From Bacteroidia bacterium (GTDB lineage Bacteria > Bacteroidota > Bacteroidia > Bacteroidales > Paludibacteraceae), in the NCBI GenBank assembly GCA_009929375.1, contig SAAO01000031.1:1-52713 (forward strand): 52,713 bases of DNA, in the 5' to 3' direction. Shown one piece after another: positions 1 through 52,713 of the stretch. A model generated the notes under the pieces. The model was not told the origin of the DNA. It worked only from the letters and a program-made list of their open reading frames with translations, and searched no databases. The stretch's first letter is position 1. Each line of letters begins with the position of its first letter. Made by a program: the position numbers and the translations under genes.

Positions 1-99
1 AGAAGGTGAGAGGTGAGAAGGTGAGAGAGTGACAAGTAAGTAGTCGGTAGTAATTAGTCGAAAGTCAAAAGATAAGTAGTAATTAGAAAGTATTATTGA
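1..99. repeat. short direct repeats, purine-rich
   Basis: GGTGAGA occurs three times (5-11, 12-18, 20-26) and GTAGTAATTAG twice (47-57, 76-86). No gene is visible here. It looks like decayed simple-repeat intergenic DNA. Confidence 0.6.
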
Positions 100-180
100 T
101 TGAAGATAAACAGGTTTTGTATGGTAGCCAGAAAGAAGCTTATTGGGTGGTTGATTAATGCTGAGAGTTTGTGGTTAGCG

Positions 181-285
181 ATGCGTGAGGGATTGCAGCG
201 GAAATGCCGGCGTGTAGCTTTATTAGTAAATAATCAGTTTCATACCGGCATTGTAGTGGAAAGCCCGACCCAAAGGGGCACGCCC
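181..285 (+). ncRNA. candidate structured intergenic RNA (Flavo-1-like)
   Basis: A motif close to ATTGYAGYGGAAA appears twice (192-204 and 250-262). The two copies border an 8-bp stem: AATGCCGG at 203-210 pairs with CCGGCATT at 245-252. The second copy runs into AAGCCCGACC and then a short stem (ACCCAAAGGGGC). This paired arrangement, ending in a GCCCGACC tract, resembles an intergenic element I recall as common in Bacteroidota and possibly the Rfam Flavo-1 RNA; that name is from memory and unverified. An 81-codon frame (100-345) covers it but its product looks like translated non-coding DNA. Confidence 0.45.
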
Positions 286-357
286 GAATTTAAGTTCGAG
301 AGTTTTAAAGTTTCAAAGTTTCAGCGTTCCAGAGTCGGGGATTAGATTCAGAATTGT

Positions 358-3300
358 TTATTGGATGGCTAATTTGTGTTTAGAAATTATGTTTCCGTCA
401 TTTGAAATCACTTTAAGAACGTAGATTCCCCCTGAAAGCTCACCGCATTGAATTTTGGCTGTATTTCCATTGAATGGTTTGCTGATAATTGTTTGTCCGC
501 TCATGTTTGTGATCTCAATAATGGAATTTTCAGATATAGGTTTTGAAAATTCTATATAGAAATGATCTCCTGCCGGCTGCGGATAGATTTTTACAATTTC
601 CTCTGCTTGAGATTTGGGTAGTGAACTGTAACAATTGGTTGTTTTTACATTGATCTTATTTGAAGTCATGCCGTCCGATTCGAAGCAGGCACTTTGAGTG
701 ATATTCATTATATCGACAGTCTGTGGAGTTCCGTTTTTGCTGAAAATGACATTCACTGTTTTAACGCCTGCATTGAATGTGTAGCTATACCAGTCTGCAG
801 TTTGAGCCTGCATTTGTGGGCCGGGCCATGTGCTGAAAATATTTCCTCCACTATTCCATGCCCAAATATTTACCGCTGCTGAGCCCCATTCCTGCGGCTT
901 TTTGAACGAAACAGTGATTGGAGTGATGTTCGGATCGACTACATTAAATGAAGCCGTGTAAGTGGCATCACTTTCGTTATTCTGATTGTCGGCAATGACG
1001 AAGTTGAAATATGCGTTTGTGGTAGCTGCCTGGTAGACAAGTTTTGTCGGGTCTGTGTATTTTTCATTAATTACTGCCGGAACTGAATTATAAAGTAACT
1101 GACCGTTTTCGGGTAACTTTATTATACTAATATATCCAAACTGGTTATTGAGAGGACTCTTAAATCCCAAATCGACCATGCTGAATGTGTAACTATCGTT
1201 CTGATTGATGGTTTTGTTGATATTTTGCGCTGTAGGATTGTTTGTAGCAGCAGTTTCAATAGTAATTTTATAATCGTTTCCTCCGTTGTTATCCCAGTTG
1301 CTTTCGTGTTTTATTACGAAATTGAGTTCGCTTACAGCCTGCGCAGGGTTGTTGAACGGGCCAAGTACGACCTGCCAAACGCCATCGTAGTTTGTGAAAG
1401 GTGTCTGAACGGCTCCACCGGTTGCAACCACAGTACCTGAAGGCTGATAAGCAGCATTTGGCAAAGTCCAGTTATTCACAGCCCAATGAAGGCGGGAAGC
1501 TGCAGTTGCATTTTTACAGCTAATGATGATATTTTCGTTTGTTTTCGGTTTTTCAGGTGTCCAGCTGACATCGGGGTTAGTGCTTCCGCCGTTGCTTCCA
1601 TCACCGCTTTCGATATATACATGCTGAATAGGACTTCTGAATATATTTCCTTTCATGTCTATAGCTTCCACATAATAGTCAACAAGTGTGTCTTTCAGTC
1701 CTGTTATTTCAGCATAACACAAATCAGCCTTCGCCATGGGTTGAATAAAGAAATTCAGCTCAGAATCATCAGTTGGATCGGCTTTCATTGGTCGGCGTGT
1801 CATTTCTATTTCGCTCCACTGACTTACTTCGCTGCCTCCAGTGTAAGTGTCGTTTTCATTACTTTCTACAGGATTTACGCCATCTTTATCGGTTCGGTAT
1901 TTCAGTTTTACAGACGATAGTCCGTTCACGTCGTACGCATAAGTCCACACATGAAAATCGGATGAATAATTTACTTTCTTGTAGCCTGTGGTTGGTCCGA
2001 AGCCAGTCGATCCCGGATTGTAAGGAAAGCGTTGAGGAATAAACACAGAAGGAGCTGTGTTGTCGGTTCCGGGGTTTGCCTGAATCACTTTCAGAGCATA
2101 ATCTATGGCTATATTGCCGGTAAGCGATGGTTTCACTTCCATGTCTTCGGCTTTCCCGTAATACATAAAACCTGAATTTAACCCGCCAAAATAAAAATGC
2201 CATGCTTTTTCGGCATTTGTGGCAGCACTACCACCATCGGCTATATATTGTATTCTCAAATTATTTCCTTCGAGATCTTCGGCCATGTTCACATAGTTTT
2301 CGGTAGTTGTAATTACTGCCCAGTTTCTTGCATCTTCTGTCCAACCTTCAGGGTCAAACCGATAATTTGTTTTGCTGTAAAGTGGCCATAACCAATTGAT
2401 AAATTGTGGATGACCCCAATCGCTTTCAGCATTTACCCATGCTCCATCTTCCACTCGAACAATATCGGAAGAGGGCACCGGATTGTCATTCAGAAACTGT
2501 TGAATGGTTGTAGGCATATATCCCGCACTGGTAGCCGCATGACTAAAACTTGTGACAGCTTCGTTGTAATATGAACTTCCACCTCCCCAGGCATTATCTC
2601 CGTCGTGTGCCAAAAGCACAATGCTTGGATGTGTTTCATTACTGAAAGGGGCTATTCTTGATGCAATGTCGCTAGTGTTGGCTCCGCTGTAACCATCCAC
2701 ATAGCTTATATAATTACACATTGGAATCACATCGATTTTGTATGCTGTGCCGGTTGCTGGGTCGATATACTGAGCTTTGTGTGCCTGATAGCAATATGGA
2801 GCCGCAAGACGACTTCCCCGTCCATCGATGGTCGCATCAAACCAGTTCAGACCTTTCGTATTTACAAGGTCTGCACGATTAGGAGCATCTACATTTCCAT
2901 TAATATTGTACGGGTGTTCATAGTCGGAAAGAGTTCGTGCAAGATGGCTGTTTGCAATGACCGACCACTCGATATTGCAGGTGACCAGTGCCTTGATAAT
3001 ACGTTCAGAAAATGCACATTCGGCGGGCCAGTAACCTTTGGATACAAATCCATAGTATTTGTTGGCTACATATTGATGAGCTTTAATCTGCTTGATGAGC
3101 GTGCGTTCGCTGACGAGTGGCGATAAAGCATGATCGTAAGTAAAACCAACCACATCCAGACGCGGAAAACCATCAGTTGTTTTCCAAGATATGGCTTCTT
3201 TGTATGGATTCATCCACGAAGCAGAGTATCCCCATTGATTTTTCGCTCCCAACGATTGCAGATTTTCCATTAATCCTGCTGAAATACTAAGCTGTGCGCC

Positions 3301-3639
3301 AGCATTGGGCAGGTTGCGAATACTATTCACTGCGTTACGTGGTGACGATTGATATGCCTGAACGCGATCGGGTTTCGAAAAAATTTCTTCGAGATTATTG
3401 GTGGGATGTGAAACGGTACTACCCGGATAACGGTTTTGTCCGCTCACTTTGAGTCGGTGCGATTCTTCGGCAAATTGCTTAGTGTCGGCCTTGTCTTTAC
3501 TTTTGTCGGCCCAGTAAACAGGCTGATCCATGTGCCATAAATAGCTTGTATGAACCTTTTGAGCATTGACGCTGATACTAAATGTAGTCAGGAAAAGAGT
3601 GCTCAGCACTATTGATACTGATTTGCGGATTGAATTCAT
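358..3639 (-). CDS. secreted GH57-family glycoside hydrolase with CBM26-like module and T9SS sorting domain
   Basis: A 1093-residue protein probably acting on alpha-glucan outside the cell. A signal peptide (MNSIRKSVSIVLSTLF...VNAQ) is followed by a GH57-like barrel with a HMDQP motif near its start, a WPAEC segment holding the candidate nucleophile Glu207, and an AHDGD segment with candidate acid/base Asp346. Next come Ig/Fn3-like regions, a module typical of starch-binding CBM26 (NIWAWNSGGNIFSTWPGPQ), and a C-terminal sorting domain starting IYPQPAGDHF. I chose the ATG at 3639, not the upstream frame start at 3732, because a -7 box (3666-3673) lies between them and the signal peptide starts at 3639. 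It appears to be a single-gene unit. The substrate is inferred from family and module only. Confidence 0.85.
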   Translation of the reverse strand: MNSIRKSVSIVLSTLFLTTFSISVNAQKVHTSYLWHMDQPVYWADKSKDKADTKQFAEESHRLKVSGQNRYPGSTVSHPTNNLEEIFSKPDRVQAYQSSPRNAVNSIRNLPNAGAQLSISAGLMENLQSLGAKNQWGYSASWMNPYKEAISWKTTDGFPRLDVVGFTYDHALSPLVSERTLIKQIKAHQYVANKYYGFVSKGYWPAECAFSERIIKALVTCNIEWSVIANSHLARTLSDYEHPYNINGNVDAPNRADLVNTKGLNWFDATIDGRGSRLAAPYCYQAHKAQYIDPATGTAYKIDVIPMCNYISYVDGYSGANTSDIASRIAPFSNETHPSIVLLAHDGDNAWGGGSSYYNEAVTSFSHAATSAGYMPTTIQQFLNDNPVPSSDIVRVEDGAWVNAESDWGHPQFINWLWPLYSKTNYRFDPEGWTEDARNWAVITTTENYVNMAEDLEGNNLRIQYIADGGSAATNAEKAWHFYFGGLNSGFMYYGKAEDMEVKPSLTGNIAIDYALKVIQANPGTDNTAPSVFIPQRFPYNPGSTGFGPTTGYKKVNYSSDFHVWTYAYDVNGLSSVKLKYRTDKDGVNPVESNENDTYTGGSEVSQWSEIEMTRRPMKADPTDDSELNFFIQPMAKADLCYAEITGLKDTLVDYYVEAIDMKGNIFRSPIQHVYIESGDGSNGGSTNPDVSWTPEKPKTNENIIISCKNATAASRLHWAVNNWTLPNAAYQPSGTVVATGGAVQTPFTNYDGVWQVVLGPFNNPAQAVSELNFVIKHESNWDNNGGNDYKITIETAATNNPTAQNINKTINQNDSYTFSMVDLGFKSPLNNQFGYISIIKLPENGQLLYNSVPAVINEKYTDPTKLVYQAATTNAYFNFVIADNQNNESDATYTASFNVVDPNITPITVSFKKPQEWGSAAVNIWAWNSGGNIFSTWPGPQMQAQTADWYSYTFNAGVKTVNVIFSKNGTPQTVDIMNITQSACFESDGMTSNKINVKTTNCYSSLPKSQAEEIVKIYPQPAGDHFYIEFSKPISENSIIEITNMSGQTIISKPFNGNTAKIQCGELSGGIYVLKVISNDGNIISKHKLAIQ

Positions 3640-3665
3640 AGGACCAGAGGATAAAGTTATATCCG

Positions 3666-3673
3666 CAAATATA
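3666..3673 (-). promoter_or_regulatory. -7 box of the GH57 gene
   Basis: TATATTTG on the minus strand fits TAnnTTTG, 26 bases upstream of the ATG at 3639. No clear -33 element. Confidence 0.5.
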
Positions 3674-3774
3674 AAGCAATAGTGATTTATTGTGTTTGCG
3701 ATATTCCGAAGAATAGCTTTAAACTTCTGCAAACGTTTGTTTTACAGCGTTAAGCAATTGTAGAAAATAAAAAT

Positions 3775-3794
3775 AGAGAGGTTTTATCCTCTCT
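3775..3794 (-). terminator. terminator overlapping a stop codon
   Basis: Minus-strand AGAGAGG, loop ATAAAA, CCTCTCT, followed by ATTTTTATTTT. The stem includes the last codons and the TAA of the 198-residue gene, and ends the two-gene M23/LURP-like unit. Confidence 0.75.
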
Positions 3795-4380
3795 GTCGTT
3801 CAAGTAAAATCATCATCATTAGTCCGAGAACAATACGCTCTTCTTCGCCTGCCTCGAACGAACTGAGTTTATCCACTGTGAATTTTCGTCCCCAGAATGA
3901 AGGTTGCTTGGTTAGCCTGACTACTTCAGTGCCGTTTGGGCGGGTTACGATGTATGCCGGATGAAAAAGATATCCTGAAAGCACACCGAGTAATGGAATT
4001 TCGCCCAACATATTGTCGAATACTTTTGCCCATGGATTTTCTTCACGAATAATCAAGTCGGATTGTTGCTTTTCGTCGAATATTTCGTAATGAGCTTTCC
4101 AGAGTGAAGCCCAGCCTTTGCGTACAATACGTCCGACTTCATAGCCCATTCGATTGGTAAAAGTGTAAGTAGAGTTAAAGTCGAGCCAGCGATTAGCGCG
4201 AATCGTGTAATTCAGTTCGGAACGGTTTTCATTGCTGAATACCTGAACTTCTTCGAGCAGACGAAGCATTTTCTGACGAACGTATGCTACCGTGTTACCA
4301 TTGGCATCAGTTGCCACAAAGTCATTACTCAGAGTGGTTACTTTAAATGTGAGTTGCAGAGGAAATTGCATTGAATTCAT
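3784..4380 (-). CDS. LURP-one-related (tubby-like fold) hypothetical protein
   Basis: A soluble 198-residue protein with no signal peptide or membrane segment in its first part. The run of short beta-strand-like segments with motifs such as DANGNTVAYVRQK, YTIRANRWLDFNSTYTFTN and VGRIVRKGWASLW resembles the LURP-one/DUF567 family (tubby-like beta barrel around a helix), whose bacterial role is unclear. A Gly/Leu-rich stretch (LGEIPLLGVLSGYLF) fits the central hydrophobic helix. It starts 35 bases after the M23 peptidase stop, so the two are probably cotranscribed. Its own terminator overlaps its stop. No enzymatic residues are apparent. Confidence 0.6.
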   Translation of the reverse strand: MNSMQFPLQLTFKVTTLSNDFVATDANGNTVAYVRQKMLRLLEEVQVFSNENRSELNYTIRANRWLDFNSTYTFTNRMGYEVGRIVRKGWASLWKAHYEIFDEKQQSDLIIREENPWAKVFDNMLGEIPLLGVLSGYLFHPAYIVTRPNGTEVVRLTKQPSFWGRKFTVDKLSSFEAGEEERIVLGLMMMILLERQRG

Positions 4381-4415
4381 AGTATTTTTAATTAGCAGAT
4401 TATCTGTTTGGTGGT

Positions 4416-5279
4416 TTATCTAACCCTTAGTTTCTGACCCACACGTAGAGTTTTGTTCTGTTTGATGCCATTTAGTCGGCAAATAGCATTTATGCTTGTA
4501 CCATGACGGGCTGCAATTTTGCCAAGATTGTCGCCACTGCGGACGGTGTAGTATTTGGCTGCCTGCTGGGTTTTAACTGCACGCTGGTAGTAGAATGATT
4601 TCTTTTTGGTAATAAGGTAAATGTTGTTGTGAGGTATTCCTGAATGAAAATTTACAATACTTGCAGGATCGATGGCATTGCCCAGATAACGTATTTCGTA
4701 ATGCAGGTGAGGACCGGTTGACCGGCCTGTGTTACCTCCAAGAGCAATAACTTCTCCGGCTTTTACTACCTGATCGAGAGAAACTAAAACCTGCGAAAGA
4801 TGTGCATACACAGTTTCCAGACCATTGTCGTGACGAACTACCACGTAATGTCCGTATCCACGAGCCTCGTAATCGATAATACGGATTTTTCCATCGAAAC
4901 TATTCCGTACCGAATCGCCAATATTCAGTTTCAGGTCGGTTCCGTAATGATAGCGATAACGGCGTGGTCCGAAATTGGAGGTGATAATACCAGGCACAGG
5001 AACCTTGTAGCCTGCACAGTCCACATAAACAGAGTCGGGCAAGCTATCAATCGGAATTTTATAGGGATTAAGTCGGTCAGCAGTCCAGATATTGTTGTAA
5101 ATGTCGTCAGCAGGGTGGTTTTCCATAAGGTCGTCAGACCGGTCATTCAACATTTCGCGGTAAATATTCACAGAGTCCTTTTTTGGGACGAATAACTGTG
5201 ATGACTTTTGTGCAGTCAGTTGGGAAATAATTATTGTAAGAAATATGATTGAAAGTACTCTTTTGGGAGAAAACTGCAT
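4416..5279 (-). CDS. secreted M23 metallopeptidase with C-terminal LysM domain
   Basis: A 287-residue exported murein hydrolase. Residues 1-23 form a signal peptide ending QLTAQ. The M23/lysostaphin-type domain has its first zinc motif in RYHYGTDL and the second in GPHLHYEIR, so both catalytic motifs look intact. A single LysM domain (YYTVRSGDNLGKIAARHGT...LRVGQKLRV) closes the protein and would bind peptidoglycan. This layout is typical of Bacteroidota endopeptidases that cut cell-wall crosslinks or activate amidases. It lies 35 bases upstream of the LURP-like gene, in the same orientation. I saw no TAnnTTTG box right before it. Confidence 0.9.
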   Translation of the reverse strand: MQFSPKRVLSIIFLTIIISQLTAQKSSQLFVPKKDSVNIYREMLNDRSDDLMENHPADDIYNNIWTADRLNPYKIPIDSLPDSVYVDCAGYKVPVPGIITSNFGPRRYRYHYGTDLKLNIGDSVRNSFDGKIRIIDYEARGYGHYVVVRHDNGLETVYAHLSQVLVSLDQVVKAGEVIALGGNTGRSTGPHLHYEIRYLGNAIDPASIVNFHSGIPHNNIYLITKKKSFYYQRAVKTQQAAKYYTVRSGDNLGKIAARHGTSINAICRLNGIKQNKTLRVGQKLRVR

Positions 5280-5355
5280 TTGATCTGAAATTTTTTAGCT
5301 TTATAAAAAATAATGGCTGTACATTAGTTTGTTTTGTAATGAGCAGCCTGAGTAA

Positions 5356-5377
5356 ACCGGGCTTTTAAATTCCCGGT
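5356..5377. repeat. weak inverted repeat after ndk
   Basis: ACCGGG at 5356-5361 and CCCGGT at 5372-5377 with a 10-base loop. No T-tract follows on either strand, so terminator function is uncertain. Confidence 0.3.
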
Positions 5378-5401
5378 AAATAAAAGACTCTGAAAAGTGC
5401 G

Positions 5402-5863
5402 TCAGAGTTCGTCGTTGGCATAAAGAAATCCGAGATTATTTTGTTTGAAATCAAAAATCTCGTCTTCTTTGAAAAAACGTTTCAGTTCTGTAGCGGCATT
5501 TTCGACTGTGTCGGAAGTATGCACGATATTTTCCTGAACGCTCATGCTGAAATCGCCACGGATTGTACCCTGTACGGCCTCACGACCATTGGTTTTGCCT
5601 GCCATTTGGTGTACAATATGTACTGCGTCAATTCCTTTCAGGCAACACACAATCACAGGGGTAATCATCATTCCGTCCTTAATACGTTTAAAAAAAGGTT
5701 TCTGGGCTAAATGAGCATAGTGTTCAGTCAGAATTTCATCTGTTAGCTGAATCATTTTTATTCCGCACAACTGAAGTCCTTTGCGTTCGAAACGTGTAAT
5801 AACTTCGCCGATAAGTTCGCGCTGGATAGCTCCGGGTTTAATGATAACCAGTGTTTTTTCCAT
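5402..5863 (-). CDS. ndk: nucleoside diphosphate kinase
   Basis: A 153-residue enzyme that transfers the gamma-phosphate from ATP to NDPs through a phosphohistidine. The N-terminus (EKTLVIIKPGA) is the family signature. The active-site segment ENIVHTSD places the catalytic His at 115, as expected. The C-terminus is slightly longer than in the shortest NDKs but ordinary for Bacteroidota. I chose the ATG at 5863 over an upstream in-frame start at 5887 because the conserved sequence starts there and a good promoter lies just upstream. It follows recG on the same strand but has its own promoter. Confidence 0.97.
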   Translation of the reverse strand: MEKTLVIIKPGAIQRELIGEVITRFERKGLQLCGIKMIQLTDEILTEHYAHLAQKPFFKRIKDGMMITPVIVCCLKGIDAVHIVHQMAGKTNGREAVQGTIRGDFSMSVQENIVHTSDTVENAATELKRFFKEDEIFDFKQNNLGFLYANDEL

Positions 5864-5904
5864 GATTTTTTCTGTAAAGTATTGCAAAAGGAAAAACTAT
5901 CGTC

Positions 5905-5935
5905 CAAAAATAAGAAAATGTAACAAAATGTCAAA
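5905..5935 (-). promoter_or_regulatory. promoter of ndk
   Basis: On the minus strand TTTG (5932-5935), a 19-base spacer, and TATTTTTG (5905-5912). This is a close match to the Bacteroidota -33/-7 consensus. Confidence 0.65.
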
Positions 5936-5950
5936 GCATGTTCTCAATTT

Positions 5951-8047
5951 TTAACTTATTATGCCCCAATTTATATTATTTGTTTTCAATTTTCTCAATT
6001 GTGATTTCAGAATATAATTTTCAGGCTTGTCAAGCGTGGGATCATCTTCCAGAATTTCCATGGCTGTGCGACGTGCAATTTCGAGCATTTTTCCATCCTG
6101 AGCGAGGTTGGCTATTTTAAGTTCGAAAGGTAAACCGCTTTGTTGAGTACCTTCAAGATCGCCGGGACCACGTAACTGGAGGTCGGCTTCCGAAATTTCA
6201 AAACCATCGTTTGTGCGCACCATAATTTCCATGCGTTTTCGGGTGTCGGAAGCCAGTTTGTAACCTGTTAAAAGTATACAGTATGATTGCTCTGCACCAC
6301 GTCCTACACGACCGCGAAGCTGATGTAACTGCGAAAGTCCGAATCGCTCAGCATTTTCAATAATCATAACCGAAGCATTTGGCACATTCACACCAACTTC
6401 AATTACGGTTGTGGCGACCATTATTTGTGTTTGTCCCGAAGCAAACTGCTGCATCTGATAATCTTTTTCGGCAGCTTTCAGTTTACCATGTACTTTGCTT
6501 ACTTTGTAATCAGGAAAAGTCTCGCGAATATAGTTATAGCCATTTTCGAGGTCGAGCAAATCCATTTTTTCCGACTCCTGAATAAGTGGATATACAATGT
6601 AAATTTGCCGTCCTGCATTAATTTGTTTGGCCATAAACTGATTCAGCGACTGACGTTTACTCTGGTAATAATGAAAAGTCTGAATGGGCTTACGGCCCGG
6701 AGGGAGTTCGTCGATGACCGAAACACTCAGATCGCCATAAAGTGTCATAGCCAGCGTGCGTGGAATAGGAGTGGCTGTCATCACAAGAATGTGTGGTGGA
6801 TGTTCGTTCTTTTTCCAGAGTTTCGAGCGTTGTTCCACACCAAAGCGATGCTGCTCGTCAATAACCACAAAGCCCAGATTAGCAAACTGCACAGTATCTT
6901 CAATAAGTGCATGAGTGCCAATAAGAATGTGCATTTCGCCTGAACGTAGCTGTGCATGAAGTTCTTCGCGTACTTTCGGGCGTGTTGATCCGGTAAGCAA
7001 AGCGACTGACACATTCATGTCACCCAGAAAGTTTTTTATGGTTTCGAAATGCTGATTTGCCAGAATTTCGGTAGGTGCCATTAACGCAGCCTGATAACCA
7101 TTGTCGATGGCTATAAGCATGGCCATTAACGCCACTAAGGTTTTTCCACTCCCCACATCGCCTTGCAAAAGTCGGTTCATTTGTTTGCCGGTTCCCACAT
7201 CGGTGCGTATTTCGCGCAAAACGCGTTTTTGAGCTCCTGTAAGTTCAAAAGGCAGATAGTTTTTATAAAAGGTGTTGAATGTTTTTCCTACTTTTTCAAA
7301 AATAAATCCTCTGAAGTTCTGTTCGCGCCATTTCGACTGACGAAGTATGCTGAGCTGAATGTAAAAAAGCTCTTCGAATTTGAGTCTTTGCCGTGCTTTG
7401 TTCAATGCGTGCGCATTTTTGGGATAATGCACATTGATGAGCGATTCGGTGAGATTCATCAAAGCGTATCGGCCCAACAGATATGCGGGCAATGTTTCGG
7501 GTATCCCATTTTTCAGAGTCTGAAGCAAAGGATGAATGATTTTCTGAATTGCCCGCGAATTCAGATATCCCGACTTCATTTTTTCGGTTGTATTGTAAAA
7601 TGGCTGAAGCCCGGCGAGTCCATCAATTGATTGTTGAGTGCCCGGTTCAATTTCTGGATGCACAATGTTATATTTTCCGTTGAAAGGAGCAGGCTTCCCG
7701 AAAACCACGTAATTCACGCCGGTTTTATATTTTTCAAGTATGAATTTTATTCCTTTGAACCATACAAGTTCGATAGTATCTTTTCCGTCGGTAAAAATGG
7801 CCGAAAGACGCATGTTTTTACCTTCGCCGATTTTGTCGAACTTCAGAATCTGCCCTTTAACCTGTATGTAGGGCATATTCCCATTTATTTCGTGTAAGTA
7901 ATAAAACCGGCTACGGTCCACATATTTGTACGGAAAATGACGCAGCAAATCTTCCACCGAGCGAATACCAAGCTCGGTAGCAAAGAGAGTGGCTTTTTTG
8001 GGGCCAACTCCGGGAAGATATTTTATGTCCTGCATCGATAAATCCAT
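5951..8047 (-). CDS. recG: ATP-dependent DNA helicase RecG
   Basis: A 698-residue superfamily 2 helicase that remodels stalled forks and Holliday junctions. An N-terminal wedge/OB region (about 1-180, with a helix-hairpin-helix-like LPGVGPKKA near residue 11) is followed by the motor: Walker A GDVGSGKT at 296-303, DEQH near 395, MTATPIPRT, and a C-terminal helicase domain with QLRGRVGRG. Length is normal. It starts 36 bases after ispD, and the pair is probably one transcript. Confidence 0.97.
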   Translation of the reverse strand: MDLSMQDIKYLPGVGPKKATLFATELGIRSVEDLLRHFPYKYVDRSRFYYLHEINGNMPYIQVKGQILKFDKIGEGKNMRLSAIFTDGKDTIELVWFKGIKFILEKYKTGVNYVVFGKPAPFNGKYNIVHPEIEPGTQQSIDGLAGLQPFYNTTEKMKSGYLNSRAIQKIIHPLLQTLKNGIPETLPAYLLGRYALMNLTESLINVHYPKNAHALNKARQRLKFEELFYIQLSILRQSKWREQNFRGFIFEKVGKTFNTFYKNYLPFELTGAQKRVLREIRTDVGTGKQMNRLLQGDVGSGKTLVALMAMLIAIDNGYQAALMAPTEILANQHFETIKNFLGDMNVSVALLTGSTRPKVREELHAQLRSGEMHILIGTHALIEDTVQFANLGFVVIDEQHRFGVEQRSKLWKKNEHPPHILVMTATPIPRTLAMTLYGDLSVSVIDELPPGRKPIQTFHYYQSKRQSLNQFMAKQINAGRQIYIVYPLIQESEKMDLLDLENGYNYIRETFPDYKVSKVHGKLKAAEKDYQMQQFASGQTQIMVATTVIEVGVNVPNASVMIIENAERFGLSQLHQLRGRVGRGAEQSYCILLTGYKLASDTRKRMEIMVRTNDGFEISEADLQLRGPGDLEGTQQSGLPFELKIANLAQDGKMLEIARRTAMEILEDDPTLDKPENYILKSQLRKLKTNNINWGIIS

Positions 8048-8083
8048 CAGAAATATGTTTTTTAGCTGAATAATACGATCGGG

Positions 8084-8761
8084 TTACCTGGATTTCAGAA
8101 TTGCTTCGGCCAGCAGCATGTCGATTTGTGTGGTAATTTTAATATTTTCTCTGTTGCCAGCAACCAACGATACTTTATGACCAAAAGCTTCCACAACTGA
8201 CGCATCGTCGGTAAAAGTTTCGGAAAAATCCTGATCGTATGCTTCGATTATCAAACCGGCTTCGAATACCTGTGGCGTTTGTACCATTTTATACAGTGAT
8301 CGGTCAACTGCAACATTCCCATTTTCCGTAATTTTCCGCAAACTGTCGACCGCATCAACTACAGGAATGGCTGCACCGGAAATTTCGGCTTCTGCAAAAC
8401 AATCGGTTATAGTTTCGTGGCTTACAAGTGGTCGTACGCCATCGTGAATTGCTATATAATCGGGTGACGAAACGACTTTAAGGCCGTTTTTTACCGATTG
8501 AAAACGTGTAGCGCCACCTTCGGCAATTTTGTGCGGAGCACTAAAGGCATGCTTTTTGCAAAGAGCGTTCCAATACTCAATTTGCGAGGACGGCAAAACG
8601 AGAATCAGCTCCATTTCGGGGTCGAAGTTTCTGAAAGTATCCAGTGTATGCATTAAAACCGGTTTTCCGTTTAATTCAAGAAACTGTTTTGGAATGTTGG
8701 TTTGCATGCGTTCGCCTTTTCCTCCGGCAACAATAATCGTCGATTTGCGAGTGTTTGTCAT
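8084..8761 (-). CDS. ispD: 2-C-methyl-D-erythritol 4-phosphate cytidylyltransferase
   Basis: A 225-residue enzyme that activates MEP with CTP in the non-mevalonate isoprenoid pathway. The N-terminal nucleotide-binding loop (VAGGKGERMQTNIPKQF, residues 11-27) and the DGVRPLVS and DDASVVEA segments are characteristic. First gene of a likely ispD-recG unit. Its product feeds the pathway that supplies the polyprenyl synthase at 26015. Confidence 0.95.
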   Translation of the reverse strand: MTNTRKSTIIVAGGKGERMQTNIPKQFLELNGKPVLMHTLDTFRNFDPEMELILVLPSSQIEYWNALCKKHAFSAPHKIAEGGATRFQSVKNGLKVVSSPDYIAIHDGVRPLVSHETITDCFAEAEISGAAIPVVDAVDSLRKITENGNVAVDRSLYKMVQTPQVFEAGLIIEAYDQDFSETFTDDASVVEAFGHKVSLVAGNRENIKITTQIDMLLAEAILKSR

Positions 8762-8780
8762 TTGTTTGTGGTTTGGATAA

Positions 8781-8788
8781 CAAAGATA
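8781..8788 (-). promoter_or_regulatory. -7 box of ispD
   Basis: TATCTTTG on the minus strand, 19 bases upstream of the ATG at 8761. No convincing -33. Confidence 0.5.
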
Positions 8789-8932
8789 AACATTTAGAAA
8801 TGAAAAATAAAAAAATAAGAATTATAAATGTAATGATCAGTTTGTTAGTGTTTTAATTGTTTGTGTGAAAAGCGTATCCGTGAATCAGACTGCAGATATA
8901 AATTTCAAATTATCAACAAAAAGAGCAAAAAC

Positions 8933-8964
8933 TTGCTTCATCCGCATAACATTTTGTAACTTTG
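8933..8964 (+). promoter_or_regulatory. promoter of the SPOR-domain gene
   Basis: TTG at 8933-8935, 21-base spacer, TAACTTTG at 8957-8964, then an ATG at 8984. Confidence 0.6.
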
Positions 8965-8983
8965 CATATAAAAATTACTGTCT

Positions 8984-9445
8984 ATGAAACAATTTCTTGT
9001 ATTATTTATCCTGTTTTTAGGTGTTGTGTACAGCAATGCACAGGAACAACGTCATTCCACAAAAAAGAATATATTTGAAAATCTGGCGAATCCCGATTCG
9101 GTAAGCGGAGCTGTAGCAGTTGTTACTCAGGATAAAAAAATTGAGAACATAATGCTAAATCCTCAGTCGAACTCAACTACTGTGACCGGAGGCTATCGTG
9201 TACAGGTGTTTTCGAGTAATACGCAGCGAACAGCCAAAAGTCAGGCATATAAAATTGAAAAAGAGCTTCGCGAAGTATTTCCCGAACATATGATTTACGT
9301 AACCTATTCTGCTCCTTTCTGGAAGGTGCGTATTGGCGATTTTAGTTCACAGAAGGATGCACAGGAATTGCGCTCCGAGATAATTAAAACATTCCCATCG
9401 CTGCGTAGTGAAACCTACACCGTGCGCGATCATGTAAATCTTTAA
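8984..9445 (+). CDS. exported SPOR-domain protein
   Basis: A 153-residue protein with a signal peptide (MKQFLVLFILFLGVVYSNAQ) and a C-terminal SPOR domain from about residue 68 (GGYRVQVFSSNTQRTAKSQAYKIEKEL...WKVRIGDFSSQKDAQELRSEI). SPOR domains bind denuded septal peptidoglycan, so a division- or wall-associated periplasmic role is likely. The middle is low-information. It is 39 bases upstream of folE and may share its transcript; no functional link to folate synthesis is evident. Confidence 0.85.
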   Translation: MKQFLVLFILFLGVVYSNAQEQRHSTKKNIFENLANPDSVSGAVAVVTQDKKIENIMLNPQSNSTTVTGGYRVQVFSSNTQRTAKSQAYKIEKELREVFPEHMIYVTYSAPFWKVRIGDFSSQKDAQELRSEIIKTFPSLRSETYTVRDHVNL

Positions 9446-9484
9446 GCAGCACGCACTACAAACCAGTAAACAAACCAGTAAATA

Positions 9485-10081
9485 ATGGATTTTAATATCA
9501 ATCAGCCAGTTCCGTTCGACCAGAGAAAAACCGATAATATTGCAACGCATTATCAAGAAATTATTAAACTTCTGGGCGAAAATCCTGAACGCGAAGGGCT
9601 GTTGAAAACTCCCGAGCGTGTGTCAAAGGCCATGCAGTTTTTGATGAATGGCTACGATCAGGATCCGGAAGAAATTCTTCGCGCTGCCATGTTTACGGAA
9701 GATTACCGGCAAATGGTGATTGTTAAGGATATTGATTTCTACTCTATGTGCGAGCATCATATGCTGCCTTTTTTTGGCAAAGCGCACATTGCTTATATTC
9801 CCAACCACAAAATCACAGGTTTGAGCAAAATAGCACGCGTAGTAGAGGTCTTTGCCCGTCGCATGCAGGTACAGGAACGCATGACTACCCAGATTAAAGA
9901 GTGCATACAGAAAACGCTCGAACCAATGGGCGTAATTGTGGTGATTGAAGCGCAGCACCTGTGTATGCAAATGCGTGGTGTGCAAAAGCAAAACTCCATT
10001 ACCACCACATCCGACTTTACCGGCGTGTTTCAACAAGCCAAAACCCGCGAGGAATTTCTGAATCTGATAAACAGGAAGTAA
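9485..10081 (+). CDS. folE: GTP cyclohydrolase I
   Basis: A 198-residue enzyme that converts GTP to dihydroneopterin triphosphate, the first step of folate/pterin synthesis. The zinc-binding motif MCEHHMLPF has Cys89 and His91/His92; the second zinc Cys is in [11 protein letters not shown]. The segment [20 protein letters not shown] is the family core. Length is normal. The next gene is convergent and its stop lies 6 bases away, with no obvious terminator between them. Confidence 0.97.
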
Positions 10082-10087
10082 TTCTGT

Positions 10088-11233
10088 CTATTTGTTGCTA
10101 ACCTTGCTTGCTAATGCCATTAAAGTATAAGGTAAATACAGCGTAAAGTACGATAAATCGTAAGTGCTGTCTGTGAAAAATGAGCCTGAAATTCCTCTGG
10201 TCATTATCAGACTCAATTGTGAACCAGCCATAAAAATAAACATAAAGCTAGCAGCATACTCAAAATATTCGTCTGTGTTTTTCCATTTCAGAGCAAAAAT
10301 TATTCCTGCTACTATCATTATTATCAGAAACACAGGATTTCCTACACTTGTTTGTGACATAAACGGATTACGTGTGAAAAATACGTATGTACCATCTATT
10401 GTCCATAAAACAAACGGCATAAAAACGGCAAGAACAAATGCCAGTATAGACAGCGGAAACAGAATCTTCTTCAGCCAGTTGGTTTGTATATATTGTGCAA
10501 ACAGGAAGAGAGCTACAGGAAGAACTGCCGATAACCGCGTAGATGCAATTATTCCACACAATATTATCGTTAGCCAAAAGTTTTTATCTACACTATAGCC
10601 TTTTTTTGTATACCAAAGAATAAAAGTCAGCACGAGAAATCCGTTGCTTAACGAATCGCTACGGACAGCTACTTCCCACCAGTATGCAGGTGATAAAATA
10701 AGCAAAATCAAAAAGAAGAAAGCTTTTCTATATGAATTGAAGTAAATCTTTACAGTTACAAATGTAATTATCAAAAAGAAAATCAACCCGATACCTACAT
10801 CTCCAAGCAAATAAAACGGGATATTAATCACATGCCAGAGCGGGAATGGTGAAGGAAAATTGGTTTCGCTAACATGAGTATGAATACCATAGGGGTATTC
10901 TCCATTAAATAATCCTTCGAGAAAGAAACTTACTGCCGACCACCTGTCAACTCTTACGGTGTACGGATCAATATACAAAAGCCCTACAGCAATAAGAATT
11001 AAAGTAATTGACAGTAAAACAAACGATGAGTATTTAAATAATTTCTCAGATACTTTTGGTGACCATTTAAAATACAAATAAACGAATCCCAGAATGCCTG
11101 AAATATAAAGAACTGTAATCAGAGGAACAGAAATTTCTGTCCGTGTTAAGTATTTGAATATAAACAGAATATTGACAAATAAATAAAGTATTAGTTGCCA
11201 TTGGGTTCTAAATGCTGTAAAAATTTTTCTCAT
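10088..11233 (-). CDS. polytopic membrane protein, probable GT87/GT-C type glycosyltransferase
   Basis: A 381-residue integral membrane protein with about ten hydrophobic segments. Between the first segments and TM4 is a loop (VDRWSAVSFFLEGLFNGEYPYG) of the kind seen in GT-C mannosyl-/arabinosyltransferases (DUF2029/GT87), which take sugar from polyprenyl phosphate on the outer membrane face. Assignment rests on topology and this loop; no exact motif is recognised. It overlaps the upstream methyltransferase by four bases (ATGA), so they are translationally coupled at the end of the porZ-glycosyltransferase cluster. Confidence 0.55.
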   Translation of the reverse strand: MRKIFTAFRTQWQLILYLFVNILFIFKYLTRTEISVPLITVLYISGILGFVYLYFKWSPKVSEKLFKYSSFVLLSITLILIAVGLLYIDPYTVRVDRWSAVSFFLEGLFNGEYPYGIHTHVSETNFPSPFPLWHVINIPFYLLGDVGIGLIFFLIITFVTVKIYFNSYRKAFFFLILLILSPAYWWEVAVRSDSLSNGFLVLTFILWYTKKGYSVDKNFWLTIILCGIIASTRLSAVLPVALFLFAQYIQTNWLKKILFPLSILAFVLAVFMPFVLWTIDGTYVFFTRNPFMSQTSVGNPVFLIIMIVAGIIFALKWKNTDEYFEYAASFMFIFMAGSQLSLIMTRGISGSFFTDSTYDLSYFTLYLPYTLMALASKVSNK

Positions 11234-11958
11234 TTATGTTCGTTTTGCAGGTATTCGATAGCTCTTTCAAGGTTTGGCGTTTTACACTCATAGAATCGGT
11301 AAAATGCTATTTTACTGTGAATTCCAAATACTTTTCGTTTGATGTCTTTAAAAAAATAGTGCGCAATCTCTTCAATTTCAGCTGCAGAGTTTATATGCTC
11401 ATGTCGCATAAGTACTTCGTAATTTAAACCATACAGTAAACGAAACTCAATACCAGTAGTAAGCATATAACCAAGTTTCCACAGGAAAGTACCTTCGTTT
11501 GGTATGGCAAAGCGCAGACAGCCATCGTTTTTAAGTAGTAAAGCTGATTTTGCGACTACATGTGGTAAATTCTCAATATGCTCAAAAGTGGCTACTGAAG
11601 TGATTCTGTCGTAACGTAATGACAAATCAATTTCATCAATGTCCCTGTAGGAGTTTTGAATTTTGGAGAAATGCACCGAGCCTTCATATAATTTTGTGAA
11701 TGGCTCTACAATATCATATGGGTCAGATATTTCATAATCGAGCTGATTGAGAGTGCCCGCTCCTATTTCAAGTGTATGTTTTTTGTGATTCTGTTGCACA
11801 TCTTCTGCTACTTTTTTATGCATCCAGGCTTCCATTTTTTTCGAAACAGATGTGGCTGATGTGTTTCCCTCCCTATTCTTTTTGTAATGATCAGCATAGA
11901 TTTGTATAAATTCCTCCGGTAGCTCGGGGCGTTTTTTAGGAAATGCATCAAAGTTCAT
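11230..11958 (-). CDS. class I SAM-dependent methyltransferase
   Basis: A 242-residue protein with motif I LEIGAGTLNQ and a later ATFEHIENLPHVV segment plus LRFAIPNEG, typical of Methyltransf_11/23 small-molecule methyltransferases. The N-terminal 60 residues are polar and outside the fold. Position in the glycan cluster suggests a sugar or lipid-linked saccharide substrate, but that is inference. It overlaps the following membrane gene by four bases and lies 13 bases after the small EamA/SMR-like gene. Confidence 0.75.
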   Translation of the reverse strand: MNFDAFPKKRPELPEEFIQIYADHYKKNREGNTSATSVSKKMEAWMHKKVAEDVQQNHKKHTLEIGAGTLNQLDYEISDPYDIVEPFTKLYEGSVHFSKIQNSYRDIDEIDLSLRYDRITSVATFEHIENLPHVVAKSALLLKNDGCLRFAIPNEGTFLWKLGYMLTTGIEFRLLYGLNYEVLMRHEHINSAAEIEEIAHYFFKDIKRKVFGIHSKIAFYRFYECKTPNLERAIEYLQNEHK

Positions 11959-11971
11959 GTTCTTGTTTTTT

Positions 11972-12295
11972 TTAGCCCATAATCAGATAAATGGAAACCG
12001 CTCCAAGTAGAATACCTATTATTTGTTTTGTTTGAAGGGTTTCGTTAAATAGCCATACACCCATAAAAATTACAAATAATACAATAGCGGTAGAAAGTGT
12101 TGGGGCAATTTTACTTAATGGAAAGTACTTGTAAATATAGGTTTGAAAAATAAATGCAATTGCATATGAAATTGCACTAAATCCAATGAAGATGAGCCAC
12201 TTCCTGCTCATTGAAGCAGATAAAGATGCATATTTTAATAACACCTGAGCTGTAACAGCAAAAATTACACCCATGAAAACTAAAAAATATTTCAT
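11972..12295 (-). CDS. small EamA/SMR-like membrane protein (ArnE/F-like candidate flippase)
   Basis: 107 residues with four transmembrane helices, including a conserved-looking segment PLSKIAPTLSTAIVLFVIFMGVW. This is the single-unit DMT/EamA form; members such as ArnE/ArnF flip undecaprenyl-phosphate-linked aminoarabinose. Its start overlaps the stop of the GT2 glycosyltransferase by four bases (ATGA), an arrangement that fits a glycosyltransferase-flippase pair. The specific substrate cannot be read from sequence. Confidence 0.7.
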   Translation of the reverse strand: MKYFLVFMGVIFAVTAQVLLKYASLSASMSRKWLIFIGFSAISYAIAFIFQTYIYKYFPLSKIAPTLSTAIVLFVIFMGVWLFNETLQTKQIIGILLGAVSIYLIMG

Positions 12296-13212
12296 TTAGC
12301 CTGAGTTAAATTAGAGGTTTTATCAATAATATAAATGGGACGTTTTTTCTGTTCATCAAAAAGAAAGCCTATGTATTCGCCAATAATGCCCAGAATAAAA
12401 AACTGAATGCTGAACATTACTCCCAGGAATACAATAATGGTAGTGTATCCTGATACCGGTTGGTCGATAAATTTCATGATAATGCTGTATATGGCTACAA
12501 ATAAACTGAACAGCCCGGAAAGTAATCCCATAAAAATTCCAACTTTAAGAGGAAGTTTTGATAGTGTGGCAATGGCTGTTACCGAAAGCGATACGAGTTT
12601 ATGAAACGAGTATTTGCTTTTTCCTGCTTTTCGGTTCTCAATTTCAAATTCAATTGTGGCTTTTTTGAACCCGATTATTTGGATAAAACCACGCAGGAAT
12701 CGAACGCGTTCCCTGTAATCTTTTCTCAGAATTTCGGCAACTCTGGCTGAAATCAGAAAAAAATCTGATGCATTTACAGTCAGATTGTGTTGAGAAATCA
12801 GGTTAAGTGTTTTGTAAAATATTTTTGCTGTTTGTTTGTTGTTCGATTGTTTGCTTACCATGTTAATGATGTCGACATCGCCCTGCAGAAAGCGATTCAA
12901 CATCTGTGGAATTAATCGTGGTGGATGTTGGAGATCACTGTCCATGCAAATGATCGCATCTCCAGTAGCATAGTCAACACCTGCAATCATAGCAGCTTCG
13001 TGTCCGAAGTTTGTCGAAAAATGTATTGCTTTTACTTTATTGTTTATAGCCAGCAAATCAATTATCTCTCCTGAGCGATCTGTACTTCCATCGTTGACAA
13101 ATATCAGTTCGTATTCCGAATGGTTATTCTCCAAATTCTTAAGGATTTCAGCATAGAAATCCTTAAGAATTAATTCTTCGTTAAATACGGAGATAACAAC
13201 AGATAGTTTCAT
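12292..13212 (-). CDS. GT2 polyprenyl-phosphate glycosyltransferase (DPM1/GtrB/ArnC-like)
   Basis: A 306-residue enzyme: an N-terminal GT-A domain (VISVFNEE, NDGSTDRS, CMDSDLQHPP) and two C-terminal transmembrane helices from about residue 225, the layout of enzymes that load a sugar from an NDP-sugar onto polyprenyl phosphate at the cytoplasmic face. RKAGKSKYS just before the helices is characteristic of this subfamily. It starts 6 bases after porZ and overlaps the small EamA-like gene, so all are probably one transcript. Confidence 0.88.
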   Translation of the reverse strand: MKLSVVISVFNEELILKDFYAEILKNLENNHSEYELIFVNDGSTDRSGEIIDLLAINNKVKAIHFSTNFGHEAAMIAGVDYATGDAIICMDSDLQHPPRLIPQMLNRFLQGDVDIINMVSKQSNNKQTAKIFYKTLNLISQHNLTVNASDFFLISARVAEILRKDYRERVRFLRGFIQIIGFKKATIEFEIENRKAGKSKYSFHKLVSLSVTAIATLSKLPLKVGIFMGLLSGLFSLFVAIYSIIMKFIDQPVSGYTTIIVFLGVMFSIQFFILGIIGEYIGFLFDEQKKRPIYIIDKTSNLTQAK

Positions 13213-13218
13213 TCGCTA

Positions 13219-15543
13219 TTAATTTATAACCATAATTTTAGTAACAGCACTTTGGGTGCCGTCGCTGTTTGCACATATAACAAGGTAAATGCCGGTATTT
13301 ACTTTACGTCCGCGCACATCTTTGCCATCCCATGTTGCAATACCACCATTCGAAACAGTTTCAGAAATCAGATTCCCGTTCAAATCAGTAATTTTTACCT
13401 GAGTGTCAGCAACTAATCCTGTTATTGTAATAATTCCGTTATAATTTTCACGAACCGGATTCGGATATGCATGAACGTTGCTGAATGTTTCTGTGGCATC
13501 AACAGCATCACTTTGATAAGATATCAATCCTTTGCCTGTCCCGATATACACTTCTCCACTGACAGGGTTTATGGAAATTGATAAAATGTCGTTTGATAAC
13601 AAAGGACTATTTTCTGTTGTGAAGTGGTGTATGGTTTTTTGTCCGTTTTCTGACATCAGGAAAACACCTGAAGTTTCTGTTCCCAACCATTTACGATTAG
13701 CACCATCAATAGCAATAGCTTTAATTTTTTCGTCTTTAAGCAGATAGTCTGCCAGTTCAGTTCCATCATTTCTTGGAATTTTCACCCTTGTACAGGTATA
13801 CCCTTCATCAAAAACTTTTGAGGTGTTATAAAAAAGCAGCGGTCCCTGTTCGGTGCCGGCCCAGATAACTCCGTCTTTATCCTGTGCTAAACAAAGAATA
13901 TTTGCCGGGGTGATGGTATTTCCTTCTTCGTCAGCATCTCTGAAATTCGAAAAGAATTTCGATTTGTCATCAGAATTGTCTGTGATTGTCCCATTGTCGT
14001 CATACACGAAAATTCCCGGTTTGTATCTGACTGAGGCAATCCACTTTTGATTCTGATTCAGATTCGATATTAAGAAATCGCCCATAGTCGGATTAGTTGC
14101 TCCTGTGAATCTCAATTGATGCCAGCTTCCTGTTGCATCAAGAATTTTTATTGCATTTCCTGCTCCTGAATTTACGAAAAATAAATTACCATTTTTGTCA
14201 AATACTGCGCCATCTAGACGTATGTAATTGAAGGGGTTGCCATCTACTACTGTTTCAATAGTACTGTTTAGATGATTATACCATTTGTGAAATTCATTAT
14301 TTCTGAATTCGTATAGTCCTGTTCCATAGGATGTAACAAAAAAATGACCATTGTCAGACGGATCTACAGCTACGTTCATGAAATCTTTAACACGCTTACC
14401 TGTCACAGGTTCAATGTCTTTTCCAAGTATATTTGTCCATTGGGCATTCTCAAAAATCATTAATGTGCCTTCTCTGTTGTCCTCAGATGACCAGCGACCA
14501 CCTGCTGTTACGAATAACTTGTTGCCACTGAATGTCATATCAAAAGGCCTGTTCAGGGCAGGACCTTTGGGTTTATATTGGGTTATTTTATCTTTATTAT
14601 TCTCATCAAAGGTAAGTAATCCGAAATCCCCTGCAGCAAGCCATGTAATGTCACGTTCTTCATCGTATTCTGAATCATGAACAGAGCCGATACCTTCAAC
14701 TTTTACTTTGTTAAATTGAGTGTCCGATAAGTAAAGCTGGTTATTGTCGCGGTCAACAACAAACATTTTATCATCGGAGATGTTCATATTGCTAATGTTC
14801 AAATCGTGAAAAAGTGCAGTCCATACATTGTTGTCAAAATAATAGAGTTTATTCTCTCTTTGAATAATAATTTTTCCTGCAAAGCTAACCAGCGCTTTCA
14901 GGTCGCCTGTACCGGGTAGATTATCCACAGTTTGCCAGTATTGATAGTTTGAGATGTTCGGACTATTGAGTACTGCTTTGTATAATTTATCTTTGCTAAT
15001 AGCATATATGTGGTCCTGAAAGATTGTTGTGGCAATAATTTTTAATTCAGTACCATTTGGCCCGATAAAGTAGGTGTCGGCTATTTCGCGCTTTGTCATG
15101 TTGACCACCATTATACCAAAATCGCAGGCCAGATATGCCTTATCACCATGAAAACGAATCTGATTTACGCTTTTGCTGGCGCTCATTTGTTTCATATACA
15201 GGTCAGGAATATTGATAATTCCACCTTCGGTCATAACATCAATATTGCCATTATTGTAAGTAATCAGCAGCTGATTATTTATCCTGTCATTTTCAATGCG
15301 TGAAATGTTAGCATCGCTCAGCCCGCTAAGTTTGCTGTAAAACTCCATACTGAGATCTTCTTTATCAATAGAAAAGAGCGCACCCTCGCTTACAGCAAAG
15401 ATTTTATTTTCTGATTGTGCAATCTGAGTTACCTGATTGTAGGCTAAATGTGTACGCCATTTACCCATTGCGAGCTGGGCATCGACACTAAGAAAAGTTC
15501 CTGTGAGATAAAGTAATATGATGATAAGTTTTAATGCTCTCAT
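13219..15543 (-). CDS. porZ: PorZ-like T9SS surface component (beta-propeller plus sorting domain)
   Basis: A 774-residue exported protein. Signal peptide (MRALKLIIILLYLTGTFLSVDA) is followed by AMGKWRTHLAYN, then many two-component-regulator-type propeller blades (IWAGTEQGPLLFYN, RKWLGTETSGVFLMS, GEVYIGTGKGLISYQ), and a C-terminal sorting domain from about residue 690 (VHAYPNPVREN...NTGIYLVI). This matches PorZ of Porphyromonas gingivalis, a surface partner of the PorU sortase that presents anionic LPS to it. I use the ATG at 15543; a TTG two codons upstream is less likely. It heads the glycosyltransferase cluster. A different T9SS-exported propeller protein is the main alternative. Confidence 0.72.
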   Translation of the reverse strand: MRALKLIIILLYLTGTFLSVDAQLAMGKWRTHLAYNQVTQIAQSENKIFAVSEGALFSIDKEDLSMEFYSKLSGLSDANISRIENDRINNQLLITYNNGNIDVMTEGGIINIPDLYMKQMSASKSVNQIRFHGDKAYLACDFGIMVVNMTKREIADTYFIGPNGTELKIIATTIFQDHIYAISKDKLYKAVLNSPNISNYQYWQTVDNLPGTGDLKALVSFAGKIIIQRENKLYYFDNNVWTALFHDLNISNMNISDDKMFVVDRDNNQLYLSDTQFNKVKVEGIGSVHDSEYDEERDITWLAAGDFGLLTFDENNKDKITQYKPKGPALNRPFDMTFSGNKLFVTAGGRWSSEDNREGTLMIFENAQWTNILGKDIEPVTGKRVKDFMNVAVDPSDNGHFFVTSYGTGLYEFRNNEFHKWYNHLNSTIETVVDGNPFNYIRLDGAVFDKNGNLFFVNSGAGNAIKILDATGSWHQLRFTGATNPTMGDFLISNLNQNQKWIASVRYKPGIFVYDDNGTITDNSDDKSKFFSNFRDADEEGNTITPANILCLAQDKDGVIWAGTEQGPLLFYNTSKVFDEGYTCTRVKIPRNDGTELADYLLKDEKIKAIAIDGANRKWLGTETSGVFLMSENGQKTIHHFTTENSPLLSNDILSISINPVSGEVYIGTGKGLISYQSDAVDATETFSNVHAYPNPVRENYNGIITITGLVADTQVKITDLNGNLISETVSNGGIATWDGKDVRGRKVNTGIYLVICANSDGTQSAVTKIMVIN

Positions 15544-15649
15544 ATTCAAGTAAGCTGATTTCGGAGTGAGTTTTTCTTAAATTATTTGTATAGAATAAAT
15601 AACTGAAATTTAGCGGTTTTATTTTATATTCGTTCAAAAACAGTGTGAG

Positions 15650-16237
15650 TTATTCGGCTAAATCGTCTTTCAGAAACTGTACAAGTTTTTCTACTGCAAG
15701 TGCTCTGTGGCTTATTCTATTTTTCAGTTCTGCTCCCAATTCGGCAAAGGATTTATCATAACCATCGGGTATGAAAACCGGGTCGTAGCCAAAACCAGCA
15801 TTCCCGGATGGCACTGTGGCTATATTTCCGTGAATCATTCCTTCAAAATATAGCTCGCGTTGAGCATCTTTCAGAACAATTACAGTTCTGAACTGTGCTT
15901 TTCTGTTCTCAACTCCATCGAGTTTTTTAAGAAGCTTTTGCATATTTTTTTGAGCGTCATGAGGTTCACCGCCATAGCGTGCAGAATATACACCCGGTTC
16001 GCCATTGAGGGCTTCGACTTCGAGGCCTGTATCGTCGGCGATGCAGGTTAAGCCGAACTTTTCGAATACATAAGCAGCTTTAATCAGCGCGTTTCCTTCA
16101 AGTGTGTCTGCGGTTTCGGGTATGTCGTCGTAGCAGCCCAGTTCGTTTAGGCTTATAATTTCAATTTTATTTTCAAGTACAGCTCTGACTTCTTCAAGTT
16201 TGTGAGCATTATTTGTGGCAAAGACTAATTTTCTCAT
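15650..16237 (-). CDS. rdgB: XTP/dITP diphosphatase (Ham1/RdgB)
   Basis: A 195-residue house-cleaning pyrophosphatase that hydrolyses dITP and XTP to keep deaminated purines out of DNA. N-terminal [12 protein letters not shown], the [10 protein letters not shown] motif with catalytic Asp, YSARYGGEP and [10 protein letters not shown] are all present, as is the C-terminal [10 protein letters not shown]. It lies 106 bases upstream of the porZ-like gene on the same strand and has its own promoter box. Confidence 0.97.
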
Positions 16238-16259
16238 TCAGATATTTTTTACTTGTGTG

Positions 16260-16267
16260 CAAAGATA
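16260..16267 (-). promoter_or_regulatory. -7 box of rdgB
   Basis: TATCTTTG on the minus strand, 22 bases upstream of the ATG at 16237. Confidence 0.5.
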
Positions 16268-16466
16268 ATGAATTTCGCAAAATAGATAGAACTCATTGTT
16301 TTGATTATTGCCTTTGATGTGAATGAATCTATTGCTGTGTCTGAAAAACTTACATAACTTCTCATTCAAATCCCCTTTTTGATGGTAAATTTGTATGTTT
16401 TCGACTTGAAATGTGTAAAATTGCTCCTATTTTAGTTTAAATATTTACATATTGATTTGTTTTGGC

Positions 16467-16474
16467 TATTTTTG
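16467..16474 (+). promoter_or_regulatory. -7 box of the sodium symporter gene
   Basis: TATTTTTG, 23 bases before the ATG at 16498. It lies inside the upstream-extended frame that begins at 16462, which argues for the later start. Confidence 0.5.
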
Positions 16475-16497
16475 CATCAATAATTATTGCAAATACA

Positions 16498-17865
16498 ATG
16501 TTGGAAAAAGAAAGAATAAGTTTTGGCAGTAAAATTGGGGTCATAGCTGCGGCAGCAGGCTCAGCTGTAGGTTTGGGGAATATCTGGCGATTTCCGTATG
16601 AACTTGGTCAATACGGTGGAGGTGCTTTTCTGGTAATTTATCTGCTGTGTGTGGTTTTGTTGGGTATGCCGGTCATGATGTCCGAATTTGTGATCGGACG
16701 AATGGGACAGGCTAATACTGCAGGCTCGTTTCGGAAACTTGCGCCGGGTAAAAAATGGTGGCTGGTAGGTTTGATGGGTGTAATTACATCGTTTCTGATT
16801 CTCGGTTTTTATGTGGTTGTTGCTGGTTGGACACTCGAGTATATTGTGCAGGCTGTTGGTAATCAGTTTAGTGCAAAAGATACAGCAACACTTTCGCAAG
16901 TTTTTACCGATTTTAGTACAGATACTACAAGGCCATTGCTTTGGATGGCGCTTTTTACGCTTTTTACCGCTTCAATTGTATATCTTGGGGTTAAGGATGG
17001 AATTGAAAAAAGTTCAAAATTCATGATGCCAATGCTTTTTCTGATTATAATAGCATTGGGAATCAGAGCAGTTACATTGCCGGGCGGAATTGATGGCTTA
17101 AGGTTTCTTTTTCAGCCGGATTTTACAAAAATAAATTCTTCGGTTATTCTGAGTGCTATGGGGCAGGCCTTCTTTTCTCTTAGCCTTGGGATGGGTTGTA
17201 TGATTACATATGGATCATATATAAGTAAAAAAAACAATCTGCAACATACTGTGGTTGAAGTAACATTGCTCGATACTTTGGTGGCAGTATTGGCTGCTGT
17301 GGCTATTTTTCCAGCAGTTTTTTCTTTGGGTATTGATCCGGCTCAGGGGCCTGAACTGGTATTTATAACGCTGCCAAATGTATTTGCTCACATGCCCGGT
17401 GGATACGTTTGGGCAATTTTGTTCTTCATTTTACTTGCTGTGGCTGCGCTCACTTCCACTATTTCGTTGCTTGAAGTAATTGTAGCTTATCTGGTTGAGG
17501 AGTTTGGCTTCAGAAGGCATCGGGTAATCGTTTATGTGTCGTTAGGAATTATATTTCTGGGGGTACTCTCGTCCTTATCGCTTGGAGTCTGGAGTGATGT
17601 GAAAATCTTTGGAATGGGATTTTTCAACCTGTTCGACAATGTGACTTCAAAGGTTTTGATGCCATTGGGAGGATTGCTAATCTCTGTTTTTGTGGGTTGG
17701 AAGCTTGATAATAAAGAGATTCTCAACGAAATGAGTAATGCAGGGACATTGAAAGTAGGCTATTTCAAACTATATTTATTTCTCGTAAGGTACCTTGCTC
17801 CGGTTGCAATTACTTTGATTATTATTAATCAGTTAGGTCTGGGTAAGTTGCTGGGTTTTGAGTGA
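16498..17865 (+). CDS. neurotransmitter:sodium symporter family transporter
   Basis: A 455-residue inner membrane protein of the NSS/LeuT family, importing an amino acid or similar substrate with sodium. The TM1 hallmark AVGLGNIWRFPYELGQYGGGAF (ion and substrate site) is intact. About eleven transmembrane helices follow, as in the shorter bacterial members. Start chosen at the ATG opening MLEKERISFGSKIG; twelve further in-frame codons upstream contain the promoter box. Single gene, closed by a bidirectional terminator shared with mscL. The substrate cannot be deduced. Confidence 0.93.
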   Translation: MLEKERISFGSKIGVIAAAAGSAVGLGNIWRFPYELGQYGGGAFLVIYLLCVVLLGMPVMMSEFVIGRMGQANTAGSFRKLAPGKKWWLVGLMGVITSFLILGFYVVVAGWTLEYIVQAVGNQFSAKDTATLSQVFTDFSTDTTRPLLWMALFTLFTASIVYLGVKDGIEKSSKFMMPMLFLIIIALGIRAVTLPGGIDGLRFLFQPDFTKINSSVILSAMGQAFFSLSLGMGCMITYGSYISKKNNLQHTVVEVTLLDTLVAVLAAVAIFPAVFSLGIDPAQGPELVFITLPNVFAHMPGGYVWAILFFILLAVAALTSTISLLEVIVAYLVEEFGFRRHRVIVYVSLGIIFLGVLSSLSLGVWSDVKIFGMGFFNLFDNVTSKVLMPLGGLLISVFVGWKLDNKEILNEMSNAGTLKVGYFKLYLFLVRYLAPVAITLIIINQLGLGKLLGFE

Positions 17866-17870
17866 AATAG

Positions 17871-17908
17871 AAAAAGCCGGATTTTCAGAATGAAAATCCG
17901 GCTTTTTT
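17871..17908. terminator. bidirectional terminator between the symporter gene and mscL
   Basis: AAAAAGCCGGATTTTC (17871-17886) pairs perfectly with 17892-17907 around a 5-base loop, with A/T tracts on both sides. It serves the converging genes. Confidence 0.9.
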
Positions 17909-17918
17909 ATAACTCAGT

Positions 17919-18341
17919 TTATTTCTTTTCCTTAAGTAAGTCGCGTATCTCTGTCAAAAGCAACTCTTCTTTCGAAGGTGCAGGAGGAGCTGCAGGAGCG
18001 GGTGCTTCTTCCTTTTTTCTGTTCAGCCTGTTCATCCCTTTGATAAACATGAAGATTGCAAATGCCACAATGATAAAGTCGAATGTTACCTGAAGGAAAT
18101 TTCCATAATTCAGAGTAACAGCAGCTTTTTCAACGCCATCGATTATTTCGGCAGCTTTCATTTCCCATTTCAGATCGGTGAAATTAACGCCACCTACCAA
18201 TAAACCTATCGGAGGCATAATCACATCGGCCACAAGTGAAGCTACAATTTTTCCGAATGCTCCACCAATAATCACACCGACAGCCAGGTCGATTACATTG
18301 CCACGCATGGCAAAATCCTTAAATTCTTTCAGTAAACTCAT
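17919..18341 (-). CDS. mscL: large-conductance mechanosensitive channel
   Basis: A 140-residue inner membrane channel that opens under hypo-osmotic stress. The N-terminus [27 protein letters not shown] is the MscL amphipathic helix plus TM1 signature. TM2 is around residue 85-105. The tail carries an Ala/Pro-rich linker ([15 protein letters not shown]) before the cytoplasmic helix [12 protein letters not shown]. Length is normal for the family. Confidence 0.97.
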
Positions 18342-18384
18342 ATCTTTTAAGTTTTAAATAAATGTAATTTATTCCTATCAGCTA

Positions 18385-18392
18385 CAAAGATA
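18385..18392 (-). promoter_or_regulatory. -7 box of mscL
   Basis: TATCTTTG on the minus strand, 43 bases upstream of the ATG at 18341. Confidence 0.5.
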
Positions 18393-18475
18393 TTTTTTGT
18401 TTTTTAAATAATACTACATTTACCTAAATAAATGTGTGTTTCAATGTTCTTTTGCGCCGTTTTAATGTTGTCTCA

Positions 18476-20314
18476 TTAAAATGATTGCATATCTACCAAC
18501 CGTTTGTAGTATCCGTTCAGAGCAATAAGTTCTTCGTGTCTTCCTCTTTCCACAATCCGCCCTTCGTGCAACACACAAATCTCATCAGCTTTTTTAATAG
18601 TCGATAATCTGTGAGCAACAACCAGAGTAGTTCGGTTTTGCATAAGATTTTCGAGAGCTTCCTGCACGAGTTTTTCCGACTCGGTGTCGAGTGCAGAGGT
18701 GGCTTCGTCGAGAATAAGTATGGGTGGATTTTTCAAAATAGCACGGGCAATACTGATGCGCTGACGCTGTCCGCCCGAAAGTTTACTTCCGCGATCGCCA
18801 ATATTTGTTTGGTAACCATCTTCGGTGGCAATAATAAAATCGTGTGCATTGGCAATTTTAGCCGCTTCAGTCACCTGCTCCTGTGTGGCGTTTTCAACTC
18901 CGAAAGCAATGTTATTAAAGAAAGTATCATTAAATAAAATTGCCTCCTGATTTACATTTCCCAACTGAGTGCGCAGGTCGTGAGTGCGCAGTTGCCGTAA
19001 ATCCACGCTATCTATCAGAATTTGTCCTTCTTCCGGATCATAATATCTTGGAAGTAAATCAACCAGGGTCGATTTTCCTGAACCTGACTGGCCCACGAGT
19101 GCCACAGTTTTTCCCTGCGGAATCTTCAGTTCAATATTGCGCAATACCCATTCGCTCTGATAACGGAAGCTGACATTCCGGAATTCAATTTCTTTATGGA
19201 AAGCTTTCATGGCTACCGGACTTTCGGGTTCGGTAATCGTTGTTTCACTTTGCAGAATTTTATCGACACGCTCGAGTGAAGCTAAACCTTTTTGCACACT
19301 GTAAGTGGCTTTCGATAAGTCTTTTGCAGGAGCAATGATGCTGTAAAAAATCACCAGATAATAAATAAATTCGGCTGCACCAATACTACTGTTGTTTCCT
19401 ACAATCAGCATTCCGCCAAACCAAAGCAGAACGGCTATTACCATTGTGCCAATCAGCTCGCTTACCGGATGCGCCAGATTGTAGCGTCTGTGCATGCGGG
19501 TAAAAGTCTGACGGATTTTCTCGTTGAGATCCGAAAAACGCGCACTGACTTTGTGTTCTGCATTAAAAGCTTTTACGATTCGCAAACCGCCCAGAGTTTC
19601 TTCGATTTGTGAAAGAATTTCTCCTGTTTGTTCCTGACCTTTTCTCGAAGAGCTTTTGAGCGAACGGCCAATACGACCTATCAACCAACCACTGAATGGT
19701 AGCAAAAGCAGAACGAAAATGGTCAGTTGCCAGCTCATGGCAAACATTACGCCCAGATAAATGATAATCATAATCGGATTTTTGAATATCATTTCGAGCG
19801 AACTCATTATCGAGGCTTCAATTTCGGTCACATCGCTCATCATGCGCGACATGATATCGCCTTTTCTTTCTTCAGTGAAAAATCCAATAGGCAAACTCAG
19901 GATTTTTTGATAAAGCTGATTGCGTAAATCGCGTACCACTCCTGTGCGGATTGGGATGATGAAATAAGCCCCCAGAAACGCTGAACCTACTTTGAATGCA
20001 GTCATTACCACCAGGAAAAGTCCGAGATAAAGTAGGGCAAGATTGGGCCCTACATTCAGAATCAATTGCTCAATACTGTAAAACAAATTGTTTTTTGCAG
20101 CTTCCACAATATGTTGAAATCCATCACCCCAGTTCCATGCCATGTAGCTTGTCTCAGCACTGTCGAGCCCGAAAAGTATTTGTAATACAGGAATAATGGC
20201 TGCAAACGAGAATAGGCTAAATACGGTAGCAAGTAAATTGAAAAGTAAGCTGAGTACCACATATTTTTTGTATGGGGGAACAAATCTTTTAATCAGAGTG
20301 ATAAATTTAAACAT
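18476..20314 (-). CDS. ABC exporter, MsbA-like (fused permease-ATPase)
   Basis: A 612-residue half-transporter: six transmembrane helices over about residues 15-330, then an ATPase with Walker A GQSGSGKST, signature LSGGQRQR, Walker B ILILDEATSALD and the H-loop VAHRLST. The family includes MsbA, which flips lipid A-core, and multidrug exporters; Bacteroidota proteins of this length and sequence are usually called MsbA-like. I use the ATG at 20314; the frame extends four codons to a TTG. It follows purB by 44 bases and may be cotranscribed with it. Confidence 0.88.
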   Translation of the reverse strand: MFKFITLIKRFVPPYKKYVVLSLLFNLLATVFSLFSFAAIIPVLQILFGLDSAETSYMAWNWGDGFQHIVEAAKNNLFYSIEQLILNVGPNLALLYLGLFLVVMTAFKVGSAFLGAYFIIPIRTGVVRDLRNQLYQKILSLPIGFFTEERKGDIMSRMMSDVTEIEASIMSSLEMIFKNPIMIIIYLGVMFAMSWQLTIFVLLLLPFSGWLIGRIGRSLKSSSRKGQEQTGEILSQIEETLGGLRIVKAFNAEHKVSARFSDLNEKIRQTFTRMHRRYNLAHPVSELIGTMVIAVLLWFGGMLIVGNNSSIGAAEFIYYLVIFYSIIAPAKDLSKATYSVQKGLASLERVDKILQSETTITEPESPVAMKAFHKEIEFRNVSFRYQSEWVLRNIELKIPQGKTVALVGQSGSGKSTLVDLLPRYYDPEEGQILIDSVDLRQLRTHDLRTQLGNVNQEAILFNDTFFNNIAFGVENATQEQVTEAAKIANAHDFIIATEDGYQTNIGDRGSKLSGGQRQRISIARAILKNPPILILDEATSALDTESEKLVQEALENLMQNRTTLVVAHRLSTIKKADEICVLHEGRIVERGRHEELIALNGYYKRLVDMQSF

Positions 20315-20358
20315 AATGCAGAGCAAATTGATGTTGTGAGATGTATCTGTAATTTTGA

Positions 20359-21702
20359 TTACAGTCCGGTGTAATTTCTTGGTGTAATTCTGCGAAGTTC
20401 TTCTTTTACTGTTTCGTCCACATTCAGTGTTTCAATAAAGTCACGAATCGAAGCTTCGGTAATTCCCTGATTGGTACGTGTAAGCGATTTCAGCGCTTCG
20501 TAAGGCGAAGGATAAGCTTCGCGGCGAAGTATTGTTTGAATACCTTCGGCAACCACAGCCCATGTATTGTCAAGATCGCGGTAAATAGCGGTTTCGTTCA
20601 ACAGCAGTTTATCCAACCCTTTCAGTATACTTTGTGTGGCAATCATGGTGTGTGCAAATGGCACTCCGATGTTGCGAAGCACTGTGCTGTCGGTAAGGTC
20701 GCGTTGCAGGCGTGAAATTGGTAGTTTGGCTGATAAGAATTCGAAAATTGCATTCGCCATTCCGAGGTTTCCTTCTGCGTTTTCAAAATCAATCGGATTC
20801 ACTTTGTGTGGCATGGCCGATGATCCCACTTCCCCCGCTTTAATTTTCTGTTTGAAATATTCCATTGATACATAGGTCCACACATCGCGGCATAAATCTA
20901 TCAGAATATTGTTGATGCGTTTCATTGCATCGAGTTGAGCAGCCAAATGGTCATAGTTCGAAATTTGTGTGGTCCACTGTTCGCGCTCAAGACCGAGTTT
21001 TTCTGCTACAAATTTGTTTCCGAAAGCTTTCCAGTCAATAGCAGGATAGGCTACCTTGTGAGCGTTGTAGTTACCGGTGGCTCCGCCAAACTTTGCTGCA
21101 ACAGGAGTTTGTTTCAGAAGTATAAGTTGTTGATTGATACGGTTTACAAAAACCATTATTTCTTTTCCCAAACGTGTGGGTGAAGCGGGTTGTCCATGCG
21201 TTTTGGCAAGCATCGACACATCGCGCCATTCATCGGCCAAATGTGTAAGCACCTGAACCAGTTTTTCAATTTCAGGATAATATACATTATTCAATGCGTC
21301 CTTTACCGAAAGTGGAACCGAAGTGTTGTTTACGTCCTGAGAAGTCAGTCCGAAATGAATAAACTCTTTAAGGGCATCGAGGCGAAGGGCATCGAATTTT
21401 TCTTTCAGAAAATATTCAACTGCTTTTACATCGTGGTTGGTCACTTTTTCAATGTCCTTAATGCGTTGTGCATCAGCTTCCGAAAAGTTCTGGTAAATGC
21501 TTCTTAGTTTTGGAAATGAATCAGTTGGGACAGACTCGAGCTGTTTAAGAGGTATTTCGCAAAGCGCAATAAAATACTCCACTTCTACCTGAACACGGTA
21601 ACGGATAAGTGCAAATTCAGAAAAATAAAGGGCGTAATCCTGCGATTTGCTACGATAACGACCATCGATGGGCGAAATGGCGGAAAGCAATGATAGGTTC
21701 AT
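20359..21702 (-). CDS. purB: adenylosuccinate lyase
   Basis: A 447-residue fumarase-superfamily enzyme acting twice in purine synthesis (SAICAR to AICAR, and adenylosuccinate to AMP). The superfamily signature SSAMPHKVNPIDFENAEGN is intact near residue 290 with the catalytic Ser loop, and THGQPASPT is present. The N-terminus (LSLLSAISPIDGRYRS) matches the E. coli-like subtype. A leader of about 100 bases precedes it and contains a 6-bp inverted repeat (CCGGAG 21741-21746, CTCCGG 21775-21780) of unknown function. Confidence 0.97.
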   Translation of the reverse strand: MNLSLLSAISPIDGRYRSKSQDYALYFSEFALIRYRVQVEVEYFIALCEIPLKQLESVPTDSFPKLRSIYQNFSEADAQRIKDIEKVTNHDVKAVEYFLKEKFDALRLDALKEFIHFGLTSQDVNNTSVPLSVKDALNNVYYPEIEKLVQVLTHLADEWRDVSMLAKTHGQPASPTRLGKEIMVFVNRINQQLILLKQTPVAAKFGGATGNYNAHKVAYPAIDWKAFGNKFVAEKLGLEREQWTTQISNYDHLAAQLDAMKRINNILIDLCRDVWTYVSMEYFKQKIKAGEVGSSAMPHKVNPIDFENAEGNLGMANAIFEFLSAKLPISRLQRDLTDSTVLRNIGVPFAHTMIATQSILKGLDKLLLNETAIYRDLDNTWAVVAEGIQTILRREAYPSPYEALKSLTRTNQGITEASIRDFIETLNVDETVKEELRRITPRNYTGL

Positions 21703-21806
21703 ATGTTTGATATTGATTTTTATTTACAAGGTAGTTTTTTCCGGAGTATGAAAACAATGTGTTACGGCTTGGGGCTCCGGTGCTTATATCTGTTTTTACG
21801 AAGCTG

Positions 21807-21814
21807 CAAAGTTA
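21807..21814 (-). promoter_or_regulatory. -7 box of purB
   Basis: TAACTTTG on the minus strand, giving a leader of roughly 100 bases before the purB ATG. Confidence 0.45.
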
Positions 21815-21851
21815 ATCAATTCTGTGTGAAATAAAAAGTTTGTTGGCAGGC

Positions 21852-21882
21852 TTGCACTGATAAAAGTTTTTCTATATTTTTG
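21852..21882 (+). promoter_or_regulatory. promoter of psd
   Basis: TTG at 21852-21854, 20-base spacer, TATTTTTG at 21875-21882; the ATG follows at 21963. Confidence 0.6.
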
Positions 21883-21962
21883 TTTACTTTTCCCGTTTCG
21901 GTTTTGCAAAAATCCGTTCGTTCAAAGTGCATGCATTATATAGTTTTTGAAACTGAAAAACA

Positions 21963-22631
21963 ATGAGATATATTAAAATCCACAAAGAAGGAAGACTTAT
22001 ATTATTGTCTCTTCTCTTTATCCTTTTTGTACTTAACCTGTTTATTTATCTTCGTTTCCCACATTTAGCACTGGCGATTACCACGAGTGTATCAGCCGCA
22101 GTTTTGTGTTTTTTTGCGTATTTCTTTCGTAATCCCACACGTGTTGTCGAAATTGATGATCCCGGATTAGTGATTGCGCCTGCCGATGGAACAATTGTGG
22201 TTGTTGAACCTACCGAAGAGTTAGAATATTTCGGAGATAAACGAATTCAGGTTTCTATTTTTATGTCGGTTTTCAATGTGCACGCCAACTGGTATCCCGT
22301 TGCTGGAACTGTGCTGAAAGCTGTACATCACGATGGTCGTCATATCGGTGCCTATCTGCCAAAATCAAGTCACGAAAATGAACGCTCCACAGTTGTAATA
22401 AAAACACATGCAGGCACCGAAATTCTGCTTCGTCAGATTGCCGGAGCTTTGGCGCGTCGTATTGTTACCTATGCACATGCCGGAAAACCATGTCATCTGA
22501 ACGAACATCTTGGTTTTATAAAATTTGGTTCGAGGGTGGATTTGTTTCTTCCAATGGATACCGAGATTTTTGTGAAAACAGGAGATAAAACTACCGGGAA
22601 TGAAACAATTATTGCACGACTGAATGAGTAA
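21963..22631 (+). CDS. psd: phosphatidylserine decarboxylase proenzyme
   Basis: A 222-residue membrane enzyme that makes phosphatidylethanolamine. Two hydrophobic helices near the N-terminus (about 13-30 and 34-52) anchor it. VIAPADGTIVVVEP, SVFNVHANWYPV and the processing site KFGSRVDLFLP are characteristic; self-cleavage between Gly189 and Ser190 would give the pyruvoyl cofactor. This is the short (archaeal-type) class. Its last 8 bases overlap the start of the MazG-like gene, so the two are coupled. Confidence 0.95.
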   Translation: MRYIKIHKEGRLILLSLLFILFVLNLFIYLRFPHLALAITTSVSAAVLCFFAYFFRNPTRVVEIDDPGLVIAPADGTIVVVEPTEELEYFGDKRIQVSIFMSVFNVHANWYPVAGTVLKAVHHDGRHIGAYLPKSSHENERSTVVIKTHAGTEILLRQIAGALARRIVTYAHAGKPCHLNEHLGFIKFGSRVDLFLPMDTEIFVKTGDKTTGNETIIARLNE

Positions 22632-22959
22632 CGAAATTTCAATATCGGAAGCTCAGAAAATGGTTGACGACTGGATTCGGCAGTATGGAGTCCGTTATTT
22701 CAGCGAACTTACGAATATGACCATTCTGACTGAGGAAGTGGGTGAGCTGGCGCGGATTATGGCTCGCACTTATGGCGATCAGTCGTTTAAAAAGTCGGAT
22801 GAAAAATATAACCTGGCCGACGAAATGGCCGATGTGCTATGGGTTTTGGTGTGTCTGGCCAATCAAACCGGAGTAAATCTCACCGAGGCGTTTCAGAAAA
22901 ACATGGAGAAAAAAACAAACCGTGATAATAAAAGACATTTAGAGAATAATAAACTTTGA
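22624..22959 (+). CDS. MazG-like nucleotide pyrophosphohydrolase
   Basis: A 111-residue single-domain member of the all-alpha NTP pyrophosphatase superfamily. The metal-binding signature is present: EEVGE near residue 37 and DEMAD near residue 67, separated by a helix-loop segment. Likely hydrolyses (d)NTPs or a modified nucleotide. The start overlaps the end of psd, and deoC follows 40 bases later, so the three may form one operon. The exact substrate is unknown. Confidence 0.85.
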   Translation: MSNEISISEAQKMVDDWIRQYGVRYFSELTNMTILTEEVGELARIMARTYGDQSFKKSDEKYNLADEMADVLWVLVCLANQTGVNLTEAFQKNMEKKTNRDNKRHLENNKL

Positions 22960-22999
22960 TCTTTTCCGGGTCAATAGTTTCTTTTTAATATAATTAGTT

Positions 23000-23878
23000 A
23001 TGAGTAAATTCGATGATTTATTCAAGTTGTATAACTGCAACCTGAACGATGTAGAAGTAAAGAATAACATCGACCGGATTCTGGCCGATAATTTCGAAAG
23101 TAATAATAATGTGGAGGTTTACAAGCAGTGTCTGAGCCAGATCGACCTCACTTCGCTCAATGGTACTGATACCAATGCGCAAATCATAGCTATGTGCGAA
23201 AAAGTAAATGGTTTTAAAGCTGCATATCCGCATTTGCCAAATGTGGGGGCTATCTGTGTTTATCCTTCGATGGTGCCTGTTGTAAAGGAAAATCTCAAAG
23301 AAGATATAGGTATTGCCTCTGTAGCTGCCGGTTTTCCTTCATCAATGACTTTTATTGAAGTGAAAGTGGCTGAAACTGCAATGGCTGTGGCCGAAGGTGC
23401 TACCGAAATTGATGTGGTGATTTCTATCGGTAAATTTCTTGAAGGAAATTTCGAAGAAATGTATGAGGAACTGACTGAACTGAAAGCTGCTTGTCGTAAC
23501 GCACATTTGAAGGTGATTATTGAATCAGGTGCTTTGCAATCGGTTTCAAATATCAAAAAAGCATCGTTGATTGCAATGGCTGCAGGTGCCGATTTTATCA
23601 AAACATCAACTGGTAAAATTCCTGTGGCTGCAACACTCGAAGCTACTTATGTAATGTGTTCTGCAATTAAGGAATGGTACGAAAAAACCGGAGTGAAAGT
23701 GGCTTACAAACCTGCAGGTGGTATTGTGTCTACCGAAGATGCTGTGAAACATTATACTATCGTAAAGGCATTGCTGGGAGAAGAATGGTTGAATAACAAG
23801 ATGTTCCGTTTTGGAGCCAGTCGTCTGGCTAATAATCTGCTCACATCTATCGAAGGTCGCGAAGTGGTTTACTTCTAA
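23000..23878 (+). CDS. deoC: deoxyribose-phosphate aldolase
   Basis: A 292-residue class I aldolase that cleaves deoxyribose 5-phosphate to glyceraldehyde 3-phosphate and acetaldehyde in deoxynucleoside salvage. The Schiff-base lysine lies in GADFIKTSTGK (about residue 200), with a second Lys in KPAGGI. The N-terminal 50 residues are longer than in the ~220-residue bacterial form and fit the longer E. coli-like class. A strong bidirectional terminator follows. Confidence 0.96.
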   Translation: MSKFDDLFKLYNCNLNDVEVKNNIDRILADNFESNNNVEVYKQCLSQIDLTSLNGTDTNAQIIAMCEKVNGFKAAYPHLPNVGAICVYPSMVPVVKENLKEDIGIASVAAGFPSSMTFIEVKVAETAMAVAEGATEIDVVISIGKFLEGNFEEMYEELTELKAACRNAHLKVIIESGALQSVSNIKKASLIAMAAGADFIKTSTGKIPVAATLEATYVMCSAIKEWYEKTGVKVAYKPAGGIVSTEDAVKHYTIVKALLGEEWLNNKMFRFGASRLANNLLTSIEGREVVYF

Positions 23879-23900
23879 CTCTTTCGTATTTATTATACAA

Positions 23901-23938
23901 AAACGGGTCGCAATTCAATTGCGACCCGTTTTTTTTTT
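23901..23938. terminator. bidirectional terminator between deoC and the arginine decarboxylase gene
   Basis: ACGGGTCGCAATT and its complement (23903-23915, 23917-23929) form a nearly loopless hairpin preceded by A and followed by a run of T. Confidence 0.92.
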
Positions 23939-23955
23939 ATTATTGTTGAAATGCT

Positions 23956-25347
23956 TTAGTAACCCAGAATTTTCAGCATTGATTTGTAACTTTGTTCTTT
24001 TGCGAAAAGTTTGGTAAAGTATTCACCATCTTCATCTTTGTCGATAATCACTAGTTTTGGTGCAGGAATCAGACAGTGCTGAATGCCACCAAAACCACTC
24101 AGTGATTCCTGATAAGCTCCCGTGTGGAAGAATCCGATATATTGTTCGCGTTCTTCCTGCATTTTAGGAAGGAAAATTGCATTCGAGTGAACTTCAGCGT
24201 TATAAAAATCTTCGCTGTCGCAGGTAAGGCCGCCTAAGTTTACGCGTTCGTATTCCGAATCCCAGTTGTTTATGGCAAGGAATACAAATCGCTGATTGAT
24301 TGCCCATGTGTCAGGCAATGTAGTCATAAACGAACTGTCAATCATATTCCAAAGCTCACGATCGTTTTGTTTTTTCTGGTTTACAATAGAATAAAGCATT
24401 GCTCCGCTTTCGCCTACTGTATATGAGCCAAATTCGGTAAAAATGTGCGGTTCAGCTACTCCGTTCAGATCGCAGATGTTTTTTACCTGTGCTACAATTT
24501 CTTCGGCCATGTATTCATAATCGTAAGCCATGTCAAGGTGAGTCTGAATCGGGAATCCGCCACCTATGTTCAGACTATCGAGTTCGGGACATTTCTTTTT
24601 CAGTTCGCAATACAGGTTGACTGCTTTGTTTAGTTCGTTCCAGTAGTAAGCTGTGTCTTTTACTCCCGTATTAATAAAGAAGTGTAACATTTTTAGTTCC
24701 ACCTGATCGTTTTCGGCAATATTATTCATGTAATATGGAATAATATCATTGTATCTGATGCCAAGTCGTGAGGTGTAAAAGTCGAATTTAGGTTCTTCTT
24801 CAGCTGCAATACGGATGCCCACCTTAAACTTCATATCGAAGTCTTTCAAAAGCAGGTCAAGCTCAAACTTATTATCGAGAATTGGAATTACGTTTGTAAA
24901 TCCCTGTCTCATAAGGTTCTGTATGTTTTCTACATACTGAGGACGTTTAAATCCGTTACATATTACGTAGGTGTCCGGCTTCATAAGTCCCTGTTCGAAC
25001 AGCGATTCCATGATATTTATATCGAAAGCCGAAGATGTTTCAAGATGAACTCCCTGCTTGAGAACTTCTTCCATAACAAACGAGAAATGAGAGCTTTTGG
25101 TGCAATAGCAGTAATTATAATCGCCATTATAATCAACCTTGGCCATAGCCACATTAAACATACGGCGGGCTTTCTGAATATTCTGTCCGATTTTTGGCAG
25201 ATATGCTATTCGAAGAGGAGTGCCATATTGTTTGATGATGTCCATGAGTGGAACTCCAAACCATTCCAGATCATTTTCAATTACGTTGAATTCTTCGTTT
25301 GGAAATTCAAAGCTTTGTTCGATCAGATCTCTGTACTTGTTTTTCAT
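23956..25347 (-). CDS. short arginine decarboxylase (PLP fold III)
   Basis: A 463-residue alanine-racemase-fold decarboxylase. The PLP-binding lysine is Lys84 in YCYCTKSSHF. The glycine-rich phosphate-binding segment is LDSLNIGGGFPIQ, and the C-terminal beta domain carries GGLTCDSEDF with the Cys/Asp of the second half-site. The sequence matches proteins in Bacteroidota labelled arginine decarboxylase, which are shorter than the ~630-residue SpeA; the substrate is inferred, and other diamino-acid decarboxylases are possible. Its leader contains a hairpin (AAATCTAA at 25400-25407, TTAGATTT at 25413-25420). Confidence 0.78.
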   Translation of the reverse strand: MKNKYRDLIEQSFEFPNEEFNVIENDLEWFGVPLMDIIKQYGTPLRIAYLPKIGQNIQKARRMFNVAMAKVDYNGDYNYCYCTKSSHFSFVMEEVLKQGVHLETSSAFDINIMESLFEQGLMKPDTYVICNGFKRPQYVENIQNLMRQGFTNVIPILDNKFELDLLLKDFDMKFKVGIRIAAEEEPKFDFYTSRLGIRYNDIIPYYMNNIAENDQVELKMLHFFINTGVKDTAYYWNELNKAVNLYCELKKKCPELDSLNIGGGFPIQTHLDMAYDYEYMAEEIVAQVKNICDLNGVAEPHIFTEFGSYTVGESGAMLYSIVNQKKQNDRELWNMIDSSFMTTLPDTWAINQRFVFLAINNWDSEYERVNLGGLTCDSEDFYNAEVHSNAIFLPKMQEEREQYIGFFHTGAYQESLSGFGGIQHCLIPAPKLVIIDKDEDGEYFTKLFAKEQSYKSMLKILGY

Positions 25348-25444
25348 TGCTGTTGTTTTGTTTTCGGAAAGTAAATTGTTTGGATTCGTTTTAAATTTTA
25401 AATCTAAATAACTTAGATTTGATTTTTCTGTTGAAAAAAGTGCG

Positions 25445-25452
25445 CAAAAATA
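25445..25452 (-). promoter_or_regulatory. -7 box of the arginine decarboxylase gene
   Basis: TATTTTTG on the minus strand, about 98 bases upstream of the ATG; the leader contains the 8-bp hairpin. Confidence 0.45.
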
Positions 25453-25706
25453 GAAATAAAATATGATAATATGCTGATTTTGATGTCTTATTTTACATTC
25501 ATACTAATATTTTGTTTGTGCCTGATTGTGCTGGCTTAGTGTCTTTTGTGGTTAAGTTATTTGAAATTAGCTATTTGTGTTTTTGTTTAATATCTCTGAT
25601 GTGATTCGTATTCTTATAGTGTGTGGTTTTGTGTTGTCGAAATTTATCTTTGATAAGTTTTGTGTTTTTTGTCAAAGTAAGTAAGTTGGATGTCTTTTTG
25701 AAATGA

Positions 25707-25743
25707 AAGAGAGGAGTTCAATGTCGTATTGAACTCCTCTCTT
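25707..25743 (-). terminator. terminator-like hairpin after a decayed gene
   Basis: A 16-bp perfect stem (25707-25722 with 25728-25743) and a 5-base loop. It sits just past the stop of the T9SS tail remnant on the minus strand. No T-run follows, so it may be an eroded terminator. Confidence 0.5.
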
Positions 25744-25780
25744 GTGCTTGATGAACGGAAGGTAATGTTCTGATTGCTTT

Positions 25781-25858
25781 TTATTTAATAAGTACTCTTG
25801 TTGATTGGATGTGTTGTTCTGAACTGTTTCGAACAATGTAAACACCAGGGTTTAATTC
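25781..25858 (-). pseudogene. remnant of a T9SS C-terminal sorting domain
   Basis: The minus strand reads ELNPGVYIVRNSSEQH then IQSTRVLIK and a stop at 25781-25783. This is the canonical ending of a type A sorting domain (the GVYIV strand and a basic final strand). An in-frame TAA lies two codons upstream, and no extended frame continues on either side up to the polyprenyl synthase gene. It is too short to be a gene, so I read it as the 3' fossil of a lost surface or secreted protein. Confidence 0.7.
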
Positions 25859-26014
25859 TGTTTATAAACAAAGTATCCTGTTGTTGTTAAATGCAGGTTG
25901 TTTTTTTAATGTAAATGTGATCATAAAGTGAAACTGCTTAGCAGTGTTAGCTTTTAGGAAAACCAATGCGAATAAGTGAGATTTTTTATTCGTAAATCAA
26001 TAAGCTGAATATGA

Positions 26015-26989
26015 TCAGCTTTTTCTGGCAGCTGCAAACTCGGCACATTGAATGAGCGCATTTTTTACATCACCATCCGGGAAGCTTGCAAGTTCGGTAA
26101 TTGCGCGGTTTTTGAAGTCATTCATTAGTTTCGATGCATATTCGAGACCGCCGTTTTCTTTTGCGAAATTCATAATTAACTCCACATGTTCGTCGGTAAA
26201 GTCTTTGCTGTCGATAATTGCAAGACATTTTTCCTTCATTTCGCCCGAAGTGTTTTTTAATGCATAAATCAGAGGAAGTGTAACTTTGCCGTCTCTGAGG
26301 TCGTTTGCGGTGGGTTTTCCAATTTCAATATTGGAATAGTAATCGAAAATATCATCTTTTATCTGGAAGCAAATTCCCAGATATTCGCCAAAATTACGAA
26401 GTTTTCGCACATTGCTTTCCGATGCTCCGGCGGCGAAAGCGCCTACCACTGTGCATGTAGCAAAAAGCAAAGCTGTTTTTTTGCGGATAACCTTAAAATA
26501 ATCCTCTTCGGTGATTTTGGTTTGTTGTGTGTTGGTTAGCTGAAGCAATTCACCATCCGAAAGTTCCATTCCAATGGTAGAAACGGCAAACAAAATATCG
26601 AGACTTCTGGTACGTGTAGCACTGATCAGCGCATTCGAAAGCATATAATCGCCCGATAGCACAGCTACTTTATTTGACCAACGGGCATTCACCGACCTGC
26701 GGCCGCGACGCTCCATTGTATCATCAACCACATCGTCGTGAATAAGACTGGCATTGTGCAATAATTCCAGCGAGAGTGCACCGTTGTAAGTTGCATCAGT
26801 GACATTTCCCAAAAGTTTCGATGAGAGAATAGTCAGAATCGGGCGCAATTGTTTGCCGCTTCCCTGCAAAACGTAATCATTTATGCTCGAAAGCAGAGGG
26901 TTGTCGGAACGTAGGGATTCTGCAAATATTGATTTAAATATTTGCATTTCATTTGCGATTGGTTTTCTGATTTCGTCAATTAAACTCAT
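26015..26989 (-). CDS. trans-polyprenyl diphosphate synthase (IspB-like)
   Basis: A 324-residue all-alpha prenyltransferase. First Asp-rich motif LIHDDVVDD at 82-90 and second KDDIFDYY near residue 215. GSGKQLRPILTILSSKL is the family N-terminal signature. It chains isopentenyl diphosphate onto an allylic primer; in Bacteroidota this usually supplies the menaquinone side chain, but chain length cannot be read directly. Divergently placed from polA, with promoters facing away from each other. Confidence 0.93.
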   Translation of the reverse strand: MSLIDEIRKPIANEMQIFKSIFAESLRSDNPLLSSINDYVLQGSGKQLRPILTILSSKLLGNVTDATYNGALSLELLHNASLIHDDVVDDTMERRGRRSVNARWSNKVAVLSGDYMLSNALISATRTRSLDILFAVSTIGMELSDGELLQLTNTQQTKITEEDYFKVIRKKTALLFATCTVVGAFAAGASESNVRKLRNFGEYLGICFQIKDDIFDYYSNIEIGKPTANDLRDGKVTLPLIYALKNTSGEMKEKCLAIIDSKDFTDEHVELIMNFAKENGGLEYASKLMNDFKNRAITELASFPDGDVKNALIQCAEFAAARKS

Positions 26990-27017
26990 GAAGTTTGAGA
27001 GAATGTCGTTCGGGTTG

Positions 27018-27025
27018 CAAAAGTA
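27018..27025 (-). promoter_or_regulatory. -7 box of the polyprenyl synthase gene
   Basis: TACTTTTG on the minus strand, 28 bases upstream of the ATG at 26989. Confidence 0.45.
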
Positions 27026-27226
27026 ATCAATTTTACAATTTCCGATACTTTTTGGTTGATTATTATAAGTAATTTTTGTTAAAACACTATTAAGGCCTGA
27101 TATGTTTAAACGATTCAGTTTAAAACTATTTAAAATACCGTTTTTTTGTCATAAAATATGATGTTAGCCTCTGCTTTCAGATATATCGAACTTTAAAACT
27201 CATACCGGGTCATATTTGTTCAAAAA

Positions 27227-27256
27227 TTGTTGTTTGCCTGTAATTCTTTATCTTTG
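27227..27256 (+). promoter_or_regulatory. promoter of polA
   Basis: TTG at 27227-27229, 19-base spacer, TATCTTTG at 27249-27256. The TTG that could open the longer polA frame is the -33 element itself, which argues for initiation at the ATG at 27278. Confidence 0.65.
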
Positions 27257-27277
27257 CTACTTCTAAATATCCGAAGA

Positions 27278-30133
27278 ATGAAAAAACTTTTCCTTATCGA
27301 TGCTTACGCAATTATTTACAGGGCGTATTATGCATTTATACGTGCACCGCGTATTAACTCAAAAGGTCTCAATACATCCGCTATTTATGGTTTTGTAAAC
27401 ACACTTGAAGATGTGTTGAAGCGCGAAAAACCCACACATATTGCAGTGGCTTTTGATCCTTCGGGACCCACATTTCGTCACGAAGCATACGAGCAATACA
27501 AAGCACAGCGTGAATCGACTCCAGAAGACATTAAACTGGCTGTTCCATATATTAAAAAAATTATTCAGGCTTACAATATTCCCATTCTTGAAGTGCCCGG
27601 GTACGAAGCTGATGACGTAATCGGAACAGTGTCGAAAATGGCCGAAAATGCAGGTTTTGAAGTCTTTATGCTTACCCCCGATAAAGATTACGGACAGTTG
27701 GTTTCCGATCATGTTTTTATGTACAGGCTAAAACATACCGGTGGCTTTGAAGTCATGGGTCCGAAAGAAATCCGCGAAAAATATGATCTGGACAGTCACG
27801 ATCAGGTAATTGATTTGCTTGGTCTTATGGGCGATTCATCTGATAATATTCCGGGTTGTCCGGGTGTGGGTGAGAAAACAGCTGTTAAGTTACTGAAAGA
27901 ATTCGGAAGCATTGATACGCTGCTCACACGTACAGCTGAATTGAAAGGTGCGCTCAAAACAAAAGTTGAGGAAAATAAAGATCAGATTATATTTTCGAGA
28001 TTTCTGGCTACTATCAAAACAGATGTGCCTGTTGAGTTTGATGAAAAAGGTCTTGAACTCGAAGAACCGAACGAAGATGCGCTAAAAGAACTCTTCGATG
28101 AGCTTGAGTTCAGAACAATGACCCGTAATAAGTTCGGAGCGAAACCTTTTACGTCATTACCTCCCGATGAGGCAAATACTTATGTGAGTTTTTCGCCGGC
28201 AAAAGCACCTGCCGGACAAATGTCGCTTTTCGATACACCCGATGAGCCTGAAAAGAAACAGACTGCTCCTGCGAGAGCTGCAAAGCAATTTACTGAACCC
28301 GAACCAGTGGATGCGAATGAGTTACTGACTCTGAAAAATGTCGCTCATAGTTACATGCTTGTCGAAACCAAAGTACAGCGTGCTGATTTGATTTCGAAGC
28401 TTTTTATGCAAAAATCGGTTTGCTTCGACACTGAAACAACAGGTGTCGATCCGTTTCTGGCCGATATGGTGGGTATGTCGTTTTGTTTTGTCAAAGGTGA
28501 AGCTTACTATGTGACCTTGCCTACCGACAGGTCTGAGGTTGAGGCTGTTTTGCGCGAATTTAAAGCATTTTTTCAGGCTGCACACATTGAAAAAATCGGA
28601 CAGAACATAAAATTTGATATGCTGATGCTGTGGGCTTATGGCATTGAACTGAAAGGAAATCTTTTCGACACGATGATTGCGCATTATTTGTTGCAACCTG
28701 AATTGCGTCATGGTATGGATTATCTTGCAGAAATTTATTTGCGTTATCGGACCATTCATTATGAAGAACTTGTGGGCGGAAAGGGCAAAAATCAGCTGGA
28801 TATTCGTTTTGTAGACATTGATTTACTGAAAGATTATGCCGCTGAAGATGCGGATATTACCTTCCAACTGAAACAAATTCTGGCTGAAGAGTTGAAGGAT
28901 AATGGACTCGAAAAGCTTTTCTATGACATAGAAATGCCGCTGATGAAAGTGCTTGCTACTATCGAGCGAAATGGTGTTCGCATTGATACAGAGGCTTTGA
29001 AACTCAGTTCGGAAATTCTGACTGCCGAAGCTATCAAAATTGAAGAAGAAATTCACGAAATGGCAGGATACAGTTTTAATGTGGCATCGCCGGCTCAGGT
29101 TGGTGAAGTTCTTTTCGAGCGTCTTAAACTCGATGAAAAAGCAAAAAAAACCAAAACAGGACAATATTCAACTTCAGAAGATATTCTGGAAAAAATCCGA
29201 TCGAAACATCCTATCGTTGGAAAAATTCTGGATTATCGTGGCCTGAAAAAACTGCTTAGTACTTATATCGATGCGCTTCCGCAACTGGTGAATCCTAAAA
29301 CAGGTAAGGTGCATACATCTTTTAATCAGACTGTGGCTGCTACCGGGCGACTCAGTTCTACAAATCCGAACCTTCAGAATATTCCCATTCGCGATGCACA
29401 GGGAAAGGAAATCCGTAGAGCATTTATTCCCGATGAAGGTTGCGTGTTCTTCAGTGCTGACTATTCTCAAATCGAATTGCGCATAATGGCGCATCTCAGT
29501 GGCGACCGCAATATGCTCGAAGCTTTCAATAGCGGACACGATATTCACACTGCTACAGCCGCAAAAATCAATAAAATTTCACTAGAAGAGGTAACTTCGG
29601 ATATGCGCCGTAAAGCCAAAACTGCTAATTTCGGAATTATTTACGGGATTTCAGTGTTCGGACTTGCTGAGCGGCTCGCCATTCCACGTGGTGAAGCTAA
29701 AGAGTTGATTGATGGCTATTTTGCTACTTATCCTGATGTGAAAAAATATATGGACGATGCCATACTGCTTGCACGTGAAAATGGTTATGTGGAAACAATT
29801 TTCGGACGCAAAAGATATCTGGCTGACATAAATTCGCAAAACAGCGTGGTTCGTGGATATGCCGAAAGAAATGCGATCAATGCTCCTATTCAGGGTTCAG
29901 CTGCCGATATTATCAAAATTGCAATGGTAAAAATTCAGAAACGTCTCGAACAGGAGAACCTGAAAACGCAAATGATTCTGCAGGTGCATGATGAGTTGAA
30001 CTTTTCGGTGCCAAATGATGAAATTGAACAAACACGCAAGCTGGTGATTGATGAGATGCAAAATGCAATTACCCTCAAAGTACCTCTGATTGCTGATTGT
30101 GGAGTAGGTGCCAATTGGCTCGAAGCACATTAA
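27278..30133 (+). CDS. polA: DNA polymerase I
   Basis: A 951-residue three-domain enzyme for Okazaki processing and repair synthesis. An N-terminal 5'-3' exonuclease (MKKLFLIDAYAIIYRAYYAF..., DADD-type acids in VPGYEADDVIG and TPDKDYGQL) is followed by a 3'-5' proofreading domain with an intact DxE pair (Asp384/Glu386 in CFDTETTG) and a family A polymerase with SADYSQIELR (Asp728), RRKAKTANFGIIYG and VHDELNF (Asp905). Proofreading thus appears active, unlike in some PolA lineages. The start is set by the promoter position. The convergent trmN6 stop is one base past its end. Confidence 0.97.
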   Translation: MKKLFLIDAYAIIYRAYYAFIRAPRINSKGLNTSAIYGFVNTLEDVLKREKPTHIAVAFDPSGPTFRHEAYEQYKAQRESTPEDIKLAVPYIKKIIQAYNIPILEVPGYEADDVIGTVSKMAENAGFEVFMLTPDKDYGQLVSDHVFMYRLKHTGGFEVMGPKEIREKYDLDSHDQVIDLLGLMGDSSDNIPGCPGVGEKTAVKLLKEFGSIDTLLTRTAELKGALKTKVEENKDQIIFSRFLATIKTDVPVEFDEKGLELEEPNEDALKELFDELEFRTMTRNKFGAKPFTSLPPDEANTYVSFSPAKAPAGQMSLFDTPDEPEKKQTAPARAAKQFTEPEPVDANELLTLKNVAHSYMLVETKVQRADLISKLFMQKSVCFDTETTGVDPFLADMVGMSFCFVKGEAYYVTLPTDRSEVEAVLREFKAFFQAAHIEKIGQNIKFDMLMLWAYGIELKGNLFDTMIAHYLLQPELRHGMDYLAEIYLRYRTIHYEELVGGKGKNQLDIRFVDIDLLKDYAAEDADITFQLKQILAEELKDNGLEKLFYDIEMPLMKVLATIERNGVRIDTEALKLSSEILTAEAIKIEEEIHEMAGYSFNVASPAQVGEVLFERLKLDEKAKKTKTGQYSTSEDILEKIRSKHPIVGKILDYRGLKKLLSTYIDALPQLVNPKTGKVHTSFNQTVAATGRLSSTNPNLQNIPIRDAQGKEIRRAFIPDEGCVFFSADYSQIELRIMAHLSGDRNMLEAFNSGHDIHTATAAKINKISLEEVTSDMRRKAKTANFGIIYGISVFGLAERLAIPRGEAKELIDGYFATYPDVKKYMDDAILLARENGYVETIFGRKRYLADINSQNSVVRGYAERNAINAPIQGSAADIIKIAMVKIQKRLEQENLKTQMILQVHDELNFSVPNDEIEQTRKLVIDEMQNAITLKVPLIADCGVGANWLEAH

Positions 30134-30134
30134 G

Positions 30135-30848
30135 TCAGAGTTTTAGATAGTAGGGCGATGCAATTGCAGTAAATTCAGGACTGTAATTGTGTCGCTCGCC
30201 ATTTTCGATACAGAGTTCCGAATTTTGTGTTTCGCATTCTACCGGAGTAAGTTCAATCAATAGCCGGTGTGCTGGTTTTTCGGGTCGCGGTTGCACTTTT
30301 ACCACTCTTTTGCAATACAGCCCTTTCGAATTTGCATATTCAATGCATTTCGTACCTTCCTCAACAGGTAAAATAATGGATAATCGTCCGTTGTCACTCA
30401 ACAATTTTATTGCATTGTCAATGAGTTCTTCATGGGTAAGCGTGTCTGTGTGTCGTGCAGTGTTGCGTTTTTCCTCCGGAGCTTTCAGTGAATTTATGAA
30501 GAAAGGAGGATTCGAAACAATCAGATCAAATTTTGTTTCAGCGTTTCCGGCAAAATGCTGTAAGGTTGTCTGAACGGTATGAATTCTGCTTTTCCAAAGA
30601 GAATTCTCAATATTTTCCGTTGCCTGAATCACAGCGTCTGCAACGATGTCGATAGCAGTAATTGCAGCTTCCGAACGTTGTGCAAGCATTAGTGCAATAA
30701 GTCCGCTTCCGGTACCCACATCCAAAATACTTTCTGAATTATTCGCATCGGCCCATGCGCCAAGTAATACGCCATCAATGCCCACTTTCATGGCACATTT
30801 ATCGTGATAAACAGTAAACTGTTTGAATTTGAAGTATGGATTTGGCAT
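30135..30848 (-). CDS. trmN6: tRNA1(Val) (adenine(37)-N6)-methyltransferase
   Basis: A 237-residue SAM-dependent methyltransferase. SAM motif LDVGTGSGLIALMLAQ and the N6-adenine motif IVSNPPFF are present. The N-terminus (FKFKQFTVYHDKCAMKVGIDGVLLGAWA) is the YfiC/TrmN6 signature. It starts 6 bases after the LTXXQ-like gene and probably shares its transcript. The convergent polA ends one base before its stop, with no terminator seen between them. Confidence 0.92.
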   Translation of the reverse strand: MPNPYFKFKQFTVYHDKCAMKVGIDGVLLGAWADANNSESILDVGTGSGLIALMLAQRSEAAITAIDIVADAVIQATENIENSLWKSRIHTVQTTLQHFAGNAETKFDLIVSNPPFFINSLKAPEEKRNTARHTDTLTHEELIDNAIKLLSDNGRLSIILPVEEGTKCIEYANSKGLYCKRVVKVQPRPEKPAHRLLIELTPVECETQNSELCIENGERHNYSPEFTAIASPYYLKL

Positions 30849-30854
30849 GGTTTT

Positions 30855-31610
30855 TTATCGTCTGCCTGAATTTGAACTTCCGCTTCTGCCGGGCTGCGAA
30901 CCTGATGATTGTCCGCCTGATCTCTCGGAGCTGCGGTTATTGTCGCTTCCGCGTGAAGAAGAGGGCGTATATGAATCAGTGCGTCTTCCCGGTGAGGAAG
31001 ATGGTGTTGTTGTTTGTCTCGAAGGAGGATTGTAGGGCGTGGTGCTCCTTACACCGGAATTTCTTTCGGTTGCCGGAGTAGTTGTTCTCCGGTTTTCATC
31101 GTTCGTGCTGCGCTGACCAGGCTGAACTCTTTGCTCGCCTGTATTTGGCCGCTGACGTACAGCTCCGTTCTCATTGTTTGGCTGTCTGACACGCGGTCCG
31201 GTACGATAGGTTGGTTGCGAATTCTGATCGCGGTAAGAGTTGTTGTTCGCGGGTGTTGTACGCCTGATGGCCGGATTGGGTGTCGAACGCTCGTATTGTT
31301 TATTCTGAAGTTCGTTGTATTGGGCGGGTTTTAAAACTTTTCGAAGATCCTGTTCCTTGTTTTTGACGCGTTGCAATGCTTCGGTTCGCGAATTCGAAAC
31401 CTGACGTTCGCGGGCATATTTCAGATTTATTTCGTGTACCTGTTGTACCTGTTCGGGCGTGAGATTTAGTTCCTGCTGCATTTTTTCGGTCTGACGGGCA
31501 GCTTCCTGCTCAGGAGTACGTTCGGGTGTGTTTGTATTTTCCTGTCCGGCAACGAATCCGCAGCCAAAAAGGATGTAAAATGCAAGTAATATAATTTTTA
31601 AAAATTTCAT
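30855..31610 (-). CDS. exported LTXXQ-like protein with long Arg/Ser/Thr-rich disordered tail
   Basis: 251 residues. An N-terminal signal sequence (MKFLKIILLAFYILFGCGFVAG) could be cut after VAG; the Cys in LFGC is a poor lipobox. Residues 35-100 are helical and include LNLTPEQVQQVHEINLKYA, reminiscent of Spy/CpxP-type LTXXQ repeats or DUF4890. The remainder, rich in Arg, Ser, Thr, Asn, Pro and Gly, is low complexity. The upstream-extended frame to 31703 is rejected because the promoter box at 31701-31708 sits at its start. It precedes trmN6 by 6 bases. A stress-sensing or periplasmic chaperone role is speculative. Confidence 0.65.
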   Translation of the reverse strand: MKFLKIILLAFYILFGCGFVAGQENTNTPERTPEQEAARQTEKMQQELNLTPEQVQQVHEINLKYARERQVSNSRTEALQRVKNKEQDLRKVLKPAQYNELQNKQYERSTPNPAIRRTTPANNNSYRDQNSQPTYRTGPRVRQPNNENGAVRQRPNTGEQRVQPGQRSTNDENRRTTTPATERNSGVRSTTPYNPPSRQTTTPSSSPGRRTDSYTPSSSRGSDNNRSSERSGGQSSGSQPGRSGSSNSGRR

Positions 31611-31700
31611 TCGAATAAAAATGCTTCCTAATGCATCGGCTACAGCAACAATCATTATGCCAGAAATGGTTTTCTGAGGTTTAAATATACCTGCAAGTTG

Positions 31701-31708
31701 CAAATATA
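31701..31708 (-). promoter_or_regulatory. -7 box of the LTXXQ-like gene
   Basis: TATATTTG on the minus strand, about 90 bases upstream of the chosen ATG at 31610. Confidence 0.5.
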
Positions 31709-31805
31709 CAGAATTTTGTGTTAGTTTTCAAACCCTTGTCATCTGTCAGCTACACAATGCTTTTCAATAGCAGATGAAAAACCGGAATTTAAAGTAAAAA
31801 ATTTT

Positions 31806-31813
31806 TACCTTTG
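31806..31813 (+). promoter_or_regulatory. -7 box of corA
   Basis: TACCTTTG, 54 bases upstream of the ATG. Divergent from the box at 31701-31708. Confidence 0.5.
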
Positions 31814-31867
31814 TGTTCGTCTTATCATTCGTTTATTTTTTTTGAAACCTGAAAAAACAGAAAAGAT

Positions 31868-32932
31868 ATGTCGCGTTATACCCGAAAAAAGAAAGAAGAA
31901 ATTGGACTTTCGCCCTATGCGTTGATTTTTCGCGGGCAGAAGAAATCTGAAAGTGTGTCCATTACTGCAATGGACTTTGACCTTGATGAGGTGCGCGAAT
32001 TCAGCATCGAAAAGCCTGAGCAGATTTCGGCTTTGCTCAGTAAGGGTAATTTAAGCTGGCTAAACATTGATGGACTACACGACGAAAGAAAAATTGAAGA
32101 AATAGGAGCGTTGGCCGGCATTCCGTTTAATATTTTGTCGGATATACTGAATCCATCCATTCGGCCTAAAGTACAGGAGTTCGACAACGGGATTTTTATA
32201 ACCCTGAAAATGTTACAATTCAGAGAGGATAGCCGTGAAATTGTGGTTGAAAACCTTTGTCTTATTCTAACTCAGGGATGTCTTATTTCGTTTCAGGAAC
32301 AAAAAGGCGATGTGTTTAATCCTGTTCGTGATCGAATCAGGAAGCATAAAAATAAAATCAGAACATCAGGTATTGATTATCTGGCTTTTGCATTACTCGA
32401 TGTAGTGGTCGATAATTATATCTACATTATTGGTCTTTTGGGTGAAGATATTGAAAACCTGGAAGATAAGATGACTGATGAACCGAAAAAAGAACTTTTG
32501 GAAGAGATTAATAATTACAAGAAAGAACTGAATCTTTTGCGTAAAAATATTAAGCCTGCGCGTGAAATGATTCTGAGTCTGGTGAAGCTTGAATCGGAAA
32601 TTCTTCAGGACGAAAACCGTTTCCATTTCAAAGAATTGCAGGATAATATTACCGAAGCCGGAGAATTGTCGGATAGTTATCGCGAAATTCTGTACGATCA
32701 GCTTAACATTTACCACACCATTATGAGCACCCGCCTGAACGATATCATGCGGACGCTGACCATTTTTTCCGTTATGTTTATCCCGCTAACCTTTATCGTA
32801 GGGGTTTATGGTACCAATTTCGATAATCTGCCCGAGCTGCACTGGCAAAATGGCTATTTCATAATGTGGGCGGTAATGGTGATTGTGGCATTTGTAATGT
32901 TTTTGTTTTTCAGAAATAAAAAGTGGTTTTGA
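31868..32932 (+). CDS. corA: CorA-family divalent metal transporter
   Basis: A 354-residue inner membrane channel for Mg2+ (and possibly Co2+/Ni2+). A large N-terminal cytoplasmic funnel with long coiled helices (about 150-290) precedes two C-terminal transmembrane helices separated by the signature loop. That loop reads VYGTNF, with Thr316 replacing the usual Met of the GMN motif; the GxN form exists in CorA relatives, so selectivity may differ. Single gene. Confidence 0.93.
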   Translation: MSRYTRKKKEEIGLSPYALIFRGQKKSESVSITAMDFDLDEVREFSIEKPEQISALLSKGNLSWLNIDGLHDERKIEEIGALAGIPFNILSDILNPSIRPKVQEFDNGIFITLKMLQFREDSREIVVENLCLILTQGCLISFQEQKGDVFNPVRDRIRKHKNKIRTSGIDYLAFALLDVVVDNYIYIIGLLGEDIENLEDKMTDEPKKELLEEINNYKKELNLLRKNIKPAREMILSLVKLESEILQDENRFHFKELQDNITEAGELSDSYREILYDQLNIYHTIMSTRLNDIMRTLTIFSVMFIPLTFIVGVYGTNFDNLPELHWQNGYFIMWAVMVIVAFVMFLFFRNKKWF

Positions 32933-33040
32933 AAACGAGCGTCTCATTTGCATTTTCGAAAGCGAATCTATCACAGAATAGTATTTTTCGATAAACAAAA
33001 CAGCATTGAGCTTGTTATGAATTGATAAAGATAAAAAGTA

Positions 33041-34558
33041 ATGAAGAAAAATAATATAGAAAACCAGATTCTGGTCATTTTCGGGTCGAATGGCGACCTT
33101 GCCAAAAGAAAGCTGCTTCCTGCTGTTTTTCAGCTCTATGTGGAAAACCTGCTGCCTGAGCGTTTTGTGGTGCTTGGTGCGGGAAGTCAGGAAAAGGATG
33201 AGCAGGCTTACCGTAACGATGTGCGTGAAACTTTAAGCATTTTCGCGAAACGTTCGTTGACTGAACATGCCGCTAAACTCGATGATTTCCTTGAAAAAGT
33301 GTATTATAAAAAAGTGCACAACCAGACAGAAGAGGATTTTGGTCAGTTGAAAGAATATATCGATGGTTTGTCGGAAAGGCTTGAGATTAAGCAGAATATT
33401 GTATATTATTTTTCTATTCCGCCTTTTCTTTACGAAGTGGTAGCGGCTCATCTTGTAAAATTCGGGCTTAATCAGGAGGAAAACGGCTGGAAACGTATCA
33501 TTGTGGAGAAACCATTTGGTTATAGTTACGATACAGCCATTGATCTGGATAAAAAACTGCATAATGGATTCAACGAGGATCAGATTTATCGTATCGACCA
33601 TTATCTGGGCAAGGAAACAGTTCAGAATATTATGGTAACCCGTTTTTCGAACGGATTTTTTGAGCCGATCTGGAATCGTAAATATATTGACAGAATTGAA
33701 ATCACAGCTTCCGAAAAAATTGGCGTAGGTAGCCGTGGAGGTTACTACGATACTTCAGGAGCTATGCGCGATATGATTCAGAATCACCTGCTTCAGGTAC
33801 TTGCAGTGGTGGCCATGGAGCCACCGGCTGTGTTCGATTCAGATTCCATTCGTAACGAAACAGTAAAAGTGCTTCAGGCATTGCGTCCGATAAAAGGCAG
33901 CGAAGTGAAGGATTATGTCGTTCGTGGTCAATACATTTCGGGTCAGGTTGGCGAGGAAGTGCAAAAAGGTTACCGACAGGAAACCGGTGTGGCGCCAAAC
34001 TCCAAAACTGAGACTTTTGTGGCTTTAAAAGTGTTTATCGACAACTGGCGCTGGGGTGAAGTTCCTTTTTATATCCGTACCGGAAAGCAGTTGCCCGAGC
34101 GTGTGACCGAAGTGGTTATTCACCTGAAACCCGCTCCTCATCAGTTGTTTAAACAGCTTTGTCTGACTGAGCCAAACAATATGATTATTCTTCGCATTCA
34201 CCCCGATGCAGGTGTGGCTATCGATTTTGGAATGAAAATTCCGGGAGCAGGATTCAAAGTGCAAAATGTGAATATGGCTTTCCATTATTCTGATTTGGCT
34301 GATAAGAAAATTGCCGAAGCTTACGAAAGACTTATTCTTGATTGTATGATAGGAGACTCCACGCTTTATGCCCGTGCCGACGCTGTGAAAGCAAGCTGGA
34401 AATTTGTGGATCCGATTTTGCAGGCCTGGCAGAATAATTCTGAAATCCCGCTTTACTTCTATGAAGCAGGTACCTGGGGACCGAACGAATCAAATGCCCT
34501 GTTTGGCGATAAATATGTAAAATGGCGTCAGCCTTTCGAAAAATTTAAAACTGAGTAA
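33041..34558 (+). CDS. zwf: glucose-6-phosphate 1-dehydrogenase
   Basis: A 505-residue enzyme for the first oxidative pentose phosphate step. N-terminal FGSNGDLAKRKLLPAVFQL is the NADP-binding region, and RIDHYLGKETVQN (about 183-195) holds the catalytic His and substrate Lys. The C-terminal beta+alpha domain is complete. pgl starts three bases after its stop. gnd, often next to these genes, is not in the window. Confidence 0.97.
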   Translation: MKKNNIENQILVIFGSNGDLAKRKLLPAVFQLYVENLLPERFVVLGAGSQEKDEQAYRNDVRETLSIFAKRSLTEHAAKLDDFLEKVYYKKVHNQTEEDFGQLKEYIDGLSERLEIKQNIVYYFSIPPFLYEVVAAHLVKFGLNQEENGWKRIIVEKPFGYSYDTAIDLDKKLHNGFNEDQIYRIDHYLGKETVQNIMVTRFSNGFFEPIWNRKYIDRIEITASEKIGVGSRGGYYDTSGAMRDMIQNHLLQVLAVVAMEPPAVFDSDSIRNETVKVLQALRPIKGSEVKDYVVRGQYISGQVGEEVQKGYRQETGVAPNSKTETFVALKVFIDNWRWGEVPFYIRTGKQLPERVTEVVIHLKPAPHQLFKQLCLTEPNNMIILRIHPDAGVAIDFGMKIPGAGFKVQNVNMAFHYSDLADKKIAEAYERLILDCMIGDSTLYARADAVKASWKFVDPILQAWQNNSEIPLYFYEAGTWGPNESNALFGDKYVKWRQPFEKFKTE

Positions 34559-34561
34559 AAT

Positions 34562-35290
34562 ATGTCATATCAAATAAATACTTACGATTCTCCTGAAAGT
34601 ACTGCCCGCGCAGTGGCTAACCTGATAGTTTCAATTGCTGTCGAAAAAGCAGGTCAGAATCAGTTTCTTCATATAGCAGTTTCAGGAGGAAGTACTCCGA
34701 AACTGCTTTTCACTTTGTTGGCCGAAGAGTACGAACATGCTGTGCTCTGGAAAAACGTGAAGCTTTTCTGGGTCGACGAACGCTGTGTGCCGCCTGTACA
34801 TGCCGAAAGTAATTATGGCATGACTTACGACGCTATGTTGCGCAAACCGCTTATCCCTGCCGAAAATGTATTCCGGATGAAGGGTGAAGATTTTCCTGCA
34901 GATGAAGCTGCCCGTTACGAAAAGGTGCTCAGAGAACAGCTTCCTGCGCAAAATGCTTATCCTGTATTTGACCTTATCCTGCTCGGAATGGGTGATGATG
35001 GACATACAGCCTCCATTTTTCCAAACCAAATGGATTTACTTGATGTGGAGCCTGCTGTGGATGTGGCCACACATCCGCAAAGCGGACAAAAACGCATTAC
35101 ACTGACCGGAAATACGATTAAGAATGCACAGAAAGTGGCTTTTCTGATTACCGGAAAGAGCAAAGCTGAAGTTCTGAAGCAAATAATTTCGAGACAGGAA
35201 GTTGCTGCTCGATATCCGGCTTCCCATGTGTGGGCCGTTGATGGAACTGCTCTTTTTTATCTTGATAATGAAGCCGCAGCTCTTTTGTAA
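34562..35290 (+). CDS. pgl: 6-phosphogluconolactonase
   Basis: A 242-residue DevB-type lactonase of the NagB/RpiA-like fold. AVSGGSTPKLLF, FWVDERCVP and LLGMGDDGHTASIFP are the hallmark motifs. It hydrolyses the lactone made by the preceding zwf product; the 3-base gap means the two are coupled. Confidence 0.96.
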   Translation: MSYQINTYDSPESTARAVANLIVSIAVEKAGQNQFLHIAVSGGSTPKLLFTLLAEEYEHAVLWKNVKLFWVDERCVPPVHAESNYGMTYDAMLRKPLIPAENVFRMKGEDFPADEAARYEKVLREQLPAQNAYPVFDLILLGMGDDGHTASIFPNQMDLLDVEPAVDVATHPQSGQKRITLTGNTIKNAQKVAFLITGKSKAEVLKQIISRQEVAARYPASHVWAVDGTALFYLDNEAAALL

Positions 35291-35341
35291 TCAGTGTTTT
35301 TTCTCTCTCTCCAAAAACTAATTTTAAACAATTGATTTATA

Positions 35342-35995
35342 ATGCATTTTAAAGCAGCAGTTTTCGATTTCAACGGAACACTGGTGTGGGATTCGCCACA
35401 TCACAACCGTGCATTCGATATTTTTCTCGAAAAGCATGGTATAGCGCTAACCGACGAAGAGAAAACCACAAGAATTTACGGCAAGACAAACCCCGACATT
35501 ATGCGGGGGATTTTTGAACGTCCGCTTAGCGATCAGGAAATTGAAGATTTCAGTATCGAAAAGGAATTGATATATCAGCAAATGATTGTCGACGAGTTGC
35601 ATTTTGCTGAGGGTGCCGAAGAGCTTTTTGCTTTTTTGAAAGCTAATTCGGTGCCGTTTACAATAGCTACTTCGGCCGATAACTTTAATCTTGATTTTTA
35701 TTTTCGTGAAATGAAGCTCGATCGCTGGTTCGACAGGTCAAAAATAGCTTACAACGATGGGACTGTAAACGGAAAACCTGCACCCGATATTTTTCTCAGG
35801 GCAGCTGAATTGCTCCGTATTCCGATTGAAGATATTGTGATTTTTGAAGATTCAAAGGCAGGAATTAAGGCTGCAGAAAATGCCGGAGCGGGCAAAATTT
35901 ATGTGGTCGATTCTATCGGAGATGAAAACCTTAGAAACTTTGGGCACGATATGATTACACATTTCAATCAAACCGACAGGAGCCTTTTTGTTTGA
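35342..35995 (+). CDS. HAD-superfamily hydrolase with DxN motif I
   Basis: A 217-residue beta-phosphoglucomutase-like HAD protein with a helical cap after motif I. Motif I reads FDFNGTL: the nucleophile is Asp9 but position 11, normally Asp, is Asn. Motif II (TIATSADN), the motif III Lys (GKPAPDIF) and motif IV acidic pair (VIFEDSKAG) are present. A DFNGTL subgroup is known among bacterial HADs. Whether it is a phosphatase or mutase is unclear; it lies 51 bases after pgl and may be cotranscribed with zwf-pgl. Confidence 0.85.
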   Translation: MHFKAAVFDFNGTLVWDSPHHNRAFDIFLEKHGIALTDEEKTTRIYGKTNPDIMRGIFERPLSDQEIEDFSIEKELIYQQMIVDELHFAEGAEELFAFLKANSVPFTIATSADNFNLDFYFREMKLDRWFDRSKIAYNDGTVNGKPAPDIFLRAAELLRIPIEDIVIFEDSKAGIKAAENAGAGKIYVVDSIGDENLRNFGHDMITHFNQTDRSLFV

Positions 35996-36007
35996 TTTTT
36001 TATTTTG

Positions 36008-36015
36008 TAACTTTG
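36008..36015 (+). promoter_or_regulatory. -7 box of pepD
   Basis: TAACTTTG, with TTTG 17 bases upstream (35987-35990). The predicted leader then runs through the inverted repeat at 36053-36095. Confidence 0.5.
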
Positions 36016-36052
36016 CATTATCACAAATATATTTAAACATGAAACCGACGTG

Positions 36053-36095
36053 TTTAAAATAATCATTAAGCACACAAAGTAATGATTATTTTAAA
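36053..36095. repeat. perfect 16-bp inverted repeat in the pepD leader
   Basis: TTTAAAATAATCATTA (36053-36068) and its exact complement (36080-36095) flank 11 bases. It lies between the -7 box and the pepD ATG, so it would fold in the 5' leader. Confidence 0.9.
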
Positions 36096-36138
36096 TATCA
36101 AAGGTTCCATCTGACAATTAAAAAATAATTATAAACAG

Positions 36139-37584
36139 ATGAAAACACTTGAACCCCAATTGTTGTGGAATTACTTTCACGACATTACCCAAATACCACG
36201 TCCTTCGAAAAAAGAAGAAAAGGTGATTGCTTATCTCAAAAACTTTGCTCAGCAGCAAAATCTTGGTTTCAAAACCGACGAAGCCGGTAATGTACTTATT
36301 CTTAAACCTGCTTCAGCTGGTTACGAAAATGCAAAAACCGTGATTTTGCAGGCACATATGGACATGGTTTGCGAAAAAAACAATGAAGTAGAGTTTAATT
36401 TCGATACGGACGCTATTCAGTATTTTATCGATGGCGATTTTGTGCGCGCTAAAGGTACTACGCTCGGAGGCGACAATGGTATCGGAATGGCAATGATGCT
36501 TGCTGTGCTTGCTTCAACCGATCTGAAACATCCTGCTATCGAATGTCTTTTTACTGTTGATGAAGAAACCGGACTGACAGGAGCTTTTGCGCTTGGAAAC
36601 GATTTTATGACCGGGAAAGTGTTGATAAATCTCGATTCGGAAGACGATGGCGTGATTTTTATTGGTTGTGCGGGCGGAATTGACACCACAGCCACTTTGC
36701 CTTATGAAGAAGAAAAAGCTCCCGAAGGTTATTTTGCTTTTACAGTAGCTGTAAAAGGTCTGAAAGGCGGACATTCAGGCGATGATATCAATAAGGGTCT
36801 TGGCAATGCAAATAAAATTCTGAATCGTTATTTATGGACTGTCAACAAAGAAACTGACCTGCGAATCAGTAAGATTGATGGTGGAAATCTGCGAAATGCA
36901 ATTCCGCGTGAAGCTTCGGCAACTGTTTGTGTGCCATGGTCCGAAAAAGAACGTGTACGTGTGTTACTTAACTATTATATTTCCGATGTGGAAAAGGAAA
37001 TCGGAGATACAGAGCCCGGTTTTAGCATGACACTCGAATCGGAAAAATTACCCGCCACTGTCATCGATAAAAAAGCTTCCGATGCACTTCTGAATGCGCT
37101 TTATGCTTGTCCGCATGGCGTAAAGGATATGAGTCGCGATATGCCCGGGCTCGTGGAAACTTCCACAAATCTGGCATCGATTAAAATGAAGGAAAAAGGT
37201 CAGATTCTGATTACAACCAGTCAGCGTAGTTCTGTGGAATCATCGAAATACGACATTGCGAATCAGGTGGAATCTGTGCTTTTGCTGGCAGGCGCTTCGG
37301 TCACACATGGCGATGGTTATCCGGGCTGGAAACCTAATGTGAAATCGGAAATTCTGAAAATTGCAGAGCAAAGCTACAGCGAACTTTTCAATGAAAAAGC
37401 CTCAGTGCGGGCTATTCACGCAGGGCTTGAGTGCGGATTATTCCTCGAAAAATATCCGTATCTGGATATGATTTCCATAGGGCCGCAAATGTATGGTGTG
37501 CACTCGCCCGACGAAAGACTCAGCATTAGTTCTACCCAAAAATGCTGGAAATGGTTGGTTAGTATTTTAGAGAAAAGCCATTGA
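36139..37584 (+). CDS. pepD: aminoacyl-histidine dipeptidase (Xaa-His dipeptidase)
   Basis: A 481-residue M20-family metallopeptidase that cleaves dipeptides such as carnosine. QAHMDMVCEK supplies the first zinc ligand, LGGDNGIGMAM and TVDEETGLTGA the bridging Asp and catalytic Glu, and a dimerisation lid lies at about 200-380. Length and motifs match the PepD class. No signal peptide, so it is cytoplasmic. A copy of the repeated terminator follows. Confidence 0.95.
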   Translation: MKTLEPQLLWNYFHDITQIPRPSKKEEKVIAYLKNFAQQQNLGFKTDEAGNVLILKPASAGYENAKTVILQAHMDMVCEKNNEVEFNFDTDAIQYFIDGDFVRAKGTTLGGDNGIGMAMMLAVLASTDLKHPAIECLFTVDEETGLTGAFALGNDFMTGKVLINLDSEDDGVIFIGCAGGIDTTATLPYEEEKAPEGYFAFTVAVKGLKGGHSGDDINKGLGNANKILNRYLWTVNKETDLRISKIDGGNLRNAIPREASATVCVPWSEKERVRVLLNYYISDVEKEIGDTEPGFSMTLESEKLPATVIDKKASDALLNALYACPHGVKDMSRDMPGLVETSTNLASIKMKEKGQILITTSQRSSVESSKYDIANQVESVLLLAGASVTHGDGYPGWKPNVKSEILKIAEQSYSELFNEKASVRAIHAGLECGLFLEKYPYLDMISIGPQMYGVHSPDERLSISSTQKCWKWLVSILEKSH

Positions 37585-37585
37585 A

Positions 37586-37630
37586 CATAAACAAAAAATC
37601 CTGTCGCAATAATGTAACAGGATTTTTTTT
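37586..37630 (+). terminator. pepD terminator, left copy of a repeated sequence
   Basis: AAAAAATCCTGT ... ACAGGA followed by eight T. It is nearly identical (41 of 45) to 44315-44359. Confidence 0.85.
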
Positions 37631-37849
37631 ATTTACGATGCCATCGTGCGGCAACGCTGAATGAAAAAGCTTTGAACTCGAATTAAAAACAGACATTTTC
37701 GGAATGTAATATCAGGATTTTTTAATCCGCTAAGCTGCAAATGTACATTTGGAAAATACTCATAAACTTGTGGTAGCTTTAAAACAAATCGGTATCATAT
37801 CGGAACACAGTTCCTTATAGTATATTCCGACGGGTTTACAAAACCCGTC

Positions 37850-37886
37850 GAACGTGTGCGAAGCTTAGTGCTTTAAAATAGCATAC
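37850..37886 (+). repeat. dispersed ~50-bp repeat, copy a
   Basis: Begins GAACGTGTGCGAAGCTTAG. The others are at 38002-38053 (copy b) and 44265-44316 (copy c). It is preceded by the 10-bp hairpin at 37828-37850. Confidence 0.8.
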
Positions 37887-37890
37887 CACT

Positions 37891-37921
37891 CTTCACGGAT
37901 ATGCCACCCTTCACGGATATG
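37891..37921 (+). repeat. tandem CTTCACGGATATG
   Basis: Two copies at 37891-37903 and 37909-37921. A related TCTCACGGATATG is at 44224-44236. Confidence 0.7.
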
Positions 37922-38001
37922 TTCTTTAAACGAGCAAATAATGGCGCTCGTTCGACGGGATTCGCAATTACTCCCTGTGGTCGTGACCTCTGGTTCCCGA
38001 G

Positions 38002-38053
38002 GAACGTATGCGAAGCTTAGTGCTTTAGGTAGCATATGCAGTTGGTCAGGGGA
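38002..38053 (+). repeat. dispersed ~50-bp repeat, copy b
   Basis: GAACGTATGCGAAGCTTAG, then GTGCTTT, GCATAT and CAGTTGGT. It shares all of these blocks with copy c. Confidence 0.8.
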
Positions 38054-38169
38054 AATAGTTGTGTTCTTTGAGTATTTTTGGTTTCAAGTAATTGACAGGA
38101 TGATTGTATAAAAAATGTCAAAAAATGATGCTAATGATCACGTAACGTGAAATAATTAAAAAATATATA

Positions 38170-38177
38170 TAATTTTG
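38170..38177 (+). promoter_or_regulatory. -7 box upstream of the 1875-residue gene
   Basis: TAATTTTG about 118 bases before the ATG. No clear -33. Confidence 0.4.
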
Positions 38178-38295
38178 TATCTCCTTTCGCTCAGATTCGA
38201 ATAATTATCTGTTGACTTTCCTCTAATCCCTGAGCAATCATTTTAATTAGTTAGTAGTTTAATACAACATATTCAACCTCCTAATTTATTTACAA

Positions 38296-41200
38296 ATGAA
38301 ACGAATACATTTATTAATGATTGCTGTCGGTGTCCGTAGCAAGCTTCTGTTTCTCTTTGTATTATTCATTACTCAAAACATTTTTAGTTTAACGTACAAT
38401 GTCACCGTACCTACAGGCACGAAAGCTTGCTACTTTGCCGGTGAAATCATTGGTTGGAGCCATCAGGCAATGACTAAAGTGGACGAAACCCACTACACAA
38501 TTTCGTTTGCAAATGCTAACCCTACACAGCCATATAAGTATTGCTCAGGGCCGGATTGGGGTTACGAAGAGCTTGATGCTGCAGGTGTGCCTATAGCTAA
38601 CCGAACCTACAATGTTGCCGATGTGGTTATCAAGTGGCGAGCTGTTTACGAACCGGGAGCTGTAGTAACTCAAATTGCCAATACGTTGAAAGTATCTTCC
38701 GGAACCGTTGTACGATATTCGTTTAACAGCACTTTTATTGGAGCAAGAACGGTAGATGTTTGGTTGCCTGCAGGATATTCGGCATCGAAAAAATACGCCG
38801 TACTCTATATGCACGACGGACAAATGTTATTTGATGCGACATCCACCTGGAATGGTCAGGAATGGAAAGTGGACGAAACCCTGGCGCAATTAATGAGTTC
38901 AGGCGAAATAAAGGATGTAGTAGTGGTAGGAATCTGGAACAGCAGCAACCGTTATGCCGAGTATTATCCCGAAAAATCGATGGATTATCTGCCTGCCAAT
39001 ATCAAAACGGCTAAATCCGCCGAAATGAATAACGATCCGAAAGCAGATGAATACCTGAAATTTATTGTTGATGAAGTAAAACCGTTTGTCGATAAAACTT
39101 ATTCAGTAAATACAGATGCCTCGAACACCTGTGTTGCAGGCTCAAGTATGGGCGGATTGATTTCGTGGTATGCCATGTGTGAATATCCGGCTGTTTTTGG
39201 CTCGGCCATTTGCATGTCGACTCACTGGGGAGTTTTGAACACCGATGATGCTTCCATTCCGGATTCGTTCCGGAAATACCTGCTCAGTAAACTGCCGTCA
39301 CCAACCACACATGCAATTTATTTCGATCACGGAACGATTGGGTTAGATGCCAATTATCCGCAGAATCAGGCTTTGGCTGATACTATCGTGCGGTTTAAAG
39401 GTTATACTACAACAAACTGGAAAACGCAGGTATTTACCGGCGACGACCACAACGAAACCTGCTGGGCAAACCGATTCAGTATTCCGGTAAAATTCATTAT
39501 TCCGAAGAATATTATTAATAAATCTCTGATTCTGAATACCGATCAATTAAACGGCAAAGGAATTTTATACAACACAACTGTGCCGGTTTCCTGGACTTCG
39601 TCTTCGGTACAAAATATCAAAATTGAATACTCGGTGAACAATGGTACGAACTGGAATCTGATAGCAGCTTCGGTTCCGGCAAGTCAACTGACGTACAACT
39701 GGACAACACCCTCTTACACAACCACCACTGCATTAATTCGTATTTCAGATGCGTCGGATAATTCATTAAGTTCGGTAAGCAGTGTTTTTACCATAGCGCC
39801 GGCAATAACCAACATTAGCTTTTCGGTGGATGCCAGTGTGCTTATATCGGAGAATAAATTCAATCCGGCAACTGACAAACTCTATATTCGCGGATCGTTC
39901 AACAATTACGAATTAACCCATCGGTTGAAAGCCGGCAACAACAACATTTATTCGCTAACGATTCCGCTGGCTTCGAACATATACATCGACTACAAGTATT
40001 TCAGTACAGCTGTCAACGCTGATAACACGGGTTGGGAAAACAATTTCCCCGCGAGCTACAATGGCAACCGGCACATAAGCTTTGGCACCAATCACCTGAC
40101 ACTCGCAACTGTGTACTACAACGATGTAGATATGAATCTGAGCAAAACATCCGATCATTTTACGGTGATTTATAATGTGCAGGATCAGAATGCGATTGAC
40201 TATTTTCTGCAACGCATGGAAATATTGCATAAAATCGTTTCGGAAGCTCTTCAGGTTACTCCTACCGAAAAGACCACCATTTATCTGTACAAAGATCTGG
40301 CACATTTGCATTTGGCACAGGGCTATCCCGAAAATTCCGATTGGTCGACAGGTTCGGCTTACGGAAAAAATCTGCTGATTATGCTTTCGCCAGCTAAAAT
40401 GGGAATGAATGATGCGCTCGGACTTTGTGCTCATGAATATACGCATTGCCTGAATGCCACCAAAACGAAAGTCACACTACCAGCATGGCTCAACGAAGGC
40501 GTGGCTTGCTATTTCGGCAGAAACTTTTCCACCAAAGACTGGATTAAATCGGTGATGGACGTCAAAGGCAAACCCGATATTGCCACCGTGTTCGACACCG
40601 ATATGGGTTATGCATATTCGTCGATTGTGGCCTATTACATTATCAAAACCAAAGGAATGGCTGCTATGGCTAAATTCGTTGAAAATATGAATTATGCTGA
40701 TATTGGTTATGCAAATCTGGCAGCATTACAAACGGCATGGCATGCGTTTCTGGACACATATCTGAATACGCAAACCTCTGTAAACGTAAAATTTTCGGTA
40801 AACATGGCCGATATGATTGCATCGAAATTCTTCATTCCGGGCGCCGATAAAGTGTATGTAAAAGGAGATGAGTATGGTCTCGGCACAAAAGAAATGACGC
40901 TTGAATCAGGAACAATTTATTCGGTAACAATACCTGTGAATACCTACTCGCTGAACGAGTATAAATTTTATACCAATTCAGCAACTGCGCCAAACAACGG
41001 ATTGGAACTCAACACCGACGAAACAGTGTCGGGTTACCGTTTACTGGATATCACCAACAGTGCAGTAACGCTGAGTGCTGTTACTTTCAACTCATCGGCA
41101 ATGGCAGCCATCCAGGGAGTGGATATGGCGAAAATTTATAACAAAATTGAAGTATTGAGATACCACGGGAAAATATGGAACAATCCGGCATTCAGTGCAT

Positions 41201-43923
41201 TCAAATACTCATTCAAATTATTATCTGCAACCGAATATCAAAGTCAGAAACCAACCGATGCTTTTGCTTTCGATGCCGGATTTGTAGCTACCGATGGAAC
41301 CATCAATATAAGCGAGCCAACTACCACAGAACAAAAAGCGGTTTTTGCAAATACCACACAAGTGGCGGTTTATTATCTGTGTCAGTCGTATATGTATTAT
41401 TTTTATCAAACACGCAATTTGCCTTTGTTGTTTAAAGTAGGTTTTCCTGTTTTCGAAGCCGGAATTCTTCCGAATGATGCCACTATCAAAACGGCCGTTA
41501 ATGCTTATGGTGGCAGCTTCTCGTCGTTCGATGTATTGAATAACAGAACAACTTTTATCACCAATAATGGATTGGCTGTTGCCGGAGCTTTTGCCGAGTT
41601 TATGAGCATTTTCAAAAACTGGGGTTACCCCAATATTACCACCATCAATGCTTCAGGCTTCGATGTGATGAACGGCTGGTGGAATGTGGATAATCTGGCA
41701 GGGCTACTCGCCGATTTCAATCGTTATACTTACAGCAGATTCCTGCAACCTGACGAAAGTTTACGGGTGAAACTATTTCTTGAAACCAATCATTTTAAAT
41801 TCTACACCCGTCCGGTGGATGGCGCATTGAATTTTCCGTATTTTTCGGAAGTAACGGAACCTGCGTATGTGGAATACAGTAATAATTTTGGAGTAAAACA
41901 TGGCGAAAAATTAAGCTACTTCACGCTACCTGCCTGTGTCGATGGCGAACTGGAAGGATCGGGTTGTAATGGTCAACCACCTGTACGAATTACCGGGGGA
42001 ACCGCTTGGTCGTCGGGAATGCATTCTACCTGCGCGTTCTCAGCGGATCAATTGTCAATGTTTTATCACATGAACCGCCACGAACTGGCACATGCTTTTC
42101 AGGGAATTTTACCTCAGGGAACTGTTACCGCATGGTTAAACGAAGGTTTTCCTCAGTTTTGCGCTGCCGGCCCGCTAACCGAAACATCGCTCAATGAAAT
42201 GCGCCAGAACGGTATTGACTGTATGGCCAACGCCATCAAGTATTTTGGTCACCGGCCAACATACGAGGAAACACGCATTTATCCATCGCCCGATTATGGG
42301 TACTATACTCTGGGGCAAATTTTTATCGACTATCAGTACCGGAAAGGTGGATATCCACTGGTCAAAGCCATACAGGTAAATGATCTGGTAGCATATCAAT
42401 CGTTAGGTTATACATCAGCACAAGCTTTTCTCGACGATTTTTATTTCGACTTTGATGTGCGGGTACAACAGTTGCCAATTGCCACTTTAATAAATCCTTT
42501 AGCAGATAAAGACGAAACTAATTCAACGGTAAATATAAGCTGGACACCACTAAAAGCTGACATAAAACTCAATGTATCGGTATCCGTTGACGATGCAAAA
42601 ACATGGACGGAAGTAGTGACCCGAACCACAGGCACATCGTGTGTATGGAATTCAGGAAGTCTGTCGACCCGTTTTTATATCAAAATATCAGCTCCTGATA
42701 ATTTGGATGTCTCAACTACTTACGGACCGTTCATAAAGACAGACTTGACGAAAATCAATATCATTTCGCCCACCTTAAATAATTATGTGATTAGTGGCGA
42801 CAGCACTGCAATTAAATGGGCATCAACCGGAATTCAAAATATCAAAATTGATTACTCACTTAACAATGGTGCTAACTGGACAACAATTACGAATAATACT
42901 TCGACAGCTGCCAATATATATAATTGGATTGTTCCTACTGAAATTTCCGGAAGTTGCAAACTGCGTTTAACCGATATAACAAACAATGCAAATTACAGCC
43001 AGGGCGATGCATTTACCATTGTAAAACCAAACGAAGTGGGCGGACCATATTTGTACGACAAAAATACGTTGTTGCTCTTGCACTTCGACAATGACCTGAA
43101 TAATCGCAGCAAGGCAGCACCAAATGCGGTGGGCGATATACTTAATCTGACAAGCGAAGCATCGACCATTTCAAATCTTGGCTTGAGTTATAAAAACAGT
43201 TCATCACTTTCTGTACCGCATCATGCCAATCTGAATCTTACCGGTGACTGGACCATCGAAGCCTGGGTAAAACTAACCGCCTACAATGCCAACAGTAATA
43301 TGTATATTTTCTGGAAACCAGGTGATACAGATGCGTATTTGTCAAATTATTCACTCGAAGTGAATCCGTGGTGGGGAAATGTATTTTATGGATATTATTT
43401 CTCTGAATTGAAAAATAGAATTGGAATTACAGGAAGTAGTCCTACACTTAACGAATGGTATCATATTGCTTTTATGAGAGATACTAAAAAGAAGCAAATC
43501 AAGGTTGTTGTACGCGATAAAAACAGAATACAGATTTCGGAAACATCAGCAACTTATACTGACGGAATGACACTTTTAAATACAAAAGATTTATTATTAG
43601 GTACAGGACTTAGTGGATATATAGATGAGGTACGTATAAGTAATATTGTAAGAACATTTATAAAAACGGATATTGATAATCCGCATACCAATCGGAAAGC
43701 TGAAATTTATCCAAATCCGGCGTCAGGTTCATTTGTGCTTCGTTCACTTTCCGGTAATTGTCACATCAATATCATGTCGGTGAATGGCAAAGTACTGTTG
43801 AGTAAAAATACAGAAGGTTCTGTCACCGAAGCAATCGATATTTCTAATTATGAGAAAGGAATTTATATTGTGCAGCTTATTCAGGAAAACAGAACATTTA
43901 CAACGAAATTGATAATTAAATAA
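38296..43923 (+). CDS. giant multidomain T9SS cargo: esterase plus three gluzincin-like repeats
   Basis: 1875 residues, secreted. Signal peptide to about residue 31, then a CBM20-like module (32-125) and a Fes/esterase-D-type alpha/beta hydrolase (about 128-405; nucleophile Ser284 in GSSMGG, His385). Next come an Ig-like domain (410-500) and a CBM-like module (503-615), then metallopeptidase-like domain 1 (HEYTH 713-717, Glu734 in WLNEG). A second CBM-like module (826-940) leads to a region where YLCQS (1027-1031) replaces HExxH, then domain 3 (HELAH 1262-1266, Glu1283 in WLNEG). Two Ig-like domains, a LamG-like domain (about 1590-1790) and a T9SS sorting domain (about 1803-1875) finish it. 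Domain identities are by motif and layout; the substrate is unknown. It is flanked by repeats on both sides. Confidence 0.8.
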   Translation: MKRIHLLMIAVGVRSKLLFLFVLFITQNIFSLTYNVTVPTGTKACYFAGEIIGWSHQAMTKVDETHYTISFANANPTQPYKYCSGPDWGYEELDAAGVPIANRTYNVADVVIKWRAVYEPGAVVTQIANTLKVSSGTVVRYSFNSTFIGARTVDVWLPAGYSASKKYAVLYMHDGQMLFDATSTWNGQEWKVDETLAQLMSSGEIKDVVVVGIWNSSNRYAEYYPEKSMDYLPANIKTAKSAEMNNDPKADEYLKFIVDEVKPFVDKTYSVNTDASNTCVAGSSMGGLISWYAMCEYPAVFGSAICMSTHWGVLNTDDASIPDSFRKYLLSKLPSPTTHAIYFDHGTIGLDANYPQNQALADTIVRFKGYTTTNWKTQVFTGDDHNETCWANRFSIPVKFIIPKNIINKSLILNTDQLNGKGILYNTTVPVSWTSSSVQNIKIEYSVNNGTNWNLIAASVPASQLTYNWTTPSYTTTTALIRISDASDNSLSSVSSVFTIAPAITNISFSVDASVLISENKFNPATDKLYIRGSFNNYELTHRLKAGNNNIYSLTIPLASNIYIDYKYFSTAVNADNTGWENNFPASYNGNRHISFGTNHLTLATVYYNDVDMNLSKTSDHFTVIYNVQDQNAIDYFLQRMEILHKIVSEALQVTPTEKTTIYLYKDLAHLHLAQGYPENSDWSTGSAYGKNLLIMLSPAKMGMNDALGLCAHEYTHCLNATKTKVTLPAWLNEGVACYFGRNFSTKDWIKSVMDVKGKPDIATVFDTDMGYAYSSIVAYYIIKTKGMAAMAKFVENMNYADIGYANLAALQTAWHAFLDTYLNTQTSVNVKFSVNMADMIASKFFIPGADKVYVKGDEYGLGTKEMTLESGTIYSVTIPVNTYSLNEYKFYTNSATAPNNGLELNTDETVSGYRLLDITNSAVTLSAVTFNSSAMAAIQGVDMAKIYNKIEVLRYHGKIWNNPAFSAFKYSFKLLSATEYQSQKPTDAFAFDAGFVATDGTINISEPTTTEQKAVFANTTQVAVYYLCQSYMYYFYQTRNLPLLFKVGFPVFEAGILPNDATIKTAVNAYGGSFSSFDVLNNRTTFITNNGLAVAGAFAEFMSIFKNWGYPNITTINASGFDVMNGWWNVDNLAGLLADFNRYTYSRFLQPDESLRVKLFLETNHFKFYTRPVDGALNFPYFSEVTEPAYVEYSNNFGVKHGEKLSYFTLPACVDGELEGSGCNGQPPVRITGGTAWSSGMHSTCAFSADQLSMFYHMNRHELAHAFQGILPQGTVTAWLNEGFPQFCAAGPLTETSLNEMRQNGIDCMANAIKYFGHRPTYEETRIYPSPDYGYYTLGQIFIDYQYRKGGYPLVKAIQVNDLVAYQSLGYTSAQAFLDDFYFDFDVRVQQLPIATLINPLADKDETNSTVNISWTPLKADIKLNVSVSVDDAKTWTEVVTRTTGTSCVWNSGSLSTRFYIKISAPDNLDVSTTYGPFIKTDLTKINIISPTLNNYVISGDSTAIKWASTGIQNIKIDYSLNNGANWTTITNNTSTAANIYNWIVPTEISGSCKLRLTDITNNANYSQGDAFTIVKPNEVGGPYLYDKNTLLLLHFDNDLNNRSKAAPNAVGDILNLTSEASTISNLGLSYKNSSSLSVPHHANLNLTGDWTIEAWVKLTAYNANSNMYIFWKPGDTDAYLSNYSLEVNPWWGNVFYGYYFSELKNRIGITGSSPTLNEWYHIAFMRDTKKKQIKVVVRDKNRIQISETSATYTDGMTLLNTKDLLLGTGLSGYIDEVRISNIVRTFIKTDIDNPHTNRKAEIYPNPASGSFVLRSLSGNCHINIMSVNGKVLLSKNTEGSVTEAIDISNYEKGIYIVQLIQENRTFTTKLIIK

Positions 43924-44036
43924 CACTACTGACCGACTAAATATCTGAGATTCTTCTCCGCCGCGGCGGAGAGGAATCTAATAAGCTAAAAAATCTAATT
44001 CAAACTATCTTTTATCGGTCAGTAGTGATTAAATAA
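43915..44036. mobile_element. MITE-like element with 9-bp target duplication
   Basis: CACTACTGACCGA (43924-43936) and its exact complement (44015-44027) bound a 104-bp element. ATTAAATAA stands immediately left (43915-43923) and right (44028-44036), as expected for a target duplication; the left copy is the final codons and stop of the giant gene. Inside is a near-perfect palindrome (43948-43979, CTCCGCCG/CGGCGGAG core). No transposase is encoded. Confidence 0.75.
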
Positions 44037-44054
44037 AACAAAGTATTTTTGAAC

Positions 44055-44097
44055 GATGCTGTCTCAAAAGTGTTCTGCTTTCTTTTGAGACAGCCTC
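44055..44097. mobile_element. pair of IS-end-like inverted repeats (relic)
   Basis: GATGCTGTCTCAAAAG (44055-44070) pairs with CTTTTGAGACAGCCTC (44082-44097), one mismatch, 11-base spacer. The GAGGCTGTCTCAAAA-like ends resemble tips I associate with IS families in Bacteroidota. A short minus-strand translation from 44182 to 44120 (KKAAAKHFVWI then stop) could be a transposase tail, but this is weak. A hairpin terminator is the alternative. Confidence 0.4.
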
Positions 44098-44264
44098 AGT
44101 TTCTCAAAAACCTACTATATCCACACAAAATGCTTTGCAGCGGCTTTTTTGCTGTATTTTGTGCGTTGTTGTCTGTAGATTAAAAAGTTACTCCCGTGTC
44201 AGTAGTTGGCTTCAGAGTATCGTTCTCACGGATATGTCCATTGAAATAAGTCAAAAATCCCGTC

Positions 44265-44316
44265 GAACGTATGCGAAGCCCGGTGCTTTAAAATAGCATA
44301 TCCAGTTGGTAGGGCA
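44265..44316 (+). repeat. dispersed ~50-bp repeat, copy c
   Basis: GAACGTATGCGAAGC, GTGCTTTAAAATAGCATAT and CAGTTGGT as in copies a and b. It runs directly into the repeated terminator. Confidence 0.8.
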
Positions 44317-44359
44317 TAAACAAAAAATCCTGTCGCAAAATTGTGACAGGATTTTTTTA
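44315..44359 (-). terminator. tetR terminator, right copy of a repeated sequence
   Basis: AAAAAATCCTGTC (44322-44334) pairs with 44345-44357, with A/T tracts on both sides. It ends the minus-strand TetR gene. Confidence 0.8.
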
Positions 44360-44377
44360 TGTGATAAAACGGATTTC

Positions 44378-45079
44378 TCAGAAGCATTTGTCAATGATGT
44401 CTTCGCTTACCCCTTCGGCCCGGAGTTTGTTTTTTATGCTTTCGATTCGTTCTTCTTTTTCAAGTTTTTCGAATAATAAATTCGTAAGCTGACGTACGCC
44501 CTCTTTGAATCGTTCTTTTCCTGCGCGACTGTTATAATCCACATCGCAGAAAAGTGAACGTTTCCTGTGTAAAATCAAATAATAAATACCCGAGATCATT
44601 ACTGCTGATATCACATTGATGTCCAGGCTTGAATCCCTGAATTTGTGTTCAAGAAGCCTGATGAGTGGTTCGTTGATCGACTCACGAAGCTGTGCAGTAC
44701 GGCGGGTCGTGGGGTTGTCGTCCGACAGCTCCCAGATAAGTAGCTGCTGCATACCTTTGTTTTTAAGCAGCGACTGTATGAGCGTTTGCAAAATCCAGTG
44801 AAGGCTTTCCTCTTCTTTCAGGTCGGTTGGCATGCTTGCCAGAATAGTACCGAGCCAGTAGTCGTACTTGCGGGTATACACATCGAAAAGTTCTTCGAGA
44901 TTTGCAAACCTGCGATAAAAAACAGCAGGTTCTATTTTTGCTTTGTTGGCTACAGCAGTAAGTGTAAGATTCCGGTAACCTACTTCCTCAATCAGTGAAT
45001 CAACAGCCTGCATCACATCACGTTCGATGGCTGCTTTGGTTCTTCTGTATCTCTTTTTCTTTTCAAGTTCCTCAGCCAT
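44378..45079 (-). CDS. TetR-family transcriptional regulator
   Basis: A 233-residue regulator. A basic N-terminus (LEKKKRYRRTKAAIE) precedes a TetR-type helix-turn-helix (about 15-62; VGYRNLTLTAVANKAKIEPAVFYRRFANLEELF). The C-terminal helical ligand domain is not recognisable, and the last residues form a charged helix. It is divergent from sufB, with the two promoters about 240 bases apart, but nothing in the sequence ties it to sufB regulation. Confidence 0.85.
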   Translation of the reverse strand: MAEELEKKKRYRRTKAAIERDVMQAVDSLIEEVGYRNLTLTAVANKAKIEPAVFYRRFANLEELFDVYTRKYDYWLGTILASMPTDLKEEESLHWILQTLIQSLLKNKGMQQLLIWELSDDNPTTRRTAQLRESINEPLIRLLEHKFRDSSLDINVISAVMISGIYYLILHRKRSLFCDVDYNSRAGKERFKEGVRQLTNLLFEKLEKEERIESIKNKLRAEGVSEDIIDKCF

Positions 45080-45114
45080 AAAATATTTCTGTTTGAAAAA
45101 ATTGTTTTGCTATG

Positions 45115-45122
45115 CAAAGATA
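45115..45122 (-). promoter_or_regulatory. -7 box of the tetR gene
   Basis: TATCTTTG on the minus strand, 35 bases upstream of the ATG at 45079. Confidence 0.5.
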
Positions 45123-45360
45123 TTATTTTTTCGCAAATACGATAAGGGGGTTAATTAATTAGTTTGAAAAATGATTTTTATATTTATTTCCTTATACTTC
45201 AATCTGAAAACGAGCTTTAAGGCTAAACGTTGTCTCAGCTAAAGGTTTAAAATCCAAAAATCTGTCAAATATAGTTGGCATGTAAAACAAAAACAACAAA
45301 CAGACTGTTATCTGCGTACATTAGCACTTCAGAATGGCATGAAGAAGTGCAATTTTTTCG

Positions 45361-45368
45361 TATTTTTG
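45361..45368 (+). promoter_or_regulatory. -7 box of the suf operon
   Basis: TATTTTTG, 63 bases before the sufB ATG. -33 not apparent. Confidence 0.5.
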
Positions 45369-45431
45369 CAAATTATTTCAATCTTCCTTTTTTAAGGGAA
45401 TGAGAGTTGATATTCAGAACTAAAAACAATT

Positions 45432-46868
45432 ATGGCAGAAGATATATTACACGAAGTCACCCAAAGCGAATATAAATACGGATTTACCACCGAAATTGAA
45501 ACCGACATTATACCTGTCGGACTAGATGAAGATGTGGTTCGTCTTATTTCGGCCAAGAAAAATGAGCCGGAATGGATGCTTGAGTACCGACTCAATGCAT
45601 ATCGCAAATGGAAAGAAATGAAAATGCCCGAATGGGCGCATCTACAGATACCTAAAATTGATTATCAGGCTATTTCTTACTATGCAGCTCCGCGCAAAAA
45701 CTCACCCAAAAGCCTCGACGAGGTCGACCCCGAATTGCTGAACACATTCAACAAACTCGGTATTCCGCTCGAGGAGCAAATGGCGCTTTCGGGCATTGCT
45801 GTGGATGCGGTAATGGACAGTGTTTCGGTGAAAACGACATTTAAGGAAACACTTGCTGAAAAGGGAATTATTTTCTGTTCGTTCAGCGAAGCGGTAGAAC
45901 ATCATCCTGATCTGATTCAGAAATATATGTCGTCGGTTGTACCGGTGACCGATAACTTTTTTGCAGCACTTAACTCGGCTGTGTTCAGCGATGGATCGTT
46001 TGTGTACATTCCCAAAGGCGTTCGTTGCCCGATGGAGCTTTCTACATATTTCCGAATCAATGCAGTGAACACAGGTCAGTTCGAACGTACGCTTATTGTG
46101 GCCGACGAAGATAGCTATGTGTCTTATCTCGAAGGTTGTACAGCTCCAAGTCGCGATGAAAATCAGTTGCACGCCGCCATTGTGGAAATTGTGGTTATGA
46201 AAAATGCCGAGGTTAAATATTCAACTGTACAAAACTGGTATCCCGGCGACAAAAATGGTAGCGGAGGGGTTTACAACTTTGTAACCAAGCGCGGTATTTG
46301 CAAAGGCGATAACTCAAAACTGTCGTGGACGCAGGTCGAAACCGGTTCGGCCATTACCTGGAAATATCCGAGCTGTATACTTCAGGGCGACAATTCCTCG
46401 GCTGAATTTTACTCGGTAGCGGTTACCAACCATCATCAACAGGCCGATACAGGTACAAAAATGATTCACCTGGGTCGTAACACACGCAGTCACATCTTAT
46501 CGAAAGGTATTTCGGCCGGTGTAAGTAATAATAGTTATCGCGGATTGGTACGTGTAGGTGCAAAAGCCGAAAATGCCCGTAACTTCTCGCAGTGCGACAG
46601 TTTGTTGCTTGGCGATAAATGTGGAGCTCATACTTTTCCATACATGGAAGTAAATAACGAAACAGCCATTGTGGAACATGAAGCCACGACTTCAAAAATC
46701 AGCGAAGATCAGATTTTCTATTGTAATCAGCGTGGTATTTCGACTGAAGATGCTGTTGGACTCATTGTGAACGGCTATGCCAAGGAGGTAATAAATAAGC
46801 TTCCGATGGAATTTGCCGTTGAAGCACAAAAATTATTGCAAATAACTCTGGAAGGAAGTGTGGGATAG
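45432..46868 (+). CDS. sufB: Fe-S cluster assembly protein SufB
   Basis: A 478-residue scaffold subunit of the SufBCD complex. [48 protein letters not shown] and the C-terminal beta-helix segments are typical. The C-terminal domain includes the conserved QCDSLLLG and [12 protein letters not shown]. First gene of the operon; the expected next gene, sufC, is separated by a 595-base insertion-like module. Confidence 0.97.
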
Positions 46869-46875
46869 AATTTGA

Positions 46876-46934
46876 CACATAGAACTCATAGTTTCATATA
46901 CTAAATGCAAAGACTTAGAACACATAGTTTAAAA
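46876..46934 (+). repeat. left inverted repeat of the GxxExxY module
   Basis: Runs from CACATAG (46876-46882) to GAACACATAGTTTAAAA (46918-46934). The last 17 bases match the complement of 47391-47407 at 16 positions; the outer CACATAG is mirrored by CTATGTG at 47444-47450. Confidence 0.75.
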
Positions 46935-46963
46935 CGATAAATCGTTTTTAAAGTAACAACTTT

Positions 46964-47377
46964 ATGATCACACAAAAACACATTAATCTACTTACAAAAG
47001 AAATAATTGGTTGTGCAATCGAAGTTCATAAAGAATTTGGTCCGGGCATGTTAGAAAAAACTTAAGAGAAAGCGCTGATAATGTTATTATCCGAAAAAGG
47101 ATTGAAAGTGCAAAGTCAGGTGGAAGTTCCTGTTTTGTTTAAAGGAAAAATAATTGAAAATGCATTCAGACTGGACTTATTAGTAGAAAATTTAATTATT
47201 GTAGAACTAAAAGCAGTTGAAAATATACTTCCGGTACATGAAGCCCAATTGCTTACATATCTGAAATTGACAAAGAAGCCAAAAGGAATTTTAATAAACT
47301 TTTATAGTACAAATATATTTTACAATGGACAAAAGACTTTCATAACAGATGAATACTCAAGACTACCCAAAGAGTAA
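46964..47377 (+). pseudogene. GxxExxY-family protein gene with nonsense codon
   Basis: An in-frame reading of 137 codons interrupted once by TAA at 47063-47065 (codon 34). It begins MITQKHINLLTKEIIGCAIEVHKEFGPGMLEKT, where the family motif G-x-x-E-x-x-Y would continue; the stop stands at the Tyr. The remaining 98-codon part (47081-47377) is typical: LKVQSQVEVPVLF, AFRLDLLVENLIIVELKAVE and EAQLLTYLKL. Length is normal apart from the stop. Function of the family is not established, though it has a PD-(D/E)XK-like core. It lies inside the suf operon, enclosed by inverted repeats, so it looks inserted. Confidence 0.85.
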
Positions 47378-47390
47378 AATGACAAAGTCA

Positions 47391-47450
47391 TTTTAAGCTA
47401 TGTGTTCTTGATCTTATATTTTCTTGAAGAAAGCTATTGTGAACTATGTG
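47391..47450 (-). repeat. right inverted repeat of the GxxExxY module
   Basis: TTTTAAGCTATGTGTTC (47391-47407) to CTATGTG (47444-47450), mirror of 46876-46934. No target duplication recognised at the outer edges. Confidence 0.75.
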
Positions 47451-47463
47451 ATAAAACAACATT

Positions 47464-48219
47464 ATGTTACAAATTAAAAACTTACATGCCAATATTGATG
47501 GCAAAGAAATATTGAAAGGACTGAATCTTGAGGTTCGTCCGGGCGAAATACACGCTATAATGGGTCCAAACGGAGCCGGAAAATCAACACTTGCTTCGGT
47601 ACTTACAGGTAATCCTGCTTTTGAAGTCACTGATGGTGAAGTCATTTTCAACGAAAAGGATTTGCTTGAACTTGCACCCGAAGAACGTGCAAACGAAGGA
47701 ATTTTCCTCAGTTTCCAGTATCCGGTGGAAATTCCCGGCGTAAGCATGGTGAATTTTATGCGTACTGCCATCAACGAGCAGCGCAAATACCGTGGTCAGG
47801 ATCCGATTTCGGCAACCGACTTTCTGCGTTTGATGCGCGAAAAAAAGGAACTTGTGGAAATGGACAATAAACTGACAAACCGTTCGGTAAACGAAGGTTT
47901 TTCGGGTGGTGAGAAAAAACGTAACGAGATTTTCCAAATGGCTATGCTCGATCCGAAACTCAGTATTCTCGACGAAACTGATTCGGGCCTTGATATCGAT
48001 GCACTTCGTATCGTGGCCAATGGCGTAAACAAACTCAAACGTGCTGACAATGCCACAATTGTGATTACTCACTATCAGCGTTTGCTCGATTATATTGTTC
48101 CCGATTTCGTGCATGTGCTTTATGATGGCCGCATTGTAAAAACAGGAGATAAGAATCTGGCACTTGAACTCGAAGAAAAAGGTTACGACTGGATTAAGCA
48201 GGAAGTGGACGTTAAATAA
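47464..48219 (+). CDS. sufC: Fe-S cluster assembly ATPase SufC
   Basis: A 251-residue ABC ATPase without membrane domain, working with SufB and SufD. Walker A GPNGAGKST at 34-42, signature FSGGEKKRNEI, and Walker B SILDETDSGLDIDALR are typical of SufC. sufD starts 41 bases later, after a gap holding three TGCCAAT repeats. Confidence 0.97.
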   Translation: MLQIKNLHANIDGKEILKGLNLEVRPGEIHAIMGPNGAGKSTLASVLTGNPAFEVTDGEVIFNEKDLLELAPEERANEGIFLSFQYPVEIPGVSMVNFMRTAINEQRKYRGQDPISATDFLRLMREKKELVEMDNKLTNRSVNEGFSGGEKKRNEIFQMAMLDPKLSILDETDSGLDIDALRIVANGVNKLKRADNATIVITHYQRLLDYIVPDFVHVLYDGRIVKTGDKNLALELEEKGYDWIKQEVDVK

Positions 48220-48220
48220 G

Positions 48221-48251
48221 TGCCAATAAATCAATGTGCCAATGTGCCAAT
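48221..48251 (+). repeat. TGCCAAT repeats between sufC and sufD
   Basis: Copies at 48221-48227, 48237-48243 and 48245-48251, filling most of the gap. Decayed simple repeats. Confidence 0.7.
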
Positions 48252-48260
48252 TGAAAAAAT

Positions 48261-49601
48261 ATGGAAAAACAATATATCAATTTATATAAACAGTATCACG
48301 AAACCATCAAAAAACATTCGTCGGCAGTGATGAATGCGGGTCGTGATGCGTCCTTTGAGCTTTTCGAGCAGTTGGGATTTCCCACTACGAAACTCGAAAA
48401 GTACAAATATACCGACCTCTCAGATGCGCTTTCGTACGATTATGGTTTGAATATCAACAGACTGAACATACCCGTGAATCCTTATCAGGTTTTTAAATGC
48501 GACGTTCCGGGTATTCATTCTTATCTGTATTTTGTGCTGAATGACGGATTTTATCCTATCACAGACAAACGTAACGAGGATTTACCCGAAAATGTAATTA
48601 TTTGCTCGCTTCGCGAAGCTTCGGAAAAATATCCTGCATTGGTTGAAAAGTATTACGGAAAACTCACCGCCGGACAGAAAGATGGTCTTGTGGCTTTTAA
48701 CGGTGCTTTTGCTCAGGATGGTTTCTTTATGTATGTGCCTGAAAATGTGCAATTAGATCGTCCTGTGCAGTTAATCAACATTATGCGTTCGGATGTGGAT
48801 TTTATGGCCAACAGTCATAATCTGATTATTCTGGAGAAAAATGCAAAAGCGCAATTGCTGGTATGCGACCATACAATGGACGATGTGCGTTTTGTAACAA
48901 ATCGCGTGACAGAGGTTTTTGTGGACGAATATGCTACCTACGAACATTATAAACTCGAAAATACGCATAATAAAACCACCAATCTGTCTACTTTGCTCGT
49001 CGATCAGAAAGCATCGTCGAATGTGCTTGGAAACATAATGACTCTGCACAACGGAGTGACGCGAAATACCATTGAGATTGGTATTAATGGCGAACATTGC
49101 GAAACAACGCTTTGTGGAATGGTGGTAGGCGATAAAAATCAGCAGGTGGATAATTACAGCTCAATTTTGCATAACAAACCCAACTGCCACAGTACCGAGC
49201 TTTTCAAATATATACTCGACGATGTGTCGAAAGGTGGATTTACCGGACGACTTTATGTGGCTCGTGATGCACAGAAGACTCAGGCTTATCAGACAAACAA
49301 AAATATTCTGCTGAACCGTACTGCAAAAATGCGCACCAAGCCACAACTCGAAATTTATGCCGACGATGTAAAATGCTCGCACGGAGCCACCATTGGTCAG
49401 CTCGACGAATCGGCCATGTTCTACATGCGTCAGCGTGGAATTCCCGAAAAAGAAGCACGCCTGTTACTGATGTTTGCATTTACAGCCGATGTGATTGATT
49501 ATATTCGTATCGATGCTTTGCAGGACAGAATGAAAATGCTGGTTGAGAAGCGTTTGCGTGGTGAGCTTTCGAAATGTGAAGGCTGCGTGATTTGTCAGTA
49601 A
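48261..49601 (+). CDS. sufD: Fe-S cluster assembly protein SufD
   Basis: A 446-residue beta-helix partner of SufB. LEKYKYTDLSDAL at the start and the C-terminal region YADDVKCSHGATIGQLDESAMFYMRQRGI, with Cys and His, are the family signature. The final residues CEGCVIC place Cys439, Cys442 and Cys445 in a CxxCxxC array, which I do not recall from enterobacterial SufD. sufS is not in the window; a Nudix gene follows instead. Confidence 0.95.
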   Translation: MEKQYINLYKQYHETIKKHSSAVMNAGRDASFELFEQLGFPTTKLEKYKYTDLSDALSYDYGLNINRLNIPVNPYQVFKCDVPGIHSYLYFVLNDGFYPITDKRNEDLPENVIICSLREASEKYPALVEKYYGKLTAGQKDGLVAFNGAFAQDGFFMYVPENVQLDRPVQLINIMRSDVDFMANSHNLIILEKNAKAQLLVCDHTMDDVRFVTNRVTEVFVDEYATYEHYKLENTHNKTTNLSTLLVDQKASSNVLGNIMTLHNGVTRNTIEIGINGEHCETTLCGMVVGDKNQQVDNYSSILHNKPNCHSTELFKYILDDVSKGGFTGRLYVARDAQKTQAYQTNKNILLNRTAKMRTKPQLEIYADDVKCSHGATIGQLDESAMFYMRQRGIPEKEARLLLMFAFTADVIDYIRIDALQDRMKMLVEKRLRGELSKCEGCVICQ

Positions 49602-49633
49602 ACTTTTAGAACGAAAATTTACAACCCCATATT

Positions 49634-49685
49634 AAATGAGGATTTTCAGAAAGTAAATGAGCTTTTTGATGGTCCTCATTTTTTT
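49634..49685 (+). terminator. possible terminator of the suf operon
   Basis: AAATGAGGA (49634-49642) pairs with TCCTCATTT (49673-49681) with a long 30-base loop, followed by T-rich DNA. Moderate support only. Confidence 0.45.
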
Positions 49686-49702
49686 GAAAAAAAGATTTGA
49701 AA

Positions 49703-50335
49703 ATGAATTTTTCAGCAGATTTTATTCGTCGTAAACTTAGTGGCGAATTGCCCGGTCTGTCGTCGCATCTGAAACTGGCGCCCGACAGTCGTGCCGGTGA
49801 AATAGCCTCGTACATGAAGAGCCAAAAGCAGGCAAAGAAAAGCGCCGTGATGATTCTGCTTTTTCATGAAAACGAAAAACTCAAAGTTGTTTTTATTCGT
49901 CGTGGCATGTATGTAGGCATTCATGCCGGGCAAATTGCATTTCCGGGAGGTCGGTTCGAAGACTCGGATGTTACAGTGGAAAATACTGCTTTTCGCGAAA
50001 TTGAAGAGGAAATTGGTGTGACACGTGATAAGATTGAATTGCTCGGTCGGCTTACCGATATTTATGTGCCACCCAGCAACTTCCTGATTAGTATTTTTGT
50101 GGGTTATTTACCTGAAAGGCCACAATATAAGCCTGATGAGCGTGAAGTGGCAGAAGTTCTGGAGCTTGATTTTGAAAATTTTCTGGTGGAAAATGTCATT
50201 TCCGAAAAGGATTTTCAGGTTCCGTCCACAACCGAATCTGTTCGCGCACTTTATTACAAACTGCCTAATGCTGACCTTTGGGGAGCAAGCGCGATGGTAA
50301 TGACCGAACTGATTGATGTGTTGAATGCCGAATAA
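49703..50335 (+). CDS. Nudix CoA pyrophosphatase (UPF0035/NudL-like)
   Basis: A 210-residue hydrolase. HAGQIAFPGGRFED and AFREIEEEIGV form the UPF0035 variant of the Nudix box (GGR-x-D-x-D then RE-x-x-EE-x-G), which hydrolyses CoA or acetyl-CoA to phosphopantetheine and 3',5'-ADP. An in-frame TTG lies two codons upstream; I use the ATG. Its N-terminal helix (ADFIRRKLSGELPG) is usual for the family. Transcription is probably separate from suf. Confidence 0.88.
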   Translation: MNFSADFIRRKLSGELPGLSSHLKLAPDSRAGEIASYMKSQKQAKKSAVMILLFHENEKLKVVFIRRGMYVGIHAGQIAFPGGRFEDSDVTVENTAFREIEEEIGVTRDKIELLGRLTDIYVPPSNFLISIFVGYLPERPQYKPDEREVAEVLELDFENFLVENVISEKDFQVPSTTESVRALYYKLPNADLWGASAMVMTELIDVLNAE

Positions 50336-50342
50336 GATATCA

Positions 50343-50379
50343 ACTCGGCCCCCCCAACCCCCTCAAGGGGGAGTTTTGG
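50343..50379. repeat. C-rich palindrome common in the phylum
   Basis: A C-rich run followed by CCCCCTCAAGGGGG. A similar CCCCCTAAAGGGGG block is widely repeated in Bacteroidota intergenic DNA (from memory). Confidence 0.5.
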
Positions 50380-50486
50380 TGCGTAACTCAAGTTTAATTT
50401 GTACTTACAAATTTCATTTAAATACTTTTTTAACGGTAAATTTAAATACAGAAATTGATGTGGTGGATAGTAACAAAATTATATAG

Positions 50487-50494
50487 TATTTTTG
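50487..50494 (+). promoter_or_regulatory. -7 box of the pseudouridine synthase gene
   Basis: TATTTTTG, 16 bases before the ATG at 50511. No clear -33. Confidence 0.5.
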
Positions 50495-50510
50495 TAAAAA
50501 ATAGCTTCTA

Positions 50511-51476
50511 ATGAGTGAGAAAATACGTTTAAACAAATTTATCAGCGATAGCGGAGTGTGCTCGCGCCGCGAAGCCGACAAGTACATCGAAACCGGACAT
50601 GTAACTATCAATGGGCGTCGGGCAAAAATAGGCGATATGGTTTCTCCGGATTTCGATAAGGTCTTGCTGAGTGGAAACCTTGTGGAAGCACGCGATGCCG
50701 AAAGTTTTGTGCTGATGGCTTTCAACAAACCTGTGGGCTTAGTGAGTACAACCGAAATTGGCGCAAAAGATTCCGTAGTAAGTTACATCGGTTTTCACGA
50801 ACGTATTTTTCCCATCGGACGACTCGATAAAGATTCGCAGGGGCTTCTGTTTCTGACCAATAACGGAGATATTGTAAATAAAATTCTGCGTGCAGGCAAT
50901 CAGCACGAAAAAGAATATGTGGTGACGGTTGACAAGCCTGTTACCGAAGAATTTATTCAACGAATGAGCAATGGCGTTCCAATTCTGGGCGAGGTCACCA
51001 AAAAGTGTAAAGTCTCAAAGGAAACAACTAATATATTCCGTATTACCCTGATTCAGGGACTTAATCGTCAGATTCGTCGCATGTGCGAATACTTTGGATA
51101 CGAAGTTGTGAAGCTTGAGAGAGTTCGCATTATGAATGTGACGATTAAAGGTTTGCCTGTGGGTGAATGGCGCTTACTGGAGGAAAAAGAAATCGCACAG
51201 ATTATGGAAGCGATTGCAGATTCTTCGTCCGATCAGGTGAAAACTGCTCCGGCAAAAATATCAAAACAAGCCATAGCACAGGTTAATAAGCCTTCGGGAA
51301 CAACCTTCGACAAGGCTGCCAGAACGACTACGAAGTCAAACAAGAAAGCAGAAAAGCAACCTCATGTTAATCCCAAATCGCGAGAGTTGCGCGATAAACA
51401 ATCGGGTTCGGGAGCAAAAAGTAAATCGCATGGCGGAAACCGCAATGCTTCTTCACGAAACAAAGGACGCAGGTAA
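50511..51476 (+). CDS. RluF-like pseudouridine synthase
   Basis: A 321-residue enzyme of the RsuA/RluF branch. The S4 RNA-binding domain is at 4-60 ([25 protein letters not shown]). The catalytic Asp106 lies in [10 protein letters not shown], and [24 protein letters not shown] matches the RluF class, whose member in E. coli modifies 23S U2604. The C-terminal ~75 residues are Lys/Arg/Ser/Asn-rich and disordered, a common rRNA-binding extension in Bacteroidota. A perfect hairpin overlaps its last codons. Confidence 0.92.
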
Positions 51477-51496
51477 AATTCTTACCTGCGTCCTTT
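51462..51496. terminator. terminator spanning the end of the pseudouridine synthase gene
   Basis: AAAGGACGCAGGTAA (51462-51476, containing the stop) pairs perfectly with TTACCTGCGTCCTTT (51482-51496), loop AATTC, then GTTTATAAATT. Convergent with the M48 gene. Confidence 0.8.
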
Positions 51497-51521
51497 GTTT
51501 ATAAATTACCTACCGGAGTAA

Positions 51522-52316
51522 TTACTGTTTGTTGTAGTATTTCATTGCTTCGGGCAATACTTCTTTCATTTTGGCAATGCGGTTTGCGTCAGTTGGGTGA
51601 GTGCTCATAAATTCGAGTACCGATCCCGAACCATCACCGGCCATACGTTGCCAGAATGCAACTGCTTCGTTTGGATCGTATCCTGCCATAGCCATAAAAA
51701 TCAGTCCAAGGCGATCAGCTTCGTACTCGTGTTTGCGCGAATACGGAAGAATTACACCGACCTGAGCACCAAGTCCGTACAAAATATTAATGGTCTGGCG
51801 TGTGGTAGCCGAACGGTTGGCTAAAAGCATGTCGGCAAGACCTGCACCAAACGAAGCGACCATTTGCTGACTCAGACGTTCGTTGCTGTGTTTGGCAACT
51901 GCGTGCGCAATTTCATGTCCCATAACCACAGCCATTCCGGCTTCGGTTTGTGTCATTGGGAGAATTCCTTCGTAGAAAACCACTTTTCCACCAGGCATAC
52001 AAAATGCGTTGACAGTGGTGTCCTGCACCAAACGAAATTCCCATGCGTAATTTGCTGTGTCGGCAGCCAGTCCGTGATTTTTCATGTAATTAAAAACAGC
52101 TCCCGCAATGTTGTTGCCAACTTTACTTACCAGTGTTGAATTCTGTAAGTCTTTTGACGCAGGTACTGAGTCGATAAACTGCTTGTAGGCTGTGGCACTC
52201 ATACTTAATACTTCTGCATCCGAAACAAGCAAAAGTTGGCGACGGCCTGTAATCATCACACTTGAGCATGCGCCCAGTATCAATGTGACTAAAATGAATA
52301 ATGTAATTCGTTTCAT
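51522..52316 (-). CDS. M48-family zinc protease, outer membrane lipoprotein
   Basis: 264 residues. The signal peptide ends in a lipobox (LILGAC, Cys17), so it is a lipoprotein, probably in the outer membrane. GHEIAH holds zinc ligands His134 and His138 with catalytic Glu135, and EYEAD (197-201) provides the third ligand. A conserved TTVNAFCMPGGKVVFY precedes the motif. This resembles LoiP/YggG-type M48 proteases in envelope quality control. I chose the ATG at 52316 over an upstream frame start at 52349. No promoter box was found. Confidence 0.9.
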   Translation of the reverse strand: MKRITLFILVTLILGACSSVMITGRRQLLLVSDAEVLSMSATAYKQFIDSVPASKDLQNSTLVSKVGNNIAGAVFNYMKNHGLAADTANYAWEFRLVQDTTVNAFCMPGGKVVFYEGILPMTQTEAGMAVVMGHEIAHAVAKHSNERLSQQMVASFGAGLADMLLANRSATTRQTINILYGLGAQVGVILPYSRKHEYEADRLGLIFMAMAGYDPNEAVAFWQRMAGDGSGSVLEFMSTHPTDANRIAKMKEVLPEAMKYYNKQ

Positions 52317-52713
52317 ATTGTTTTGTTTTAGTTTTTTTGTGCGAATCAAAATCTATGCTGAAATATTGAATCTCAAAACAAAATTTCATTTTTCAGATAC
52401 CTGAATCTCTGTTTTTAGAATTGAGCTTATATAGGTTAGATAATTACGATAGATATTTTTCTTAAACGCGAAGAACGCAAAGTTTTTAAGACGCAAAGAA
52501 AAACTTTTAAGTTTTTGTCTTTGCGTACTTTGCGTATTTTGATGAAATATTTATAGGTATTTATTACTTCGCGTTCTTTGCGTTTAATTGTATTTTTAAA
52601 ATTATTATTCTAACTTAACGTGAGTTCGATATAAGAAAATGGTTAGAAAGTTAGCATAGTTCAGAGATAATTACTATATTTATAGTGTTGAAATACAAAT
52701 AAATAACTAAAAT
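52317..52713. other. gap of 397 bases to the window end
   Basis: Carries the nested inverted-repeat element at 52462-52587 and otherwise AT-rich DNA. The next gene would start beyond the window. Confidence 0.7.
52462..52587. repeat. nested inverted-repeat element without a gene
   Basis: The outer arms (52462-52482 and 52567-52587) are complementary at 19 of 21 positions. Inside, ACGCAAAG (52491-52498) and CTTTGCGT (52519-52526) with AAAAACTT/AAGTTTTT form a second hairpin. The CGCGAAGAACGCAAAG style sequence resembles repeats I recall around small mobile genes in Bacteroidota. Confidence 0.65.

Follow-up and report, generated by a model that had tools for sequence, protein, structure and literature searches.

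Anthrax lethal factor (M34) has a catalytic gluzincin domain and, N-terminal to it, a degenerate relative of that domain which is used for binding. M1 aminopeptidases have the motif HExxH-x18-E, the first-His-to-Glu distance in M9 is longer than 21 residues, and leukotriene A4 hydrolase, a structural neighbour of domains described below, also catalyses a non-peptidase reaction. Gluzincins of the Peptidase_MA_2 family (PF13485) display a pattern, HExxH...WLNEG, that is the same as the one found here, and the CE1 feruloyl esterases (the esterase domains of XynZ and XynY, and CBM-CE1 enzymes) resemble a further part of the protein.

The protein described here is encoded in a window (the whole stretch of DNA analysed, 52,713 nucleotides) from a Bacteroidia bacterium. 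As an earlier note on this DNA had proposed, it contains three domains of predicted gluzincin fold (D1, D2 and D3), of which D2, in the middle, lacks a metal site, and these are joined to an esterase, here placed in CE1, and to a type IX secretion system (T9SS) sorting tail. It shares with lethal factor the combination of a degenerate domain and an active-type gluzincin in one chain, and differs in that lethal factor is a toxin with a dedicated carrier that lacks an esterase, a carbohydrate-binding module (CBM) and a T9SS tail. D1 matches PF13485 with an E-value of 3.8e-7; the match lies below the curated cut-off, D1 and D3 occur in tandem with a pseudo-copy, and that copy, D2, is unmatched. 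In contrast to the bacterial collagenases (M9), the His-to-Glu spacing here is 21, no Peptidase_M9 match is listed for the protein at E 1 and no activator domain was recognised. The esterase domain resembles the CE1 feruloyl esterases, with matches to 1jjf and others, whereas its partner domains here are peptidases by prediction.

A pseudopeptidase and an active peptidase in one chain is a known arrangement. The function of M16A and M16C enzymes is described as depending critically on their pseudopeptidase domain, and carboxypeptidase D (M14) as having three units in tandem, the third of them inactive, so that in both a pseudopeptidase is likewise covalently paired with active domains (PMC11266112). 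These proteins belong to other folds and clans, and the inactive unit of carboxypeptidase D comes last, whereas here it stands directly before its constant partner; M16 and carboxypeptidase D are precedents for the arrangement. No description of the present family or layout, which is real and well conserved, was among the papers listed by our literature searches.

Layout of the protein

The gene is a single, intact open frame whose translation contains, in order, an N-terminal repeat domain (NT), the esterase, an Ig/FN3-like stretch, CBMa, D1, CBMb, D2, D3, a linker that we read as Ig-like, a LamG-like domain and the sorting tail:

38296..43923 (+), whole gene, single open frame of 1875 residues
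38386..38685 (+), NT repeat domain, residues 31-130; no Pfam match, placed by profile searches
38695..39522 (+), CE1-type esterase, residues 134-409; Pfam, with Ser284 and His385
39595..39699 (+), Ig/FN3-like stretch, residues 434-468; Reelin_subrepeat-B
39778..40131 (+), CBMa, CBM20/48-like, residues 495-612; AMPK1_CBM, below cut-off
40129..40770 (+), D1, gluzincin, predicted active, residues 612-825; profile, fold and motif
40432..40446 (+), HEYTH of D1, residues 713-717; third ligand Glu734 at 40495-40497
40765..41094 (+), CBMb, CBM20-like, residues 824-933
41107..41766 (+), D2, predicted pseudopeptidase of gluzincin fold, residues 938-1157; predicted model and family alignment
41374..41388 (+), YLCQS of D2 at the HExxH position, residues 1027-1031; Val1048 (41437-41439) at the Glu position
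41767..42495 (+), D3, gluzincin, predicted active, residues 1158-1400; motif and profile alignment
42079..42093 (+), HELAH of D3, residues 1262-1266; third ligand Glu1283 at 42142-42144
43195..43656 (+), LamG-like domain, residues 1634-1787; Pfam Laminin_G_3
43705..43920 (+), T9SS type A sorting tail, residues 1804-1874; Pfam Por_Secre_tail

Searched whole, the protein gives Pfam matches above cut-off to Esterase (residues 150-382, E 8.7e-27), Laminin_G_3 (1634-1787, E 7.2e-13) and Por_Secre_tail (1804-1874, E 5.9e-15). Two stretches matching Reelin_subrepeat-B were interpreted as Ig/FN3-like, the AMPK1_CBM match of CBMa (7.7e-5) is under the cut-off here and over it in one relative (P0010), and CBMb has the features of a CBM20-like fold. 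The Ig-like and LamG-like domains and the tail named in the earlier note are supported by Pfam, its CBM-like domain through AMPK1_CBM below cut-off, and the esterase core (Ser284/His385) as well as both HExxH sites and YLCQS/Val1048, these three with an equal spacing of 21, all lie where it placed them. The boundary between D2 (about 938-1157) and D3 (about 1158-1400) was set as it is because the strand ETNHFKFY is part of D3. A C-terminal sorting domain, together with SprA (the component searched for) in the genome, identifies the protein as T9SS type A cargo.

The D2-D3 pair is the constant core of a family

Two protein searches provided 99 relatives, in which domains were placed with our own profiles. 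D2 lies immediately before D3 in 96 of them (one of these, P0076, holding only the last 39 D2 positions), and the other three (P0097, P0098 and P0099) start at or inside D3; D1 is present in 35/99. A third protein search matched 384 proteins, of which 120 were listed and 116 were new; among these 116 listed matches, 14 have both D2 and D3 and 102 have neither, most of the latter carrying DUF5018-type repeats of the query. D2-D3 is an old pseudopeptidase-peptidase pair that forms the family core, with D1 and the esterases as optional additions. PF13485 is carried by 13 of the 48 records of the first relatives search, and one relative, labelled Paludibacter sp., shares 91% identity across residues 600-1480. 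One further relative with the pair (P0040) also has a Peptidase C10 domain in its database domain list.

D2 keeps a predicted gluzincin fold and a fixed set of residues

At the HExxH position D2 has YLCQS, beginning at residue 1027, and at the position of the third ligand Val1048, again at a distance of 21. HExxH occurs in none of the 110 D2 domains of the enlarged set (109 relatives, 14 of them added from the third search, plus the window), so that D2 lacks the HExxH-plus-Glu signature of a gluzincin peptidase. The first-His position is occupied by Tyr in 96/96 rows of the initial alignment (95 relatives plus the window) and in 110/110 domains of the enlarged one. Among the 96 rows the Glu of HExxH is replaced by Leu, Val, Met, Ile, Thr or Phe and the second His by Ser, Ala, Lys, Leu or Thr, while the third-ligand position takes 11 residue types and is never Glu. 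Since D2 is zinc-less throughout the aligned relatives, it did not degenerate in this protein; the earlier view that one copy had lost its metal site here is not supported, a first His being found in 0/96, and then 0/110, D2 domains.

Modelled alone, D2 is predicted with a pLDDT of 95.4, and the highest structural matches of the model are gluzincins, although Foldseek alone returned no significant match; lethal factor appears among the low rows of the D2 fold searches. In the predicted model the strands, the helix of the active site and the glutamate helix follow one another as in a gluzincin fold. The helix that carries the glutamate position has it as fifth residue in each of the three domains of the AF2 model (D1 730-741, D2 1044-1054, D3 1279-1291). 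An unrelated fold for the middle segment, which the earlier note had held would count against its proposal, is thus not what the prediction returned. Its remark that this segment aligns without gaps holds over the motif region and fails beyond it, and a Pfam search with D2 alone left Peptidase_MA_2 unmatched within E 1.

D2 is as conserved as D3. In the family alignment, mean pairwise identity is 0.51 for D2 and 0.50 for D3, and positions conserved at 97% or more number 21 of 234 in D2 and 21 of 227 in D3. The conserved set of D2 includes residues on three helices, namely that of the former active site, the one bearing the glutamate position and one at residues 1092-1105, with Tyr1027, Glu1054 and Glu1101 identical in 110/110 domains. 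Because D2 is never separated from D3 where the proteins reach that far, is equally conserved and is without metal ligands, we consider it a partner of D3; by analogy with the pseudopeptidase halves of M16 enzymes, its role is likely to be substrate docking or that of a scaffold for D3.

The same observations bear on a different reading, in which D2 is repurposed rather than dead and a pocket with Tyr1027, Glu1054 and Glu1101 forms a new ligand-binding or catalytic site. The identity of these three residues throughout the family, a conservation equal to that of D3 and the presence of conserved residues on the three helices named above would all fit such a site. Set against this, His is absent from the 21 top conserved positions of D2, which leaves no ordinary His zinc site, and the conservation may reflect no more than stability of the fold; we regard repurposing as unlikely. 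That D2 merely fills space or survives as a relic, drifting since its metal site was lost, would agree with the missing ligands and the 11 residue types at the glutamate position among 96 rows but is largely refuted by D3-like conservation with invariant residues and by D2 never being apart from D3 in the 96/99 proteins reaching that far, and we give it very little credence.

D1 and D3 are predicted zinc peptidases

D1 (HEYTH at 713, Glu734) and D3 (HELAH at 1262, Glu1283) each have HExxH and a downstream Glu as third ligand, the signature of gluzincins (clan MA(E)), and the first His and the Glu are 21 residues apart in both. The ligands and catalytic Glu are complete in 36/36 D1 domains of the family alignment; in D3 the His, Glu, His and Glu are kept in 99/100 rows, the remaining row being a fragment with a gap, and HExxH is present in 112/112 D3 segments of the enlarged set. 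The profile check suggested in the earlier note bore out the esterase (E 8.7e-27) and gave less for the peptidases: against a curated Peptidase_MA_2 cut-off of 32.4 bits, D1 alone reaches 30.5 and D3 alone 13.1 (E 0.083), and D2 has no match. The spacing of 21, together with the lack of any listed Peptidase_M9 match at E 1, places the protein outside M9; a spacing of x16, with PF01433 not listed for the protein, places it outside the M1 aminopeptidases. PF01433 was matched below cut-off in 2 of 7 relatives scanned.

Collagenases, an M30 and M1 peptidases head the structural matches found with D1; D1 filled the list, which has no row for D3. D1 and D3 are probably active zinc peptidases, judging from their motifs. 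They could instead have the gluzincin fold and act on other bonds, or be inactive: neither domain alone reaches the curated peptidase cut-off, and leukotriene A4 hydrolase is among the structural neighbours in both the D1 and the D2 searches. This we think highly improbable, given ligands and catalytic Glu complete in D1 (36/36) and D3 (99/100 rows, one gap) and collagenases, M30 and M1 peptidases at the head of the D1 matches.

Sequence kinship of the three domains

Profile alignment of D1 with D3 gave 97.6%, and 99.1% with larger clean sets, making the homology of these two domains clear at the level of sequence. D2 against D3 gave 1.4% (7.2% with 110 D2 and 112 D3 domains), and D2 against D1 16.7% over 14 end columns only, falling to 2.2% with 36 family D1 domains. 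D2 did align with two outside single-domain gluzincins (L044 and L045) at 90.6%, or 93.2% in the reverse direction, and with D1 plus these two at 82.2%. When columns were shuffled, 100 times for each comparison, the highest value was 6.4% for D1 plus the two and 3.2% for D3, one of the 200 values duplicating its predecessor; with the extended sets, control alignments to four further domains of the protein did not exceed 0.4% and reversed sets gave 0.2%. The sequence evidence on D2 is weak and indirect: it is a domain of gluzincin fold whose kinship to some single-domain gluzincins can be detected. Its relationship to D1 and D3 would be mainly one of fold, seen in sequence only by way of L044 and L045. 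A small point in favour of D2 kinship is that, in genome G736, the D3-part and D2-part matches overlap on one single gluzincin, L045. By profile, the outside domain L023 belongs with D2 (95.8%) and the outside domains L042 and L043 do not (2.7%).

Simple triplication of an ancestral unit, the origin put forward in the earlier note, was not adopted: the pair is constant and D1 is present in 35/99 relatives, and D2 aligns with D1 at 2.2% and with D3 at 7.2%.

L045 is a simpler, 678-residue frame in which a CBM-like region precedes a single HEFVH...WLNEG gluzincin; the CBM-D1 block may have looked like this before it joined the pair. L042 and L043 are 888-residue frames with a LamG-like start, a domain without HExxH and then a HEFFH gluzincin; they may represent a second, independent pairing of a dead and a live domain.

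Esterases and NT domains

The N-terminal esterase has GSSMG at 282, with Ser284 and His385 invariant in 12/12; with the PF00756 profile match, the GxSxG motif and the His, it is assigned to CE1. Asp344, Asp351 and other Asp residues are also invariant in 12/12 and are candidates for the triad acid. Matches of this domain include 1jjf at 4.5e-9. An N-terminal esterase is found in 11/99 relatives, and the database domain lists place a C-terminal PF00756 esterase in 8/99 (P0048, P0078, P0086, P0088, P0089, P0090, P0092 and P0093), located after D3 by Pfam scan in six of the eight and by the GxSxG motif in the other two; an esterase of either kind is present in 19/99. A profile of the N-terminal esterase did not report the C-terminal ones at E 10, indicating that two kinds of esterase have been joined to the pair, one on either side. 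P0048 combines the D2-D3 pair and its C-terminal esterase with a GH16 domain.

The NT domain, present once here, occurs in up to four copies in relatives. It was also matched in two small frames with T9SS tails on contig C37 of the same genome (about 50.7-52.0 kb; L003 and L007), and a 376-residue frame (L002, 676-1806, minus strand) apparently consists of NT-type repeats and a T9SS tail with no enzyme domain.

A proposed mode of action

On balance we favour a T9SS-exported, multidomain extracellular depolymerase in which D2 is a non-catalytic partner of D3, with D1 and the esterase as additions. The T9SS would secrete the protein; D3 would be the peptidase around which the family is built, with D3 and D1 cutting peptide bonds, and the old cleft of D2 and its neighbouring surface would hold or guide the substrate, or keep D3 in shape. 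The D2-D3 pair would have acquired D1, along with a CBM20-like domain, and the esterase. The CE1 domain could remove acyl groups while the peptidases cut protein, and the CBM20-like and LamG domains could anchor the enzyme on complex glycan- or glycoprotein-rich material. An acylated glycoprotein or polysaccharide, as suggested earlier, may be the target; that two dissimilar esterases have been fused to the pair suggests substrates with ester-linked groups as well as protein.

A more ambitious and rather doubtful version of this proposal would have D2 give up zinc once, early, and gain a fixed site (Tyr1027, Glu1054 and Glu1101) that serves its active partner. D2-D3 would then be a dedicated two-chambered protease whose dead chamber reads the substrate and whose live one cuts it, and repeated coupling to esterases would bring deacylation and proteolysis to the same polymer. 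Two features of the family stand out: D2 has lost its metal site throughout, with fixed residues in its place, and esterases have been fused to the pair repeatedly. With a dead and a live gluzincin, equally conserved, in one chain in 109 aligned relatives, the family is a natural setting in which to ask what pseudoenzyme domains do.

Distribution and genomic setting

The distribution of the family is patchy. The gene is single-copy in its genome, and the D2-D3 pair is found in 5 of 60 close genomes, this one included. In a sample of the phylum 32/395 genomes match, with both domains only in this genome and one other (G404), all remaining matches being to the D3 part; in a sample of the order 12/393 match, with both domains in one match only in this genome. 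Ten of the 33 loci from these two samples were read, four of them D3-part matches from the phylum: three (L024, L026 and L027) are proteins of a different kind with one HExxH, and the fourth (L025) was left out as an apparent wrong frame. A scan of genome contigs with two peptide patterns only, hence an undercount, found at least nine loci, all in Bacteroidota metagenome-assembled genomes (MAGs), for example Paludibacter, Bacteroidales and Marinilabiliales.

No polysaccharide locus was found among the 10 neighbouring ORFs, which encode CorA, G6PD, a 6-phosphogluconolactonase-type protein, HAD, an M20 peptidase, TetR, two SufBD-type proteins with an ABC ATPase, and a pseudouridine synthase; nor was a glycan-degradation gene seen at three related loci (10 ORFs). 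The neighbourhoods covered give no clue to the substrate. An AbiEii-type nucleotidyltransferase (L017, 6470-7486, plus strand) lies upstream of one relative, whose MAG carries the label Paludibacter jiangxiensis. Sorting-tail matches in the genome number 105, and two further ORFs of the window, at 358-3732 and 13219-15549 (both minus strand), end in T9SS tails, matched at 367-588 and 13228-13470.
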